Of a stretch of 64,000 nt of DNA, positions 1 through 64,000 are shown one piece after another. The notes under the pieces were generated by a model that did not search any database, was not told the DNA's origin, and was given only the letters and a program-made list of their open reading frames with translations. The position numbers were made by a program, and so were the translations under genes. Each line of letters begins with the position of its first letter. The first letter of the stretch is position 1. The DNA comes from Yoonia sp. (GTDB lineage Bacteria > Pseudomonadota > Alphaproteobacteria > Rhodobacterales > Rhodobacteraceae), in NCBI RefSeq assembly GCF_018402175.1, contig NZ_JAGYJK010000017.1, forward strand, positions 310,001-374,000. The letters run 5' to 3'.

Positions 1-186
1 GCATTTCACCGCCAGCCCCAGCCCCGCGATCCAGGCGGACCGGTTCAGCAGGGTGTTTTGGCCTTCGTACAAGAACACATCGGCGACATCGGCCTTTGGC
101 CCGCCATGGCCTGCGGCCAAAGCATCGGTCAGGGCCAGCCAGTCCAGCATGGCGTCAGCCGCGGCAAAGGGGATCATCACGGTCAT
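1..186 (-). CDS. Ornithine cyclodeaminase family protein, N-terminal part (cut by window edge)
   Basis: Only the first 62 codons are present; the gene runs off the left edge. The visible start (MTVMIPF, then DALAAGH, then DVFLYEG and TLLNRSAWI) matches the N-terminus of the ornithine cyclodeaminase/mu-crystallin family as I know it: NAD-dependent enzymes that deaminate ornithine or reduce cyclic imines. The Rossmann domain would lie outside the window, so the substrate cannot be judged. The start ATG overlaps the stop of the upstream HAD gene as ATGA, which implies translational coupling. It is the last visible gene of a minus-strand run that begins at greA. A second Met three codons in is an alternative start. 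Confidence 0.75.
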   Translation of the reverse strand, partial: MTVMIPFAAADAMLDWLALTDALAAGHGGPKADVADVFLYEGQNTLLNRSAWIAGLGLAVKC

Positions 187-806
187 CGGGCTTGGCTTTC
201 TGACAACAGACCTGCGGCGACCAACCGGTCGGCCCAGCCTTGGGGATGGGTGAAAAGATGGGTCTGCCAGCCGCGCGCAGCGGCGGCGGTGATATTGTCG
301 ATCCGGTCATCCGCGAACAACAGCGTCGCGGGATCGAGGCCGCAATCATCCTCGACCATCTGGTAGATCGTGGGGTCGGGTTTGATCACCGCCATATGGC
401 CGGAAATATAGCGCCGGTCGAATTCGGACAGGAACGGATAGACGGGTTCGGCGATCTGGAACGTCTGGATGCCGAAATTGGTCAGCGCAAAGACCGGCAC
501 GCCGTTGGCGCGCAGCGCGCGCAGCAGGCGCACCGAATGGTCGATGGCGGGGGCGGCCATGTCGATCCAGCGGTCGTGCCACATCAGCACCTCGGCGCGC
601 CAGTCGGGGTTGGCGTCAGCGGCGGCATGGATCGTGTCGCGGAAATTGCTGCCGCGATCCACGGCATCATTGATCCCGTGCAGGTCAATCGCGGCGAACA
701 TCGCGGCGCGGCGGTCCGGCCCGATCACGCTGTCGAAAAACCGTTCGGGCTGCCATTCGATCAGCACATTGCCGATATCGAACACCACGGCTTGGACATC
801 TGCCAT
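183..806 (-). CDS. HAD-superfamily hydrolase (subfamily IA phosphatase)
   Basis: A 207-residue cytoplasmic HAD phosphatase. Motif I is FDIGNV with the nucleophile Asp10, motif II is LTN with Thr109, motif III is IKPDP with Lys142, and motif IV is FADD with Asp166-Asp167. The DxGNV form of motif I, with Gly where acid-base HADs carry a second Asp, resembles the YihX/haloacid-dehalogenase-like branch, so a phosphatase on a small sugar phosphate or a hydrolase is possible; the substrate is unknown. A helical cap lies between motifs I and II. It is 14 bases downstream of yaiI and overlaps the next gene by ATGA, so it sits inside the operon. Confidence 0.85.
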   Translation of the reverse strand: MADVQAVVFDIGNVLIEWQPERFFDSVIGPDRRAAMFAAIDLHGINDAVDRGSNFRDTIHAAADANPDWRAEVLMWHDRWIDMAAPAIDHSVRLLRALRANGVPVFALTNFGIQTFQIAEPVYPFLSEFDRRYISGHMAVIKPDPTIYQMVEDDCGLDPATLLFADDRIDNITAAAARGWQTHLFTHPQGWADRLVAAGLLSESQAR

Positions 807-820
807 CTTCGTTCCTTTGC

Positions 821-1267
821 TTACGGGCGCGCTGCCGCGCGCACCATCCGTTCCAACGCATCCAGAAACCGCGCGCGGTCGGCCTTGCTGAACGGTTTAC
901 CGCCACCTTGCCGAAACGGGTCGGCGGCGCGCATATCGGCCATCAGGTCACGCGTCGCCAGCACATTGCCGATATTGGCCTGCGTCAGCGGCTCTCCGTT
1001 ATGTTTCAGCACCAAGGCACCATTGGCGATGCAGCGCGCGGCCAACGGGATGTCGCCCGTGATCACCACATCGCCCTTGGTTGCGCGATCCGCGATCCAG
1101 ATGTCGGCCACATCAGGACCATCCGGCACCACCACGGTGTCCACCAAAGGATTGGCCGAAGGCCGGATGCCACCGTTCGAGACGACGAACATCCGCAACC
1201 CATGGCGGGTGCCGACGCGTTCGACCTCTGCCTTCACAGGGCAGGCATCGGCGTCGATATAGATCAT
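821..1267 (-). CDS. YaiI/YqxD family protein (UPF0178)
   Basis: A 148-residue protein with the family's N-terminal signature [10 protein letters not shown], then VVSNGG and the DIWIADRA and [11 protein letters not shown] segments, which resemble a PIN/NYN-type metal-binding nuclease fold. The conserved acidic residues (Asp5, Asp7 and the Asp of TGDIPLA) are all present. The family is widespread, but its biochemical role was not established as far as I know. Its start overlaps the stop of fghA by four bases (ATGA), so it is translationally coupled within the operon. Confidence 0.88.
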
Positions 1268-2094
1268 GCGTAAAGCGCCTGCGCATGGAAATCGACGTGA
1301 TCTTCCATAAAGGTTGCGATGAAGAAATAGGAATGGTCATAGCCTTTTTGCAGGCGCAATACCCCGTCCTGCCGGCGCGCGGCCATAGCGGCGGCCAGAT
1401 GTTCGGTGCCCAGAAGATCGCCAAACTGGTCCGCCGTGCCGGTGTCGATCAGCACGGGGCCATCGAAACCACGATCCTTCATCAACAGCGTGGCGTCATG
1501 CGCGGCCCATGCACCCTCGTCCGCGCCCAGATAGGCGGTGAATTGCTTGCGGCCCCAGTCGCTCTGCGTCGGGTGGCAGATCGGCGCAAAGGCCGACACC
1601 GACCGGAACCGCCCCGGCAGGCCCATCGCCAGCGTCAGCGCGCCATGCCCGCCCATCGAATGGCCGGTGATGGCTTGGCGGTCCATATCGAGCGCGAAAT
1701 TGGCCCCGATCAGGGCGGGCAATTCACGGCTGATGTAATCCCACATCCGGAAATGCGGCGCCCAAGGGGCTTGGGTCGCGTCCACATAGAACCCCGCCCC
1801 CTGCCCCAGATCAAAGGCGTCATCATTGGCAACCCCGTCACCGCGCGGCGATGTGTCGGGGAACACGACAGCGATCCCCTGTTCGGCGGCCCAGCCCTGC
1901 ATCCCGGCCTTGATCATCGCGTTTTCGTGGGTGCAGGTCAGGCCGGACAGGAACCACAAGACCGGCACGGGGCCGATGGCGGCCTCTTCGGGCAGGAACA
2001 GACCAAAGGTCATATCGACACCGCAGGCATCCGATGCGTGGCTATAGACGCCCTGTGTGCCGCCAAAGCAGCGGTTTTGCGATAAAGTCTTCAT
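1264..2094 (-). CDS. fghA: S-formylglutathione hydrolase
   Basis: A 276-residue esterase-D-type alpha/beta hydrolase that hydrolyses S-formylglutathione to formate and glutathione, the second step of glutathione-dependent formaldehyde oxidation. Catalytic triad: Ser146 in GHSMGG, Asp222 in TADQF, and His254 in YDHSYFF. The oxyanion-hole region [10 protein letters not shown] (about 49-58) is also typical, and the length matches the family. No formaldehyde dehydrogenase (adhC/flhA) lies beside it, so the first step must be encoded elsewhere. It lies 9 bases downstream of the AEC transporter gene and is coupled to yaiI. Confidence 0.93.
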
Positions 2095-2103
2095 CTGTTC
2101 GTC

Positions 2104-3039
2104 CTATCCCATGAATCCCGTGACCCAACCGATCACCAATGACACCGTCACCACGCTGGCCGCGGTGGACAGCAGGATCGACGCCGACACGCGCGAGGGC
2201 GCAACACGGTAATGCTGCGCCAGAATGAACACATTGCCCGCCACCGGCAGGGCGGCCGCAGCGATCATCACACCGGCAGCATAGGGGTCGAGTGTAAACA
2301 CCAAAAGCGCGGCAATGGCCACAGCCGCAGGGTGCAGCACCAGCTTGCAGAACGTCAACCAGCCCGCGACCGCGACCCGTTCGGCCGATTTGGTGGCCAG
2401 CGATGCGCCGATGGCGAACAAGGCCCCCGGTGTCGCGGCCGCACCCAGCAGGACCATGAATTCATTGACCGGCACCGGCACGGTCCAGCCAAGCGACGAC
2501 ACCGTCAGCCCCAAGGTGATCGACACGATCATCGGGTTCTTGATCAGCCCCGTGAACACGGTGACAAGGATCACAGGCGACATACGCCCGTCGCGCGATC
2601 CGGTGATCAGGATCACGATCAGGCTGCCAAAGACGATCAGGTCAACCGCCAGCACCAGCATGATCGGGCCAATGGCGGGTTCGCCCAGCAGCAGCACCAG
2701 CATCGGGATGCCAAGGAAACCGACATTGCCGATCACGGCGCATTGCGCCTCGACCGCGGCTTCGGTCATCGGGCGGTTGCGGCGCAGGGCGACCAAAGTG
2801 GCCAGCACATAGACCACGCTGGTGCCTGCCAGATAGGCAAAGACGAAGTGCCAGTCGAGGATCGCATCCAGCGACAGATTGGCCGAAAACCGGAACAGCA
2901 TGGCCGAAAGCGCAAAGTAAAAGACGAACTTCGTCAGATAGGCTGTGGCTTCGGCGGAAAAGAATTTCGTCCGGCCCGATCCATAGCCAAGCGCGATCAG
3001 CATGAAGAACGGCAAAGTCTTCAGAAAAATATCCCACAT
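2104..3039 (-). CDS. AEC family transporter (auxin efflux carrier-like permease)
   Basis: A 311-residue integral membrane protein with about ten hydrophobic segments in two halves of five, the layout of the AEC/PIN-like family. Typical markers are the N-terminal LPFFMLIALGYGSGR, a central QCAVIGNVGFLGIPM segment, and a late LPVAGNVFILAQ segment with the Asn-containing crossover motif. Family members export or import small organic anions such as malate; the substrate here is unknown. It starts 3 bases after the stop of the upstream membrane protein gene, so the two are almost certainly co-transcribed. Confidence 0.88.
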   Translation of the reverse strand: MWDIFLKTLPFFMLIALGYGSGRTKFFSAEATAYLTKFVFYFALSAMLFRFSANLSLDAILDWHFVFAYLAGTSVVYVLATLVALRRNRPMTEAAVEAQCAVIGNVGFLGIPMLVLLLGEPAIGPIMLVLAVDLIVFGSLIVILITGSRDGRMSPVILVTVFTGLIKNPMIVSITLGLTVSSLGWTVPVPVNEFMVLLGAAATPGALFAIGASLATKSAERVAVAGWLTFCKLVLHPAAVAIAALLVFTLDPYAAGVMIAAAALPVAGNVFILAQHYRVAPSRVSASILLSTAASVVTVSLVIGWVTGFMG

Positions 3040-3042
3040 CGC

Positions 3043-3966
3043 CTAATCAAAGGTCCGTGTCGCGCGTCCAAGCAACATAAAGGCGCGTGCCGTCCGCGTT
3101 TCCGCCAGCGCGAGCAGGTCGGTATCGGTGGCGTCTTGCGCGAATATCACAAGGATTTCGTCGAAACGGCGCATGAAATGATGCACGGCATCGCGAAAAA
3201 TCGTGTCTTCGCGCATCCGCGCCGCCACAACCGCCAATGTGGCAGCATCGCGCACGGCTCCCAATCCGTCGATGCCGCGTCCGCGTTCACCCGTGGCGAA
3301 ACGGCGCCACAGATCGGCGCTGGCGGGGTCGGGGCGCAGGTCGTCCATGTAGATGCCATCCTGCGACAGCAGCGTCAGCACATCCTGACTGGCCTGCACC
3401 AGACGGCGCGCCTGCCGGTCACGCAAGGCCCGGCGCAGTGCCGCGAACCCATCGGTATCGTCCTGATTCTCGGGAAAGTTCAAGGCGCGGACCAGATCGG
3501 GGCGTTGCAACGGCGGATCGTCATCCTCGGGCCCGGGTTCCAGCGCCAGCGCCGGCTGGTCAGCCTGCCGATGCGCGGGGGCGCGCGGCGCGATCTGGCG
3601 CGACATCTCGCGGCGGGATGCAAAATGCGATGCGGCGGCATCCGGTGCCGGTTCTGCGACCGGCACTGCGGGCGCCGGTCTGCTGTCGATCAGGGCCTGC
3701 CGCAAGCCATCAAGCGCGCCTTGCATGCTTTGCGTCTGCGCGACCATCCGGCGCGCTGCACGCGCCGAGACCAAGGCAATCCATGCCATACCGACGGGCA
3801 CGCCCATCGCCAGCAGCATCACGACATGACGCAAACCACCGGATTCAGCTGGCAGAAACCAGAAGAAAAGGCCCATGCCCACGATCCAGCAAACGGACAG
3901 CGCGGCGGCCAGTGTTTCGGTCTGCGTCAAGCCCTGCAGATCATCGGTGTGCGGCCTTTGCGGCAT
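3043..3966 (-). CDS. Conserved membrane protein of unknown function
   Basis: I do not recognise a named family. The 307 residues start with a short cytoplasmic tail and two transmembrane helices (about 20-38 and 46-67). An Arg/Met-rich amphipathic stretch follows, then a proline/alanine-rich low-complexity linker (about 95-150), then a helical C-terminal domain (about 165-305) rich in Arg, Asp and Ala. The domain order suggests a membrane-anchored cytoplasmic scaffold or sensor. The gene lies 14 bases after greA and 3 bases before the AEC gene. Coding is clear from its length and operon spacing. Confidence 0.72.
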   Translation of the reverse strand: MPQRPHTDDLQGLTQTETLAAALSVCWIVGMGLFFWFLPAESGGLRHVVMLLAMGVPVGMAWIALVSARAARRMVAQTQSMQGALDGLRQALIDSRPAPAVPVAEPAPDAAASHFASRREMSRQIAPRAPAHRQADQPALALEPGPEDDDPPLQRPDLVRALNFPENQDDTDGFAALRRALRDRQARRLVQASQDVLTLLSQDGIYMDDLRPDPASADLWRRFATGERGRGIDGLGAVRDAATLAVVAARMREDTIFRDAVHHFMRRFDEILVIFAQDATDTDLLALAETRTARAFMLLGRATRTFD

Positions 3967-3980
3967 CGCCTGCGCACTTT

Positions 3981-4451
3981 CTATTTGTAGGTGATTTTCA
4001 ATATCTCGTAGCTGCGCACACCGCCCGGTGTGCTGACCTCGATACTGTCGCCTTCGTCCTTGCCGATCAAGGCCCGCGCAAGCGGTGATTTCATGTTCAG
4101 CTTGCCGCTTTCGATATCGGCCTCGTATTCGCCGACGATCAGATAGGTTTTTTCCTCGTCGGTATCTTCATCGACCAGCACGACAGTCGCGCCGAATTTC
4201 ACCGGACCTGAAAATTTCGACGGGTCGATCACATCGGCCAGCGAAATCACGCCTTCCAACTCCTTGACCCGCCCTTCGATAAAGGACTGTTTTTCCTTGG
4301 CGGAATGGTATTCGGCATTTTCCGACAGGTCACCATGTTCACGCGCCTCGGAAATGGCGCGGATGATCGCAGGGCGTTCCACGGATTTCAGATGCTTCAG
4401 CTCTGCATCGATCTTGTCGAAACCCGCACGGGTTAGTGGGATCTTTTCCAT
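3981..4451 (-). CDS. greA: Transcription elongation factor GreA
   Basis: A 156-residue protein of normal GreA length. The N-terminal coiled coil (about 1-75) carries the acidic tip region with [12 protein letters not shown], whose acidic pair is inserted into the RNA polymerase secondary channel to stimulate cleavage of backtracked transcripts. The C-terminal FKBP-like domain (about 80-156) includes [13 protein letters not shown] and the usual [10 protein letters not shown] segment. It is the first gene of the minus-strand run that continues through 3966 and beyond. The 215-base gap upstream, shared with the divergent ETF-QO gene, should hold the promoters of both. Confidence 0.96.
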
Positions 4452-4666
4452 TCGGCAGGCCCTCCCGGGCGAAAAGTGTCAGTCCGACGTTCATAGCCTA
4501 TCAGGGCAGAGCAAAGTCAAGGCCTGCCGCGATATGTGGGCGCACCGGCGCATTTTGACGCCGTGTCCTGATTGCCCCCTGATAAAGCATCAGGTAACGC
4601 TTGCTGCGACAGGATAAAAGGGGGCTGCCCCCAATCTTTAGAGGCCCGTTTGCCAGAGGATAGACA

Positions 4667-6310
4667 ATGACCCAGATCGAACGCGAAGCGATGGAATATG
4701 ATGTCGTGATCGTCGGTGCAGGCCCCGCAGGCCTGTCCGCTGCAATCCGCCTGAAACAGCTTGATGCCGATCTGAACGTTGTCGTTCTGGAAAAAGGGTC
4801 AGAGGTCGGCGCGCATATCCTGTCGGGGGCCGTGCTGGACCCTGTCGGGCTGAACCAGCTGATCCCCGACTGGAAGGCAAAAGGCGCGCCGCTGAACGTG
4901 CCTGTGACCCAGGACAATTTCTATATGCTGGGGCAGGCCGGACAAATCCGCATCCCCAATGCCCTTATGCCGCCTTTGATGAACAACCACGGCAATTACA
5001 TCGTGTCGATGGGCAATGTCTGCCGCTGGCTGGCTGAACAGGCCGAAGAACTGGGGGTCGAGATTTTCCCCGGCATGTCCTGTTCCGAAGTCGTCTATGG
5101 CGCGGATGGCGCGGTCAAAGGTGTCGTCGCCGGTGAATTCGGCAAGAACCCCGATGGCACCCAAGGGCCAAACTATGAACCCGGCATGGAATTGCACGGC
5201 AAATATGTTTTCCTTGGCGAAGGCGTGCGCGGATCATTGTCCAAGCAGGTGATCGCGAAATATGCGCTGGACGCGCATTCCGACGTGCAGAAATACGGCC
5301 TTGGCATGAAGGAAATCTGGGAAATCGACCCCGCAAAACACCGTCCCGGCACCGTGACCCATACGATGGGCTGGCCGCTGGATGCCAATGCAGGCGGCGG
5401 GTCTTTCATCTATCATCTTGACAATAATCAGGTTTATGTCGGTTTTGTCGTCCATCTGAACTACAAAAACCCCTATGTTTTTCCTTACATGGAATTCCAG
5501 CGGTTCAAGCATCACCCGATGGTCGCCGAATTGCTGAAAGGCGGCAAACGCGTGGCTTATGGCGCGCGCGCGATTTCCGAAGGCGGGTACCAGTCGCTGC
5601 CGCAACTGGCCTTTCCAGGCGGCGCGCTGCTCGGCTGTGCCGCGGGCATGGTCAACGTGCCGCGTATCAAGGGCAACCATAACGCCATGCTGTCGGGCAT
5701 CGCCGCCGCCGAAGCCGCTTGTGCCGCGATCAAGGCCGGCCGCAGCGCCGATCTGCTAGAGGATTACGACACCGCGGTGCGCAGCGGCCTGATCGGGCGC
5801 GACCTGCGCAAGGTGCGCAATGTCAAACCGCTGTGGTCACGCTATGGTCTGGCGGCGTCGCTCAGCCTTGGTGGGGCGGATATGTGGCTGAATACGCTCG
5901 GGATCCGGCTGGGCACGCTCAAGCACGGCAAATCCGATGCCTTGGCGACCGAACCCGCCGCCAAGCACAAGCAGATCGACTATCCCAAACCCGACGGCAA
6001 GCTGTCGTTCGACCGGCTGACCAATGTCGCCTTCAGCTTTACCAATCACGCAGAAAGCCAGCCTGCGCATCTGCAACTGAAAGACCCCGCCATTCCGGTG
6101 GCCGTGAACCTGCCGAAATTCGCAGGACCATCAGCACGCTATTGTCCGGCAGGGGTCTATGAATTTGTCGGCACCGGCGATGACACACGGTTCCAGATCA
6201 ATTTCCAGAACTGCGTGCATTGCAAGACCTGCGATATCAAGGACCCCAGCCAGAACATCGTCTGGACAGTCCCGCAGGGCGGCGACGGGCCGAATTACCC
6301 TAATATGTGA
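4667..6310 (+). CDS. Electron transfer flavoprotein-ubiquinone oxidoreductase
   Basis: A 547-residue membrane-associated flavoprotein that passes electrons from electron transfer flavoprotein to ubiquinone, linking fatty- and amino-acid oxidation to the respiratory chain. The N-terminal FAD-binding GAGPAG is at residues 17-22. A C-terminal 4Fe-4S domain has Cys493, Cys516, Cys519 and Cys522 (the last three in NCVHCKTC). The quinone-binding GWPLD region lies in the middle. Length and layout match the ETF-QO family. An SD-like AGAGGATAG lies upstream of the ATG. A G5/C5 hairpin at about 4620-4632 sits in the leader. It is a single-gene unit followed by a hairpin terminator. Confidence 0.96.
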   Translation: MTQIEREAMEYDVVIVGAGPAGLSAAIRLKQLDADLNVVVLEKGSEVGAHILSGAVLDPVGLNQLIPDWKAKGAPLNVPVTQDNFYMLGQAGQIRIPNALMPPLMNNHGNYIVSMGNVCRWLAEQAEELGVEIFPGMSCSEVVYGADGAVKGVVAGEFGKNPDGTQGPNYEPGMELHGKYVFLGEGVRGSLSKQVIAKYALDAHSDVQKYGLGMKEIWEIDPAKHRPGTVTHTMGWPLDANAGGGSFIYHLDNNQVYVGFVVHLNYKNPYVFPYMEFQRFKHHPMVAELLKGGKRVAYGARAISEGGYQSLPQLAFPGGALLGCAAGMVNVPRIKGNHNAMLSGIAAAEAACAAIKAGRSADLLEDYDTAVRSGLIGRDLRKVRNVKPLWSRYGLAASLSLGGADMWLNTLGIRLGTLKHGKSDALATEPAAKHKQIDYPKPDGKLSFDRLTNVAFSFTNHAESQPAHLQLKDPAIPVAVNLPKFAGPSARYCPAGVYEFVGTGDDTRFQINFQNCVHCKTCDIKDPSQNIVWTVPQGGDGPNYPNM

Positions 6311-6320
6311 TCGCATAGTG

Positions 6321-6347
6321 CCCTGCCGCAACCGGCATGCGGCAGGG
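6321..6347. terminator. Hairpin terminator between convergent genes
   Basis: A perfect 10-bp inverted repeat, CCCTGCCGCA with TGCGGCAGGG, around a 7-base loop. It begins 10 bases after the ETF-QO stop and ends 28 bases before the stop of the minus-strand protease gene. Only a weak T-rich tail follows on the plus strand, so its efficiency is uncertain, but its place between two convergent genes supports a shared terminator. Confidence 0.7.
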
Positions 6348-6375
6348 TCTGTAGGTTCAGGCCAAAACGGCGGGA

Positions 6376-7716
6376 TCAGTTCGCGCCATTGGCCAGCGGC
6401 CCCAGCGCATTCAACCCCTTGAGGATGTCGATCGCATAGGCCAGCTGGTAATCCTGTTCGCGCAATTGCGCGGCAGCTTCGGCGCGGTCGCGCTCTTGCT
6501 CGACCTGACGCAGCTGGTCTTCGGACAGGCCGTTGTTCAAGGCGCCGCGCAAGTCAGCCTCTGACCGCGTCGCGGGCGCGTCTTCTTCCTCTTCGGTGGC
6601 GGGTTGCGGGCGCGGCTGTTCCACGATGATATCGGGGGAAATGCCCAAAGCCTGAATAGACCGGCCCGACGGCGTGTAATAGCGCGACGTGGTCAGGCGC
6701 ATCGCGCCTTCGCCTTGCAATGGCACAACTGTCTGCACCGACCCTTTGCCAAAGGAATTGGTGCCCACGATGATCGCGCGGCGATGGTCCTGCAAGGCCC
6801 CCGCCACAATTTCAGACGCCGAGGCAGACCCGCCGTTGATCAGCACCACGATCGGCTTGCCTTCGGCCAGATCACCGGCTGTGGCGTTAAAGCGTTCGCC
6901 ATCATCGGGGTCGCGCCCACGGGTCGATGTAATCTCGCCCGCGTCAAGAAACGCATCAGCCACAAAGATCGCCTGATTGAGCAAACCACCGGGGTTGTTG
7001 CGCAGGTCCAGCACGATCCCGTCGATATTGTCCAACCCTCCGGCGGCGGCGACCTGTTCGGCCATGCCGTCGCGCAGGTTGGGGAATGTCTGTTCGTTAA
7101 AAGTGGACACGCGCAGGACGACGGCATTGCCTTCGGTCCGCGTGCGCACCGCGGTCAGCTTGATCGTGTCGCGGATGATCGACACGTCGAAAGGTTCCAC
7201 CTCGCCTTCGCGCACGACGGTGATCACGATTTCCGACCCGACAGGGCCGCGCATCAGGTTCACGGCATCATCCAGCGTCAGACCCATCATGCTTTCGCCA
7301 TCAACTGCCGTGATGAAATCGCCCGCCATGATGCCCGCTGCATCCGCAGGCGTGCCATCCATCGGCGACACGACCTTGACCCAGCCTTCTTCCTGCGTGA
7401 CCTCGATCCCCAGACCACCGAATTCGCCCGATGTCTGCACCCGCATCGCGGCGGCGTCTTCGGCAGACAGATAGCTGGAATGCGGGTCAAGCGATGTCAG
7501 CATGCCGTTAATCGCGGCCTCGATCAGCTCGCGGTCGTCAACCTCTTCGACATAGCCCGCGCGGATCCGTTCGAAGATATCACCGAACAGGTCCAGCTGT
7601 TCGTAGACGCTGGCCTGCTGGCCCTGTTCCTGCGCCAGCAGCGGACCCGCCACCTGACTTGTCACCACAAGCCCCAGCACAGCACCGCCTGTCGCGGCCA
7701 TCATCAGCTTTTTCAT
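6376..7716 (-). CDS. ctpA: C-terminal processing peptidase, S41 family (CtpA-like)
   Basis: A 446-residue periplasmic serine protease. Residues 1-29 form a signal peptide (MKKLMMAATGG start). A PDZ domain spans about 95-180 (GGLGIEV...), and the S41 core follows. The catalytic pair is Ser309 in GSASASEI and Lys334 in SFGKGSVQ, 25 residues apart as in E. coli Tsp. An acidic, Glu-rich tail follows. The start was chosen for the signal peptide and a GGGAA ribosome site; a Met four codons upstream also fits. It lies 13 bases after the degenerate LytM gene. The pairing of this protease with an EnvC-like protein suggests a joint role in cell-wall hydrolase control. Confidence 0.93.
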   Translation of the reverse strand: MKKLMMAATGGAVLGLVVTSQVAGPLLAQEQGQQASVYEQLDLFGDIFERIRAGYVEEVDDRELIEAAINGMLTSLDPHSSYLSAEDAAAMRVQTSGEFGGLGIEVTQEEGWVKVVSPMDGTPADAAGIMAGDFITAVDGESMMGLTLDDAVNLMRGPVGSEIVITVVREGEVEPFDVSIIRDTIKLTAVRTRTEGNAVVLRVSTFNEQTFPNLRDGMAEQVAAAGGLDNIDGIVLDLRNNPGGLLNQAIFVADAFLDAGEITSTRGRDPDDGERFNATAGDLAEGKPIVVLINGGSASASEIVAGALQDHRRAIIVGTNSFGKGSVQTVVPLQGEGAMRLTTSRYYTPSGRSIQALGISPDIIVEQPRPQPATEEEEDAPATRSEADLRGALNNGLSEDQLRQVEQERDRAEAAAQLREQDYQLAYAIDILKGLNALGPLANGAN

Positions 7717-7729
7717 CGCATTTCCCATT

Positions 7730-8797
7730 CTATTCCAGCGCGAACCATGCATCCGGGTTGACCGGACCTTGCCCGCCCCTGACCTCAAGATAAAGGGGCT
7801 GCGTGGTCTGGCCCGCGTCAATCGCCTGATTGTGACCAGAACTAGCGTCATCCATCCCGACATCCCCCCCCATGAGACCAAGTGGCGCACCGGCTTCGAT
7901 GATCTCGCCGGGTTGGCCAAAGGCTTCGGCCATGCCGGCGATCACGAACAGCACATCCTGCGCCGGTTCCAGAATGATCACATTGCCATAGTCAAGCAAG
8001 GGGCCCCGAAACAAAAGTGTCGCGCGCACCGGCGATGTGACCAGCGCACGGGGGGCCGCGGCAATCGTGATGCCGGGGCGGTCACGGGTGCCGGTGCGGA
8101 TGATCCCGGCAACCGGCAACGGCAGATCGGCGGCGGGTGCCAGCGTTGCACCCTCGGGCACGCTCAACCCCGCCAGGTCGGATGCCAGCGCAGCCAGCGT
8201 CTGCGCCGCGGCGACACGCTGGGCTGTCTGCGCCGGATCTTCGACAAAAAGGCGCGGCACATCCTGACGTTCCGAAATCGCACGGCCCAGGGCGGCCCGT
8301 GCGGTCTGGGCGAAATCCAGCCCGTCGCGCAACATATCCGCCGCCGCGATCCGCCGGTCGCGCAGGTCGCGCAAAGCGTCAAGTTCCCGCTGAAGCCGTG
8401 CCACATCATCGCGCAGGGCGGGCGTCAGATCGGCAATCATCATGCCCGCGCGTAGCGCCCCCACCGGCCCTTCGGGATTGGCCAGCATCACAGGTTGCGG
8501 GCTTTGGCCGATACTGGCCAGCACCATCAACAGCCCTGCAATCTCGTCGCGGCGCGCGGCCAGATCGGTGGCGACCGCTGTTTCGCGCGCGGTGATCTCG
8601 CGCAGGCTCTGGCGCATCGCGATCAGCCCTGTCTCATAGGCCTGCACGGTCTGGGTCAGGGCGGTGACCTGATCATCAGCACCTTCCGCCGCGCCAAGCT
8701 GGGCATTGGCGGCCAGCAGTTGTTGCGCTGCATCATCCGCCGTTTGCTGGGCGGCAAGGGGCAACGCCAGCAGGATCAGGACGGCCGCAAATCTCAT
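7730..8797 (-). CDS. EnvC-like murein hydrolase activator with degenerate LytM (M23) domain
   Basis: A 355-residue protein with a signal peptide (MRFAAVLILLALPLAAQ), a long coiled coil (about 20-180) and a C-terminal M23/LytM-type beta domain (about 225-355). The zinc ligands of active M23 peptidases look absent: the usual HxxxD region reads GTRDRPGITI, and the final HxH region reads LYLEVR. This is the pattern of EnvC/NlpD-type activators, which bind and activate amidases rather than cut peptidoglycan. The start ATG overlaps the gpmI stop as ATGA. The longer upstream reading frame has no signal peptide and lies inside gpmI, so I rejected it. Confidence 0.87.
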   Translation of the reverse strand: MRFAAVLILLALPLAAQQTADDAAQQLLAANAQLGAAEGADDQVTALTQTVQAYETGLIAMRQSLREITARETAVATDLAARRDEIAGLLMVLASIGQSPQPVMLANPEGPVGALRAGMMIADLTPALRDDVARLQRELDALRDLRDRRIAAADMLRDGLDFAQTARAALGRAISERQDVPRLFVEDPAQTAQRVAAAQTLAALASDLAGLSVPEGATLAPAADLPLPVAGIIRTGTRDRPGITIAAAPRALVTSPVRATLLFRGPLLDYGNVIILEPAQDVLFVIAGMAEAFGQPGEIIEAGAPLGLMGGDVGMDDASSGHNQAIDAGQTTQPLYLEVRGGQGPVNPDAWFALE

Positions 8798-10308
8798 CGC
8801 TGGATCAGGGTCCGGCCGGTCATTTCCGGCGGCAGGTCCAGCCCCATCAGGTCCAGGACTGTGGGCGCCAGATCGGCCAACCGCCCATCGCGCAGATGCA
8901 CCCCCGCAGGGCCGCCGACCAATGCCACAGGCACGGGGTTCAGCGTATGCGCGGTATGCGGCCCGCCGGTGACAGGATCGATCATGGTTTCGCAATTGCC
9001 ATGATCCGCCGTAACGATCATCGCACCGCCCGCGGCCTGCAAGGCGGCCAGCACCGCGCCCAGCCCTGCATCCACAGCCTCGCAGGCTTTGACAGCAGCC
9101 GCGATATCGCCGGTATGGCCCACCATATCGGGATTGGCGTAATTCGTGACGATCAGATCATAGCCCGCGCCAATCGCCTCCACAAACGCCTGTGTGACCG
9201 CGGCTGCGGACATTTCAGGCTGCAGATCATAGGTGGCGACCTTGGGCGATTGCGGCATATGGCGGTCCTCGCCCGGATAGGGGGCCTCGACCCCGCCGTT
9301 GAGGAAAAACGTCACATGCGGATATTTCTCGGTCTCGGCCAGCCGGAACTGGCGCAGACCATGCTGCGCAACCCAAGCCCCCAGCGTGTTCCGGATATCG
9401 CGCTTGGGAAAGACGGTCTCGAACCAACCATCATGCCGGTCCGAATAGGACACCATGCCCAAAAGTGCTGCAAGCGCGGGTTTGTCCCGCACAAAGCCGT
9501 CGAAATCCGGATCGGCAATGGCGGCCAAAATCTCGCGCGCGCGGTCGGACCGGAAGTTCAGGCAGAAAAGCCCGTCACCTTCTGCAAAACCGGCATAATC
9601 ACCGACCACATGGGCGGGAATGAATTCATCGGTCTGGCCCGCCTCTTGGGCCGCCGCCACCGCCGCCAGCGGATCAGGTGCCAGCCGCCCCTGCCCCAGC
9701 ACCATCGCGCGATAGGCGGTTTCCACCCGGTCCCAGCGATTGTCGCGGTCCATCGCGAAATAGCGGCCGGTCACCGTGGCAATGCGCGCCTGCGGCGGCA
9801 ATATGTCCATCAACGCACACATGAAATGGCGGGCCGAGGACGGGGCCACATCGCGCCCGTCTGTGATGGCGTGAACAACCACCGACACACCCGCATCCGT
9901 GATCGCGCGCGCAGCGGCGGCGATATGCACCAGATGGCCATGCACGCCGCCATCCGACACCAGCCCCATCAGATGCGCCGCCCCGCCGCTGGCGCGCAGC
10001 TTTGCAATGAAACCCGCGAGCGCGGCATTGCGGAAAAACGACCCGTCCTCGATCGCCAGATCGATCTGGCCCAGATCCATCGCCACGACACGCCCCGCGC
10101 CGATATTGGTATGGCCGACCTCGGAATTGCCCATCTGGCCGGTCGGCAGGCCCGCATCATTGCCATGGGTCAGCAGTTTGGCATGCGGCCCTTGCATGAT
10201 CGCGTCAAAATGCGGGGTATGGGCCAGCTTGGGCGCATTGCCTTCGGCACCCTCCCGCAGGCCCCAGCCATCAAGGATGCACAACACGACAGGTTTGGGT
10301 GCGGACAT
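8794..10308 (-). CDS. gpmI: 2,3-bisphosphoglycerate-independent phosphoglycerate mutase
   Basis: A 504-residue cytoplasmic enzyme that interconverts 3- and 2-phosphoglycerate using two metal ions. The phospho-acceptor is Ser62 in GNSEVGH. Further metal ligands lie in LCILDGWG (residues 9-16), TNYANPDMVGHTGD and TADHGNCE. Length is typical. An AAGGAG ribosome site precedes the ATG. It is separated from rlmH by 104 bases containing one of the dispersed 3-prime elements described here, so transcription from rlmH may be attenuated before gpmI. Its stop is coupled to the next gene by ATGA. Confidence 0.97.
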   Translation of the reverse strand: MSAPKPVVLCILDGWGLREGAEGNAPKLAHTPHFDAIMQGPHAKLLTHGNDAGLPTGQMGNSEVGHTNIGAGRVVAMDLGQIDLAIEDGSFFRNAALAGFIAKLRASGGAAHLMGLVSDGGVHGHLVHIAAAARAITDAGVSVVVHAITDGRDVAPSSARHFMCALMDILPPQARIATVTGRYFAMDRDNRWDRVETAYRAMVLGQGRLAPDPLAAVAAAQEAGQTDEFIPAHVVGDYAGFAEGDGLFCLNFRSDRAREILAAIADPDFDGFVRDKPALAALLGMVSYSDRHDGWFETVFPKRDIRNTLGAWVAQHGLRQFRLAETEKYPHVTFFLNGGVEAPYPGEDRHMPQSPKVATYDLQPEMSAAAVTQAFVEAIGAGYDLIVTNYANPDMVGHTGDIAAAVKACEAVDAGLGAVLAALQAAGGAMIVTADHGNCETMIDPVTGGPHTAHTLNPVPVALVGGPAGVHLRDGRLADLAPTVLDLMGLDLPPEMTGRTLIQR

Positions 10309-10376
10309 AGCGAAACTCCTTCAGGTGCCCGCGTGTCATACCGCCGGATCAGCCCAGCGCCAACCCGACCGGCAAC

Positions 10377-10411
10377 TTCTTTTTTCCACAAATACTCCCC
10401 GCGCGGAGCGC
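10377..10411 (-). repeat. Dispersed 3-prime element, copy 1 (type B)
   Basis: Read on the minus strand it is a GC-rich self-complementary block (CTCCGCGCGGGG) followed by GAGTATTTGTGGAAAAAAGA. It starts just 1 base after the rlmH stop and lies on the same strand. The segment GGAGTATTTGTGGAAA is identical to copy 4 at 56970-57008. It may act as a transcript 3-prime end or stability element between rlmH and gpmI. Confidence 0.65.
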
Positions 10412-10412
10412 A

Positions 10413-10883
10413 TCAAAACCTGTGATACGGCCCAGCCGACAGGATCGACGCCGCGCGGTATAACTGCTCGGCCAACATCACCCGCACCAGCATATGCGGC
10501 CAGACCATCGCACCGAAACTCAAGCTGGCATCCGCATCCGCGCGCAAGGCAGGGTCAATCCCATCCGCGCCACCAATGACAAAGGCCACGTCCTGCCGCC
10601 CCTGATCGCGCCATCCACCCAACATATCGGCGAATTGCGGCGAACTCATCACGCGCCCGCGTTCATCCAAGCTGCAGATCAGCGCGCCATCCGGCACCGC
10701 ACGGCGCAGCAATGCAGCCTCGGCCGCCATGCCGCCGCCCTTTTTATCCTCGACCTCGATCATCTGCGCGGGGCCAAGCGCAAGTGCGCGCCCCGTGCGG
10801 TCAAACCGGGTCAGGTAATCATCGTATAAATCACGCTCCGGGCCCTGCCGCAGCCGGCCCACGGCGCAAATCTGGACGCGCAT
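10413..10883 (-). CDS. rlmH: 23S rRNA (pseudouridine1915-N3)-methyltransferase RlmH
   Basis: A 156-residue SPOUT-fold methyltransferase that modifies position 1915 in 23S rRNA helix 69. Typical features are the N-terminal MRVQICAVGRL, LDERGR near the middle, the SAM-knot segment FVIGGADG, and the C-terminal MLVRVMLAEQLYRA...PYHR signature. The start is set by TGATG overlap with the rsfS stop and by the family N-terminus; an upstream extension would run into rsfS. The rsfS-rlmH order is conserved across many bacteria. Confidence 0.95.
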   Translation of the reverse strand: MRVQICAVGRLRQGPERDLYDDYLTRFDRTGRALALGPAQMIEVEDKKGGGMAAEAALLRRAVPDGALICSLDERGRVMSSPQFADMLGGWRDQGRQDVAFVIGGADGIDPALRADADASLSFGAMVWPHMLVRVMLAEQLYRAASILSAGPYHRF

Positions 10884-11239
10884 CAGCCAGCGGCGACTTT
10901 GCCCGGCTGCCACATCTTTTCAAGCTGGTAGAACTCGCGCACTTCGGGGCGGAAGATATGGACGATCACATCGCCGGTATCCACCAGCACCCAATCGCCG
11001 GTTTCCTTGCCTTCGGTCTTGGAAATGATGCCCAGCTCTTGCTTGAGCTTATCCGCCAGCTTTTCCGCCATGGCGCTGACCTGACGCGTGGACCGGCCGG
11101 ATGCGATGACCATATAGTCACCCATTTCCGACTTGCCGCGCAGATTGATCTGCACGATGTCTTCGCCTTTGTCATCATCAAGGGATTGCAGAACAGCCGC
11201 CAGAATGGTTTCGCTGTTCACGATATTCAGAGCCTGCAT
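10883..11239 (-). CDS. rsfS: Ribosome silencing factor RsfS
   Basis: A 118-residue protein that binds ribosomal protein L14 and blocks subunit joining under starvation. Conserved features are SLDDDKGEDIVQI, GDYMVIASGRSTRQV, DWVLVDTGDVIVHIF and EFYQLEKMW. The start at 11239 has GGAG eight bases upstream and gives the usual family length. The same frame is open to an ATG at 11338, but that start has no ribosome site. An AGGAGG sequence at about 11296-11301 does not fit either start and serves a short leader frame that overlaps the rsfS start. Its stop overlaps the rlmH start. Confidence 0.92.
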   Translation of the reverse strand: MQALNIVNSETILAAVLQSLDDDKGEDIVQINLRGKSEMGDYMVIASGRSTRQVSAMAEKLADKLKQELGIISKTEGKETGDWVLVDTGDVIVHIFRPEVREFYQLEKMWQPGKVAAG

Positions 11240-11432
11240 GGCATAGGCTCCGATGGTGGCCGCCGGTGCAGCCGATTGGGAAAGAGACAGTGCATTGTCC
11301 TCCTGGGTTGGCGCCGACAAAGCCTCGGCGCAGGGCATAGCTATAAACTAGCAATCGCCCAGCCGTTTTTCAACAAATCCGAGAGGCGAAAGCGCCCCTG
11401 TGGCGCAATTCACGCGCCTTGGCAATGCCCGA

Positions 11433-12458
11433 TCAGGCCGTGGGGTCGATGAAGACCTTCCCATCGGGCTTGGCCAGGCCAATCGGCAGGCGTGTCATTG
11501 CCTCTGACAGCGGCACAATGTCCGCCACGTCAGTCACCCAAGCGGCTGTAACGAAACGGTCCTGAATGGTGGCAAAGGCCTGCGGAATGCGGGCGGGATC
11601 CACCTCTTTCATCCAGCGCGTCAGCCAGAAACCTTCGATCCTTTTGCTTTGAAAGATCAACTGCCCAAGCTCGGCAAGTTTCGGCGCATCGGTGGATAAC
11701 TTGCCGTAATTGACCCAACCCGCGCCATGCGGCATGGCGAAAAACAGATCGGCGGTGAACTGGTCACCGACAGCATCCAGCAGGATGCGGGGTTTATGCG
11801 TCTTGAACGCGGCATGCGCTTGCGCCAGCGGATCAGCCTCGCCGGTCACGATCACATCCGCAGCACCCAGCGCGCGCAGGGCATCGGCCTGTGCCGCACG
11901 GCGCACCACGGCAATGGGGGCAATCCCCGCGTCGCGGCCAAGCGCGATCAACAGCTTGCCCAGTTGCGAGCCTGCCGCGTTCAGCACGAAACTGTCAGCC
12001 CCGCTTTCCTTGACGATATCGAACATCGCAATCGCGGTCAGCGGGTTCACCAGCTGCCCTGCGGCATCCACATCCGACAGATCGGGCCGGCAGGGAATCA
12101 GCCCGCTGATATCGGTCATCGCATATTTGGCCCATGTGCCGGATGCGCCAGCAAAGAAACTGACGCGCTGGCCCAGCAGCGGGGTATCACCGGCGACAAC
12201 TTCGCCCACGCCTTCAAAGCCCGCAGGCTGGCCTGCAACGCGCGGCTGGCCATATTCGCCCTTGATGAAATGGATGTCCGAGGGGTTCACGGCGGCCAGT
12301 TGCACCTTGACCACCGCCTGCCCTTTGCCCGGGGTTGGCACGGGAATGTCGCGCAAGGCCACGAAAGGCGCAGGATCGGCAAGATCGGGGCCGGTCTGGG
12401 TGCCGGCATAGCCATCGTGCAATTGCACAAGGGCGCGCATCGTTTTGGGAAGTGTCAT
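11433..12458 (-). CDS. Zinc-binding-type alcohol dehydrogenase/quinone reductase-like (MDR family)
   Basis: A 341-residue medium-chain dehydrogenase/reductase. The GroES-like N-terminal domain includes AAVNPSDIHFIKGEYG and PAGFEGVGEVVA. The nucleotide-binding half includes FVLNAAGSQLGKLLIALGRDAG, in which an AAGSQLG-type loop stands in for the usual GxGxxG, as in quinone oxidoreductase/trans-2-enoyl-CoA reductase types. No structural-zinc cysteine cluster is visible, so it is probably a zinc-free NADPH-dependent reductase. Its start overlaps the xth stop by ATGA, though no functional link to DNA repair is evident. Confidence 0.88.
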   Translation of the reverse strand: MTLPKTMRALVQLHDGYAGTQTGPDLADPAPFVALRDIPVPTPGKGQAVVKVQLAAVNPSDIHFIKGEYGQPRVAGQPAGFEGVGEVVAGDTPLLGQRVSFFAGASGTWAKYAMTDISGLIPCRPDLSDVDAAGQLVNPLTAIAMFDIVKESGADSFVLNAAGSQLGKLLIALGRDAGIAPIAVVRRAAQADALRALGAADVIVTGEADPLAQAHAAFKTHKPRILLDAVGDQFTADLFFAMPHGAGWVNYGKLSTDAPKLAELGQLIFQSKRIEGFWLTRWMKEVDPARIPQAFATIQDRFVTAAWVTDVADIVPLSEAMTRLPIGLAKPDGKVFIDPTA

Positions 12459-13243
12459 AAATCAAAGCTCGCAAATACAGGGGCGTGGTCGCTGGGTTTG
12501 TCCCAGCCACGCACATGACGCAACACACGCGACCCGTGTGCTGCCCCACTGATGTCGGGTGTCGCCCAGACATGATCAAGCCTGCGGCCCTTATCAGCCG
12601 CATCCCAATCTGGTGATCGGTAGGACCACCAGCTGTAAAGATTGCCCTGCGGGATGTCCTGACGGGTGATATCGACCCATCCGCCCGCGTCCATCACCTG
12701 CCCGAAATGATCGACCTCGACCGGCGTATGGCTGACGATTTTCAGCAGTGCCTTGTGGTTCCAGACGTCGTCCTCACGCGGCGCGATGTTCAGATCGCCG
12801 ACAAGGATCGACTTTTCCGGCCGCGATGCGTGATAGGCGTCGCGCATATCGGTCAGGTAATCGAGCTTGTTGCCGAACTTGTCATTCACCGCGCGGTCGG
12901 GGATATCGCCGCCAGCGGGGACATAGTGGTTGTGGATCGTCACGCCGTTTTCCAGCCGTGCTGCGACATGGCGGGCATGGCCCAATGCGGCGTAATCCTC
13001 GGCCCCGGCGTCCTGCAATGGCAGCTTGGAAATGATGGCGACTCCGTTATACCCTTTTTGCCCGCGCGCGACCATGTGGGTGTACCCCAAGGCGTGAAAC
13101 TGCGCGACGGGGATCAGGTCAACGGGGCTTTTGCATTCCTGCAGACACAGGATATCGGGCTGTTCCTCGCGCAGCATCTGCAAGACCAGTTCTTCGCGCA
13201 GGCGGACCGAATTGATGTTCCATGTGGCAAGGGTAAAGGGCAT
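12455..13243 (-). CDS. xth: Exodeoxyribonuclease III (AP endonuclease)
   Basis: A 262-residue EEP-fold nuclease that cleaves at abasic sites in base excision repair. Motifs are ATWNINSVR (Asn), CLQECK (metal-binding Glu), HNHYVPAGG (catalytic Tyr), VGDLNIAP (Asp/Asn) and SDHAPVF (catalytic His). The length fits ExoIII of alphaproteobacteria. It follows the asparaginase gene by 21 bases and is coupled by ATGA to the MDR gene. Confidence 0.95.
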   Translation of the reverse strand: MPFTLATWNINSVRLREELVLQMLREEQPDILCLQECKSPVDLIPVAQFHALGYTHMVARGQKGYNGVAIISKLPLQDAGAEDYAALGHARHVAARLENGVTIHNHYVPAGGDIPDRAVNDKFGNKLDYLTDMRDAYHASRPEKSILVGDLNIAPREDDVWNHKALLKIVSHTPVEVDHFGQVMDAGGWVDITRQDIPQGNLYSWWSYRSPDWDAADKGRRLDHVWATPDISGAAHGSRVLRHVRGWDKPSDHAPVFASFDL

Positions 13244-13264
13244 GGCGGGCTTTCTATCAGCAAA

Positions 13265-14254
13265 TCAAAGAAGGGCGGCGGTTGGTGTGATATGGCCGGT
13301 CACGCGGCCATCCCAGTTCAGCACCGGCGGCGTCATCCGTGCGCGGGCGGCGGGGTGATCCGCGTTCAACACACCCAGCTTGACCAGAATCGCGGCCATC
13401 GCGCATTCGCTGGCCCGCGTCGCACCATCGGTGATCTTGAGCGCGACACCCAGCCGCTTTTCGGGGATAATCGCGATAAACACGCCTTCGGCCCCGGTTT
13501 TCACCGCGACCTTGCCACCCATCGCGCGCATCAGATCGGTGCAGGCGCGGCCCTGCCCTGCGACCAGTTCGGGAAAGGCCATCATGGCCGAGGTCAGTTT
13601 CTGCGCCGCCGTGCTGCGGGTGTCGGACCGGTCCTGCGCCGAGGCGAAAAACGCCATCGCGCGGGCCAGACCATGCACCGTGCAGGCATGGTTGGGGGCG
13701 GTGCAACCGTCGATGCCGAAACCGGGGCTGGTTTCGCCCGTGACCTCCTCGAACGCTTGTTTGCAGGCGACCTGCACGGGATGGTCGATCTCGGTATATT
13801 CCGGCCCTGCCTGCAGATGCTTGGTCAGCGTCAGGAAACCGGCATGCTTGCCCGAACAATTGTTGTGGATGCGGCAGGGTTCGGCCTGCGCGCGGATCAT
13901 CGACAGATACAGGTCCTTGTCGCGCGACGCCTGCGGGCCGCAGCGGAAATCGTCATCCCCCAGCCCCATTTCGGCCAGCCAATCGCCCACCATCGCCACA
14001 TGCAAAGGCGCGCCTTCATGCGAGGCGCAGGCCAGTGCCAGCTGTTCGCCTTTCAGATGCGCGCCTGCGCCGCTTTCAAGCAGAGGCAGCGCCTGCAACA
14101 TCTTGCACGATGACCGCGGATAAATGACCGCCTGGGGATTGCCCCAGGCCTGCACGATCGCGCCATTGTGATCGCAGACCACGGCATGGCCCTGATGCAG
14201 GCTTTCGACCATATCGCCGCGCCAGACTTCGACCAGATCAACGGGATGTGTCAT
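13265..14254 (-). CDS. L-asparaginase of the Rhizobium etli (ReAV / PF06089) type
   Basis: A 329-residue enzyme expected to hydrolyse L-asparagine to aspartate and ammonia. It belongs to the family unrelated to E. coli AnsA/AnsB. By alignment from memory with R. etli ReAV, the catalytic Ser48xxLys51 pair is present in PRSSCK. The zinc-site residues are Cys133 and Lys136 in NCSGKHAG and Cys184 in DGCTAPNH. Cytoplasmic, with no signal peptide. It heads an apparent three-gene unit with xth and the MDR reductase, with its promoter in the 196-base gap shared with the divergent IalB-like gene. Confidence 0.88.
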   Translation of the reverse strand: MTHPVDLVEVWRGDMVESLHQGHAVVCDHNGAIVQAWGNPQAVIYPRSSCKMLQALPLLESGAGAHLKGEQLALACASHEGAPLHVAMVGDWLAEMGLGDDDFRCGPQASRDKDLYLSMIRAQAEPCRIHNNCSGKHAGFLTLTKHLQAGPEYTEIDHPVQVACKQAFEEVTGETSPGFGIDGCTAPNHACTVHGLARAMAFFASAQDRSDTRSTAAQKLTSAMMAFPELVAGQGRACTDLMRAMGGKVAVKTGAEGVFIAIIPEKRLGVALKITDGATRASECAMAAILVKLGVLNADHPAARARMTPPVLNWDGRVTGHITPTAALL

Positions 14255-14450
14255 GTGATGCCTTCTTGGTTTGTTGCCGTCACTGCAGTAACCTGCCGAG
14301 TGAGTTTTTCGGGGGTTTCCCCGATGCCCTTTTTCTTGATACCAAGCAAGTTAACGGGTTACAGACGTGCCTGCCAGTGCAAAGGATGCCGCAAGACGCG
14401 TTCAGGCTGGTGCGGACGCCCCGAGGCAACGACGGTTTGGAGACGACAGG

Positions 14451-14981
14451 ATGATCTTGAAGACGATGAAAATTGCGGGGCTTTTGGCAGCGATGAGCTT
14501 GTCAGGGATGGCGGGCGCCCAAGAGCAAAGCGAAAACCGCGTGACGGCAACATCAGACTGGTCCGTCTATGTCGAGGCAAGCCCGCGTGAATGCTGGGCC
14601 GTCTCCGCCCCCGTCGAGACAATCAACACCCGCGACGGCAACACCGTCGATGTGAACCGTGGTGATATCCAGCTGATTATCTTTTACCGCCCCGGTGACA
14701 CGATCATGGGGCAGATCATGTTCGCGGGCGGCTATCCTTTTGCACCCGATTCTGTCGTGACAGCGCGGGTCGGGGATGCGACCTATGAATTCTTCACCCA
14801 AGGCAATTTCGCCTGGCTGCCCACGCCTGAAGACGATGCGCGCATGGTGGCCGCAATGAAACGGGGCGCCGATGCGACAATCGTTGGCCGGTCAGCACGA
14901 GGGACACAGACCAGCGACAAGTTCAGCCTGATCGGTTTCACCGCCGCTGTGGACGAGGCAGCGAGCCGCTGCGCGGGTTGA
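14451..14981 (+). CDS. Invasion-associated locus B (IalB) family secreted protein
   Basis: A 176-residue protein with an N-terminal signal peptide ending near GMAGAQEQ (about residue 22-24) and a single compact domain resembling the IalB family: TSDWSVYVE, ECWAVSAP, FYRPGD and ATIVGRSARGTQTSDKFSLIGFTAA. In Rhodobacteraceae such proteins are common and their role is unknown; the name comes from Bartonella. The start has GGAG eight bases upstream; an in-frame ATG at 14466 also fits, and a longer frame from 14367 lacks a signal peptide. Two cysteines remain after processing, one near each end. It precedes rlmN by 123 bases. Confidence 0.85.
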   Translation: MILKTMKIAGLLAAMSLSGMAGAQEQSENRVTATSDWSVYVEASPRECWAVSAPVETINTRDGNTVDVNRGDIQLIIFYRPGDTIMGQIMFAGGYPFAPDSVVTARVGDATYEFFTQGNFAWLPTPEDDARMVAAMKRGADATIVGRSARGTQTSDKFSLIGFTAAVDEAASRCAG

Positions 14982-15004
14982 TGGATTTGTAGAAAAACTT
15001 CTCT

Positions 15005-15037
15005 GCCTCCGGCGGGGATATTTATACTCGGAAGATG
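15005..15037 (+). repeat. Dispersed 3-prime element, copy 2 (type A)
   Basis: A 33-base element starting GCCTCCGGCGGGGATATTT and ending CTCGGAAGATG, 24 bases after the IalB-like stop and on the same strand. It matches copy 3 (21346-21378, minus strand) at 30 of 33 positions; only the three bases after the TATTT differ. It shares the layout GC block, TATTT, GGAA with the type B copies. Confidence 0.7.
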
Positions 15038-15104
15038 GGGGCGGTTTTCTTGTGGAATCCGGCCCTTTCGCCTATATGGCGGGGATATCCCTCCAGAAAG
15101 ACCT

Positions 15105-16283
15105 ATGATGGACGCCCAAGCCCCGATCACGCAAGACGTGCTGACCATTCCGCGCAAGGCCGCCGAAGGGTTGCCAAACCTTGTCGGCATGACCCGCGAT
15201 GCGATGCGCGACGCGCTGATCGCCGCTGGCACGCCGGAAAAGCAGGCGAAAATGCGCGTCGGCCAGATCTGGCAATGGATCTACCATTGGGGCATACGCG
15301 ATTTCGCCAAGATGACCAATCTGGCCAAGGATTACCGCGCCATGCTGGCCGATAATTTCGTTGTGGCCGTGCCAGAGGTGGTGACCCGACAGGTCAGCGG
15401 TGATGGCACACGCAAATATCTGGTGCGGATCGCGGGCGGGCATGAGGTCGAGGTGGTCTATATCCCCGAAACCGACCGTGGCACCTTGTGCATTTCCAGC
15501 CAAGTGGGCTGCACGCTAACCTGTTCTTTCTGCCACACCGGCACACAGAAACTGGTGCGCAATCTGACTGCCGCGGAAATCATCGGTCAGGTGTTGGTTG
15601 CCCGTGACGATCTGGGCGAATGGCCGGTGCAGGGCACGCCCAAGGATGAAGTTCGGTTGTTGTCCAATATCGTGCTGATGGGCATGGGCGAGCCGTTGTA
15701 TAATTTCGAAAACGTGCGCGATGCGATGAAGATCGCGATGGACCCTGACGGTATCCAACTGTCGCGCCGCCGGATTACCCTGTCCACATCCGGTGTCGTG
15801 CCGGAAATCGCCCGCACGGCGCAGGAAATCGGCTGCCAACTGGCGATTTCGTTCCATGCCACCACCGATGAGGTCCGCGACAAGCTGGTGCCGATCAACA
15901 AACGCTGGCCTTTGGCCGATCTGCTGGACGCCCTGCGGACCTATCCCAAGGTCAGCAATTCAGAACGGATTACCTTTGAATACGTGATGCTGGACGGCGT
16001 CAACGACAGCGACGCCGATGCCCACCGCCTGATCAAGCTGATCGACGGCATCCCCGCCAAGATCAACCTGATCCCGTTCAACGAATGGCCCGGCGCGCCC
16101 TATAAACGGTCGTCCAACAACCGTATCCGCGCCTTTGCCGATATCATCTACAAGGCGGGCTATGCCTCGCCGATCCGCACCCCGCGCGGCGAGGATATCA
16201 TGGCCGCCTGTGGCCAGCTGAAATCCGCGACCGAACGCGCGCGCAAATCCAAGGCCCAGATCGCGCAAGACGCGGGGCTGTGA
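15105..16283 (+). CDS. rlmN: Dual-specificity 23S rRNA/tRNA (adenine-C2)-methyltransferase RlmN
   Basis: A 392-residue radical-SAM enzyme that methylates C2 of A2503 in 23S rRNA and A37 of some tRNAs. The 4Fe-4S ligands are Cys136, Cys140 and Cys143 in [15 protein letters not shown] supports SAM binding, and the C-terminal MAACGQL carries the candidate methyl-carrier cysteine. The N-terminal helical domain with [12 protein letters not shown] is typical. It is a monocistronic gene, preceded by a dispersed repeat and convergent with gntK. Confidence 0.96.
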
Positions 16284-16334
16284 TTTTCTGTCATAGCTAA
16301 CGGATTTTTTACCAATTCATGGTGAAAAGGGTGC

Positions 16335-16502
16335 ATGACGCATATCACCCCAAGCTTGCCACCCGAAATCATGGATGCCCTGCACGATCCGGATGGCCGC
16401 ACGATGCAGAGATCCAAAAGATCATCTGCAAGGCCCCGCGCCACGATTCTCATCGCCGTGCCAGAATGGCGCGATCGCGGGCATAAACCTGTCGCCGCCT
16501 GA
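16335..16502 (+). CDS. Possible small protein (55 residues), unknown
   Basis: A short reading frame with an AAAAGG ribosome-like site five bases before the ATG, encoding MTHITPSLPPEIMDAL... and ending ...RDRGHKPVAA. It sits in the 291-base gap between convergent rlmN and gntK. Its stop codon lies in the loop of a GC-rich hairpin (7-bp stem 16493-16499 with 16507-16513) that could be the rlmN terminator. I recognise no family. The rest of the gap shows no other feature. It may be non-coding. Confidence 0.3.
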   Translation: MTHITPSLPPEIMDALHDPDGRTMQRSKRSSARPRATILIAVPEWRDRGHKPVAA

Positions 16503-16513
16503 AACCGGCGGCG
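16493..16513. terminator. GC-rich hairpin between convergent rlmN and gntK
   Basis: CGCCGCC and GGCGGCG form a perfect 7-bp stem around a 7-base loop. It lies 210 bases after the rlmN stop and 61 bases from the gntK stop. No T-run follows, so it is a weak terminator candidate. Confidence 0.4.
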
Positions 16514-16574
16514 GCAGGCGATTATTTGGACAGACAACAGCCTGCGGATGTCTTGATGCGGCCAAGGCGGCGTT

Positions 16575-17060
16575 TCAGACAATCCGCCGGATCGCCGCGA
16601 TGATCGCGGCAACCGGCTGGTCGATCCGCACGGCAATTGTCGGGTTTTGCGGAATCTCCAGCGTCGCAAATTGGCTGTCAAGCAGGCTGGCGGGCATGAA
16701 ATGCCCTTGCCGCTGCGCCAGACGGGCCAGCACCACGTCGCGCGGCGCATCCAGATAGGCGATCCGCAGGTCGGGAACAGCCGCGCGCAGATGGTCACGA
16801 TAGCGTTTGCGCAGCGCCGAACAGGCAAAGACCACCGGCCCGTTCTGTCGTGCCGCCTGCACCGCCTGCCCCAGCGCATCGAGCCAAGGCCAGCGCATCG
16901 CATCGGTCAGAGGCTGGCCTGCGGCCATACTGGCCACGTTCTGCGGCGGATGGAAATCGTCGCCGTCCAGAAAGCAGCCGCCGATGGCTGTGGCCAGACC
17001 GGCACCGACCGTGGATTTGCCACAGCCCGACACGCCCATGACCATGATCGCGGGATGCAT
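16575..17060 (-). CDS. gntK: Gluconokinase
   Basis: A 161-residue P-loop kinase of normal GntK length, phosphorylating D-gluconate to 6-phosphogluconate. The Walker A motif GVSGCGKST is at about residues 9-17. Further hallmarks are DGDDFHP, the FACSALRKRYRD segment that contacts substrate, and GHFMPASLLDSQFATLE. The start was set by family length; a longer frame upstream would overlap the LOG gene. It begins 1 base after the LOG-protein stop, so the two are co-transcribed. No gluconate transporter is nearby. Confidence 0.92.
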   Translation of the reverse strand: MHPAIMVMGVSGCGKSTVGAGLATAIGGCFLDGDDFHPPQNVASMAAGQPLTDAMRWPWLDALGQAVQAARQNGPVVFACSALRKRYRDHLRAAVPDLRIAYLDAPRDVVLARLAQRQGHFMPASLLDSQFATLEIPQNPTIAVRIDQPVAAIIAAIRRIV

Positions 17061-17061
17061 C

Positions 17062-17907
17062 TTAGCGGCTGGGGATCGCGCTGCGCTTGGTTCCGGTGCC
17101 TTCCCAGCTGTCCATCGCCTCCAGCGCCTCTGCGGCGGTTTCGACAAAACGGAACAGGTCAAGGTCATCGGCGGAAATCGTGCCCGCCTCGGCCAGAGCA
17201 TCCCAGTTGATGATCTTTTCCCAGAACGCGCGGCCAAACAGCAGGAACGGCACCCGCCCCATGCGGCCGGTCTGGATCAGGGTCAACGCCTCGAAGGTTT
17301 CGTCCAGCGTACCAAAGCCCCCCGGAAACACGCAAACCGCCGACGCGCGCATTAGGAAATGCATCTTGCGAATGGCGAAGTAGTGAAAGTTGAAACAGAG
17401 CTCTGGCGTGACATAGGCGTTGGGCGCCTGTTCATGCGGCAGCACGATGTTCAGCCCGATTGACCGCCCGCCCGCATCCAGCGCGCCGCGATTGCCTGCC
17501 TCCATCACACCCGGCCCGCCGCCCGTGACAATGACGTTGTCGGTCCCGCCGTCCTTCAGCGACCGTTCGGTGACCAGCCGCGCGAATGTGCGCGCTTCGT
17601 CGTAATAGGCCGACAGGCCCGCCAGCGTCGCGGTCTTGGCTGTGTGCTTTTGCGCCGGTTCGGGGATGCGCGCGCCGCCGAACAGGACCACGGTCGAATT
17701 GATCCCCGCCTCGTTCATCATCAGTTCGGGTTTGAGCAGTTCCAACTGCAAGCGCACGGGGCGCAATTCCTCGCGCAGCAGAAAATCCTGATCGGCAAAG
17801 GCCAACGCATAGGATGGCGCGCGCGTCTGCGGCGTGTCGGGGATATGGGTCGCGGCCTCGCGGTCCTGCTGGCTGTCACGAAACGGATGGCGGCGGTCGT
17901 CTTTCAT
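17062..17907 (-). CDS. LOG family protein (cytokinin-type nucleoside 5-monophosphate phosphoribohydrolase fold)
   Basis: A 281-residue protein of the long TIGR00730/YgdH-like branch. The N-terminal extension is followed by VVLFGGARIPEPA, the nucleotide loop VTGGGPGVMEAGNRGA, and the diagnostic PGGFGTLDE with the following acidic residues. LOG proteins cleave ribose from nucleoside monophosphates; the bacterial long forms act on general nucleotide pools. The start is the ATG preceded by AAGGAAG. It is the first gene of a two-gene unit with gntK and divergent from dapD with 83 bases between. Confidence 0.9.
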   Translation of the reverse strand: MKDDRRHPFRDSQQDREAATHIPDTPQTRAPSYALAFADQDFLLREELRPVRLQLELLKPELMMNEAGINSTVVLFGGARIPEPAQKHTAKTATLAGLSAYYDEARTFARLVTERSLKDGGTDNVIVTGGGPGVMEAGNRGALDAGGRSIGLNIVLPHEQAPNAYVTPELCFNFHYFAIRKMHFLMRASAVCVFPGGFGTLDETFEALTLIQTGRMGRVPFLLFGRAFWEKIINWDALAEAGTISADDLDLFRFVETAAEALEAMDSWEGTGTKRSAIPSR

Positions 17908-17990
17908 GGCATCTTCCTTGATTGCGCCCTCGGGCTGTTCCGGTCTATAGCCCCTTGCAACCGCGAGCCACAGCAAAACCGGAGAAACCC

Positions 17991-18818
17991 ATGTCAAACG
18001 CCGCACTGGAAACCGCCATCGAAGCCGCATGGGATGCGCGCGACACGATCACTCCCGCCACAAAGGGCGAAGTCCGCGACGCGATTGAAACCACCCTGAA
18101 CGCGCTGGACAGCGGCAGCTTGCGCGTGGCGGAAAAGCAGGCGGACGGGGCGTGGTATGTGAACCAGTGGGCGAAAAAGGCGGTGCTGCTGTCCTTTCGC
18201 TTGAACGATATGGAACCGATTTCCGGCGGCAATGGCGGCAGCACATGGTGGGACAAGGTGCCATCGAAATTCGACGGCTGGACCGCGACCGACTGGCGCG
18301 CCGCCGGTTTCCGCGCTGTGCCGGGGTCGATTGTGCGCCGGTCGGCATTCATCGGCAAAGGCGTGGTGCTGATGCCGTCCTTCGTGAACCTTGGCGCCTA
18401 TGTCGATGAAGGCAGCATGGTTGACGGTTGGGCCACGGTCGGGTCCTGCGCGCAGATCGGCAAGAACGTGCATCTGTCGGGCGGCGTCGGCATCGGCGGC
18501 GTGCTGGAACCGATGCAGGCCGGGCCAACGATCATCGAGGATAACTGCTTTATCGGTGCCCGGTCAGAGGTTGTCGAAGGCTGCATCATCCGCGAAGGGT
18601 CGGTGCTGGGCATGGGTGTATTTATCGGCCAGTCCACGAAAATCGTGGACCGCGCCACCGGCGAGGTCATGTATGGCGAAGTGCCGCCCTATTCGGTCGT
18701 CGTCGCAGGCTCGATGCCATCCACCAACGGGATCAACCTTTACTGTGCCGTGATCGTCAAACGCGTCGATGAAAAGACACGGTCAAAGACCGGCATCAAC
18801 GAATTGCTGCGCGACTGA
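17991..18818 (+). CDS. dapD: 2,3,4,5-tetrahydropyridine-2,6-dicarboxylate N-succinyltransferase
   Basis: A 275-residue trimeric acyltransferase of the succinylase branch of lysine and meso-diaminopimelate synthesis. An N-terminal helical domain (about 1-95) is followed by left-handed beta-helix hexapeptide repeats (about 100-225; e.g. [30 protein letters not shown]). The C-terminal region ends [12 protein letters not shown]...TGINELLRD. The start is the ATG after GGAGAAACCC. Two small genes follow directly and are probably in the same transcript. Confidence 0.97.
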
Positions 18819-18819
18819 C

Positions 18820-19101
18820 ATGATCCTGAGCCGGACCCTTGCGCGCGGGCGGATGGCGGCGGGCCAACAGCCGACGTTCATCATGGCCTGGGGTCCGGTC
18901 GCCGCCGATATCGGGGTGATCGTGCTGGTGCTGGCGCTGGTTTGGCAGCCGATCCTGACGGCGGTCTATATTGCGGGTCTGCCGCTGATCGGGACGATAG
19001 TCGTGCTGTTGATCACCATCTACCTGCCCTTTCACATCGTCGTCGTGATATCGACGCTCTGGGCCGTGAAATCCCGCTGGATCGAGGAAGACAGCAAATG
19101 A
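18820..19101 (+). CDS. Small membrane protein, two transmembrane helices
   Basis: A 93-residue protein with two strong hydrophobic segments (about residues 24-45 and 50-82), a basic N-terminus and a charged tail ending WIEEDSK. It begins one base after the dapD stop and its own stop overlaps the next start by ATGA, so it lies inside the dapD transcript. The ribosome site is weak; internal Met codons at 18853 or 18883 could also start it. I recognise no family. Confidence 0.65.
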   Translation: MILSRTLARGRMAAGQQPTFIMAWGPVAADIGVIVLVLALVWQPILTAVYIAGLPLIGTIVVLLITIYLPFHIVVVISTLWAVKSRWIEEDSK

Positions 19102-19430
19102 CCGCAAAAGAAAGCCGCCAAAAGGTGTTCACCCTGCTGGTCGAGGTGGGCCGCAACGCCGGTGACGGGTTGCCTGACGGGGCGACGGGTGCCGCGCTGA
19201 TGTGCTATGCCTCCGGCGTGGACGAGGCCGAGGCCGTGCGCGAAACCGTGGCGATCCTGAAACAGGCCGATCTGGCACCGCTGGACGTCTCGGGCTATGG
19301 CACGCTGGATGAACGGCTGGCCGAAGGACATGATATTTCTGACGAAGAACGCGATCTGATGCAGCGCGCGCTGGATGAAAACAGCGTCATCGTAGCCCAG
19401 ATGACGCCGTTCTACGACAAGGCGGATTAG
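19098..19430 (+). CDS. Conserved acidic small protein, unknown
   Basis: A 110-residue, soluble, acidic and largely helical protein (start MTAKESRQKVF; middle VDEAEAVRETVAILKQ; end MTPFYDKAD). The start overlaps the upstream stop by ATGA. In related genomes I recall small proteins between dapD and dapE, but dapE is not here: the next gene is convergent. No catalytic motif is visible. Confidence 0.65.
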   Translation: MTAKESRQKVFTLLVEVGRNAGDGLPDGATGAALMCYASGVDEAEAVRETVAILKQADLAPLDVSGYGTLDERLAEGHDISDEERDLMQRALDENSVIVAQMTPFYDKAD

Positions 19431-19432
19431 CA

Positions 19433-19518
19433 TTTCGGGCAAAGCACAGATTGCTTTTAGCTGCCTCTCGCTTCGCTCGAACGCGAAAAGCAATCAAAGT
19501 TGTCTGATAATCCCGAAA
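19433..19518. terminator. Nested inverted repeat between convergent genes
   Basis: Two nested palindromes: outer TTTCGGG (19433-19439) with CCCGAAA (19512-19518), inner GATTGCTTTT (19449-19458) with AAAAGCAATC (19486-19495). The inner stem carries A and T runs on both sides, so it can serve as a terminator in both directions for the 19430 plus-strand gene and the dat gene ending at 19523. The GC-rich centre holds a further small palindrome. Confidence 0.7.
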
Positions 19519-19522
19519 CGCT

Positions 19523-20389
19523 TTAAACCGCCACTTTGCGGCTTTCATCCAGATAAATCTCGCGCAGGCGCGCGGCGACAGGTCCGGGCGCACCAGTCCC
19601 AACAGCGGCCCCGTCGATTTCCACCACCGGCATGACAAACATGCTGGCCGAGGTGATAAAGGCCTCATCGGCGGCCTGCGCCTCGGCGATGGAAAAGCTG
19701 CGTTCTTCGACCTGCATCTGCGCCTCGTGGGCAAAACGCAGCACGGCGGCGCGGGTGATGCCATGCAGAATCTCATTGCCCAGATGGCGGGTGATGATCG
19801 TATTGCCCTTGACGATATAGGCATTGTTGGACGTGCCTTCGGTCACCATCCCGTCCTCGACCATCCATGCGTCATCGACACCGGCCGCCTTGGCCATCAT
19901 CTTGCCCATCGACGGATAGAGCAGCTGCACCGTCTTGATATCCCGCCGCGTCCAGCGTTGATCTTCAATCGAGATGACCTTGATCCCCTTTTGCGCCATG
20001 GGGCTATTGGCAAGGCCCGGCTTGTTCTGGGTGAACAGCACAACCGTCGGCGTGCAGGTTGCAGGGTCAGGGAACACGAAATCACGATCACCGGGCGCGC
20101 CACGGGTGATCTGCAGATAGATCATGCCTTCCTCGATCCCGTTCAGGCGCACCAATTCGCGGTGAATCTCCAGCAGATCGGGCAGGCAGGCGGGATGCGG
20201 CATGTCGAGTTCGTTCAAGGACCGTTCCAGCCGCTTGGCGTGACCGGCGAAATCGATCAGCTTGCCATCCAGCACCGATGTGACCTCATACACGCCATCG
20301 GCCATCAGGAACCCGCGGTCAAAGATCGAAATCGTGGCTTCGTTTTCGGGCAGATAGGTGCCGTTGACATAGACTGTGCGCATATTCAT
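19523..20389 (-). CDS. dat: D-amino acid aminotransferase
   Basis: A 288-residue fold-type IV PLP enzyme that moves the amino group between D-amino acids and 2-oxo acids, typically D-alanine + 2-oxoglutarate to pyruvate + D-glutamate. The PLP lysine is Lys152 in RRDIKTVQLL, the family's DIKS/T context. SIFDRGFLMADGVYE, VTEGTSNNAY and GITR further support the fold. A branched-chain or 4-amino-4-deoxychorismate lyase role is less likely given that lysine context and the neighbours. The start was set by ATGA overlap with the dgcA stop (MNMRTVYV). Confidence 0.9.
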   Translation of the reverse strand: MNMRTVYVNGTYLPENEATISIFDRGFLMADGVYEVTSVLDGKLIDFAGHAKRLERSLNELDMPHPACLPDLLEIHRELVRLNGIEEGMIYLQITRGAPGDRDFVFPDPATCTPTVVLFTQNKPGLANSPMAQKGIKVISIEDQRWTRRDIKTVQLLYPSMGKMMAKAAGVDDAWMVEDGMVTEGTSNNAYIVKGNTIITRHLGNEILHGITRAAVLRFAHEAQMQVEERSFSIAEAQAADEAFITSASMFVMPVVEIDGAAVGTGAPGPVAARLREIYLDESRKVAV

Positions 20390-21345
20390 CCCCAAAGGTC
20401 GGCGGCGGGCGGATGCACGCCGTTGTCGTCAAAGTGCAAAGGTGCAGCACGGTCTTCGGCCAATAACAGCGGCCCGTCAAGGTCCGTGAAGGCCACGCCC
20501 TGCGCCAGAATCGTCGCAGGGGCCATCGCCAGCGATGATCCGACCATGCAACCGACCATGATCGCATATCCTTCGGCCTGCGCCTGCGCCTTCAGCGCCA
20601 GCGCCTCGGTCAGCCCGCCGGTCTTGTCCAGCTTGATATTTACCATGTCATATTTGCCGCGCAGGGCGGGCAGGCTGGCACGGTCATGGCAGCTTTCATC
20701 GGCGCAAACGGGCAAGGGCCGCGCGATTTCGCCCAGCATGTCATCCGCCCCCGCAGGCAGCGGCTGTTCAACCATCTGCACGCCAAGCCGGATCAGATGG
20801 GGCGCCAGATCGGCGTAAACTTCGGCCGTCCAGCCTTCATTGGCATCGACGATGATGCGGGCAGCGGGCGCGCCACGGCGCACAGCCTCCAGCCGCGCCA
20901 TGTCATCGGGCGTGCCCAGCTTGATCTTCAACAGCGGGCGATGCGCGTTTTGCGCCGCCTGCGCCTGCATCGCCGCGGGCGTGTCCAGCGACAGGGTATA
21001 GGCAGTGATCGCAGGGCGCGGCGCGGGCAGACCCAACAAGTCCCAGACGCGTTTACCTGCCTTTTTCGCCGCATGATCCCAGAACGCGCAATCCAGCGCA
21101 TTGCGCGCGGCCCCTGCAGGCAGGGTGTCCTGCAAATCCGCCCAGCCCCCTGTAAATCCGGCAATCTGCGCCGTCACATTGTCCAATGTCTCGCCGTAGC
21201 GGGCATAAGGCACACATTCACCGCGCCCCGCCACCCCCTGCAACGCCATGGTCACGGTCAAAACCTCCGCCGCGGTCCGCGACCCGCGACTGATGGTAAA
21301 GACCTGCGCCAAACGAAACACATCGCGTTTTATATCGACCTTCAT
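20386..21345 (-). CDS. dgcA: N-acetyl-D-glutamate racemase / dipeptide epimerase-like enolase-superfamily enzyme (DgcA)
   Basis: A 319-residue enolase-superfamily (muconate-lactonizing subgroup) racemase. The base pair Lys140xLys142 is in LKIKLG. Metal ligands are Asp167 (VDANEGW), Glu193 (VEQPL) and Asp216 (ADES), and the opposite base lies in NIKLDKTGG. The same fold includes L-Ala-D/L-Glu epimerases of murein recycling. The adjacent DUF1611 gene favours the DgcA assignment, which I recall as racemising N-acetyl-D-glutamate. The start codon sits immediately after a dispersed 33-base repeat whose GGAAG may serve as ribosome site; an ATG at 21348 is equally possible. Confidence 0.82.
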   Translation of the reverse strand: MKVDIKRDVFRLAQVFTISRGSRTAAEVLTVTMALQGVAGRGECVPYARYGETLDNVTAQIAGFTGGWADLQDTLPAGAARNALDCAFWDHAAKKAGKRVWDLLGLPAPRPAITAYTLSLDTPAAMQAQAAQNAHRPLLKIKLGTPDDMARLEAVRRGAPAARIIVDANEGWTAEVYADLAPHLIRLGVQMVEQPLPAGADDMLGEIARPLPVCADESCHDRASLPALRGKYDMVNIKLDKTGGLTEALALKAQAQAEGYAIMVGCMVGSSLAMAPATILAQGVAFTDLDGPLLLAEDRAAPLHFDDNGVHPPAADLWG

Positions 21346-21378
21346 CATCTTCCGAGCCCAAATATCCCCGCCGGAGGC
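21346..21378 (-). repeat. Dispersed 3-prime element, copy 3 (type A)
   Basis: On the minus strand it reads GCCTCCGGCGGGGATATTTG and ends CTCGGAAGATG. It differs from copy 2 (15005-15037) only in three bases after TATTT. It begins 25 bases after the dgcN stop and abuts the dgcA start. A separate small hairpin (GGATTTC-TGGC-GAAATCC, about 21381-21398) lies between the dgcN stop and the element. Confidence 0.7.
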
Positions 21379-21403
21379 GTCGGATTTCGCCAGAAATCCG
21401 GCA

Positions 21404-22405
21404 TCAAATCCCCTCCAGCGCGTCAACCAACCGCGCCGCCCCCTGCCGGAACGTATCGACAGTCGGCAGGCCCATCCGGCCTTCGACCTCGGCCAGATAG
21501 GCCAAAGCGTCCTCCTCGGACAGATGCTGCGTGTTGACCGAAACGCCCACGATCTGACAGGCCGGATTGGCAATGCGGGCAATCGGCAAAACCATGTCGC
21601 GCAACGCCTCAAGGCTCGGCAGGGCATAGCCCGGCAATCCGCGCATATGCTTGCGCGTCGGTTCATGCGCCAGCACCAGCGCGTCGGGCTGGCCGCCATG
21701 GATCAGGGCCATTGTCACGCCGGAATAGGACACATGGAACAGGCTGCCCTGTCCTTCGATATGGTCCCAATGGTCGGGGTCGTTGTCGGGGGTCAGGTAT
21801 TCGACCGCACCCGCCATGAAATCCGCGACCACCGCATCCAGCGGCACACCGCCGCCGGTGATCAGAATGCCGGTCTGGCCGGTGGGGCGAAAGGTCGATT
21901 TCATGCCACGCTTGCGCATCTCGATATCCATGGCAAGGCCGGTATACATCTTGCCCACCGAACAATCGGTGCCGACGGCCAGACAGCGTTTGCCGGTGCG
22001 TTTGACGCCATTGGCGATCGGATAGGCGACCGATGGCACGCGCACGTCGAACAACGACCGCCCATGCGCGCGGGCGGCAGCGACCAGATCAGCCTCGTCA
22101 CGCAGCAGGTTGTGCAGGCCGGACGCCAAATCGAACCCCAGCGCGAGTGCTTGCAACAGCACCTGTTTCCACGCGGCAGAGATCACGCCGCCACGATTGG
22201 CCACACCGATGACCAGCGTCTGGGCACCGGCGGCCTTGGCCTGGTCCAGCGTCATGTCAGCAATGCCGACATCGGCACCACAGCCGGGCATCCGGTACTG
22301 GCCCACGGCATTCTGCGGGCGCCAGTCCTTGATTCCCTGCGCCACCTTTGCGGCCAGCTGGTCAGGCGCATCGCCCAGAAACAAAAGGTAAGGGGTCTGG
22401 ATCAT
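21404..22405 (-). CDS. dgcN: DUF1611 family protein, D-glutamate N-acetyltransferase (DgcN)
   Basis: A 333-residue protein of the DUF1611 family. An N-terminal Rossmann-like domain (about 1-115) is followed by a P-loop-like segment GTDCSVGKM (about 145-153), then ITGGGVPLDAVV and EGQGSLFHVSYSGVT. My recollection is that members were named DgcN and described as N-acetylating D-glutamate in marine bacteria, working with DgcA; I could not verify this here. It is the first gene of the dgcN-dgcA-dat unit. A 7-bp inverted repeat lies 81-113 bases upstream of its start. The 226-base region to amtB holds that repeat and the amtB terminator. Confidence 0.85.
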   Translation of the reverse strand: MIQTPYLLFLGDAPDQLAAKVAQGIKDWRPQNAVGQYRMPGCGADVGIADMTLDQAKAAGAQTLVIGVANRGGVISAAWKQVLLQALALGFDLASGLHNLLRDEADLVAAARAHGRSLFDVRVPSVAYPIANGVKRTGKRCLAVGTDCSVGKMYTGLAMDIEMRKRGMKSTFRPTGQTGILITGGGVPLDAVVADFMAGAVEYLTPDNDPDHWDHIEGQGSLFHVSYSGVTMALIHGGQPDALVLAHEPTRKHMRGLPGYALPSLEALRDMVLPIARIANPACQIVGVSVNTQHLSEEDALAYLAEVEGRMGLPTVDTFRQGAARLVDALEGI

Positions 22406-22485
22406 CGCAAGCTCCGGTCAATCGGTTAAGGTCTTGGGCAGCATATCGCGGAAAACACGGAACGATCTTTGCAAATACATTGCTG

Positions 22486-22518
22486 AATGACGATTTATTC
22501 GCAGACTCGTGCGTCATT
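22486..22518. promoter_or_regulatory. Inverted repeat upstream of dgcN (candidate operator)
   Basis: AATGACG (22486-22492) and CGTCATT (22512-22518) are perfect inverted copies with a 19-base spacer, the half-sites about 2.5 helical turns apart. The position, 81-113 bases before the dgcN start, fits an operator for a dimeric regulator, but no regulator gene adjoins the operon and the half-sites are only 7 bp. Confidence 0.4.
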
Positions 22519-22582
22519 GACAGGATATGTCGCAGAAATGACCACGAAAACAAGCCAAATCCTCAATCAATCCTGCAACGCA

Positions 22583-22610
22583 AAAGCCCGGACGCGAACG
22601 CCCGGGCTTT
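22583..22610 (-). terminator. Rho-independent terminator of amtB
   Basis: AAAGCCCGG and CCGGGCTTT form a perfect 9-bp stem around a 10-base loop. It starts 22 bases after the amtB stop and ends with CTTTTG on the minus strand. It is the end of the glnK-amtB transcript. Confidence 0.8.
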
Positions 22611-22631
22611 GTGTCGTTACGAAAGCGTGGA

Positions 22632-23975
22632 TCAGCTTTTCGAGAACTCAGGATAGGCTTCCATGCCCAGCTCGCTCAGGTCGAGACCGGTGATCTCCGA
22701 TTCCTGGCTGACGCGGATGCCCATCGTCATCTTGAAGATGTACCACACGACCAAGGAGACAAAGAAGGTGAACACACCATAGGCTGCGATACCCGTCAGC
22801 TGCGTCATCAGGCTGGTGCCATCGTTGTAGAAGACAACAGCGATGGTGCCCCAGATACCGGCGAACAGGTGGACAGGAATTGCACCGACGACGTCGTCGA
22901 TCTTGAGCTTGTCCAGCAGCGGCACGGCGAAGACCACGATCGCACCACCAACAGCACCGATCCACAGCGCGCCGAACAGCGACGGATACAGAGGTTCCGC
23001 AGTGATCGCGACCAGACCGGCCAGCGCGCCGTTCAGCACCATGGTCAGATCGACCTTCTTGTACAGGACCTGCGTGAGGATCAGCGCGGTCACCGCACCG
23101 GCAGAGGCTGCCATGTTGGTGTTCGCAAAGATCCGGCCCACATCGGTGATGTCACCCACGGTACCAGCCGCCAGCTGCGACCCGCCGTTGAAACCGAACC
23201 AGCCCAGCCACAGGATGAACGTCCCCAGTGTTGCCAACGCAAGGTTGGAACCGGGCATCGGGTTGACGCGGCCATCCTTATATTTGCCCAGACGTGGACC
23301 CAGCACGATGGCACCAGCCAAAGCAGCCCAGCCACCGACCGAATGCACGATGGTCGATCCGGCAAAGTCGGAAAAGCCCAGTTCGGACAGCCAGCCGCCA
23401 CCCCACTGCCACGACCCCGAAATCGGATACATGAAGCCGGTCAGCACGACGACAAAGGCAAGAAACGGCCAGAGCTTGATCCGCTCAGCCAGCGCACCCG
23501 ACACGATGGATGCAGTGGCCGCAACGAACATCAGCTGAAAGAAAAAGTCGGACGCGACAGATGCGTAATCCAGCGATGCATCGGCGGCAGCCAGACCAAC
23601 AGGTTCCAGCACGGTGACGTTGAAGAAACCACCCACATAGCCGTTGAAATCGCCCGGATACATCAGGTTAAAGCCGACCAGCCAATACATGATGCCCGCG
23701 ATGGAAAACAGCGCGATATTCTTGGTCAGCTGGGTGGTGACGTTCTTGGACCGGACCAGACCGGCCTCCAGCATGGTGAAACCTGCCGCCATCCAGAACA
23801 CCAGAAAGCCGCCCACAAGGAACAGCAGGGTGGTCATAAGATAGGGGCCGATTTCGTCGAATGTGGGCGCGACCTCGGCCATCTCTTCGACAGCCTCGGC
23901 AGCTTCCTGCGCGAAGCCGATGACCGGAAGCAGCGCAAGTCCCGCCCCAAGTGTAATCAGTTTGTTCATATTCAT
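22632..23975 (-). CDS. amtB: Ammonium transporter AmtB
   Basis: A 447-residue inner-membrane ammonium channel. An N-terminal signal-like segment (MNMNKLITLGAGLALLPV...) and a short acidic periplasmic stretch precede about eleven transmembrane helices. The pore histidines are seen in VHSVGGWAALAG and HLFAGIWG, and the family signatures in AGFTMLEAGLVRSKN and FGFNGGSQLAA. The cytoplasmic tail ends EAYPEFSKS. GAGG lies nine bases before the chosen ATG. It follows glnK by 25 bases, the near-universal glnK-amtB pairing in which GlnK plugs the channel when nitrogen is ample. Confidence 0.97.
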   Translation of the reverse strand: MNMNKLITLGAGLALLPVIGFAQEAAEAVEEMAEVAPTFDEIGPYLMTTLLFLVGGFLVFWMAAGFTMLEAGLVRSKNVTTQLTKNIALFSIAGIMYWLVGFNLMYPGDFNGYVGGFFNVTVLEPVGLAAADASLDYASVASDFFFQLMFVAATASIVSGALAERIKLWPFLAFVVVLTGFMYPISGSWQWGGGWLSELGFSDFAGSTIVHSVGGWAALAGAIVLGPRLGKYKDGRVNPMPGSNLALATLGTFILWLGWFGFNGGSQLAAGTVGDITDVGRIFANTNMAASAGAVTALILTQVLYKKVDLTMVLNGALAGLVAITAEPLYPSLFGALWIGAVGGAIVVFAVPLLDKLKIDDVVGAIPVHLFAGIWGTIAVVFYNDGTSLMTQLTGIAAYGVFTFFVSLVVWYIFKMTMGIRVSQESEITGLDLSELGMEAYPEFSKS

Positions 23976-24000
23976 GGATTTGTTCCTCGTTGCGCCGCGA

Positions 24001-24339
24001 TCACAGCGCGTCATCATTGGTCTCGCCGGTGCGCACGCGCACAGCGCTTTGCACGTCGAGAACGAAAACCTTGCCGTCGCCGATCTTGTCGGTCTTGGCG
24101 GTGGTGGTGATGGTAGACACGACCTGATCGGCCATGCTGTCAGGCACGACGATCTCGAGCTTCACCTTGGGCACGAAGTTCACGGCATATTCCGCGCCGC
24201 GATAGATTTCCGTATGGCCCGACTGCGATCCGAACCCCTTGATTTCTGACACCATCATGCCGCGCACGCCGACGGTGGTCAGCGCTTCGCGGACCTCCTC
24301 GAGCTTGAACGGCTTGATTGTTGCAATGATGAGTTTCAC
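24001..24339 (-). CDS. glnK: Nitrogen regulatory protein P-II (GlnK)
   Basis: A 112-residue P-II protein that binds ATP/ADP and 2-oxoglutarate and signals nitrogen status to AmtB, the adenylyltransferase and NtrB. The T-loop has the uridylylation site Tyr51 in YRGAEY. Also visible are IIATIKPFKLEEV, GVRGMMVSE and the B-loop GDGKVFV. The start is a GTG placed six bases after GAGGGG, which gives exactly the canonical 112 residues. A perfect 10-bp direct repeat lies 127-147 bases upstream. Confidence 0.96.
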   Translation of the reverse strand: MKLIIATIKPFKLEEVREALTTVGVRGMMVSEIKGFGSQSGHTEIYRGAEYAVNFVPKVKLEIVVPDSMADQVVSTITTTAKTDKIGDGKVFVLDVQSAVRVRTGETNDDAL

Positions 24340-24465
24340 GTTCTTCCCCTCGCAATGGATTGCGGCAACACCCAGCCCGGCGTCCGCTTGCACGCAACAA
24401 AGAACGCGGCAGTGCAGCATCGGCAAGGATTTGCCTGTGCTGGGATAGGTTAAGATCGGGTGAGT

Positions 24466-24486
24466 TTGCACAATTATTGCACAATT
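24466..24486. promoter_or_regulatory. Perfect 10-bp direct repeat in the glnK / PBP intergenic region
   Basis: TTGCACAATT occurs twice with a single A between (24466-24475 and 24477-24486), an 11-bp period of one helical turn. It lies 127 bases upstream of the glnK start and 124 bases upstream of the PBP start. The TGCAC cores resemble NtrC half-sites, but they are direct, not inverted. The rest of the 270-base region shows only AT-rich sequence near 24560-24590. Confidence 0.5.
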
Positions 24487-24609
24487 TAATCGCTTTGCCT
24501 CAATAATAGGCAGATCAAAAAGCCAAGAGCGCGACTCATCGCATCTCTACAATTCCTTTCGATATGTTTACGATATCTCAAAACAGACACAGAAACAGTC
24601 GGGCGGATC

Positions 24610-26769
24610 ATGAGCAGCAACGGCAAAAGACGGACACCGCTGGTGGCCGACAAACGCTATCAGGGCAAGGCGACCCCGAAAAAGCCTGCCGCCAAGAAAC
24701 AGGCGCCCGCGCGCAAGCCCCGCACCCGCAAAACTGCGCGCCGTGGTCGTCCGACCACAGTGCTGGGGTGGCTGCTCTGGCCGTTCCGCATCCTGCTGCG
24801 GATTATCTGGGCAATCAGCTGGCGTGCCGGGCTTGTCGCGGCGCTGATCATCACGGGTGTTTCGATTTATTTCGCCCAACAAATGCCACCTGTCCAAACG
24901 CTGATCGACCAGCGCGCGCGCGGCTCTGTCACGATGGCCGACCTGACCGGCGAGGTCTTTGCCTGGCGCGGCGACCAGTTCGGCGGCATGGTGACCGCGC
25001 GCACCGTATCACCACATCTGCATAATGCGGTCATCGCGGTCGAAGACCGCCGGTTCTATGGCCATTTCGGCCTGTCGCCGCGCGGCATCGCCTCGGCCAT
25101 CCGCATCAACCTAAACGAAGGGCGCGGCCCTTTGTCCGGCAACGGCGGGTCCACGATCACCCAGCAAACCGCCAAACTCCTGTGTCTGGGCGTGCCATAT
25201 AACGCCGCACAGTGGGAATCCGAAGCCGCCTATGAGGCCGATTGCCGCCGCACAACGCTGGCCCGCAAGCTCCGCGAGGCGTTTTACGCCATGGGCATGG
25301 AAATCGCCTATACCAAGGAAGAAATCCTGACGCTCTATCTGAACCGCGCCTATCTGGGCGCGGGCAGTCGCGGGTTCGAGGCCGCGGCCCAACGCTATTT
25401 CGGGATTTCGGCGGCCGAGGTGAACCCCGCACAGGCGGCGATGCTGGCGGGATTGCTGAAGGCGCCGTCCACCCTTGCCCCGACAGCCAATATCGAACGC
25501 TCGCGCGAACGCGCCGCCGTGGTCGTGCGCTTGATGGAGGGTCAGGGCTATCTGACCGCCGCCCAAGCGCAAGAGGCTATCACCAACCCCGCCGCCCTGT
25601 CGCGCGCCGCCGAGGCACGCTCTGGCGGGTTTTTTGCCGATTGGGTGATGGAAAGCGGGCCGGAATTTTTTACCCGCAACACCACCGAAGACGTGATCAT
25701 CCGCACCACGCTGGATCAACGCATCCAGCGCGCCGCCGAAGAGGCGCTGGTATCAGTGTTCGAAAACCTGGTCGCTGACGGGTCCGAGGCGCAGGCCGCC
25801 ATCGTGGTCATGTCCGCTGACGGGGCTGTGCGCGCGATGGTCGGCGGGCGCAATCTGCGCGCCACGGGCGCGTTCAACCGCGCGACACAGGCGCTGCGCC
25901 AGACCGGATCGGCCTTCAAGCCTTTCATCTATGCAGCCGCCCTTGATCTGGGCGTGTCGCCCTATGCGTTGATCAGCGATGCGCCGCAATGCTGGTCTAT
26001 CCCCGGATCACGCGAATGGTGCCCCGAGAATTATGACCGCGAGTTCAAGGGGCCTATCACGATGACCCAGGCCTTGGCCGAAAGCCGGAATCTCCCCGCC
26101 ATTTTTCTGTCCGAGGATGTCGGGCGCGAATATGTCCGCAACGTGGCCAACGGGTTCGGATTGCAAGGCGAACTGGCCGAAGGTCCGGCACTCGCACTGG
26201 GCGTGTCCGAAAGCACGCTGCTCAATCTTACGGGTGCCTATGCCGGCATCCTGAACGGCGGGTCGCAGGTGACGCCTTATGGTCTGCTGGATCTGCGCAT
26301 TCAGGGCGATTCCGCGGTGCTGATGGATTCGCAAGATGCAGGCATCGGAAACCGGATCATCAGCGAACAGGCCGCGCGCCAGTTGACCTGGATGATGACA
26401 CGCGTTGTCGAGGAAGGCACCGGACGGCGCGCGCGGATCGACGGCTGGGAAATCGCAGCCAAGACCGGCACGACCAATTCGGCGCGCGATGCCTGGTTCA
26501 TCGGCTTTACCGGCGATTACGTCACCGGCGTCTGGATGGGCTATGACAACAACACCCCGTTAAGCGGCGTGACGGGCGGCGGCCTGCCCGCCGAAATCTG
26601 GCGCGAAACCATGGTGCGTGTGCTGGAAGGCCGGATGCCCACGCCGCTGCCGATGATGATGCCACAGACGGCGGCCCCCGCGGGTATTCTGGAAAGCCAG
26701 GGTGGTGAGGTTGTGGACGACGATATCGTCAACCTGCTGGACCTGCTGGTCGGCGGCGGGACGAACTGA
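24610..26769 (+). CDS. Bifunctional penicillin-binding protein (class A, PBP1A-like)
   Basis: A 719-residue inner-membrane peptidoglycan synthase. A Lys/Arg/Pro/Ala-rich cytoplasmic tail (1-50) precedes one membrane helix (about 70-90). The glycosyltransferase domain has the catalytic Glu145 in EDRRFYGHFG, GNGGSTITQQ and the LNRAYLG motif. The transpeptidase domain has Ser434xxLys437 (SAFK), Ser492-Arg-Asn494 (SRN) and Lys618-Thr-Gly620 (KTG). All catalytic residues are intact. A short Met/Pro-rich C-terminal tail follows. It makes and cross-links glycan strands. No partner division or elongation gene adjoins. Confidence 0.94.
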   Translation: MSSNGKRRTPLVADKRYQGKATPKKPAAKKQAPARKPRTRKTARRGRPTTVLGWLLWPFRILLRIIWAISWRAGLVAALIITGVSIYFAQQMPPVQTLIDQRARGSVTMADLTGEVFAWRGDQFGGMVTARTVSPHLHNAVIAVEDRRFYGHFGLSPRGIASAIRINLNEGRGPLSGNGGSTITQQTAKLLCLGVPYNAAQWESEAAYEADCRRTTLARKLREAFYAMGMEIAYTKEEILTLYLNRAYLGAGSRGFEAAAQRYFGISAAEVNPAQAAMLAGLLKAPSTLAPTANIERSRERAAVVVRLMEGQGYLTAAQAQEAITNPAALSRAAEARSGGFFADWVMESGPEFFTRNTTEDVIIRTTLDQRIQRAAEEALVSVFENLVADGSEAQAAIVVMSADGAVRAMVGGRNLRATGAFNRATQALRQTGSAFKPFIYAAALDLGVSPYALISDAPQCWSIPGSREWCPENYDREFKGPITMTQALAESRNLPAIFLSEDVGREYVRNVANGFGLQGELAEGPALALGVSESTLLNLTGAYAGILNGGSQVTPYGLLDLRIQGDSAVLMDSQDAGIGNRIISEQAARQLTWMMTRVVEEGTGRRARIDGWEIAAKTGTTNSARDAWFIGFTGDYVTGVWMGYDNNTPLSGVTGGGLPAEIWRETMVRVLEGRMPTPLPMMMPQTAAPAGILESQGGEVVDDDIVNLLDLLVGGGTN

Positions 26770-26779
26770 AAACAGCCCG

Positions 26780-27145
26780 CTAGGGCGCGACCGCAGGGCA
26801 AAGGCCGTAGACAAAGACATAACCGTCCCAGAGGATATACAGCCCCTTACCATCGGCGGTGGGCATCAGCATCGCCCGTTCGGTCCATTGTTGCCCGTCC
26901 GCGGCACATTCCATCGTGTAAAGCGTGGCGTTCATGCCGTTGACATCCACCGGACGGGTCATCTGGCACTGCGTTTCGACCCCGTAAAACACCCCTTCGG
27001 CGATCCGCACAGAGGTGCCGTCGTCACCGATCAGCGCGCAATCGGCATCGGCAGTCTGCCGGTAAATGCCATCATAAGGCGCCGCCGCGACAACGGCAGG
27101 CACAAGGCCGATCAGAACGGCGGATTGGCGCAAAAATCGGTTCAT
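26780..27145 (-). CDS. Small secreted protein, unknown
   Basis: A 121-residue protein with a clear signal peptide (MNRFLRQSAVLIGLVPAVVAAA, cleavage near residue 21-22) and a small mature domain with four cysteines (in ADCALI, TQCQMT, MECAAD and GLCPAV), likely two disulfides. I recognise no family. It is convergent with the PBP gene (10 bases between stops) and divergent from the type I secretion genes. A TTG six codons upstream is a less likely start. Confidence 0.65.
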   Translation of the reverse strand: MNRFLRQSAVLIGLVPAVVAAAPYDGIYRQTADADCALIGDDGTSVRIAEGVFYGVETQCQMTRPVDVNGMNATLYTMECAADGQQWTERAMLMPTADGKGLYILWDGYVFVYGLCPAVAP

Positions 27146-27336
27146 GTTCCATTCATGCTGCAAATCTGGCGCGTGTTCAACAGCGTCCGGCTGCTGTGCA
27201 AGCGGATGTCATGTCATTTCACGCCTCTTAATTGGCAAGCTTGTTAACCCATCCGTGCTTTGATCGCGGCCAGAGGGCGGCCAGAGGGCGGCATGACCGG
27301 ATCAGCGGCACAAACGGGCAAGAGACACAGGCTGCA

Positions 27337-29061
27337 ATGGCACAGGGACGGGCAGAACTGCGCGCGGCAATCCGCGAAAGCGCGCCACTGTGCTGGATCG
27401 TCGGCGCGTTCAGCTTTTTCGTCAACCTGCTGATGCTGACCGGCCCGCTTTACATGCTGAACGTCTATGACCGCGTGCTGAACGCGCGGTCGGTGGAAAC
27501 GCTGATCGCGCTCACCGTGCTGGTGGCGTTTCTGTATGCGGTGATGGCGGTGCTGGATTACATCCGCGGCCGCGTGATGGCGCGGGTCGGTGCGCGGTTT
27601 CAGACCCGGCTGGACCGGCGCGTTTTCGCCGCCGTCATGCGCGCCACGACCCTGCAACGCGCGCCACGGCAGGCCGCCACCGGCCTGCGCGATCTGGAAT
27701 CCGTGCAGCGGCTGATCACCGCGCCCGCGCTGATGGCGGTGTTTGACCTGCCTTGGGCGCCGTTGTTTTTCCTTGGCATCTTTATCTTTCATCCGCTGAT
27801 GGGGCTGCTGGCCATCTGCGGCGCGCTGGTGCTGGTTGTTGTCGCCGTGCTGAACCAGATCACCACCAGCGCACCTTTGGCGCAGGCCAATGCGGCCAGC
27901 TTTGCCGCGGACCAGTTGGGCAGCCAGATCCGGCAGGAAAGCGAGATGATCCATGCGCTGGGTATGCGCAGCGCGGCCTTTGACCGCTGGCAGGTGGCGC
28001 GCGACGGGGCGCTGGGGGCCAGTATCGGTGCCTCGGATGCGGCAGGCAGCTATGCCGCACTGACCAAGGCGTTCCGGCTGTTCGTACAATCGGCGATGCT
28101 GGGGCTGGGGGCCTATCTGGTCCTGCAAGGCCAGCTGTCGCCCGGCGCGATGATCGCGGCGTCGATCCTGCTGGGCCGTGCGCTGGCCCCGATAGAGATG
28201 ATCGTCGGCCAATGGGCGGTGTTCCAGCGCGGTCGCGACGGCTGGGGCAATCTGGCGGTGCTGTTGGGGCAGGTGACGCCCGATGCGCCCCGTACCCGCC
28301 TGCCACGGCCCAAGGCGCGGCTGCGCGCCGAACAGATTACCGTCGTTCCACCGGGAGAGAGTGTGGCGGCCCTGCGCATGGTCAGTTTCGATGTGGGCGC
28401 AGGGCAGGCCGTGGGGGTCATCGGCACCTCGGGCGCGGGCAAATCCACGCTGGCGCGGGCGCTGACCGGCGTCTGGCAACCGGCGGGCGGGCAGATCAGG
28501 CTGGATGGTGCGGCGCTGGATCAATACGGTGCCGACGTGCTGGGCCAGCATATCGGCTATCTGCCGCAGCGCGTGCAATTGTGCGACGGCACGATCAAGG
28601 ACAACATCGCCCGCATGGCGATGGTGCCCGATGATGCGGCGGTGGTGCTGGCCGCGCAAAAGGCGGCGGCGCATGACATGATCCTGACACTGCCCGATGG
28701 CTATGACACACACGTCAGCGCCACCATGGGCCGGTTGTCGGGCGGGCAGATCCAGCGGATCGGGCTGGCCCGCGCGCTTTATGGCGACCCTGTCGTGCTG
28801 GTGCTGGACGAGCCTAATTCCAACCTCGACAATGACGGATCACTGGCGCTGAACGCCGCGATCCGCGCGTTCAAGGCGGCGGGGGGCATCGTGTTCATCA
28901 TGGCGCACCGGCCTGCCGCGATACAGGAATGTGACCTGTTGCTGGTCATCGACAAGGGCATGCGCCGCGCCTTCGGGCCAAAGGATAAGGTGCTGGCCGA
29001 CATGGTCCAGAACCACGCGCAGATCATCCGCGCCGCCGCGCAGTCGGGGGATGCGTCATGA
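27337..29061 (+). CDS. Type I secretion system permease/ATPase (PrsD-like)
   Basis: A 574-residue ABC exporter half-transporter. The N-terminal membrane domain has about six helices (20-290), and the nucleotide-binding domain follows: Walker A GTSGAGKST (363-371), signature LSGGQ (467-471), Walker B VVLVLDEP (about 486-493). There is no C39 peptidase or C39-like domain at the N-terminus, as in the PrsD/HasD branch that exports RTX-type or adhesin proteins. The start is the ATG at a family-like N-terminus; the ribosome site is weak. The stop overlaps the adaptor gene by ATGA. No substrate gene is in the window. Confidence 0.92.
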   Translation: MAQGRAELRAAIRESAPLCWIVGAFSFFVNLLMLTGPLYMLNVYDRVLNARSVETLIALTVLVAFLYAVMAVLDYIRGRVMARVGARFQTRLDRRVFAAVMRATTLQRAPRQAATGLRDLESVQRLITAPALMAVFDLPWAPLFFLGIFIFHPLMGLLAICGALVLVVVAVLNQITTSAPLAQANAASFAADQLGSQIRQESEMIHALGMRSAAFDRWQVARDGALGASIGASDAAGSYAALTKAFRLFVQSAMLGLGAYLVLQGQLSPGAMIAASILLGRALAPIEMIVGQWAVFQRGRDGWGNLAVLLGQVTPDAPRTRLPRPKARLRAEQITVVPPGESVAALRMVSFDVGAGQAVGVIGTSGAGKSTLARALTGVWQPAGGQIRLDGAALDQYGADVLGQHIGYLPQRVQLCDGTIKDNIARMAMVPDDAAVVLAAQKAAAHDMILTLPDGYDTHVSATMGRLSGGQIQRIGLARALYGDPVVLVLDEPNSNLDNDGSLALNAAIRAFKAAGGIVFIMAHRPAAIQECDLLLVIDKGMRRAFGPKDKVLADMVQNHAQIIRAAAQSGDAS

Positions 29062-30350
29062 CCGCACCATGGCCCGTGCGGCGCTATCTGATCATTGGCG
29101 CCGCCACGCTGGCCGTGCTGGTCGGTGGTTTTGGCACATGGTCGGTGCTGGCGCAGATCAATGGCGCGGTCATCACCAGCGGCCAGATCGAGGTGGACCG
29201 CAACCGGCAGGTCGTGCAGCACCCGTTCGGCGGGGTGGTGGCGGAGATCCTTGTCGTCGAAGGAGATACTGTCGCCACTGGTGACCTGCTGATCCGGCTG
29301 GACCCGACCGACCTGCAATCGGAACTGGCCATCGTCGAAGGACAGTATTTCGACATCCTTGCGCGCCGCGCACGGCTGGAGGCGGAACGCGACGATGCAG
29401 TCGCGCTGGTCTTTGACCCTATTTTGTTGAATGCCGGCACACCCGCAGCGGCAGAACTGATGCAGGGGCAGGAACGGCTGTTCGCCGCACGGCTGGAAAC
29501 CAGCCTGCAATCCATCCATCAACTGACCCAGCAACGCGCGCAGATCGCCAGCCAGATCACGGGGATCACAGCGCAACAAACGGCGCTGGAGACCCAGCAG
29601 GGCCTGATCGCGCGCGAGTTGGCCGACCAGCAAAGCCTGCTGGACCGCGGGCTGGCGCAGGCCGGTCGGGTGCTGGCCCTGCAACGCGAACAGGCCAGCC
29701 TTTTGGGCCGCGTCGGCGAATTGACGGCGCAGGCCGCACAGGCCGCCGAACGCATGACAGAGATCGAGATTCAGGTGCTGGCCCTTGCCTCCGCCCGCCG
29801 CGAAGAGGCGATCACCCGCCTGCGCGACCTGCAATTCAACCAGCTGGAACTGGCCGAACGCCGCCAGACCCTGCTGCGCCAGCTGGACAGGCTGGATATC
29901 CGCGCGCCGGTGGCGGGGGTTGTCTATGCGATGCAGGTCTTTGCGCCACGGTCGGTGATCCGCCCTGCCGATCCGCTGCTGTTCCTGATCCCGCAGGACC
30001 GGCCCCTGATCATCGCGACACAGGTGCAGACCACGGATATTGATCAGGTTTTTGTCGGGCAGGACGTGACCTTGCGGTTTTCGGCCTTTGACCAGCGGCG
30101 CACGCCGGAACTGGCGGGGCGCGTCACGCTCTTGTCGGCAGATGCCTTTGCGGACGATGTGACGGGCCAGTCGTATTACCGCGCCGAAGTGCAGGTCAAC
30201 GCAGGTGAAATGCAGCGTTTGCCCGCTGATCTGACCCTGATGCCCGGCATGCCGGTCGAGGCGTTTATACGCACCGGCGACCGCAGCCCGATGGATTACC
30301 TGATCAAGCCATTGGCGGATTATTTCATCCGCGCGTTTCGCGACACATGA
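29058..30350 (+). CDS. Type I secretion periplasmic adaptor (HlyD/PrsE family)
   Basis: A 430-residue membrane fusion protein. It has one N-terminal membrane helix (about 12-32), a lipoyl-like half-motif (QHPFGGVVAEI...GDTV), a long coiled-coil hairpin (about 95-275; many Gln, Ala and Glu), then DIRAPVAGVVYAMQVF and a C-terminal beta-barrel. It bridges the ABC exporter to a TolC-like outer-membrane channel, which is not encoded here. Translationally coupled to the ABC gene. Confidence 0.92.
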   Translation: MTAPWPVRRYLIIGAATLAVLVGGFGTWSVLAQINGAVITSGQIEVDRNRQVVQHPFGGVVAEILVVEGDTVATGDLLIRLDPTDLQSELAIVEGQYFDILARRARLEAERDDAVALVFDPILLNAGTPAAAELMQGQERLFAARLETSLQSIHQLTQQRAQIASQITGITAQQTALETQQGLIARELADQQSLLDRGLAQAGRVLALQREQASLLGRVGELTAQAAQAAERMTEIEIQVLALASARREEAITRLRDLQFNQLELAERRQTLLRQLDRLDIRAPVAGVVYAMQVFAPRSVIRPADPLLFLIPQDRPLIIATQVQTTDIDQVFVGQDVTLRFSAFDQRRTPELAGRVTLLSADAFADDVTGQSYYRAEVQVNAGEMQRLPADLTLMPGMPVEAFIRTGDRSPMDYLIKPLADYFIRAFRDT

Positions 30351-30405
30351 TTGCACGCCACGGCATTGCCCGCTAGCGTCCGGCCAAACAGCCAAGGAGT
30401 GTGAC

Positions 30406-30867
30406 ATGAGCGTGATCGAAACCCGTCTGGCCGAACTGGGCGTGACCCTGCCCGACGCCCCTGCCCCCGCGGCGAATTATGTTCCTTTCGTGCAGACAGG
30501 CCATCTGGTGCATGTGTCGGGGCAAATCTCGGCCAATGCGGATGGGATGATCAAGGGCAAGCTGGGCGCGGATATGGATATCGAGGCCGGTGCCACCGCC
30601 GCGCGTGCCTGTGCTGTCAGCCTGCTGGCACAGCTCAAGGCGGCTTGCGGTGGTGATATCGACCGGCTGGTGCGGGTGGTCAAACTGGTGGGTTTCGTCA
30701 ATTCGACCTCCGATTTCGGTGACCAACCCAAGGTGATCAACGGCGCATCAGATTTCATGGTTGCAGCCCTTGGCGACAAGGGCCGCCATGCACGCTCTGC
30801 CGTCAGTGCCGCCAGCCTGCCATTCGGCGTCGCCGTCGAAATCGAAGGCATTTTCGAGATCGCATGA
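30406..30867 (+). CDS. RidA family protein (YjgF/L-PSP)
   Basis: A 153-residue protein of the slightly longer RidA branch (canonical RidA is about 128). It contains HVSGQIS, the central KLVGFVNST region and RSAVSAASLPFGVAVEIEGIFEIA with the conserved Arg. RidA hydrolyses reactive enamines and imines released by PLP enzymes. An AAGGAG site precedes the ATG. It heads a five-gene plus-strand run and overlaps the GDPD gene by ATGA. Confidence 0.9.
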   Translation: MSVIETRLAELGVTLPDAPAPAANYVPFVQTGHLVHVSGQISANADGMIKGKLGADMDIEAGATAARACAVSLLAQLKAACGGDIDRLVRVVKLVGFVNSTSDFGDQPKVINGASDFMVAALGDKGRHARSAVSAASLPFGVAVEIEGIFEIA

Positions 30868-31616
30868 TGATACCTGCCGCCTTGCTGTCCCGCCCCATCG
30901 CGCACCGCGCTTTCCATGACCGCAAGGCGGGGCGCGTGGAAAATTCCTTGGCCGCAATCAAGGCCGCAATTGCCGCCGGTTACGGGATCGAGATTGACGT
31001 GCAATTGTCCAGCGACGGCCATGCGATGGTGTTTCACGACGACAATCTTGACCGGCTGACCGCCCAAACCGGGCCGGTGCGCGCGCGCAGCCGTGCGGAA
31101 CTGGAACAGATCCCGCTGAAGGATGACACCGGCACGATCCCCGCGCTGGGGGATGTGCTGGCGCTGGTCGCGGGGCAAGTGCCGCTGCTGATCGAGATCA
31201 AGGATCAGGACGGCAATATGGGGCCGGATGTCGGACCGCTGGAAACAGCGACCTGCGCGGCATTGGCGGATTACACAGGCGATGTCGCGCTGATGTCGTT
31301 CAACCCGCATAGCATGGCCGCCTGCCAGACCATCGCCCCCGCCATTGCGCGCGGTCTGGTGACATCGGCCTATGATCCGGTGTTCTGGCCCGAACTGACC
31401 CCTGCGGTCTGCGACCATCTGCGCGGCATCCCCGATTATGACCGCGTTGGTGCCTGTTTCATCAGCCACGAAGCGCTTGATCTGGCCCGCCCCCGCGTGG
31501 CGCAGATCAAGGCTGCGGGCGCGTCTGTGCTGTGCTGGACCATCCGGTCGCCCGAAGCAGAGGCAAAGGCACGCGAAATTGCGGATAATGTGACGTTCGA
31601 GGGTTATCTTGCTTGA
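30864..31616 (+). CDS. Glycerophosphodiester phosphodiesterase (GDPD family)
   Basis: A 250-residue TIM-barrel hydrolase that releases glycerol-3-phosphate from glycerophosphodiesters of lipid turnover. Catalytic and metal residues are visible in IAHRAFHD, RVENSLAAI, EIDVQLS and VFHDDNLDRL. No signal peptide, so cytoplasmic like UgpQ. It starts within the ridA stop (ATGA); a second Met follows at once. Confidence 0.9.
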   Translation: MMIPAALLSRPIAHRAFHDRKAGRVENSLAAIKAAIAAGYGIEIDVQLSSDGHAMVFHDDNLDRLTAQTGPVRARSRAELEQIPLKDDTGTIPALGDVLALVAGQVPLLIEIKDQDGNMGPDVGPLETATCAALADYTGDVALMSFNPHSMAACQTIAPAIARGLVTSAYDPVFWPELTPAVCDHLRGIPDYDRVGACFISHEALDLARPRVAQIKAAGASVLCWTIRSPEAEAKAREIADNVTFEGYLA

Positions 31617-31646
31617 CGCGCGGCGCGCGCCCTCCAGTTAAAGACC

Positions 31647-32831
31647 ATGGACGGATCAGCAATCGAAATCACCACCCATGCCAGCATCAACGGTATCGCC
31701 CCCGCCGACTGGGATGCTTGCGCCTGTCCCGAGGCCACCACTGGCCGCCCCATCGACCCGTTCACGACGCACCGGTTTCTCAAGGCGCTGGAGGACAGCT
31801 ATTCCGTTGGCGCTGGCACCGGCTGGCAGCCACGGTATCTGACCGCGCAACAGGACGGGCAGATCATCGCCGCAGCGCCGCTTTATGCCAAGGGGCATAG
31901 TCAGGGCGAATATATCTTTGATCACAACTGGGCGCATGCCTATGAAAACGCAGGCGGGCGATATTACCCGAAACTGCAGATTGCGGTGCCGTTCACGCCA
32001 GCCACCGGGCGGCGGTTTCTGACCCGTCCGGGGTTTGAAGCGGTGGGCATGGCCGCCCTGATCCAGGGTGCTGTCCAGATCGCCGCCGACAACAACCTGT
32101 CGTCACTGCACGCCACCTTCTGCACCGAAGCCGAGGCGCTGGCGGGGGCCGAAATGGGCCTGCAACCCCGCATCGGGCAGCAGTTTCACTGGGTCAACGA
32201 CAGCTATGGCGGGTTCGACGATTTTCTGGGCAGCCTGTCCAGCCGCAAGCGCAAGAACATCCGCAAGGAACGTGAAACAGCCCACGGGTTCGGCGGACAG
32301 ATTGTGGCGCTGACCGGTGACCAGATCCAGCCCGCGCATTGGGATGCGTTCTGGCACTTCTATCAGGACACCGGCAACCGCAAATGGGGCACGCCATATC
32401 TGACGCGCAATTTCTTTCACTTCGCGCATCAGACCCTGCGCGATGACATGATGATGGTGCTGGCGATCCGTGACGGGGTGCCTGTCGCGGGGGCGCTGAA
32501 CTTTATCGGGCGCGACACGTTATATGGTCGGTACTGGGGCTGCACCGAACACCACGCCTGCCTGCATTTCGAACTGTGCTATTATCAGGCCATCGACTTT
32601 GCCATCGCGCAGGGTTTGGCACGGGTCGAGGCGGGGGCACAGGGCGAACACAAGCTGGCGCGCGGCTATCTGCCGGTGCCGGTCCATTCGCTGCACTGGT
32701 TCGCGGATGCCGGATTCCGCGATGCGATTGCCCGCTATCTGGTGGCCGAACGCGACGCGGTGGATCAGGAAATCGAGGTGCTGACCAGCTATGGTCCGTT
32801 CCGCAAAACCGACAGGGAAGAACAACAATGA
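31647..32831 (+). CDS. GNAT-like acyltransferase (DUF482/FemAB-related)
   Basis: A 394-residue protein of the DUF482 'peptidogalycan biosynthesis' type: two tandem GNAT-like folds resembling FemA/B peptidyltransferases. Characteristic segments are [20 protein letters not shown], the basic [14 protein letters not shown], and [15 protein letters not shown] near the end. The true acceptor is unknown; transfer of an aminoacyl group to a cell-envelope or small-molecule target is inference. It follows the GDPD gene by 30 bases and is coupled to phhB by ATGA. Confidence 0.85.
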
Positions 32832-33127
32832 CCGACGCACTGACACAATCCGAACGCGACAGCGATCTTGCACCTCTTTTGGCCAATGGCTGGCATATGG
32901 TGGACGGGCGCGACGCGATCCATAAACAATTCGTGTTCCGCAACTTCATCGAAGCCTTTGGATTCATGACAAAGGTTGCCCTTTGGGCCGAAAAATGGAA
33001 CCATCACCCCGAATGGTCAAATGTCTATAAAACCGTCGAGGTGACATTGACGACCCATGACGCGGGCGGATTGTCGGCGCTGGATACCAAACTGGGCGCC
33101 AAGATGGACGCGCTTGCCGGGGGCTGA
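32828..33127 (+). CDS. phhB: Pterin-4-alpha-carbinolamine dehydratase
   Basis: A 99-residue dehydratase that regenerates the pterin cofactor of aromatic amino-acid hydroxylases. The active-site histidines are in NHHPEW, and [16 protein letters not shown] and [14 protein letters not shown] fit the family. The start overlaps the upstream stop by ATGA. No phenylalanine hydroxylase gene adjoins, so the protein may serve another role, as suspected for orphan PCD proteins in many bacteria. Confidence 0.92.
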
Positions 33128-33128
33128 C

Positions 33129-33974
33129 TTGGACGATTTGCTGACGACCGAGATTATCAACGGGCGGACGCTGGCCGATCTTTTGACGCTGGAATTCGTG
33201 ATCTCTGTCTTTGGCAGCGTTCTGGCCGCGATCCTGATCCTGATCACGGGTTTCGTCATCGGCGGCTGGCTGCGCGGGCGGCTGATGCGCGTGGGCCAGA
33301 TGAACCGGCATCTGGACGCGACGCTGTTCAGCTTTCTGGGCAATATCATCCGCTATGTCGTTATCGGCTTTGCCTTCCTGTTCGTGCTGAACACCTTCGG
33401 GGTGCAGACGACATCCTTTGTCGCCGTCATCGGTGCCGCCGGTCTGGCCATTGGCCTCGCGCTGCAAGGCACGCTGTCCAATATCGCGGCGGGTGTGATG
33501 ATCGTGTTCTTCCGCCCCGTGAAACTGGGCGATTTCGTCGAGGTGAACGGCCAGATGGGCACGGTGAAGGAAATCAACCTCAACTTCATCGAACTGGCGT
33601 CGGTGGCGAATGTGCAGATCATCATTCCCAACAGCCAGGTATGGGGCAACACGATCGTCAATTATTCCGCCTATGACAGCCGCCGCGCGGAATGGGTGTT
33701 CGGGGTCGGCTATGGCGCGGACCTGAAACTGGCCGAGGAAACGATCCGCAGAACGATCCTGTCGGACCCACGGTCACGGACCGAGCCAGAACCATTCATT
33801 CAGGTTAACAACCTTGGCGATTTTTCGGTCGATTTTCTGGTGCGCGTCTGGTGTTCCAGCGCCGATTTCTTTCAGTATCAGGCCGATATGAAACGGCAGG
33901 TGAAAGAGGCGTTGGATGCGGCAGGTGTGGAAATCCCGTTCCCCACACGCAAAGTGCTGAACACGGCGGAATGA
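33129..33974 (+). CDS. Small-conductance mechanosensitive channel (MscS family)
   Basis: A 281-residue channel of MscS length. Helices lie at about 22-45 and 60-80, and the pore helix TM3 at about 85-115 carries the Gly/Ala ratchet AVIGAAGLAIGLALQGTLSNIAAGVMI. The beta domain FRPVKLGDFVEV and the C-terminal vestibule follow. It opens under membrane tension to release solutes on hypo-osmotic shock. The start is a TTG one base after the phhB stop, as no in-frame ATG exists without entering phhB. Terminated by a hairpin at 33978. Confidence 0.92.
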   Translation: MDDLLTTEIINGRTLADLLTLEFVISVFGSVLAAILILITGFVIGGWLRGRLMRVGQMNRHLDATLFSFLGNIIRYVVIGFAFLFVLNTFGVQTTSFVAVIGAAGLAIGLALQGTLSNIAAGVMIVFFRPVKLGDFVEVNGQMGTVKEINLNFIELASVANVQIIIPNSQVWGNTIVNYSAYDSRRAEWVFGVGYGADLKLAEETIRRTILSDPRSRTEPEPFIQVNNLGDFSVDFLVRVWCSSADFFQYQADMKRQVKEALDAAGVEIPFPTRKVLNTAE

Positions 33975-33977
33975 AAA

Positions 33978-33998
33978 GGGCGGCCCCAAGGACCGCCC
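33978..33998 (+). terminator. Hairpin terminator after mscS
   Basis: GGGCGG (33978-33983) pairs with CCGCCC (33993-33998), extended by inner CC/GG pairs, preceded by AAAA and followed by GTTATCTT. It begins 4 bases after the stop of the five-gene run and also faces the peroxiredoxin stop at 34005. Confidence 0.65.
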
Positions 33999-34004
33999 GT
34001 TATC

Positions 34005-34496
34005 TTAGCCCAGTTCCGCCAGCAGGGTTTCGCCTGCCGAAATCTCGCACTGGCCGGGGCCAGCTTCTTCGTTGAGGATCTTGACCACGCCATCCTCGAC
34101 CAGCATCGCATACCGCTTGGACCGGTTGACAAAGCCCACGGGCGCCGCGCTGAAATCCATGCCGATGGCTGTGGTAAAGGCGCTGTCGGCATCGGCCAGC
34201 ATGGTGATGCCGGTCTCGATCGCACGGGTGCTTTCGCCCCAGGCCTTCATCACGAAAGGATCATTGACCGACACGCAGATGATTTCATCGACGCCTTTGG
34301 CCATGAAGGCATCATAAGTGACCATGAAGCTGGGCACATGGGCCGTGGTGCAGGTGCCGGTATAGGCGCCGGGCAGGCCAAAGATCACGACCTTGCGGCC
34401 TTTGATCTTGTCGGCCAAGGCCACGGATTCCGGCCCGTTGTCGCCCATCACCAGAAAAGTCGCATCCGGCAGTGTATCGCCTGTCTTGATTGTCAT
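34005..34496 (-). CDS. Peroxiredoxin (Prx5/glutaredoxin-linked type)
   Basis: A 163-residue peroxiredoxin of the Prx5 family that reduces H2O2 and organic peroxides. The peroxidatic Cys49 is in PGAYTGTCTTAH, the standard PxxxTxxC setting, with GLPGAYT before it. A second Cys is in GPGQCEIS near the C-terminus and could act as the resolving cysteine. No fused glutaredoxin domain. The start ATG follows a G-rich site; an upstream extension is open but lacks family similarity. Divergent from the ferredoxin-reductase-like gene, with 88 bases between. Confidence 0.93.
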   Translation of the reverse strand: MTIKTGDTLPDATFLVMGDNGPESVALADKIKGRKVVIFGLPGAYTGTCTTAHVPSFMVTYDAFMAKGVDEIICVSVNDPFVMKAWGESTRAIETGITMLADADSAFTTAIGMDFSAAPVGFVNRSKRYAMLVEDGVVKILNEEAGPGQCEISAGETLLAELG

Positions 34497-34584
34497 GGCT
34501 TTCGCCCCCTGTTCGCGTTGTATCACCGATTGCTTCCCATATAGAGTGCGGCAAAACAAGTGGTGTCACCAAGGGAACAGTTTC

Positions 34585-35799
34585 ATGACGCATGTTGTCG
34601 TCGTCGGTGCCGGACAAGCCGGAGCCTCAGTTGTCGCAAAATTGCGCGCCGAAGGATTCGCAGGCGCGATCACCCTGATCGGCGCGGAAAAGGTACCGCC
34701 CTATCAGCGCCCGCCTTTGTCCAAGGCCTATCTGCTGGGCGATATGGCGCAGGAACGGCTGTATCTGCGGCCAGCGGGGTTTTACGCCGATCAGGACATC
34801 GCCCTGCGGCTGGACACGCGGGTCGTGGCGATTGATCCGGCGGCACAGACCATCACGCTGACCGGCGATGAAAGGCTGGGCTATGACCATCTGGTGCTGG
34901 CCACCGGCGCGCATCCACGCACCCTGCCCGCCGCGATTGGCGGGATGCTGGACGGTGTTTACGCGATGCGCGATCTGGCCGATGCCGATGCTTTGGCCCC
35001 CGAACTGGTGGCAGGGCGTCAGGTGCTGATCGTCGGTGGCGGCTATATCGGGCTCGAGGCGGCGGCGGTCGCGGCCAAACGCGGGTTGCGCGTGACACTG
35101 GTGGAAATGGCAGACCGTATCCTGCAACGCGTGGCAGCACCGCAGACATCAGATTACTTTCGCGCCTTGCACCGCGCCCATGGCGTGACGATCCGCGAAG
35201 GTGTCGGGCTCGACCGGCTGCTGGGCGATACCCGTGTGACAGGGGCGCGGCTGACCGACGGCACGGAATTGAGCATTGATTTCGCCATTGTCGGCGCGGG
35301 CATCACGCCTGCGACAGTGCTAGCCGATAGTGCGGGCCTGCATGTGGACAACGGGATCACCACCGACAGCCATGGCCGCACGTCCGATCCGCATATCTGG
35401 GCGGCGGGCGATTGTGCGTCCTGCCTGTTTCAAGGGCTCCGCATCAGGCTCGAAAGCGTTGGCAACGCGATTGATCAGGCCGAGGCCGTGGCACTGAACA
35501 TCATGGGCCGCGACCTGCCCTACCTGCCCAAACCCTGGTTCTGGTCGGATCAATATGATTGCAAATTGCAGATCGCGGGGCTGAATACGGGCTATACCCA
35601 TGTCTATCTGCGCAAGGGCGATGCGCCCGGCGTGCAGTCGCACTGGTATTATCGCGGCGCAGACCTGCTGGCGGTGGATGCGATGAACGATCCGCGCAAT
35701 TACATGATCGGCAAGCGCCTGATCGAGGCGGGCCGCAGCCCTGATCCCGCGCTCATCATCGACCCTGCCACCGACATGAAGGCGCTGCTGGCCGCATGA
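34585..35799 (+). CDS. FAD-dependent oxidoreductase, ferredoxin reductase-like
   Basis: A 404-residue class-I-like pyridine-nucleotide-disulfide reductase resembling rubredoxin/ferredoxin reductases of oxygenase systems. FAD motif VVVGAGQAG is near residue 4, PPYQRPPLSKAYL follows, and the NAD(P)H motif VLIVGGGYIGLEAA is at about 148. The second FAD motif IWAAGDCAS is at about 270. It lacks the redox CxxC of disulfide reductases. The partner ferredoxin is not in the window. The stop overlaps rsmD by ATGA. Confidence 0.9.
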   Translation: MTHVVVVGAGQAGASVVAKLRAEGFAGAITLIGAEKVPPYQRPPLSKAYLLGDMAQERLYLRPAGFYADQDIALRLDTRVVAIDPAAQTITLTGDERLGYDHLVLATGAHPRTLPAAIGGMLDGVYAMRDLADADALAPELVAGRQVLIVGGGYIGLEAAAVAAKRGLRVTLVEMADRILQRVAAPQTSDYFRALHRAHGVTIREGVGLDRLLGDTRVTGARLTDGTELSIDFAIVGAGITPATVLADSAGLHVDNGITTDSHGRTSDPHIWAAGDCASCLFQGLRIRLESVGNAIDQAEAVALNIMGRDLPYLPKPWFWSDQYDCKLQIAGLNTGYTHVYLRKGDAPGVQSHWYYRGADLLAVDAMNDPRNYMIGKRLIEAGRSPDPALIIDPATDMKALLAA

Positions 35800-36359
35800 G
35801 GATCATCGCAGGCACCCATCGCGGCACCCGTCTGGCCGATGTCGGCGCGGGCGACGAAGCCGCCCATCTGCGCCCGACCAGCGACCGCGTGCGCGAAAGC
35901 CTGTTCAACGTGTTGCAAGGTGGCCGTTTCGGCGATGCCGTGCGCGGGGCGCGGGTGCTGGACCTGTTCGCAGGCACCGGTGCGCTTGGGCTGGAGGCTT
36001 TGTCGCGCGGGGCGGTCCATGCGACCTTTGTCGATAACGGAGGTGCGGCACAGGCGCTGATCCGCGCCAATATCGCCAAGCTGCGGCGCGAACGCGACAC
36101 CCGGCTGATCCCGGCCAGCGCGGTGGCGATCCCAGCGGGCCAGCCTTGCGACCTGGTGTTTCTTGACCCGCCTTACGGTATGGCACTGGGTCATGCCGCG
36201 CTCGATGCCGCGCTGCGCCAAGGCTGGATCGCGCCAGCCGCCCTGATCGTCTGGGAAGAAGGGCGCGGACAAGTCGCCCCACAAGGGTTCACGGTGCAGG
36301 ACCAACGCCGGTATGGCGATACTTTTGTGACGCTGATGCGCCGCGATCAGGCGGGCTGA
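35796..36359 (+). CDS. rsmD: 16S rRNA (guanine966-N2)-methyltransferase RsmD
   Basis: A 187-residue SAM-dependent methyltransferase acting on G966 of 16S rRNA. Motifs are MRIIAGTHRG at the start, RPTSDRVRESLFN, the SAM loop VLDLFAGTGALGLEALSRGA and catalytic FLDPPYG. Length is typical. Coupled to the upstream oxidoreductase by ATGA. Its 3-prime end overlaps the convergent ispE by 13 bases. Confidence 0.95.
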   Translation: MRIIAGTHRGTRLADVGAGDEAAHLRPTSDRVRESLFNVLQGGRFGDAVRGARVLDLFAGTGALGLEALSRGAVHATFVDNGGAAQALIRANIAKLRRERDTRLIPASAVAIPAGQPCDLVFLDPPYGMALGHAALDAALRQGWIAPAALIVWEEGRGQVAPQGFTVQDQRRYGDTFVTLMRRDQAG

Positions 36360-37213
36360 AGCACCGCCGCAGGGGCGACCCACCAGTTCATATGCGCCAC
36401 CTGCATCCGGCGCGCGACCTGACGGGCGGTGGCAATATCCTTAACCAGCCCGTAACACGTAGCCCCCGACCCCGACATGCCCGCGAAACTGACGGCTGGC
36501 AGCGCGCGCAATGCGGCGATGGCATGGGTGATTTCGGGCGCAATGGTTTCGGCGGGGGCTTGCAGGTCGTTGCGCTGTGCCGACAGCCATTGCGCGAAAC
36601 CGTCATAATCGAGGCCCAGAGGCAGATCATCCATGCCGCTGCCATCGCGGCTGGTCAGCGCCTGAAACACCGCCGCCGTCGGCACCTCGACAGGCGGGCG
36701 CACCAGCACCAGCGCGCAATCCGGCAGGCGCGGCACATCCGACAGGGTTTCACCTATGCCCGTCATCCGCGTGGGTGCAGGGGCTTGCAGGCAGACGGGG
36801 ACATCGGCCCCCAAGGCGACCACATCTGGCGCATTGGCGGGCAAGGGCGGCACGCCCCAGAGTTCCGCCAGCATCGCAAGGGTCAGCGCCGCATCCGACG
36901 ACCCGCTGCCAATGCCCGCCGCATGCGGCAGATGCTTTTCCAGCGTCAGTGCAGCGCCCATTTCGACCCCGCGCACCCGTTGCAGCACCATGGCCGCCCG
37001 CATCATCAGGTTGCTGTCATCATTCGGCACGCCGGGCGAAAACGGCCCGCTGACGCTGATCCGCAGGTCGGCGGAACTCGTCGCGCTGAGCTGATCGCAG
37101 ACATCGGCAAACACCACCAGAGAATCCAGCAAGTGATAGCCGTCATCGCGGCGGCCGGTGACATGGAGGGTCAGGTTGACCTTGGCCGGGGCTTTGGCCC
37201 TAATCGTTGCCAC
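36347..37213 (-). CDS. ispE: 4-diphosphocytidyl-2-C-methyl-D-erythritol kinase
   Basis: A 288-residue GHMP kinase of the MEP isoprenoid pathway. Motifs are APAKVNLTLHV with the catalytic Lys, PHAAGIGSGSSDAA for ATP, and the C-terminal FAGMSGSGATCYG. Length is typical. Its start overlaps the stop of the upstream TPR gene by 14 bases, a tight link seen often between these two genes in related genomes as far as I recall. Confidence 0.95.
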   Translation of the reverse strand: MATIRAKAPAKVNLTLHVTGRRDDGYHLLDSLVVFADVCDQLSATSSADLRISVSGPFSPGVPNDDSNLMMRAAMVLQRVRGVEMGAALTLEKHLPHAAGIGSGSSDAALTLAMLAELWGVPPLPANAPDVVALGADVPVCLQAPAPTRMTGIGETLSDVPRLPDCALVLVRPPVEVPTAAVFQALTSRDGSGMDDLPLGLDYDGFAQWLSAQRNDLQAPAETIAPEITHAIAALRALPAVSFAGMSGSGATCYGLVKDIATARQVARRMQVAHMNWWVAPAAVLQPA

Positions 37214-38897
37214 GGGCCAGCCTGATCGGATCTTTGCCTTCGTCGATCAACACAAGATCAAGACCGCGATCCAGCTTGTCACGGATGCGCTGCGCATCGG
37301 CCTCGGTGGGGTTGAAGGACAAGGCGCGCTGCCATTGAAACCGCGCCTCGATGCTGCGGCCCACGGCCCAATAGGCATCCCCCAGATGGTCGTTGATGAC
37401 CGGATCGACAGCCGCTAGCGTCGCCGCACGTTCAAGGATTTCGACAGCGTCATCATATTGACCCAGCCGGAACAGCACCCAGCCCAGTGAATCGACGATC
37501 GCGCCGTTATCGGGCAAGGCCGCAACAGCGCGTTCGATCATCGCCAGCGCCTCGTCAAGTTTTTCGCCGCGTTCGACAAGTGAATAGCCCAGATAATTGA
37601 GAACTTGCGGATTGGCCGGCTGCAAGGCCAGCGCGGCACGGAAATCCGCCTCGGCCTCGGGCCAGAGGTCCAGCTGGTGGTTGGCAATGCCGCGGGCATA
37701 AAAGACCACCCATTTGGCGGGAGCGCTATCGTCATAGAGCGCCAGCGCGCGGGTATAGGCAGCTTTGGCGTCTTCCGGACGGTCAGCCTCGCGCAGCAGA
37801 TTGCCTTTGGCGGCAAAGACGCGCGGCATGTCGGGATATGCGCGCGCCAAAGCTTCTAGCACCTCCAGCGCGGCGTCTCGCTTGCCGGCGGCGCGCAGCA
37901 CATCGGCACGCCCCAGCTCTGCCGATGCAAACGCCGGATCGTCGCGCGCGACCCCCGTATAGGCGGCATTGGCCAGATTATATTGCCCCAGATCTTCCAG
38001 CAAGCCAGCGGTCATCAGCACCGCTGGCGTATCGTCGGGTGCAAGCGCTGTCGCGGCACGCGCGAACAGCAGGGTAAAGGTGTCGGGCGTATCGGTCTGC
38101 ATCAACCCCGCCACGGTGATATAAACCTCTGCCAGCCCGGCCTGGGGGGTCGGCACGGCGGCAAAAGGCACGGCTTCGCCTGATGCCAATGCGGCGCGGA
38201 GCGCGGCGACCGCTGCATCGGGCTGCGTGCCGAATATATCGTCAAGCAAGGCCAGCGCCTGCGGATTGCGGCCAAGCTGGCTGAGGATCTCGATATGGGC
38301 AATGGCGCTTTTGCGGCTGTATTGCATATCGGGCCGGGCGGAAAACAGCGCCTCGGCCCCGTCGAAATCACCAACCGATGCAAGGGCATAGGCCTTGTGG
38401 GTGATCCCGTACGTCGTCATGTTGTCGGTTTCGATGACCTGATCGAACTGGGCCAGCGCACGGCGGATATTGCCACTGCCCATATGCGCCCAGCCCTGCG
38501 TCAACCCATCCACAAGCGGGCCAACGGACCGTCCGCTTTCCAGCGCCTCGAAGATGCCGTACCAATTGCCCGTCTTGGCATCGGCGACATTGATGACAAG
38601 ATCGGCAATCTGGCTGGGCAGGCGACGGCGCACCATGTCGCGGGCCATCACCTCGGCCTTGTCGAAATCGCCCAGCGCCACGAAAGATGTCAGCGTGCTT
38701 TCCAACAGCACCGGATCGCCCGGATCAGCCTGAAGCGCGGTGCCGAAATACCGCGCGCCCGCTGCAAAATCATTTGCCACTGCCGCCTGCCGGCCGGCCA
38801 GATAGGCCCCAAGCTCGGCCTGCGCCACTGCCGGCACCGCCTGCGCGCAAAGACCGGCGATCACGCCAGCAATCAGTGTTTGTCTTCGCACAGTCAC
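37200..38897 (-). CDS. Tetratricopeptide repeat protein, periplasmic or envelope
   Basis: A 565-residue protein with a signal peptide (VRRQTLIAGVIAGLCAQAVPAVAQA) followed by helical TPR-type repeats over nearly its whole length; clear repeats include AKAAYTRALALYDD, EAEADFRAALALQPANPQVLNYLGYSL and AVEILERAATLAAVDPVINDHLGDAYW. TPRs scaffold protein complexes. The start is a GTG with AAAGG upstream. A promoter-like TTGCAA-17-TAGCGT lies about 28-56 bases upstream. Its partners are unknown. The stop overlaps ispE. Confidence 0.88.
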   Translation of the reverse strand: MTVRRQTLIAGVIAGLCAQAVPAVAQAELGAYLAGRQAAVANDFAAGARYFGTALQADPGDPVLLESTLTSFVALGDFDKAEVMARDMVRRRLPSQIADLVINVADAKTGNWYGIFEALESGRSVGPLVDGLTQGWAHMGSGNIRRALAQFDQVIETDNMTTYGITHKAYALASVGDFDGAEALFSARPDMQYSRKSAIAHIEILSQLGRNPQALALLDDIFGTQPDAAVAALRAALASGEAVPFAAVPTPQAGLAEVYITVAGLMQTDTPDTFTLLFARAATALAPDDTPAVLMTAGLLEDLGQYNLANAAYTGVARDDPAFASAELGRADVLRAAGKRDAALEVLEALARAYPDMPRVFAAKGNLLREADRPEDAKAAYTRALALYDDSAPAKWVVFYARGIANHQLDLWPEAEADFRAALALQPANPQVLNYLGYSLVERGEKLDEALAMIERAVAALPDNGAIVDSLGWVLFRLGQYDDAVEILERAATLAAVDPVINDHLGDAYWAVGRSIEARFQWQRALSFNPTEADAQRIRDKLDRGLDLVLIDEGKDPIRLARGND

Positions 38898-39004
38898 GCC
38901 TACCTTTCGGGCTTATGGCTTGACGCTAGCCTTTCATCGGAGGTCTTGCAAATCTGCGGGCCTGTCGAACAGCAATAAGTCGCGGATCGCGCACCGATAG
39001 GCCC

Positions 39005-39088
39005 ATAAACAAAGAGGCAGGCCCGAAAGCCTGCCATCCCGTCCCGCCCCACTGCCCGGCAGCGCCCGTTTTTGCGGCGCTTTGCGTT
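39005..39088 (-). ncRNA. Candidate small RNA (not a known family)
   Basis: A predicted transcript of about 84 bases on the minus strand in the 241-base gap between two genes. Its order is a predicted start near 39088, a hairpin AGCGCC-GCAAAAACG-GGCGCT (about 39060-39081), a G-rich stretch with four G-runs (39038-39057) able to form a G-quadruplex, and a 7-bp GGCAGGC/GCCTGCC terminator followed by TCTTTGTTTAT. A good promoter lies at the expected distance. It could be a free small RNA, or the leader of the TPR gene 190 bases downstream with a terminator inside. No Rfam family is recognised. Confidence 0.45.
39016..39035 (-). terminator. Rho-independent terminator
   Basis: On the minus strand GGCAGGC, a 6-base loop, GCCTGCC, then TCTTTGTTTAT. 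It ends either the candidate small RNA above or the 39139 secreted-protein transcript, 104 bases downstream of that gene's stop. Confidence 0.65.
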
Positions 39089-39094
39089 ATACGA

Positions 39095-39124
39095 ATCCTA
39101 AGCGATGAAGTGATTCGCCGTCAA
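39095..39124 (-). promoter_or_regulatory. Sigma-70-type promoter upstream of candidate small RNA
   Basis: On the minus strand TTGACG (39119-39124), 18-base spacer, TAGGAT (39095-39100). The -35 box matches 5 of 6 consensus bases. The box pair lies within a direct repeat region (GGCGAATCA twice, 19 bases apart), just past the stop of the gene ending at 39139. Confidence 0.5.
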
Positions 39125-39138
39125 GGGACTGATTCGCC

Positions 39139-39645
39139 TTAACTGGTCGGCGCGTAGATTTCGCAGATCGGGCTGACGGGGGTCGGGCTGACCAGAAACG
39201 GCGTTTCGGGTGGCATCCCGCTTTGTTCAAGCCAGACACCGTTCAGGCAGAAATCCTGTGCATAATTGCCAAGGTTGAAACCGAAACCCGGATTGCCACA
39301 ATCATTGGCATCGCCGTTGGCGTTCCACGCCTGACTGACCCCCAGCCCCAGTTCATCAGGCGTCAGAAAGGCACCGCGCAGCGGATCGAAATGCAGCTGC
39401 CATGTGGCGTCCGCATCGCGCGTCTGCATGTCCCATTTGCCAATCAGCAGACCGTCAAGATAGCCCGCGATGCGAAACTGGGTGACGTCAGCCTCGGTCA
39501 ACAGCGGCTGCGACAGGGCGACGGGGTTCACCGTCATCTGGCCGGTCATGGTATAGCCGTTGGCACCTTCCCAGCAGAAATAGAAATCAACCGCCTGCGC
39601 CTGCGTGCCGATCAATGCGGCGGCGGCGGCCAGTCTGGCGATCAT
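39139..39645 (-). CDS. Secreted protein of unknown function, cysteine-containing
   Basis: A 168-residue protein with a short signal peptide (MIARLAAAAALIGTQAQA, cleavage near 18). The mature part has four cysteines (FYFCWEGANG, ANDCGNPG, DFCLNGVW, PICEIYAP), probably two disulfides, and an Asn/Gly-rich middle. No recognised family; the pattern resembles cysteine-rich secreted proteins of marine bacteria, but that is only inference. Its start overlaps the folC stop by ATGA. Confidence 0.7.
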   Translation of the reverse strand: MIARLAAAAALIGTQAQAVDFYFCWEGANGYTMTGQMTVNPVALSQPLLTEADVTQFRIAGYLDGLLIGKWDMQTRDADATWQLHFDPLRGAFLTPDELGLGVSQAWNANGDANDCGNPGFGFNLGNYAQDFCLNGVWLEQSGMPPETPFLVSPTPVSPICEIYAPTS

Positions 39646-40917
39646 GCCCCGTTTTCCCGCATGACATGACCCGCCAGATACAGCGACCCGCAGATCAGGA
39701 TGCGCGCCTGCGGATGCGCGGCCCTGATCGCACTGATCGCGTCCTGCACGCTGGCGGCGGTGCTGGCGGGCAGGCCCACATCCGCAGCAAAGCGGGCGGT
39801 GTCTTCGGCGGGGATCGTGTTCGCCTCGCCGGGGATGGACACGGCAGTCAGGCTTTGGGCGATACCGGCCAAGGGGCGCAGATAGCCAGCGATATCCTTG
39901 GTGTTCAGCATCCCGCAGATCAGATGCGTGGGGCGCGGCGATTGCGCGCGCAAGGTCGCGGCCAATGCGACGCCAGCGGCAGGGTTATGCCCGCCATCCA
40001 GCCACAATTCGGCAGGGGCTGCCAGATCGACCAGCGCGCCCTTGGTCAGTTTTTCCATCCGCGCGGGCCAATAGGCGCGGGTGATCGCAGCCTCGCAAGC
40101 CGCCTCGTCACGGCCCAGATGGCGCAGTGCTGCGATGGCGGCACCGGCGTTCATCACCTGATGCGGGCCGGGCAGGTTGGGCAGCGGCAGGTCCAGCAGG
40201 CCGCTTTCGTCCTGATAGACCAGCCTGTCGTGTTCGGTGCTGACATGCCAATGCTGGCCATACGCCAGCAACGGCGCGCCGTTGCGCGCGGCGACAGCCT
40301 CGATCACATCCATGCTTTCGGGGTGCTGCGGACCGACGACACATGGCACACCGCGTTTGATGATCCCCGCCTTTTCGCCTGCGATGGCGGCCAGCGTATT
40401 GCCCAGATATTGCTGGTGGTCCAGATCGACCGGCGTGATGATCGTCATCGCGGGCCTTGCCACCACGTTGGTCGCATCCAGCCGCCCGCCCAGCCCGACC
40501 TCGAGCAGCGTGTAATCGGCGCGGCGTTTCGGCAAAGGCCAGCAAGGCCGCGACAGTCGTGATCTCGAAATAGGTGATCGGGTCGGTGCCATTGGCGTGA
40601 TAGCAGCGGTCCAGCACGTCGGTCAGCGCGGGTTCTGTGATCAGATCACCCGCCAGCCTGATGCGTTCGTGAAACCGGGCCAGATGCGGTGACGTATAGG
40701 CATGCACAACGCTGCCGCCCTGTTCCAGCCCCGCACGGATCATCGCCTGCGTCGACCCTTTGCCATTGGTGCCCGCGACATGGATGACGGGGGGCAGATG
40801 GTCCTGCGGATCGCCCACGGCAGACAGCAACCGCCAGACGCGATCCAGCGTCAGGTCGATGACCTTGGGGTGCAAGGCCATCATCCTTTGCAGGATTACG
40901 TCAGAACCTTGTGTCAC
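39642..40917 (-). pseudogene. folC: Bifunctional folylpolyglutamate/dihydrofolate synthase, frameshifted
   Basis: Two overlapping frames together encode one FolC of about 424 residues (Mur-ligase fold; adds L-glutamate to dihydropteroate and folates). The N-terminal part from 40917 holds HVAGTNGKGST and ends at ITTVAALLAFAETP. The C-terminal part resumes in the +1 frame at ADYTLLEVGLGGRLDATNVV, so the break is near 40518-40526. The total span is 3n+1 bases, i.e. one extra base. The rest is well conserved, including LDGGHNP. folC is normally essential, so a sequencing or assembly error, or a second copy elsewhere, is more likely than real loss. Coupled to accD by ATGA. Confidence 0.8.
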
Positions 40918-41834
40918 TTGTCAGCGTCCACCATGGCGGGGGTTGGGGTGATGTCGGGGGCTGGCAGATCGCCCTTGATCGCCGGGGCCTGTCTGGTCAG
41001 CAGGCGCACGATGGTGACCAGTTCATCTTTCAGATCGGTGCGTTTTGTCACCCGGTCCAGCATCCCGTGATCCAGCAGATATTCCGCGCGCTGGAACCCT
41101 TCGGGCAGTTTTTCCCCGATGGTCTGTTCAATGACCCGCGCACCGGCAAAGCCGATCAGCGCATTGGGTTCCGCGATCTGGATATCGCCCAGCATGGCAT
41201 AGGACGCGGTGACCCCCCCCGTGGTCGGATGGGTCAGCACGACGATATAGGGCAAGCCCGCCTCTTTGAGCATCTGCACCGCGATGGTGGTGCGCGGCAT
41301 CTGCATCAGGCCAAGGATGCCTTCTTGCATCCGCGCGCCACCGGCGGCGGAAAACAGGATCAGCGGGCGCTTGAGCGCGATCGCGCGTTCGGCAGCGGCG
41401 ACGATGGCGTTACCCACAAACATCGACATCGACCCGCCCATGAAGGAAAAGTCCTGCACGGCGACGACAACACCGGTGCGGCCCATGTCACCTTCGGCGA
41501 CCAGCATCGCGTCTTTTTCGCCAGTTTTCTTGCGGGCTTCCTTGATGCGGTCGGTGTATTTCTTTTGATCGCGGAAATGCAGAGGGTCGGTGACGGGTTC
41601 AGGGACAGCCACCTCGACAAAGACGCCGCCATCGAACAAGGCCCGCAGCCGGTCGCGCGCGCCGATCGCCATATGGTGATCGCAGTTGGTGCAGACATTC
41701 AGGTTGTCGGCCAGTTCGCGGTGAAACAGCATGGTTCCGCATTCGGGACATTTGGTCCACAGATTCTCGGGCACTTCGCGGCGCGAAAACAACGAATTGA
41801 TCGTCGGGCGAACGTAATTGGTGATCCAGTTCAT
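40914..41834 (-). CDS. accD: Acetyl-CoA carboxylase carboxyltransferase subunit beta
   Basis: A 306-residue subunit that, with AccA, moves the carboxyl from biotin to acetyl-CoA to make malonyl-CoA. The N-terminal zinc ribbon has Cys29, Cys32, Cys48 and Cys51 (CPEC...CTNC). The crotonase-fold core includes [12 protein letters not shown] and [14 protein letters not shown]. Length and organisation (accD followed by folC, coupled by ATGA) are conserved in many bacteria. Confidence 0.96.
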
Positions 41835-41889
41835 GGGCGGGCCTTCTGCTTGACCAAAAACAGATATGACCCTGCGGGTGAAAATGCAA

Positions 41890-42795
41890 TCAGCGCTTGA
41901 TCGCGATCCGTGCGGCCAACCACATCACGGCCACCCAAAGGGCCAATGTCAGAGCCTGAACGATCATCGACGGATCAAGCAAGGTCGCAAGGCTGTAATC
42001 AAGGGCTGCAGGGTCTTCATAGGGATAAACGAACAAAGCAAGGCCCGAGGCCGGCCAATCCGCAACCGCGTAAAGCAGCAGCGCAAAGGCGTTATTGGCC
42101 AGATGCAGCCCGATGGCGGCCCCCAGATTGCCGGTGCGCGCGGTCAGATCGGCACAGGCTAGCCCCAGCAAGGCCGCCCAGGCTGCCCAGATCAGCCCGT
42201 CGGCGGGACCATAGCCATTCGCATAATGCAGCACCCCGAACAGGACCGAGGGAAACACCATCCACACCCAGCGCGATTGCGACAGGCAGGCCAATTGCTG
42301 TTGCAGATAGCCGCGAAATAACATCTCTTCGGTGCCGACTTGGACCAAAAGCGCCAGCAGACCGACAGGCAGCAGCAGCACCCATGCCCCGAGATCACGC
42401 ATGACTACCGTGTCATCGACCAGCGCAGCGGGCGGGACCAGTTCGATCAGTAGCAAAACCAGCCCGACAGCCCAGAAAACCTGTGTCAGCTTCGCCCATG
42501 CAGCCCTGCGACCACCAACCAGCGACCAGAACCCGCGCCCGTGCAAAATAGGCAACAACCCCACAAGGCCAAGGCCCGCGACACCAAAGCTGAAGAATTG
42601 CAGCAGCGTACCCAATGCGCCCGTCCCTGCGACATAGGCATCGCGCGCGGCATCAGGCAAAAGCAGGACCAGACCGACAGGGGACAGCACGAAAATCAGT
42701 TCGACCAGCACGATCATGGTCATCACGCGCCAGATATCCCGCATCAGCCATGCAGGGCGGATGAACGCGGCATGGGCGCGGTAGGGATCATTCAT
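41890..42795 (-). CDS. CPBP family intramembrane metalloprotease (CAAX-like)
   Basis: A 301-residue membrane protein with about eight hydrophobic helices. The Abi/CPBP motifs are present: motif 1 EEMLFRGYL (Glu-Glu-x3-Arg), motif 2 FGVLHYANG (His), motif 3 HLANNAFA (His/Asn). Family members cleave proteins inside the membrane; the substrate is unknown. The chosen ATG has AGAGG just upstream, though the spacing is short; a GTG 24 bases earlier is an alternative. Confidence 0.85.
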
Positions 42796-42903
42796 ACCTC
42801 TGATTACACGCCCAGCCACACCGCCCGCAATGGCGGTTTCGCGCTTGTGTCACTGACGTCTGTTATTTAGACCAAATCCTACAGTTTTTCGGAAAGAGAT
42901 GTC

Positions 42904-44637
42904 ATGCCTAGCAGCCGTGTCGACAAATCCAGATTGCCCAGCCGCCATGTGACCGAAGGCCCGTCGCGCGCGCCGCACCGGTCCTATTTCTACGCGATGG
43001 GTCTGGACGAACATGAGATTGCCCAGCCTTGGGTCGGCGTCGCCACCTGCTGGAACGAGGCGGCCCCTTGCAATATCACGCTGAACCGACAGGCACAGGC
43101 CGTCAAGGTCGGCGTCAAGAACGCCAAAGGCACGCCACGCGAATTTACCACAATCACCGTCACCGACGGGATCGCCATGGGGCATGAAGGAATGCGGTCT
43201 TCGCTGGCATCCCGCGAAGCCATCGCCGATACGGTCGAACTGACGATGCGCGGCCATTGCTATGACGCGCTGGTCGGTCTTGCAGGCTGCGACAAATCGC
43301 TGCCCGGCATGATGATGGCGATGGTGCGGCTGAACGTGCCGTCGGTGTTCATCTATGGCGGGTCGATCCTGCCGGGTCGGTTGAACGGGCAGGACGTGAC
43401 CGTGCAGGACGTGTTCGAAGCCGTGGGCAAGCATCAGGCAGGCAATATGACCGATGCGGAACTTGAAATCCTTGAACGTGTCGCCTGTCCCTCTGCCGGG
43501 GCCTGTGGCGGGCAATTCACCGCCAACACCATGGCCTGCGTGTCCGAAGCGATTGGTCTGGCGCTGCTCAATTCCTCTGGCGCGCCTGCGCCCTACGAAT
43601 CGCGCGATCAATATGGTGTCGCTTCGGGCGAGGCCGTGATGCACCTGATCGCCAAGAACATCCGCGCCCGCGATATCGTGACCCGCAAATCGCTGGAAAA
43701 TGCCGCGCGCATCGTGGCCTGCACAGGCGGGTCCACCAATGCCGGTCTGCACCTGCCTGCCATCGCGGCAGAGGCGGGGATCGATTTCGATCTGTCCGAT
43801 GTCTGCGAGATTTTCCGCGACACGCCCTATTTCGTCGATCTCAAACCGGGCGGCAAATATGTGGCCAAGGATCTTTACGAAGCAGGCGGCGTGCCTGTCG
43901 TTCTCAAGGAATTGCGCAAGGCCGGTCTGCTCCACGAAGATTGCATGACAGCGACAGGCCGCGTGATCGGTGAAGAGCTCGACATGATCAAAGGTGAGGC
44001 GGACAACCGCGTCATCTATTCCGTCGCCAATCCGATCACGAAAACCGGCGGTGTCGTCGGGCTGAAAGGCAACCTTGCCCCCGAAGGCGCGATTGTGAAG
44101 GTCGCGGGCATGTCCGAGGAAGAACAGCTGTTCACCGGCCCTGCCCGCGTGTTCGAATGCGAAGAAGACGCGTTCGAGGCCGTGAAAGCCCGCCAATATG
44201 AAGAAGGCGAAGTCATCGTTATCCGCAACGAAGGCCCCAGAGGCGGCCCCGGTATGCGCGAAATGCTGTCCACCACCGCCGCTCTGTCGGGCCAAGGCAT
44301 GGGCAAAAAGGTCGCGCTGATCACCGACGGCCGCTTTTCAGGGGCGACACGCGGGTTCTGCGTGGGTCACGTCGGCCCAGAGGCCGCGCAGGGCGGCCCC
44401 ATCGCGCTGTTGAAAGACGGCGATATGATCACGCTGAACGCGCGCACCGGCGAATTGTCGGTGGCGCTGACCGATGAAGAACTCGCCGAACGGCGCAAAA
44501 ACTGGGCCGGCCCGCGCGAAACCATCTATGCCTCGGGTGCCTTGTGGAAATATGCGCAGCTGGTCGGGTCCACCCGTCTGGGCGCGCTGACCCATCCGGG
44601 TGCCAAGGGCGAAAAACACATCTATATGGATCTGTAA
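42904..44637 (+). CDS. ilvD: Dihydroxy-acid dehydratase
   Basis: A 577-residue iron-sulfur enzyme of isoleucine, valine and CoA synthesis, converting 2,3-dihydroxy-3-methyl acids to 2-oxo acids. Cluster cysteines are Cys56 (EAAPCN), Cys129 ([11 protein letters not shown]) and Cys201 (SAGACGGQF). The catalytic C-terminal region includes [19 protein letters not shown]. Length is typical. GGAAAGAGATGTC precedes the ATG. A lipoprotein gene follows after 3 bases. Confidence 0.97.
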
Positions 44638-44640
44638 GGC

Positions 44641-45225
44641 ATGTTCAGACGCGCCATCGCCTTGGTCGGGATCGCGGCACTTGCCGCCTGCGATCCTGTC
44701 GGCGTGGCGCAACCTGTGGCGCTACTGACCGGCGATCTGGTGGTCACGCCGCCAGCGGGCTATTGCGCTGATCCGGTGTCCAGCCGCCTGCGCGCCGGTT
44801 TCGCGGTCTTTGCACCCTGTGTCACGCTGGGCACCGATGCGCCGGTGCCGTCCATCATTGGCGTGGCGATTGTGCAGGCGGGGGATACGGGGTCGGCCAT
44901 GGTCACCAGCGGCGAAACCGGCCTGCGCGATTTTCTGACCAGCCCGCAAGGCGCAGGGCTGCTAAGCAAGGGCAGCGGCGCAACGATCAGTGTGATTTCA
45001 TCGCAGACGTCAGGCGGGCGCGTGATCGTCCATTTCCGCGATACGGCTGCCCCCCCGATGGACGGGCTTGGCCCCGACGAATGGCGCGCCTTTACCGATA
45101 TTGGCGGCCGGCTTGTCACGGTGTCGGTGCGCGGGCTGGATGACGCGCCATTGTCGGCGGCGCGTGGTGATGCCTTGCTGGATCAGGTCCTGCGCGGCCT
45201 GTCAGCGCCGCAAGCCACGCCATAG
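44641..45225 (+). CDS. Lipoprotein of unknown function
   Basis: A 194-residue protein with a lipobox LAAC at residues 14-17 (MFRRAIALVGIAALAAC), so lipid attachment at Cys17. The mature part has two further cysteines (GYCADP, APCVTL) that may pair. No recognised family. It follows ilvD by 3 bases and precedes the DUF6478 gene by 28, so it may be expressed with ilvD, though no functional tie is clear. Confidence 0.7.
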   Translation: MFRRAIALVGIAALAACDPVGVAQPVALLTGDLVVTPPAGYCADPVSSRLRAGFAVFAPCVTLGTDAPVPSIIGVAIVQAGDTGSAMVTSGETGLRDFLTSPQGAGLLSKGSGATISVISSQTSGGRVIVHFRDTAAPPMDGLGPDEWRAFTDIGGRLVTVSVRGLDDAPLSAARGDALLDQVLRGLSAPQATP

Positions 45226-45253
45226 ACCGACCGCCGGAAAGGATCACCAAGCG

Positions 45254-46027
45254 ATGCCAATCACGCCACAGGGTTTGCTGGGTCGGCTGTTTCACAAAGG
45301 CGCGCTGGCGCGGTGGCGCACAGCGGCAAGGCGCGCGGGCAAGACAGACCTGATCGCGCTGCGCGCGCAACGCTATCAGGCGCGCCAGTTGAAATCGGCG
45401 TTGCTGGACCTGTGCCATCAAGCCGACGACAGGCTGGCCCTGCCGCTGATCGGACCTGACAGCTTTGCCCGGCCGGTCGGGACGGATTGGGCGTGGCGGC
45501 CAGCGGTCTGGCGGCGGCAGCTGGATACAGCCGGACGCGCACCGGTGCATGACACGACGCGGATCGGGGAAGAAATCGGCATCTTTCACGATTGCCCGCG
45601 ATCACAAATCAGTGTCCGGCAAATCCGGAACATGCGTGATATTGATACGGCACCTTTTGGATTACGCATAGACGTGTTCCATTTTGATGGAAGCTATCTG
45701 TCGCTGGTCCTTGACCTGCCTGCGGCCAGTTGCGCGGGCTTGCGCAAGCAGCATGTCATCGCGCTCACGGCCATGGTCGAGGCGGAACAGCCCATCGGCA
45801 TCTTTGCGCGGCTGAACCTGCGCAATGGTCCCAATACCGAACAGATCCTGCTGCCACTGCCGCAGACCGGCGCGCCATCGACGGTCGCCTTCGATCTTGC
45901 CTATACCCAGCTGAACGAACAGCGGGCAGAGCATATCTGGATCGACCTGATGTTCGACAATCCGGCGATGAACTGCGTCACCCTGCGCGATCTGACCATC
46001 TGCCGCTATCCGCGCGCGCAAGTTTGA
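45254..46027 (+). CDS. DUF6478 family protein
   Basis: A 257-residue soluble protein with a basic N-terminus (KGALARWRTAARRAGKTDL) and a beta-rich body: DWAWRPAVWRRQL, EIGIFHDCPRSQISVRQIRN and FDGSYLSLVLDLP. This fits DUF6478, a family I know mainly from Rhodobacteraceae, without a known role. The start is an ATG with GGA/AAGGA nearby; the longer open frame upstream overlaps the lipoprotein gene. Confidence 0.72.
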   Translation: MPITPQGLLGRLFHKGALARWRTAARRAGKTDLIALRAQRYQARQLKSALLDLCHQADDRLALPLIGPDSFARPVGTDWAWRPAVWRRQLDTAGRAPVHDTTRIGEEIGIFHDCPRSQISVRQIRNMRDIDTAPFGLRIDVFHFDGSYLSLVLDLPAASCAGLRKQHVIALTAMVEAEQPIGIFARLNLRNGPNTEQILLPLPQTGAPSTVAFDLAYTQLNEQRAEHIWIDLMFDNPAMNCVTLRDLTICRYPRAQV

Positions 46028-46037
46028 AAGGTGTTTC

Positions 46038-46403
46038 ATGTCCCATCCGGTTTTGACAGGATCGCAATTACGCGCAGGCATCTGGGAATTCGCCGTTACC
46101 TGCACGGCGACACCCGACCTGATCGCCAGCCATGAAGGACAGGTTTTGCCAGATCTGCGCTGCACCAAAGGGTCAGGGCCAGATCGCTGGCAATGCAGCC
46201 TGCCTGTGCCCGCCGCGATCCTGAACGACGGGTTGCAGACCATCGTGATCCGCAGCGCGGACGGCATCACCATCGGCAGTCTGGCCATCCTGTCGGGCGC
46301 GGCGCTGGCCGATGACATCCGCGCGGAAATCGGCCTTTTGCGCTGCGAACTCGACCTGCTGAAAGCGGCCTTCCGTCAGCAGCATCATCGCAAAACGGAT
46401 TAA
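46038..46403 (+). CDS. Conserved small protein, unknown
   Basis: A 121-residue soluble protein (start MSHPVLTGSQLRAGIWEF; a beta-rich middle; a helical tail LLRCELDLLKAAFRQQHHRKTD). The start has GAAAGG upstream. It lies 10 bases after the DUF6478 gene, and the two probably form a unit. Its C-terminal helix could mediate dimerisation. No family recognised. Confidence 0.65.
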   Translation: MSHPVLTGSQLRAGIWEFAVTCTATPDLIASHEGQVLPDLRCTKGSGPDRWQCSLPVPAAILNDGLQTIVIRSADGITIGSLAILSGAALADDIRAEIGLLRCELDLLKAAFRQQHHRKTD

Positions 46404-46495
46404 GCTGCGTACGTTTTCGCGCTGATGATCCATCTGGCGATGTGACGCCACGTTGGGCGTGACGCGGCGGGCAGCTTTGGCCATTCTTTGCCTAA

Positions 46496-48535
<2,040 letters not shown>

Positions 48536-48578
48536 CGCCACAGAGCCACAGCCAAGCCCGTAGTGCATACCCTTAAAT

Positions 48579-48600
48579 CCGCAGGGGTCTTTGCGGTTTT
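48579..48600 (+). terminator. Terminator after the dienoyl-CoA reductase gene
   Basis: CCGCA and TGCGG form a short stem with an 8-base loop, flanked by AAAT before and TTTT after. It begins 44 bases after the stop. The stem is short, so the call is tentative. Confidence 0.5.
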
Positions 48601-48720
48601 CTGTTTCCAGATTGTCACCAAAGGCGATCTCTTCCCCCATATTGTCAGGCATTTGTCCCATTCCTGCCTGAATTGGGGGGCAGGACTGTCTGAATGGCAC
48701 AAGTAAGTTGGAAGTCGGGA

Positions 48721-49626
48721 ATGGATCGCCTTACGGAAATGGAAGCCTTTGCAACGGTGGTTGACCAGGGTGGCTTTACCGATGCGGCGAAAAAGATGGG
48801 GATTTCCAAATCGGCCGTGTCCAAACATGTGTCCGCGCTAGAGGCGCGACTGGGCGCGCGGCTTTTGAACCGGACCACCCGCCGTGTCAGCCCCACGGAA
48901 ATCGGGCTGGCCTATTACGACCGCGCGCGCCGTGTGCTGAACGATGCGGGCGAAGCCGATGCGCTGGTCACATCCATGCAGACAGCACCTTCGGGGTTGT
49001 TGCGGATCAGCGTGGCCACCGATTTCGGGGTGAATCACCTGTCGCAGGTTCTGGGCGCATTTCTGGGCGCCTATCCCGAAATCACCGTGAACATGGTGCT
49101 GAACAACCGCTATGTGGAACTGATCTCGGAAGGGTTCGACATGGCGGTGCGGATTGGTGAGCTTGAAGACAGCACCTTGCGCGCGCACAAACTGACCGAA
49201 ACCACACGGCGCATGATCGCAAGCCCCGACTATTTCACACAATACGGCCGTCCCAACAAAATCGACGATCTGAACAATCACAAGTTACTGCATTATTCCA
49301 ACCAGGCCAATTCCGCGGTCTGGAAACTGACCGCGCCATCGGGCGAAAGGCGGCAGGTCCGCACGGCCGGCTGGCTGACGGTGAATGACGGGCAATCGCT
49401 GCTGAACGCCTGTATCGGCGGGCTTGGCATCGCCTATCTGCCCAGTTTTTTATATGCCGACGCCATGCGCAAAGGTCTGGTCGCAGAGGCGATCCCTGAC
49501 TTGCCAATTGAAACCCAAGGGATTTACGCCGTGTACCCGCAAGGGCATTTCACGCAGCCCAAAGTCCGTGCTTTCGTCGATTTTCTGTCACGCACATTCG
49601 CCGGGAAGGGCCCCGATCGCTGGTAG
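48721..49626 (+). CDS. LysR-type transcriptional regulator
   Basis: A 301-residue regulator (310 if the ATG at 48694 is used; both have plausible ribosome sites). The N-terminal winged helix-turn-helix (about 1-60) includes MEAFATVVDQGGFTDAAKKMGISKSAVSKHV; the effector-binding domain follows (about 88-290). It belongs to the group resembling CrgA/PecT-like LTTRs of the same length. Target genes are unknown; the upstream dienoyl-CoA reductase runs in the same direction, so the usual divergent arrangement is absent. Confidence 0.92.
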   Translation: MDRLTEMEAFATVVDQGGFTDAAKKMGISKSAVSKHVSALEARLGARLLNRTTRRVSPTEIGLAYYDRARRVLNDAGEADALVTSMQTAPSGLLRISVATDFGVNHLSQVLGAFLGAYPEITVNMVLNNRYVELISEGFDMAVRIGELEDSTLRAHKLTETTRRMIASPDYFTQYGRPNKIDDLNNHKLLHYSNQANSAVWKLTAPSGERRQVRTAGWLTVNDGQSLLNACIGGLGIAYLPSFLYADAMRKGLVAEAIPDLPIETQGIYAVYPQGHFTQPKVRAFVDFLSRTFAGKGPDRW

Positions 49627-49702
49627 CAGCGCCAAGCTTGATGCGATCAACCATCTGTTAATCCGTGTCCCATAAGCTACGCCTGTCGGTCGAGGGGCGC
49701 TT

Positions 49703-50452
49703 ATGGAAAAGTTGATCAAGCTGCTCGCACCCCGCAACCGGCTGGGCGTGGTCATGCGTGTGCTGTTGTTTACGGCCGCGCTGTCCTTGGCCAATATGGT
49801 GTTTGCGGTCACTATCGCGCCGATTCTGCCGGATGTTCCGTTCGTCTATAATATTGCGAGGGCGGTCTTTGTCGCTATGCCGTTGCTATGGTTGCTGTTC
49901 GGGGTGATGCTGTATCAGTCAAAGCTGCAACGCCGGCTGTCATTCATGTCGCGCAAGGATTGGCTGACCGGGATGAACAACAGGCGGACCTTCTTTGACC
50001 TGGCCAGCATGCGAAGCCGACAATGTAAAACAGGCATTTTGTTGATGCTTGATGCGGATCACTTCAAGCAGATCAACGACACTTATGGCCATCAGGCTGG
50101 TGATATATGTTTGAAAGCAATTTCTTACACGCTCTCGCGCAACTTGCGTTTGGGCGATGTCAGCGGTCGTATTGGGGGCGAGGAATTTGCCATCCTTCTG
50201 GCTGATACAAAGCCCGACCACGCCCGCGTGATTGGTGAACGCCTGACCAAACCCATTCCGTTTCGCGTCGGACCTGCGCATCTGACTGTCACGCTATCAA
50301 TCGGCGCGGTCATTACTTCGCCCCAGACGCCATTGGAGGTTTCGCTCAGCCTTGCGGACAAGGCTTTGTATCAAGCCAAATCAGAAGGCCGCGCGCGCGT
50401 GGTATTTGCAGAGCCTGTTTTTGACAGCAGCCAGATTCGGCTGGCTCAGTGA
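49703..50452 (+). CDS. Diguanylate cyclase (GGDEF domain), membrane-anchored
   Basis: A 249-residue protein that makes cyclic di-GMP from two GTP. Two membrane helices (about 19-41 and 50-70) precede a GGDEF domain (about 85-245) with DWLTGMNNRR, LDADHFKQINDTYGH and the active site GGEEF (158-162). The inhibitory I-site RxxD (Arg149-Asp152) is five residues before it, so product feedback is expected. The catalytic signature is intact. Its signal input is unknown because only a short sensory segment separates the helices. Confidence 0.92.
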   Translation: MEKLIKLLAPRNRLGVVMRVLLFTAALSLANMVFAVTIAPILPDVPFVYNIARAVFVAMPLLWLLFGVMLYQSKLQRRLSFMSRKDWLTGMNNRRTFFDLASMRSRQCKTGILLMLDADHFKQINDTYGHQAGDICLKAISYTLSRNLRLGDVSGRIGGEEFAILLADTKPDHARVIGERLTKPIPFRVGPAHLTVTLSIGAVITSPQTPLEVSLSLADKALYQAKSEGRARVVFAEPVFDSSQIRLAQ

Positions 50453-50457
50453 TCGCA

Positions 50458-51381
50458 CTAATCCGTCGATGTGACGATGACTTCGACCCGCCGGTTAGCA
50501 TCGCGTCCCGTTTCCGTCTGATTCGACGCAATCGGCGCAAGATAACCCATACCTTCGGCCGCCAGCTGACGCCTGTTAACGCCGTGCCCGGTGACAAGCC
50601 GGTCCAGAACGGACCGCGCACGGCGCTGTGACAGCGCGATGTTGATGTCCAGCGCACCGGCAGAATCGGTATGGCCGACCAGCGCAACCGACCTATCGGG
50701 ATAGGCGGCAAGATAGGCAGCCAGTTCGGCCAAGGATGCGAATGCGGCGTCGCTTAATTCGGCAGAGCCTATCGTGAAATCCAGATCGTGCAGGATCGCG
50801 TGCCCCACATCATCCAATTGCTGCGCAAGGCTGCCATTGGCCTGCCCGACCGGCGCAGCTGTCGCCGTGGCTAAAGGATGCATATCCAAGCCCGTGGGTG
50901 TGATCCGCGTGATCTGCACAAAACTGGAATCGGCCATCCGGCTGACCACCAGCGTCAGATATTCCCGCCCGTCCGCTGTTGTGCGTTCCGCAGCAAGATA
51001 CCTGAAATCGCCAATATTCACCTGCATTTCCGGTGGCGGCAAGGTCTCGATCGCAAAGCGAAAGTCGAACCCGCCGCAGGCTTCTGTCTGGCATTCGAAC
51101 AGGATCTGAAACCGCCCAGCGCGCAATTGGTCGCGCAACGGGCGCAGCAATGCCAACGTGGTCAAGGACGGCGTCGCAATCCGCCATGCCTGCCGCGTCA
51201 CATGGCCTTCGACCGGCATGGTCGGCACCGCCCCATTGGCCCAGATACCTGTCGGCAGGGCATAGCTGTCCAGACGCGGATCGTCTTGGGCCTGCAACAT
51301 GGCATCAGTCGGAAGCTCCAGCACCTGCGCCTGCGCCGCCATACCCCAAAGCGCCAGCAATCCTGCCGCCAGTCTGATCAT
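50458..51381 (-). CDS. OmpA family protein
   Basis: A 307-residue envelope protein with a signal peptide (MIRLAAGLLALWGMAAQA), a middle domain of unknown fold (about 25-185) and a C-terminal OmpA-like peptidoglycan-binding domain (about 195-305; VALVGHTDSAGALDIN, SQRRARSVLDRL, NRRVEVIV). No beta-barrel is evident, so it is probably periplasmic or membrane-anchored. Its start overlaps the AhpD-like stop by ATGA. Convergent with the diguanylate cyclase gene, 5 bases between stops. Confidence 0.88.
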   Translation of the reverse strand: MIRLAAGLLALWGMAAQAQVLELPTDAMLQAQDDPRLDSYALPTGIWANGAVPTMPVEGHVTRQAWRIATPSLTTLALLRPLRDQLRAGRFQILFECQTEACGGFDFRFAIETLPPPEMQVNIGDFRYLAAERTTADGREYLTLVVSRMADSSFVQITRITPTGLDMHPLATATAAPVGQANGSLAQQLDDVGHAILHDLDFTIGSAELSDAAFASLAELAAYLAAYPDRSVALVGHTDSAGALDINIALSQRRARSVLDRLVTGHGVNRRQLAAEGMGYLAPIASNQTETGRDANRRVEVIVTSTD

Positions 51382-51944
51382 CGGGCCTGCGCGTGATAGG
51401 CGTCGTTCGGGCGCATATCAGTTGCCGAGGCGATCCGGTTGGTCATGTTGAAAAACCCAGCCACGGCGGCGATATCCCAGATGTCACGATCCGAAAACCC
51501 AACCTGCCGCAGCGCGTCACGGTCCTTTTCGGTGATCGTCCCGCTGGCCAGCGTCATGGTTTCGGCAAAGAGCAGCATCGCCGCCTGGCGCGCATCCAGC
51601 GGGGCCACCCGCCAGTTCATCACCAGCATCTCGCCCAAGGCCGGATCGCCAGATAGCTGCCGCACCGCAGCCCCATGCGCCGTCAGGCAGTAATAACATT
51701 TATTGGCCGACGACACCGCGACCGCGATCATTTCGCGTTCCAGCTTGGACAGGCCGGACGGGGCCAGCATCACGTCATTATATAGCGCGGTAAAGGCGTT
51801 CAGCTTGTCGATATCAAAGGCATAGGCGCGCAGGACATTGGGCACGAAACCCAGCTTTTCCTGACAGATGTCAAAGTATTTCTGCGTCGGCTCCGGCAGC
51901 GGATCAACCATCGGCAAATCAAGGGCGGTCGGTTGGTCGGTCAA
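51378..51944 (-). CDS. AhpD-like peroxidase-related enzyme (carboxymuconolactone decarboxylase fold)
   Basis: A 188-residue protein with the alkylhydroperoxidase D redox motif CxxC in SANKCYYCLTAHG plus the conserved Glu and His around it. It matches the uncharacterised peroxidase-related family (LGFVPNVLRAYAF, LSKLEREMIAVAVS, FNMTNRIASATDMRPN). It may reduce peroxides with a thiol partner. The start is a TTG five bases after GGAGAA and overlaps the acetyltransferase stop by 26 bases; the next in-frame ATG (51911) would shorten the N-terminus. Confidence 0.88.
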   Translation of the reverse strand: MTDQPTALDLPMVDPLPEPTQKYFDICQEKLGFVPNVLRAYAFDIDKLNAFTALYNDVMLAPSGLSKLEREMIAVAVSSANKCYYCLTAHGAAVRQLSGDPALGEMLVMNWRVAPLDARQAAMLLFAETMTLASGTITEKDRDALRQVGFSDRDIWDIAAVAGFFNMTNRIASATDMRPNDAYHAQAR

Positions 51945-52674
51945 GGTTCTTCTCCGGCATGATGCGATAATGGTACTGTCCCACAACCGCCATCCCGAGG
52001 GAAGCATAGAGCGTGTTGGCGGCGGTATTCGCATGCGTCGCGACCAAAGTCAGCCAGCGCGCACCCTGCCCCCGCGCCCAGAAGGCGCTGGCGACCATCA
52101 TGTGCCGCGCCAATCCTTGCCTGCGATGCGCCGGCGCGATTTCGACCGCATGCACCATGGCGCAATCCCCGTGGATAGCGGCGAACAGGGTGCCTGCTGG
52201 CCGGTCGCGGAGCCGCCCGAGGATCGTGGTTTTCGGCATCAGCGCACGGTCCATGATGGCAAGCCTGCCTGCGTTGATCCCGCCTGCGGCCCAGATTTCG
52301 ACCTGCGCGGCAAGCGGTGGCCAGACCTCGAAAGTGGTCACAGGGGGCGGGCGCTGGGTGGCGATATGGTCCACGGCGGCGGCATGGATATTGACGGGAT
52401 CCTTGATCAGATAGCCGCGCTGCGCCAGCGCGTCATCCAATGTGCCCTCGCCTGCGCGAATCATGAACAGTGGCGTCTGCCCTGCCGTGCGCATGGTGGT
52501 GGCTGCCAACGTGATATCGTCATCCGTCCACGGCCCCTGCGCCGTAGCGGCACAAACGCGGCTGCTGTTGCTGGCGTCCAGCCGGATCGTCCAAGGCCCG
52601 ATATTGCGCTGCGCCGCAGGCGGCCAGGTGCCTGTGATCACGTGATAGCACTGCTGCGCAGATGGCAGGCTCAT
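51919..52674 (-). CDS. GNAT family N-acetyltransferase
   Basis: A 251-residue protein with a divergent N-terminal half (about 1-110) and a C-terminal GNAT domain (about 115-240). The acetyl-CoA loop is in APAHRRQGLARHMMVASAFWA, followed by NTAANTLYASLGM, typical of motif A and B. The acceptor is unknown. The start overlaps the downstream cinA-like stop by ATGA, so the order is cinA-like, acetyltransferase, AhpD-like, OmpA-like, all coupled. Confidence 0.85.
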   Translation of the reverse strand: MSLPSAQQCYHVITGTWPPAAQRNIGPWTIRLDASNSSRVCAATAQGPWTDDDITLAATTMRTAGQTPLFMIRAGEGTLDDALAQRGYLIKDPVNIHAAAVDHIATQRPPPVTTFEVWPPLAAQVEIWAAGGINAGRLAIMDRALMPKTTILGRLRDRPAGTLFAAIHGDCAMVHAVEIAPAHRRQGLARHMMVASAFWARGQGARWLTLVATHANTAANTLYASLGMAVVGQYHYRIMPEKNLDRPTDRP

Positions 52675-53393
52675 GCGGCGAACAGGTCTTGCAGACGCGC
52701 AAAAGCGGCTTCGACCGCGGCCTGATCCGCGCCCCGGATCACAAGGTTCGCACCGTAAACACCGTTGCGCTGGAACGGATAGGACCCGACCGACAGATCG
52801 GGATGATCGGCGGCAAACGCACCCAAGGGCCCGGCGATATCCCCCTCGCCGCGGATCACCTCGAGCGTGCGGGACAAAAGCGGCGCGCCACCCGTCAGGG
52901 TCGGCAGGACGCTGGCGACCATCGCCTGAAACACCATCGGCACGCCCGCCATCACATGCACATTGCGGATGCTGAACCCCGGTGCGGTGCTGACGGGATT
53001 GTCGATCAACGTGGCACGCGCGGGGATGCGGGCCATGCGCAAACGGGCCTCGTTCAAGTCTTGCCCCGACCGGTCGTAATGCGCCTGCAACAAGGCGCGC
53101 GCATCATCGCGCACGTCAATCGTGTCGCCAAAGGCGGCGGCAATGCAATCGGCGGTGATGTCATCATGCGTCGGCCCGATGCCGCCGCTGGTGAACACAT
53201 GATCATATTCCACCGACAGTGCCTGCACGGCGGCGATGATCGCGGGGGCATGGTCACTGACGATGCGAACTTCGCACAGATCGATCCCGATCTCGGTCAG
53301 CCGCCCCGCCAGATGGTACATGTTGGCATCGCGGGTCCGGCCCGAAAGAATTTCGTCGCCGATCACCAGCATGGCGGCAGTGGGGTTGGGCAT
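52671..53393 (-). CDS. Competence/damage-inducible protein A-like (CinA N-terminal, molybdopterin-binding domain)
   Basis: A 240-residue single-domain protein: the MoCF/molybdopterin-binding fold with VIGDEILSGRTRDANMYHLA, FTSGGIGPTHDD and GVYGANLVI. The C-terminal NMN amidohydrolase (PncC) domain of full CinA is missing, so it corresponds to the CinA short form; related ADP-ribose pyrophosphatase (COG1058) activity has been reported for the family. First gene of a four-gene coupled run on the minus strand; its promoter lies in the 115-base gap shared with map. Confidence 0.88.
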   Translation of the reverse strand: MPNPTAAMLVIGDEILSGRTRDANMYHLAGRLTEIGIDLCEVRIVSDHAPAIIAAVQALSVEYDHVFTSGGIGPTHDDITADCIAAAFGDTIDVRDDARALLQAHYDRSGQDLNEARLRMARIPARATLIDNPVSTAPGFSIRNVHVMAGVPMVFQAMVASVLPTLTGGAPLLSRTLEVIRGEGDIAGPLGAFAADHPDLSVGSYPFQRNGVYGANLVIRGADQAAVEAAFARLQDLFAA

Positions 53394-53508
53394 GTGTCGT
53401 CTCCTGTGAAGTCACCTGCTTATAGATCGTGGCACGCGCTTTGCCATGCCCTAGAACTTTGGCATGACTTCCCATATATCGACCCGCATATGGCAAAGGA
53501 TACGCGAC

Positions 53509-54321
53509 GTGGACACCAACAAAGGCCGCATGACCAAAGACGGCATCCGGATTTACGAACCCGCCGATTTTGACGGCATGGCCAAGGCCGGCGCGCTGGC
53601 GGCGATGATCCTTGACGAGATAGCAGGGCATGTGACCCCCGGCCAGACCACGGGTGAACTGGACCGCCTGATCACCCAGATGGTCAGCGACGCCGGGGCG
53701 ATATCCGCGACCATCGGCTATAAGGGTTATCAGCACGCCAGCTGCATTTCGGTCAATCACGTCGTCTGCCACGGCATCCCCGGCGACAAGGTGTTAAAGG
53801 ACGGCGATATCCTGAACATCGACGTCACCGTCATCGTGGATGGCTGGTATGGCGACACCAGCCGGATGTATGTCGCAGGCAGCGTATCGCGCAAGGCCGA
53901 ACGGCTGATCGACGTGACCCATGCCGCCTTGATGAAAGGGATCGCCGCCGCCAAACCCGGCAATACCTTTGGCGACATCGGCCATGCGATCCAGACCTAT
54001 GCCGAAAGCCACCGCATGTCCGTCGTGCGCGATTTCTGCGGGCATGGGCTGGGCCGCGTGTTCCATGCCCCGCCCAATGTGCTGCATTACGGGCGCGCGG
54101 GCACGGGGGCCGTGCTGGAAGAAGGCATGTTCTTTACCATAGAGCCGATGATCAACCTTGGCCGCCCCGAAACCAAGGTGCTGGCCGATGACTGGACCGC
54201 CGTGACACGCGATAAATCATTGTCGGCGCAGTTCGAACATTCGGTGGGGATCACCGCCGACGGATGCCAGATCTTTACCACATCGCCCAAGGGGCTGTTC
54301 CACCCGACCTATCCCGCCTGA
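53509..54321 (+). CDS. map: Methionine aminopeptidase, type I
   Basis: A 270-residue metalloprotease that removes the N-terminal Met from nascent proteins. Metal ligands lie in NIDVTVIVDGWYGDTS (two Asp), CGHGLGRVFHAPP (His), FFTIEPM (Glu) and SAQFEHSV (Glu). The start is a GTG eight bases after AAAGGA, giving a family-like N-terminus (KGRMTKDGIRIYEPADF); an in-frame ATG at 53530 is the alternative. It is followed 3 bases later by the hydrolase-membrane fusion gene. Confidence 0.95.
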   Translation: MDTNKGRMTKDGIRIYEPADFDGMAKAGALAAMILDEIAGHVTPGQTTGELDRLITQMVSDAGAISATIGYKGYQHASCISVNHVVCHGIPGDKVLKDGDILNIDVTVIVDGWYGDTSRMYVAGSVSRKAERLIDVTHAALMKGIAAAKPGNTFGDIGHAIQTYAESHRMSVVRDFCGHGLGRVFHAPPNVLHYGRAGTGAVLEEGMFFTIEPMINLGRPETKVLADDWTAVTRDKSLSAQFEHSVGITADGCQIFTTSPKGLFHPTYPA

Positions 54322-54324
54322 GCG

Positions 54325-55824
54325 ATGGGGCACCGGTTCTGGCCTTGGCTTGTTCTGATCGTGTCACTGGCCCTTGCGGGCCTGTCGATCATCCGTCTGG
54401 AACAGGCAGGCGCGGGGCTGGTCACATCCGAACTGGCCGTGGGCGAAACGCCCGTCACCGTGGTATCCCGGCCCGATGTGACCGACGCCCCCGTCGTCGT
54501 GATCGCCCATGGCTTTGCCGGATCACGCCAGTTGATGATCGGTTTTGCACAGACGCTGGCGCAGGCAGGTTACATCGTTGCCAGCTATGATCTGCAGGGA
54601 CACGGGCGCAATCCGGTGCCGATGTCGGGCGATGTGGCATCGGTCGATGGCACCACGCGGCTCTTGGTCGCGGAACTGGGCCGTGTGATCGACGCAAGCT
54701 TGGGCCTACGCGGCGCGAACCGGCAATTGGCGCTGCTGGGGCATTCGATGGCCTCCGACATCATTCTGCGCCAAGCCATCGCCGACAGCCGCGTGGATGC
54801 GACCGTTGCGGTGTCGATGTTTTCAACCGCAGTGACGGCGGATGCGCCTGCCAACCTGCTGGTCATCAACGGCGCATGGGAAACCGCATTGGCGGCCGAG
54901 GCATTGCGCGTCCTGCGCCTGACCGACCCTGACGCAACATTTGACCAGACCTTGGGCGATCCGGCGGCGGGCACAGGGCGGCGCGCGGTGCTGGCGCCGT
55001 CGGTGGAACATGTCGGCGTGCTTTATGCCCCGACCAGCATGGTTGAGACACGCAACTGGCTGAACGCGGTATTCGCCCGCCCGCAGGATACGCCCGTCGC
55101 CGCGCGCGGCGGCTGGATCGCGCTGCTGATCGTCAGTGTGACGGCACTGGCATGGCCCTTGGCGCGCCTTGCGCGGTCTTTGCGCGCGGCCACACCGCCT
55201 GTGCGCCTGCCGCGCGGTGCGTTCTGGGCTGCCACCTTGGTGCCGACGATCCTGACGCCGCTGATCCTGTATCCGTTCGAGATCGGGTTTCTGCCTGTGC
55301 TGGTCGCGGATTACCTTGCGCTGCATTTCGCGCTGTTCGGGGGGATTGGCCTATTGTTCCTTGGCCGCGCGGGGGCCTTGCGTTGGGACACGACAGGATT
55401 GCTGATGGCGCTGCCGATCGCGGTGTTCTGCATCGGTATCTTCGGGGGCATGCTGGATATCTATGTGGCCTCCTTTTTCGCCATCGGTGCGCGGATATGG
55501 ATCGTGCTTGCCATCGCGGCGGGGGCGGTGCCGTTCATGCTGGCCGATGCCTATCTGACCGAAGCAGGCCACGCGCCTTTGTGGCGGGTGCTGGTGGTGC
55601 GCGCCAATGCGCTGGTCTCGCTTGGCATCGCCACGGCGCTGGATATCGAGGGGCTGTTTTTCCTGCTGCTGATCCTGCCGATCATCCTGTTGTTCTTTGT
55701 GCTGTTCGGCACATTGGGCGGCTGGATCGGGCGGGCAACGCAGCGGCCCGTCGCGGCGGGCGTGGGCCTTGGCCTGTTTCTGGGCTGGGCCTTGGGCATG
55801 ACATTTCCGCTTTTCGCAGTGTGA
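54325..55824 (+). CDS. Alpha/beta hydrolase fused to a polytopic membrane domain
   Basis: A 499-residue two-part protein. One N-terminal helix (about 7-23) leads to a periplasmic or lumenal alpha/beta hydrolase (about 45-245). VVVIAHGFAGSRQ suggests the oxyanion region, and the nucleophile Ser is in LLGHSMAS. A late His is in EHVGVL. The C-terminal half (about 265-499) has about eight hydrophobic helices. I know no clear function; a membrane-linked esterase or lipase is inference. It starts 3 bases after map, likely in its transcript. Confidence 0.72.
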   Translation: MGHRFWPWLVLIVSLALAGLSIIRLEQAGAGLVTSELAVGETPVTVVSRPDVTDAPVVVIAHGFAGSRQLMIGFAQTLAQAGYIVASYDLQGHGRNPVPMSGDVASVDGTTRLLVAELGRVIDASLGLRGANRQLALLGHSMASDIILRQAIADSRVDATVAVSMFSTAVTADAPANLLVINGAWETALAAEALRVLRLTDPDATFDQTLGDPAAGTGRRAVLAPSVEHVGVLYAPTSMVETRNWLNAVFARPQDTPVAARGGWIALLIVSVTALAWPLARLARSLRAATPPVRLPRGAFWAATLVPTILTPLILYPFEIGFLPVLVADYLALHFALFGGIGLLFLGRAGALRWDTTGLLMALPIAVFCIGIFGGMLDIYVASFFAIGARIWIVLAIAAGAVPFMLADAYLTEAGHAPLWRVLVVRANALVSLGIATALDIEGLFFLLLILPIILLFFVLFGTLGGWIGRATQRPVAAGVGLGLFLGWALGMTFPLFAV

Positions 55825-55910
55825 TCTTGCAATCGCAGGTCACAATGTTAACTTTATTGCGTTGCTAGCGGCGACACCTTTCCCCCCATTATCATGAAAG
55901 GATGCACGCG

Positions 55911-56936
55911 ATGCGCCTGATCTCCCATGCCACGCTGGCCTTGCTGGCACTGACGACACCCGCCTTTGCCCAAGAGGTCACATTGCGGTTCCAGCACTTT
56001 GTTGCCCCAGCCAGTGCCAATCCAACCTATTTCATGCAGCCTTGGGCCGACGCGATTGCCGAACAATCCGGCGGGCGGATCAAGGTCGAAATCTATCCGT
56101 TCATGCAATTGGGCGGGTCAGCCACCAACCAATACGACCTGATCCGCGACGGCGCGATCGATGGCGGCTGGGTGATCCCCGGCTATCAGCCCAACCGTTT
56201 CCCCGAGGCCGAGGCGCTGGAACTGCCCTTCATGACCACCAAATCGGCGCAAGAGGCGAGCGCGGCGGCATGGGAATTCACGCAGGATTACCTGCTGGAT
56301 GATTTTGCCGATGTGCATATCATCGCCGCCCATATGCACGGCCCCGGCATTTTGCACAAACGCGGGGATGCCCCCGCGACCATCGCAGATTTCGCCGGGC
56401 TGAAACTGCGCGGCCCGTCGCGCACAGCGACCCTGTTGCTGGAAGAACTGGGCGCATCGCCCGTCGGCATGCCCGTGCCACAATTCCCCGAAGCGATTGC
56501 GCGCGGTGTCGTCGATGGCGGGGTGATCCCGTGGGAACAAGCCCCGTCGCTGAAACTGGATGAATTGACCGACAGCCATACCGATGTGGCGGGCGACCGG
56601 TCGCTTTATAACCTTTATTTCCTGTGGGCGATGAACAAGGCGACCTATGACGCGCTGCCCGATGATCTGCGCGCGGTGATCGACGCCAATTCCGGCCTGA
56701 TGGCCAGCCGCTGGGCCGGCCGCGCCCATGATACCGGCGATGCCCTAGGCCGCGATGTGATGGCGGCCAGCGGCAATGTGATTGCCGAACTTTCGGCAGA
56801 GGAGACCGCGCAGATCATGGCCGTTGGTGCTGGCGTCACCAGCCGCTGGATCGCGGAGATGGATGCCAAAGACTATGATGGTGCGGCGCTGGTTGCTGCG
56901 GCGCAGCTGGCGGTCGAGGGCAATATCGGGGAATGA
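55911..56936 (+). CDS. TRAP transporter solute-binding protein (DctP family)
   Basis: A 341-residue periplasmic receptor: signal peptide (MRLISHATLALLALTTPAFA, cleavage near 20) and DctP-type fold with FQHFVAPASANP, GLKLRGPSR with the conserved Arg that binds carboxylates, and VDGGVIPWEQAPSL. Such receptors usually bind organic acids and work with DctQ and DctM membrane subunits. Neither is nearby, so it is an orphan. The ATG has AAAGGA at proper spacing; an ATG 9 bases earlier is also possible. A tandem of small hairpins plus a dispersed repeat follows the stop. Confidence 0.9.
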   Translation: MRLISHATLALLALTTPAFAQEVTLRFQHFVAPASANPTYFMQPWADAIAEQSGGRIKVEIYPFMQLGGSATNQYDLIRDGAIDGGWVIPGYQPNRFPEAEALELPFMTTKSAQEASAAAWEFTQDYLLDDFADVHIIAAHMHGPGILHKRGDAPATIADFAGLKLRGPSRTATLLLEELGASPVGMPVPQFPEAIARGVVDGGVIPWEQAPSLKLDELTDSHTDVAGDRSLYNLYFLWAMNKATYDALPDDLRAVIDANSGLMASRWAGRAHDTGDALGRDVMAASGNVIAELSAEETAQIMAVGAGVTSRWIAEMDAKDYDGAALVAAAQLAVEGNIGE

Positions 56937-56969
56937 AGAAAGGGGCGCTGCCCCTCCCCCGGATTGCAT

Positions 56970-57008
56970 CCGGGGTTCACCCCGGAGTATTTGTGGAAAT
57001 AAGAAATG
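56970..57008 (+). repeat. Dispersed 3-prime element, copy 4 (type B)
   Basis: A perfect hairpin CCGGGG-TTCA-CCCCGG (56970-56985) followed by AGTATTTGTGGAAATAAGAA. It lies 34 bases after the dctP stop on the same strand. The block GGAGTATTTGTGGAAA equals copy 1. Two further small hairpins (56941-56955 and 56961-56971) precede it, so the dctP transcript end is strongly structured. Confidence 0.7.
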
Positions 57009-57015
57009 CGCGGTC

Positions 57016-58015
57016 TCAGGTCAGCCGGGCGACGACATAATCGGCCAGATCGACCAGCATGGTTTTCAGCGCATGGTCGGGGATGACGCCCAGCGCATCC
57101 TTGGCCTTGGCCGCCCAAGCAATCGCATCCTGACGGGTGCTTTCCAGCGTGCCGTGCCGGTGCAGCAGGGCAATCGCATGATCCAGATCACCGTCTTGCT
57201 GACGGCCCTTCTGAATGGTCCGTTCCCAGAAAGCGCGTTCATCGCCATCAGCGGCGGCCACTGCGCGGATCACCGGCAGGGTCAATTTGCGTTCGCGGAA
57301 ATCGTCGCCGATATTCTTGCCAATGGCCTTGGTGCCGCCGTAATCCAAGAGGTCATCGACGATCTGGAACGATATGCCCAAGGCATCGCCGTAATCGAAT
57401 AGCGCCTGTTTGATGGCGGCATCCTGTCCTGCAATCTCTCCACCCACCTCCATCGCGGCGGAAAAGAGCGCCGCGGTCTTGCCACGCACGACCTTGATGT
57501 AAATCTCTTCGGTCGTGGCCAGATCGGCGGCGGCGGTCAGTTGCAGCACCTCGCCTTCGGCGATCGTGGCCGAGGCATTGGCAAGGATATCGAGCACCCG
57601 CAAAGAGCCGGTTTCGACCATCAACTGGAACGAGCGCGCGAACAGGTAATCGCCGACCAGCACGCTGGATGTATTGTCCCACAAGCAGGTTCGCCGTGGG
57701 CCGTCCGCGCCGCTGGCTGCTTTCGTCGACGACATCGTCATGCAGCAGGGTCGCGGTGTGGATGAATTCCACCGTTGCCGCCAGATGGATATGGTAAGGC
57801 CCGTCATAGCCGCACATCCGCGCGGCAGCCAAGGTCAGCATCGGGCGCAGGCGTTTGCCGCCCGCTTCGACCAGATGGGCCGTGACCTGCGGGATGCGCG
57901 GCGCATGTTCAGAGGCCATGCGGTCGCGGATCATCGCATTGACCGCCGTCAGGTCATCCGCCAAGGCGGCCGCCAATTGTTCATGTGGTTTGGTGGCGGC
58001 GTGATCAAGGCTCAT
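57016..58015 (-). pseudogene. Long-chain polyprenyl (octaprenyl/decaprenyl) diphosphate synthase, frameshifted
   Basis: Two overlapping frames encode one trans-prenyltransferase of about 332 residues that would build the ubiquinone side chain. The first Asp-rich motif LLHDDVVDE is in the upstream part, which ends at RRGRPTANLL. The second part continues in the +1 frame at WDNTSSVLVGDYLFARS and holds the second motif VDDLLDYGG and FRERKLTLPV. The break is near 57683-57685, at CTT before GTG; the span is 3n+1 bases. The enzyme is normally essential, so an error in the sequence is most likely. Start ATG follows GGAA. Confidence 0.82.
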
Positions 58016-58070
58016 GCGAGGTTCCGTCATGTGAATGGACAAGGGCGGAGCGCCGCCGTAATCCTTGGGT

Positions 58071-58289
58071 ATGAAAGAGCTTTTACGCACCAATGACGTC
58101 ACCGTCATCGCCTTTGCAACCGCCCTGCTGGACGCGGAAGGTATAGACTGGTTCACCTTCGACGACAATATGAGCATCATGGAAGGCAGCATTGGCATCA
58201 TGCCGCGCCGCCTGATGGTGCATGACCGCGACCTGTTCATGGCCGAAGCCGTGATGCGCGATGGCGAGATCGATCTGGGGCGTGACTGA
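58071..58289 (+). CDS. DUF2007 small protein
   Basis: A 72-residue cytoplasmic protein of the DUF2007 putative signal-transducing family: MKELLRTNDVTVIAFATALLDAEGIDWF, then a conserved MSIMEGSIG and RRLMVHDRD segment. The fold resembles a small PII-like beta-alpha-beta unit; the function is unknown. It is divergent from the polyprenyl synthase gene with a 55-base gap and overlaps the next gene by about 8 bases. The ribosome site is weak; a TTG two codons upstream is an alternative. Confidence 0.78.
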   Translation: MKELLRTNDVTVIAFATALLDAEGIDWFTFDDNMSIMEGSIGIMPRRLMVHDRDLFMAEAVMRDGEIDLGRD

Positions 58290-59037
58290 GGATGTGACCT
58301 GTGACGCCTTTCTGGGCGGGCGTTTGCAGATTTTGCAGCCGCGCCAGGGCTATCGTGCGGGTGTCGATCCGGTGCTGCTGGCCGCCAGTATCGCCGCGCG
58401 CGCGGGTCAGTCGGTGCTGGAACTGGGCTGCGGGGTTGGGACTGCGGCCCTGTGTCTGGGGCGGCGGGTGCCGGGGCTGACGCTGACTGGCGTCGAAGTG
58501 CAGCCTGACTACGCCAATCTGGCGCGGCGCAATGCCGCTGCGAATGATCTGCCGTTGCAGGTGATCACCGCCGATCTGCGCGCGCTGCCTGCGGACCTGC
58601 GCCAGAGGCGATTCGATCATGTCATCATGAACCCGCCCTATTTCGACCGTGACACCGGCACGGCGGCCAGCGACCCCGGCCGCGATACCGCGCTGGGGGG
58701 CGACACGCCCTTGGCCGATTGGCTGGACATCGGCGCGCGCCGGCTTGCGCCCAAAGGCTATCTGACGCTGATCCAGCGGATCGAACGCCTGCCAGAGGTT
58801 CTGTCAGCCCTGCAAGGGCGGCTGGGGTCGGTGGTGGTATTGCCCATCGCGGGGCGAACCGCGCGTGCGCCAGGGCTGTTCATCCTGCGCGCCAGACAGG
58901 AAGGGCGCGCACCGTTCTGCCTGCTGCCCGCGCTGGAAACGCACATAGGCATCGCGCATGACGGCGACAAGGACAGCTATACCCCGCTGGTCGGCGCTAT
59001 TTTACGCAACGGCGCCGATCTGCCCATGGGCCGTTAA
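58282..59037 (+). CDS. tRNA1(Val) (adenine37-N6)-methyltransferase-like protein
   Basis: A 251-residue class I SAM-dependent methyltransferase. The SAM loop VLELGCGVGTAALCL is at about 45-60, GVEVQPDYANLARRN follows, and the catalytic NPPYF (about 118-122) is of the N6-adenine type. FLGGRLQILQPRQGYRAGVDPVLLA near the start is the TrmN6/YfiC signature. The start is a GTG overlapping the DUF2007 stop; an ATG 21 bases earlier is the alternative. The exact target is inferred from family. Confidence 0.85.
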   Translation: MTEDVTCDAFLGGRLQILQPRQGYRAGVDPVLLAASIAARAGQSVLELGCGVGTAALCLGRRVPGLTLTGVEVQPDYANLARRNAAANDLPLQVITADLRALPADLRQRRFDHVIMNPPYFDRDTGTAASDPGRDTALGGDTPLADWLDIGARRLAPKGYLTLIQRIERLPEVLSALQGRLGSVVVLPIAGRTARAPGLFILRARQEGRAPFCLLPALETHIGIAHDGDKDSYTPLVGAILRNGADLPMGR

Positions 59038-59154
59038 TGTTTTGGCAAGTTCTGGCTGGTGAAATGCAAATTGGGGAAATTGCTGCACTGCCGCGTGACA
59101 GACAGGCGGAAACGTGTTGCAATTCCGTTACGTTTAACCAGCAGGAGGAAGATC

Positions 59155-59322
59155 ATGAGCTTGAGTTCGCATTTGCAGGAACTGAAGAAAAAGCACCAAA
59201 CCCTCTCGGACCATGTCGAGGTGATGCAACGCGCACCCGGCGTTGATGATCTTGAGCTGGCAAAACTCAAGAAGAAAAAGTTGCAGATCAAGGAGGAAAT
59301 CACCCGTCTTGCAACGCATTGA
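59155..59322 (+). CDS. DUF465 family small protein (YdcH-like)
   Basis: A 55-residue helical protein (MSLSSHLQELKKKHQTLSDHVEVMQRAP, then ELAKLKKKKLQIKEEITRLATH), basic and coiled-coil prone, typical of DUF465. A perfect AGGAGG sits upstream of the ATG, suggesting strong expression. Role unknown. The 117-base gap upstream holds no other feature I can name. Followed by a strong terminator. Confidence 0.88.
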   Translation: MSLSSHLQELKKKHQTLSDHVEVMQRAPGVDDLELAKLKKKKLQIKEEITRLATH

Positions 59323-59362
59323 ATTGACGCTGATGCCGGCCCACGGGCTGCCAGCGTAAACC

Positions 59363-59392
59363 AAAAGGCCGCGCCATCTTGGCGCGGCCTTT
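59363..59392. terminator. Bidirectional rho-independent terminator
   Basis: AAAA, then a perfect 9-bp stem GGCCGCGCC / GGCGCGGCC around ATCTT, then TTT. It lies between the DUF465 stop and the convergent phbB stop and can serve both. Confidence 0.85.
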
Positions 59393-59414
59393 CATCATTC
59401 TGCGCCGACTGTCG

Positions 59415-60140
59415 TCAGCACATATATTGCCCGCCATTGGCCGAAATCGTGGAACCGGTGACGAAACCCGCATCGTCGGAGGCCAGAAACACCACCGCGC
59501 GCGCGATTTCCGACGCTTCGCCCAGACGGCCCACGGGGATCTGCGGCAGAATCACCTCGTTCATGACTTTTTCGGGGATCGTGCTCATCATTTCGGTGTT
59601 GATGTAACCGGGAGCGATAACGTTGACGGTGATGCCCGCGCGCGCGCCTTCTTGCGCCAGCGCCTTGGTGAAACCGATATCACCGGCCTTGGCAGCGGCA
59701 TAATTGGCCTGCGCGAACTGGCCCTTTTGCCCGTTGATCGACGAAATCGTGATGATCCGGCCGAATTTACGGTCGCGCATGCCGGGCCAGACCGGATGAG
59801 TCATGTTGAACACGCCCGACAGGTTGGTGTCGATCACCTCTTGCCATTGCTGCGGCGTCATCTTGTGGAATGGCGCATCACGGGTGATGCCCGCATTATT
59901 GACCAGCACCTCGACCGGTCCCAGATCAGCCTCGACCTCGGCGATGCCGGCGGCGCAAGCCGCGTAATTGCCGACATCCCATTTGTAGGTCTTGATGCCG
60001 GTTTCGGCGGTAAAGGCGGCTGCCTTTTCGTCATTGCCCGCATAGGTCGCGGCAACGGTATAGCCTGCATCCTTCAAAGCTGTTGAAATCGCCGCGCCAA
60101 TACCGCGCGACCCCCCCGTGACCAGTGCCACACGTCCCAT
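59415..60140 (-). CDS. phbB: Acetoacetyl-CoA reductase
   Basis: A 241-residue NADPH-dependent short-chain dehydrogenase that reduces acetoacetyl-CoA to (R)-3-hydroxybutyryl-CoA for polyhydroxybutyrate. VTGGSRGIGAAI is the cofactor motif near residue 7, NNAG lies near 87, and the catalytic SS and YxxxK are in ITISSINGQKGQFAQANYAAAKAG. The PhbB length (241) and the upstream thiolase gene support this over generic SDR roles. It follows phbA by 59 bases. Confidence 0.94.
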   Translation of the reverse strand: MGRVALVTGGSRGIGAAISTALKDAGYTVAATYAGNDEKAAAFTAETGIKTYKWDVGNYAACAAGIAEVEADLGPVEVLVNNAGITRDAPFHKMTPQQWQEVIDTNLSGVFNMTHPVWPGMRDRKFGRIITISSINGQKGQFAQANYAAAKAGDIGFTKALAQEGARAGITVNVIAPGYINTEMMSTIPEKVMNEVILPQIPVGRLGEASEIARAVVFLASDDAGFVTGSTISANGGQYMC

Positions 60141-60199
60141 AGTTTCTCCTCCCTGTTGTTATTGTCTTATGGGCGGCCGTTGACCGACCGCCCCTGTGA

Positions 60200-61375
60200 T
60201 CAGAACCGTTCGACGCAAAGCGCGACACCCATGCCGCCCCCGATGCAAAGCGTGGCAAGACCCTTTTTGGCATCGCGGCGCTTCATCTCGAACAGCAGGG
60301 TGTTGAGGATGCGCGCACCGGATGCGCCGATTGGATGGCCAATGGCGATGGCGCCGCCGTTCACGTTGACGATGGCGGGATCCCAGCCCATGTCCTTGTT
60401 CACGGCACAGGCTTGTGCGGCAAAAGCCTCGTTCGCCTCGACCAGATCAAGGTCTTCAACGCTCCACCCGGCCTTGGCCAGGGCTTTGCGGCTGGCCATG
60501 ACCGGCCCCACACCCATGATCGACGGGTCAAGCCCGGCAGTGGCATAGGATGCGATCCGCGCCAGCGGTTCGATCCCGCGCTTTTCGGCATTTTCGATGG
60601 ACATGAGCAAGGTTGCCGCCGCCCCGTCATTCAGGCCAGAGGCGTTGGCCGCCGTGACCGACCCGTCCTTGGTAAAGGCGGGGCGCAGTTTTTGCATCGC
60701 GTCGATGGTGGCACCGTGGCGGATATATTCGTCCTGATCGATGATGATGTCGCCTTTGCGGGTCTTGACCGTAAACGCCATGATCTCATCCGCGAATTTG
60801 CCCGCCTTTTGCGCGGCTTCGGCCTTGTTCTGGGATGCGACGGCGAATGCGTCCTGCATATCGCGGGTGATTTGCCACTGGTTGGCCACGTTTTCCGCCG
60901 TCTGGCCCATGTGGTAATTGTTGAACGCATCCCATAGCCCGTCACGGATCATCGTGTCGATATAGGACATATCGCCCATCTTCTGGCCCGCGCGCAGATA
61001 GGCAGCATGCGGGCTGAGCGTCATGTTTTCCTGACCACCCGCCAACACGATGTCGGCATCACCCAGCTGGATATGTTGCGCGCCCAATGCGACGGCGCGC
61101 AGGCCGGACCCGCAGACCTGGTTAAGGCTCCATGCCGCAGCCTCGATCGGCAGACCTGCGTTGATATGCGCCTGACGGGCGGGGTTCTGGCCCTGTGCTG
61201 CGGTCAGGACCTGACCAAGGATCGTCTCGCTCACCTCGGATTTGTCGATCCCTGCGCGCGCGACAACCTCTGCCAGGACAGCCGCCCCAAGATCATGCGC
61301 GGGTGTGGTCGCAAAGGCGCCACCGAAACTGCCGACAGCGGTGCGTGCTGCGGATGCGATAACAACATTGGTCAT
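60200..61375 (-). CDS. phbA: Acetyl-CoA C-acetyltransferase (beta-ketothiolase)
   Basis: A 391-residue biosynthetic thiolase that condenses two acetyl-CoA, the first step of PHB synthesis. Catalytic Cys is in [11 protein letters not shown] (about residue 88), His in [11 protein letters not shown], and the second Cys in CIGGGMG near the C-terminus. Length typical. First gene of phbAB. The 184-base gap upstream, shared with the EAL gene end, holds its promoter; a TTGAAT-like -35 is visible there but no clear -10. Confidence 0.95.
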
Positions 61376-61518
61376 GAAATGGTTCCTTCAGGTTTGTTTC
61401 ACCGAAAGAGTGCAGTGCCCACACGCCGACCTGCGCAAGCCTACTTCCTCCCGTTTGGGCCATGCTATTGGGTTGCAGGAAAGAGGGCAATTCAATTTCG
61501 GGCGCGCCGCTATTGCGA

Positions 61519-62334
61519 TCAAAAGGTGAAACGTGGCACGCCGTAAAGATAGCCTTGCAGGCAATCGACACCGATGCTGCGCAGAAATGCCGCCTCTTCC
61601 TCGGTTTCGACACCATCGGCAATTGCGAACATTTCGAAATGATGCGCCACGGTGATCAGCGCCTCGGCCAGCACCTGATTATCGGGATTCTGGTCGATGC
61701 CGCGCACAAAGCCTTTGTCGATCTTCACAAGGTCGAAAAAGAAATCCTTGAGATGGCGAAATGCGGTCATGCCCGCCCCGAACCCGTCCAGCGCAAAGGC
61801 CACGCCCTTGGGCTGCATTTCGGCCATGAACCGGATCATCACATCGGGCAGCATCATGGCGGATGTTTCACTGATCTCGAAAATCAGCCTGTCCCCCAGA
61901 CTGGCATGGTCACGCAAACCCCCATCCAGAATGCGCCGCCATTCGCCATCCGCAACGGACCGCGCCGACAGATTGATCGACAGGCGCAGGGTGGGGTTGC
62001 GCCGCAGGTGCCGCAACGCATGCGTCAGGCTGACGCAATCAATCTCGCGGCCCATGACCGTGTCTTCGACCAAGCCCATGAAATGCGCCGCCGGAATGAT
62101 CCGCCCGGCATCGTCATGCAGCCGGATCAACCCTTCGTGAAAGGCGATCTGCGGCACGGGGTCGGCGGTGACAATCGGATGAAACGCAAGACTGGCCCGA
62201 TCCGCCGCCAGCGCATCGCGCACCAGTGCCACGACATCGCTGTCCCGGCTGGCCAAGGCATAAAGCAGCGGATCGGCCACAGGCAGATCGGACATTTCGG
62301 TACTGGAAAGCGTGGCTTTCGTCATCCTGTTCAT
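61519..62334 (-). CDS. EAL-domain protein, degenerate
   Basis: A 271-residue protein that is almost entirely an EAL (c-di-GMP phosphodiesterase) fold. Several catalytic positions remain: the EGL at Glu67-Leu69 (canonical EAL), Asn121, Glu153, Lys204 and Gln260. Two are changed: the DDFG loop reads DGFG (Gly184) and the EGVE motif reads DGVE (Asp240). It may bind c-di-GMP without cutting it. No sensor domain. Start codon uncertain among Met at 62334, Met at 62325 and GTG at 62352. Confidence 0.87.
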   Translation of the reverse strand: MNRMTKATLSSTEMSDLPVADPLLYALASRDSDVVALVRDALAADRASLAFHPIVTADPVPQIAFHEGLIRLHDDAGRIIPAAHFMGLVEDTVMGREIDCVSLTHALRHLRRNPTLRLSINLSARSVADGEWRRILDGGLRDHASLGDRLIFEISETSAMMLPDVMIRFMAEMQPKGVAFALDGFGAGMTAFRHLKDFFFDLVKIDKGFVRGIDQNPDNQVLAEALITVAHHFEMFAIADGVETEEEAAFLRSIGVDCLQGYLYGVPRFTF

Positions 62335-62393
62335 CCATAGTGACTGCTGCACCTTGGACCAATGCTGCTAAAAAAGCCTTAAAGGAGCCGATC

Positions 62394-62975
62394 ATGGCAC
62401 GCTGTGACTGGGCCGGACCCGACCCGATTTACATCGACTATCACGACACCGAATGGGGCGTGCCCGAATATGACAGCCGGGCCTTGTGGGAAAAACTGGT
62501 GCTGGACGGGTTTCAGGCGGGGCTGTCCTGGATCACGATTCTGAAAAAGCGCGATAATTTCCGCGCGGCCTTTGCCAGATTCGACCCTGACGTCATCGCG
62601 AATTGGGGCGAGGATGACGTGCGCCGCCTGCTGGCCGACCCCGGCATCATCCGCCACCGCGGCAAGATCGAGGCCACGATCACCAATGCCCGCGCCTGGC
62701 AACGAATCGAAGCCGCGCAAGGCTTTGCCAGCTATTTGTGGGCCTATGTGGATGGCGCGCCCTTACAGACAACCCTGCCCGACCGCAGCGCGATGCCAAC
62801 GCAATCGGCCCTATCGGTGCAGATGTCCAAAGACCTGAAAAAAGCAGGGTTCAAATTCTGCGGGCCAACAATCGTCTATGCATTCATGGAAGCAACGGGG
62901 CTGATCAACAACCATGTCACATCCTGCCCGCGCCACGCCGCCTGCGCAGCACTTGCACGTTCACCAGCGGTTTAA
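62394..62975 (+). CDS. tag: DNA-3-methyladenine glycosylase I
   Basis: A 193-residue repair enzyme that removes 3-methyladenine from alkylated DNA. The zinc-snap ligands are visible: Cys4 and His17 (CDWAG..DYHDTEWG) and His/Cys in NHVTSCPRH at the C-terminus. The HhH-type core has GFQAGLSWITILKKRDNF. An AAAGGAG site precedes the ATG. The 3-prime end overlaps the convergent moaE by 15 bases. Confidence 0.95.
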   Translation: MARCDWAGPDPIYIDYHDTEWGVPEYDSRALWEKLVLDGFQAGLSWITILKKRDNFRAAFARFDPDVIANWGEDDVRRLLADPGIIRHRGKIEATITNARAWQRIEAAQGFASYLWAYVDGAPLQTTLPDRSAMPTQSALSVQMSKDLKKAGFKFCGPTIVYAFMEATGLINNHVTSCPRHAACAALARSPAV

Positions 62976-63401
62976 CGCGGCCTCGTCAGCATCTTTCGCC
63001 GCCACCCATGCGGCACCGGACAAGGTGACTTCCTTTTTCCAGAACGGCGCGCGGGATTTCAGGTAATCCATCAGGAAATCAGCGGCGGCAAAGGCCTCGG
63101 CCCGGTGGGCGGCGGCGGTGGCGACCATCATGATCGGGGCCGCCGGTTCCAGCGCGCCAAAGCGGTGGATCACCAGCGCATCGGCCAGCGACCAACGCGC
63201 AACGGCCTGATCCAGAATACCGGTGATCGCGCGTTCGGTCATGCCGGGGTAATGTTCGATCATCATATGCCGCAGATCGCCCGATGTATCGCGCACGACG
63301 CCAGTGAAACTGACGATGGCGCCGATATCCCGACGCCCCACGGCGAAACCGGCCAATTCCGCCCCGGGATCAAAGGCGGCCTGTTGCACGCGGACCTGCA
63401 T
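62961..63401 (-). CDS. moaE: Molybdopterin synthase catalytic subunit MoaE
   Basis: A 146-residue subunit that, with MoaD, adds two sulfurs to precursor Z to make molybdopterin. Characteristic segments are GAIVSFTGVVRD, MMIEHYPGMTERAI, VIHRFGALEP and DYLKSRAPFWKKE, the last holding the catalytic Lys. The start overlaps the moaD stop as TGATG. It is the last gene of pgsA-moaD-moaE. Confidence 0.95.
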   Translation of the reverse strand: MQVRVQQAAFDPGAELAGFAVGRRDIGAIVSFTGVVRDTSGDLRHMMIEHYPGMTERAITGILDQAVARWSLADALVIHRFGALEPAAPIMMVATAAAHRAEAFAAADFLMDYLKSRAPFWKKEVTLSGAAWVAAKDADEAALNRW

Positions 63402-63646
63402 CAGCCGCCCGTCATCGGCGGAAAGAACGCAACCTCGCGCACACCGGCAAGCGGGGCATCGAAATCCGCCAGTTCCTGATCCACCGCAACGCGCAGCGCG
63501 CTGATATCGGCAAAAGCAGCGGCATAGCGATCCTCGCGCGCGACAAGTTCGGCAACAAGATCAGCGACCGTCGCGGCCTTGGTCTGCACTTTTTCCTGCG
63601 GCACGCCGATCCGTTCGCGGACCCAAGCGAAATACATCACGTTCAT
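63401..63646 (-). CDS. moaD: Molybdopterin synthase sulfur carrier subunit MoaD
   Basis: An 81-residue ubiquitin-like protein ending in the Gly-Gly (FFPPMTGG) whose thiocarboxylate donates sulfur. MNVMYFAWVRERIG at the start and AVDQELADFDAPL fit MoaD. The start ATG overlaps the pgsA stop by ATGA; the longer frame upstream lies inside pgsA. Confidence 0.94.
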   Translation of the reverse strand: MNVMYFAWVRERIGVPQEKVQTKAATVADLVAELVAREDRYAAAFADISALRVAVDQELADFDAPLAGVREVAFFPPMTGG

Positions 63647-64000
63647 TGTACCGGTCCCCCCACCAGATATGGTTGCGCCTTGCGGAAATAATCCCACCCC
63701 GTCAGCAGGGTCAGAATACCCGCAATCCAAAGCGCGATAATCCCGACCCACCAAGTCACAAATGTCGACAGCGCCTCGACCCCGTCATAATGCTCAAAAG
63801 CACCCTTGGCGAACAGGATCGCAATGGCGACCATCTGCGCGGTGGTTTTCCACTTGGCCAATTGCGTGACTTTCAGCAGGCCCGCGGTATCGCCCAGAAA
63901 CTCGCGCAGGCCCGACACGAACACTTCACGGAACATGATCACCGTGGCGGGCAACAGGATATAGGGGTCCATGCCGGAAAACCCGGTGATCACCAAAAGC
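63643..64000 (-). CDS. pgsA: CDP-diacylglycerol-glycerol-3-phosphate 3-phosphatidyltransferase, C-terminal part (cut by window edge)
   Basis: The last 118 codons of a membrane enzyme that makes phosphatidylglycerol phosphate. Visible are PYILLPATVIMFREVFVSGLREFL, KVTQLAKWKTTAQMVAIAILF and two further helices, all typical of PgsA. The CDP-alcohol phosphotransferase motif lies beyond the window. The stop overlaps moaD by ATGA, a pgsA-moaD-moaE order known from Rhodobacteraceae. Confidence 0.9.
   Translation of the reverse strand, partial: LLVITGFSGMDPYILLPATVIMFREVFVSGLREFLGDTAGLLKVTQLAKWKTTAQMVAIAILFAKGAFEHYDGVEALSTFVTWWVGIIALWIAGILTLLTGWDYFRKAQPYLVGGPVQ

Follow-up and report, generated by a model that had tools for sequence, protein, structure and literature searches.

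A dgcN-dgcA-dat operon of Rhodobacteraceae as a probable route from D-alanine and D-glutamate to an L-glutamate derivative

Bacterial cell walls contain the mirror-image amino acids D-alanine and D-glutamate, and much of the slowly turning organic nitrogen in the sea consists of such residues from dead walls. The closest described system is that of Pseudoalteromonas sp. CF6-2, in which Yu et al. reportedly described the DgcN–DgcA pathway of D-glutamate and its reactions in 2023 (ISME J 17:537). In that strain, a LysR regulator, DgcR, is said to be encoded beside dgcN-dgcA, and catabolism of D-alanine via a D-alanine aminotransferase was reportedly presented by Yu et al. in 2022 (AEM). In the window (the whole stretch of 64,000 nucleotides of Yoonia sp. 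DNA analyzed here), DgcN and DgcA likewise pass the NCBIfam equivalog models, and dgcN stands directly before dgcA. Unlike in CF6-2, no LysR gene was found near dgcN in the window or at 141 loci of the family, and dat follows downstream, which holds for almost every dgcN-bearing member of the Rhodobacteraceae surveyed. As in the D-alanine route of CF6-2, the window Dat would form D-glutamate from D-alanine; here, dat shares one operon with the genes that would remove D-glutamate, the CF6-2 route having been compared by enzyme and not by gene order. The enzyme pathway is already published; the linkage of dat and the occurrence of the operon in genomes without a glutamate racemase appear to be new, and no description of dat beside dgcN-dgcA was found in the open-licence literature, consulted mostly as titles and the beginnings of abstracts.

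All three genes lie on the minus strand, at the positions given in the preliminary description. The first, dgcN (21404..22405), encodes a predicted D-glutamate N-acetyltransferase (DUF1611) of 333 amino acids, which scored 544.7 bits against the equivalog NF041892 (cut-off 480, residues 5–330), carries both the N- and C-terminal DUF1611 domains (PF17396 and PF07755) and has PDB 7xrj_A as its nearest solved structure (584 bits). The second, dgcA (20386..21348), encodes a predicted N-acetyl-D-glutamate racemase of the enolase superfamily with 320 amino acids, starting at ATG 21348 or 21345. With the former start, the gap to dgcN is 55 bp, and it holds one copy of a dispersed intergenic repeat (21356..21378, minus strand). 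The dgcA stop overlaps the ATG of dat (19523..20389) as ATGA at 20389–20386; translation of dat could also begin at the in-frame ATG 20383 or at TTG 20395. Upstream of dgcN, on the same strand, lie the ammonium transporter gene amtB (22632..24017; PF00909, 357 bits) and the P-II protein gene glnK (24001..24339; PF00543, 101.2 bits), an arrangement present directly upstream of dgcN in 12 of 200 loci. The terminator-like hairpin between amtB and dgcN (22586..22599, minus strand), a consensus match only, suggests that dgcN begins its own transcript; such sites were no commoner than in shuffled sequences (four found against a shuffle mean of 4.8).

The product of dat was assigned to the fold-type IV (class-IV) D-amino-acid transaminases by Pfam PF01063, by its active-site residues and by the NCBIfam subfamily model NF005209 “D-amino-acid transaminase” (PRK06680), against which it scored 368.2 bits (cut-off 320), though it fell below the cut-off of the equivalog TIGR01121 (222.6 bits against 277.45). 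It resembles the Bacillus-type D-amino-acid aminotransferase (PDB 1daa) in its fold, in the DIK lysine and in a tyrosine and an arginine aligned with the carboxylate-binding residues; the DIKT lysine and these two aligned residues were invariant in all 94 Dat sequences. The TIGR01121 score sets it apart from the Bacillus type, as does a phenylalanine, present in 94/94 sequences, at the position aligned with what we take to be His100 in the numbering of the Bacillus enzyme. The alignments of Dat (n = 94) and DgcA (n = 101) comprised matches above 180 bits with more than 80% coverage from the fetched loci, together with the window’s own proteins. In DgcA, the KxK pair (K141, K143), the metal ligands D168, E194 and D217 and the second lysine K239 were invariant in 101/101 sequences. 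The identities proposed earlier for the three genes, the ATGA coupling of dgcA to dat, the full catalytic set of DgcA and the DIKT lysine of Dat were all borne out.

A survey of how often dat adjoins the pair in Rhodobacteraceae, proposed in the preliminary description, revealed a conserved linkage far above chance, and so not the lack of linkage that was named there as a refutation. Locus counts were based on tblastn, because the gene maps lack certain genes, among them dgcA at several loci. Of the 111 family genomes with all three genes listed, 85 have dat at most 300 bp downstream of dgcA and another 23 have it within 3.2 kb, for a total of 108. The 80 named Rhodobacteraceae loci gave the same picture: dat was downstream on the same strand in all 76 that were not cut by a contig end, and at most 310 bp away in 58 of these. 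The gene dgcN adjoined dgcA in 130 of the 134 genomes with both listed. Where other genes separate dgcA from dat, these differ in kind and, as judged by eye, include ilvD-like and exonuclease-like members; a Pfam scan of two identified one phosphoesterase and one weak Peptidase_S9 match below the cut-off. Beyond dat, a gene of the N-formylglutamate amidohydrolase family was observed in 75 of 134 dgcN-dgcA-dat loci, convergent with dat where mapped; it is no more than a lead to a deacylase, and a search with it gave no match in the window. The conserved gene transcribed divergently from dgcN in many relatives was considered as a regulator and turned out instead to belong to the HpcH/HpaI aldolase family (one member scanned).

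In addition to this linkage, the survey showed that dat is the constant part and that the three genes need not occur together. Depending on the genome, one syntenic place is taken by all three genes, by dgcA-dat or by dat without the other two, and at least 15 genomes have dgcA-dat without a DgcN match. Above the cut-offs, dat was present in 187 of the 198 family genomes and dgcN in 149. The earlier proposal of a complete funnel in one operon thus stood as to layout and conserved dat linkage but not as to an indivisible unit, and the occurrence of dgcA-dat and of dat alone in the same place implies a role of dat outside the funnel. In search of a replacement acetyltransferase in the dgcN-less genomes, the genes directly upstream of dgcA were compared; they varied between genomes, and no shared acetyltransferase was seen among those whose sequences were read by eye. 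A residue signature separating DgcA with and without dgcN was not obtained either, since no column was clean and the best separated the sets partly. On a poorly resolved DgcA tree built by a quick method, the dgcN-less label required six changes, two of them forced by well-supported branches.

These dgcN-less loci bear on the substrate of DgcA, whose preference between N-acetyl-glutamate and L-Ala-Glu was judged from model scores and from the DxD motif. DgcA exceeded the cut-off of its own equivalog NF042940 (488 bits against 400) and missed that of the E. coli-type L-Ala-D/L-Glu epimerase model NF011708 (309.8 against 343). Its nearest solved relatives were PDB 4gfi and then 1jpd, the E. coli epimerase, with which it shares the fold, the catalytic residues and the DxD motif, and from which it differs by the model score and by adjoining dgcN. 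This motif, presumably the ammonium-binding motif of dipeptide epimerases, was nonetheless kept in 101/101 DgcA sequences, and because of this DgcA may still act on L-Ala-D-Glu. One could go further and regard the DgcA of the family as mainly an L-Ala-D/L-Glu epimerase for murein peptides, with dgcN as an add-on. The invariant motif, the rank of 1jpd among the solved relatives, the dgcN-less dgcA-dat loci and the lack of a position that cleanly parts the two DgcA sets would agree with such a role; the two model scores, the near-constant adjacency of dgcN and dgcA and the recurrence of the pair in other classes speak against it, and we consider it quite improbable.

Taken by sequence, the three genes probably turn D-alanine and D-glutamate into an L-glutamate derivative. 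The reading that we favor, and hold to be reasonably likely, is that the operon is a D-glutamate module in which Dat interconverts D-alanine and D-glutamate and DgcN–DgcA drain D-glutamate irreversibly to N-acetyl-L-glutamate. The reversible, PLP-dependent Dat would move the amino group between D-alanine, perhaps also other D-amino acids, and D-glutamate; DgcN would acetylate D-glutamate with acetyl-CoA, making the route one-way, and DgcA would epimerize N-acetyl-D-glutamate to N-acetyl-L-glutamate. The latter could enter arginine synthesis or be deacetylated by an enzyme encoded elsewhere. Where murein-derived D-alanine or D-glutamate serves as food, the operon would be a funnel for nitrogen and carbon; otherwise, it would keep the D-glutamate level down. 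The substrates of Dat, its direction in the cell and the fate of N-acetyl-L-glutamate are the inferred parts of this scheme. The preliminary description had stated that a dedicated deacylase was needed and absent: none was seen in the operon, nor, mostly by eye, among the genes that separate dgcA from dat in the exceptional loci, but the gap is smaller than it had seemed, as ArgJ and an ArgE/DapE-type deacylase are encoded elsewhere in the genome. D-Alanine could also be oxidized without Dat by the product of a DadA-like gene, which fell short of the model cut-off (322.9 bits against 383). Rhodobacteraceae strain LCG007 grows on D-alanine and D-glutamate and carries annotations for a D-amino acid transaminase, a D-glutamate N-acetyltransferase and an N-acetyl-D-glutamate racemase (PMC11747546). 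It shares the three annotated activities with the window, gene order aside, and its growth is consistent with a D-amino acid funnel. The family-wide linkage of a D-transaminase to the D-glutamate pathway predicts that roseobacters can channel D-alanine, and perhaps other D-amino acids, through D-glutamate, and dgcN-dgcA-dat offers a three-gene marker for metagenomes.

In the cell, Dat may work in either direction; in genomes without a glutamate racemase match, it may have to make D-glutamate. A match to this enzyme was obtained in 181 of the 198 genomes, the window’s own included, and was missing from 17. Seven of the latter were at least 95% complete; all seven have dat, in five of them within a dgcN-dgcA-dat operon (G001, G015, G083, G101 and G160). 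Nine Asp/Glu-racemase-superfamily proteins, part of those encoded in the racemase-less genomes, scored at most 25.4 bits against the glutamate racemase model, to which the window’s own racemase scored 140.2 bits. In these genomes, Dat may be the only source of wall D-glutamate of a known type. It is possible, though rather doubtful, that in some Rhodobacteraceae without a glutamate racemase the operon Dat is the sole such source and DgcN–DgcA, in the same transcript, act as its brake. If so, the operon would be a D-glutamate homeostasis switch that replaced MurI, beyond scavenging, and Dat would be essential there; the racemase-less genomes reduce the question of a wall with D-glutamate and without MurI to one gene deletion.

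A broader version holds that Dat is mainly a D-glutamate supplier for murein (D-alanine + 2-oxoglutarate → D-glutamate + pyruvate), with DgcN–DgcA as an overflow valve for the surplus and external D-amino acids secondary. It draws on the wider distribution of dat compared with dgcN, on the dat-bearing racemase-less genomes with their low-scoring superfamily proteins, and on a precedent in Staphylococcus aureus, in which D-glutamate auxotrophy requires deletion of both murI and dat (PMC5458566). On the other side, Dat is not needed for D-glutamate in most genomes, given their racemase matches; the scan covered nine superfamily members of the racemase-less genomes and not all; and, unless there is regulation, it would be wasteful to cotranscribe dat with a valve that removes what Dat makes. 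We regard this version as unlikely.

Outside Rhodobacteraceae, the dgcN-dgcA pair also occurs in other classes, and dat was present at 1 of 24 dgcN loci. A LysR gene stood beside dgcN at 11 of these 24 loci, and two such LysR proteins served as queries within the family: no match lay within 1.5 kb of dgcN at any of the 141 family loci, and the sole, weak match in the window was at 48.7–49.1 kb, away from dgcN. Three dgcN-dgcA loci outside the family contain genes for a sodium:dicarboxylate symporter and a D-Ala-D-Ala carboxypeptidase (S13), and one contains M19 dipeptidase-type genes. Together with LysR, these neighbors fit the use of D-glutamate.

The dgcN-dgcA-dat operon described preliminarily in the window was confirmed: the three genes are consecutive on the minus strand in that order, 55 bp separate dgcN (21404-22405) from dgcA (20386-21348), and dgcA overlaps dat (19523-20389) by ATGA, provided that the first ATG of dat is its start. 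DgcN, a D-glutamate N-acetyltransferase (DUF1611), and DgcA, an N-acetyl-D-glutamate racemase, exceeded the cut-offs of their NCBIfam equivalog models (544.7 bits vs 480 and 488 bits vs 400, respectively). Dat, a fold-type IV D-amino acid transaminase, exceeded that of the subfamily model NF005209 (368.2 bits vs 320) and fell below that of the equivalog TIGR01121 (222.6 vs 277.45 bits). The best solved relatives were 7xrj for DgcN (584 bits), 4gfi and the E. coli L-Ala-D/L-Glu epimerase 1jpd for DgcA, and D-alanine/D-amino acid aminotransferases for Dat. The genome (3.0 Mb, 18 contigs) is 99.7% complete; by DgcN, its nearest named relative is Yoonia vestfoldensis SKA53 (95% identity), which puts it in the Rhodobacteraceae.

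DgcA showed no variation at its catalytic lysines, its metal ligands, or its DxD motif across 101 sequences, 15 of them from genomes lacking dgcN and 22 from outside the Rhodobacteraceae. Since the DxD motif is known from dipeptide epimerases, dipeptide activity of DgcA is possible on sequence grounds. In Dat (n = 94), the PLP lysine and the Tyr and Arg aligned with Tyr31 and Arg98 of the Bacillus enzyme were invariant, and an invariant Phe occupied the place of its His100.

Among 198 Rhodobacteraceae genomes, DgcN, DgcA, and Dat scored over their cut-offs in 149, 170, and 187, respectively. In 130 of the 134 genomes with both genes among the matches listed, dgcA began no more than 300 bp after dgcN; in the remaining four, the two lay on different contigs (three) or 64 kb apart (one). 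In the 111 genomes with all three genes among the matches listed, dat followed dgcA within 300 bp in 85 and at 300 bp to 3.2 kb in 23, lay 2.4 kb off on the opposite strand in one, and was on a separate contig in two. A second set was made up of the 80 best of 525 relatives, all of them named loci and hence all close; 76 had dat downstream in the same orientation (within 310 bp in 58, and 2115 bp away at most), and the other four stopped at a contig edge. The two sets partly overlap (e.g., the contigs of L114 and L129 are equally long), and their counts were not summed. The linkage of dat with dgcN-dgcA proposed from the window proved stronger than could be known from it (108 of 111 genomes within 3.2 kb, among the matches listed).

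In relatives, accA and an HpcH/HpaI aldolase gene often form one flank of the operon, and DUF1244, N-formylglutamate amidohydrolase-family, and pyruvate kinase genes form the other (accA and pyk were named by eye). Markers of both flanks were found at 80 of 134 dgcN-dgcA-dat loci, 9 of 19 dgcA-dat loci, and 5 of 15 loci with dat alone, contig ends limiting these counts. A dgcN was present elsewhere in the genome for four of the 19 dgcA-dat loci (G005, G062, G114, G153) and on another contig for four of the 15 dat-alone loci (G054, G137, G186, G194); none of these is among the 9 and 5 with both flanks. At least 15 genomes carried dgcA-dat without a DgcN match, five of them among the listed no-match genomes and 10 by elimination (25 genomes remain of 198 after 153 positives and 20 listed). 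On the DgcA tree, dgcA-dat without dgcN required six changes, two of them forced by well-supported branches. The occurrence of all three arrangements in one place therefore indicates that the nearly universal dat is the constant part, beside which dgcN and dgcA are optional. The complete funnel suggested earlier, in which Dat collects nitrogen as D-Glu and DgcN-DgcA convert it to L-glutamate via an N-acetyl intermediate, is plausible; however, these dgcA-dat genomes and the loci with dat alone in the same place show that it is no obligate gene set.

In a phylum sample of 249 genomes, DgcN had a match in 37 and exceeded its cut-off in 33. From outside the family, 24 loci were taken (21 over the DgcN cut-off, three below; the weak G211 and G335 were left out), and tblastn detected DgcA in 22 of them and Dat in one (G356, from another class). 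Thus, dat linkage is nearly one family's feature. That single dgcN-dgcA-dat locus, L226, sits between a catalase gene and a transposase gene, which hints at transfer. With two LysR queries, a LysR gene was detected next to dgcN in 11 of the 24 outside loci, whereas no family locus (n = 141) had one at 1.5 kb or less. Neighbor families of the outside loci were assigned by Pfam on one or two members per cluster. In L237, L241, and L244, dgcN-dgcA is followed by genes for a sodium:dicarboxylate symporter and a D-Ala-D-Ala carboxypeptidase (Peptidase_S13), a candidate set for D-Glu uptake and murein trimming, and in L238, M19 dipeptidase-type, beta-lactamase-family, and TonB-receptor genes surround dgcN. 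These settings (LysR, symporter, S13, M19) fit the use of D-Glu and murein peptides.

The DgcN and DgcA reactions reportedly go back to Yu et al. 2023 and are reflected in the NCBIfam names. No description of dat beside dgcN-dgcA was found in the open-licence literature, covered mostly at title and abstract level, and Yu et al. 2023 may show one. The pathway is mentioned in excerpts of PMC10845958 and PMC12363236, and an excerpt of PMC11747546 describes LCG007, with all three activities annotated and growth on D-Ala and D-Glu. This kind of system is already known, its operon form here being a variant specific to the family.

Dat may run in either direction, and it could instead supply D-Glu to the wall, notably in genomes without a glutamate racemase match. 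At a threshold of E 1e-3, 181 of the 198 family genomes had a TIGR00067 match, only 56 over the cut-off; that of the window genome scored 139.9 bits (cut-off 146.65). Of the 17 genomes without a match, seven reach 95% completeness with no more than 5% contamination (G001, G015, G083, G090, G101, G136, G160). Dat exceeded its cut-off in all seven (G090 by elimination), and five carry dat in a dgcN-dgcA-dat operon; G136 has dat without dgcN-dgcA over their cut-offs, and G090 has dgcN-dgcA without dat in the 14 kb examined. Members of the Asp/Glu-racemase superfamily were sought in 19 genomes and turned up in 13, with none in G090; among nine members from racemase-less genomes (that of G160 not included), the best glutamate racemase score was 25.4 bits (G136), vs 140.2 bits for the enzyme of the window genome. 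According to an excerpt of PMC5458566, D-Glu auxotrophy in S. aureus requires the loss of both murI and dat, so a Dat is capable of supplying D-Glu for the wall. G185 (L074, L255; 93% complete) had neither a TIGR00067 match nor Dat over its cut-off; its DgcA and below-cut-off DgcN are on different contigs.

For the funnel, a dedicated deacylase had been considered necessary. The operon indeed contains no deacylase gene; however, a dedicated enzyme is not strictly needed, because arginine synthesis normally passes through N-acetyl-L-Glu. The window genome encodes ArgJ (376.7 bits vs 298), an ArgE/DapE-type deacylase (771.9 vs 428), and other M20 enzymes. It also encodes a DadA-like oxidoreductase, below its cut-off (322.9 vs 383); therefore, Dat need not be the sole D-Ala route.

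None of the five flank markers was found within the window. There, the operon has another location: glnK-amtB (22632-24339, minus strand) lies immediately 5' of dgcN in the same orientation, and the operon converges with a tetrahydrodipicolinate succinyltransferase gene. Twelve of 200 loci share this glnK-amtB position, which would fit a tie with nitrogen supply; their DgcN proteins are 82-95% identical to the window's. A terminator-like hairpin, of a kind no commoner than in shuffles, separates amtB from dgcN.

An L-asparaginase II gene (13265-14254, minus strand; PF06089, 369.1 bits) lies about 5 kb from dat; it was found near dgcN in one other locus, that of the closest relative, most loci being too short to reach it. 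Rfam returned no family at threshold across the whole window. A 22-bp dispersed repeat, GCCTCCGGCGGGGATATTTGGG, occurs at 21356-21378 (minus strand) and 15005-15027 (plus strand), and 54 times in the genome at up to two mismatches vs none for the reversed control. By eye, it resembles a G+C hairpin arm, then TATTT, and a ribosome-site-like end. Its 12-base core was present in 21 of the 153 gaps between dgcN and dgcA and in none of the 105 between dgcA and dat, from partly overlapping loci.
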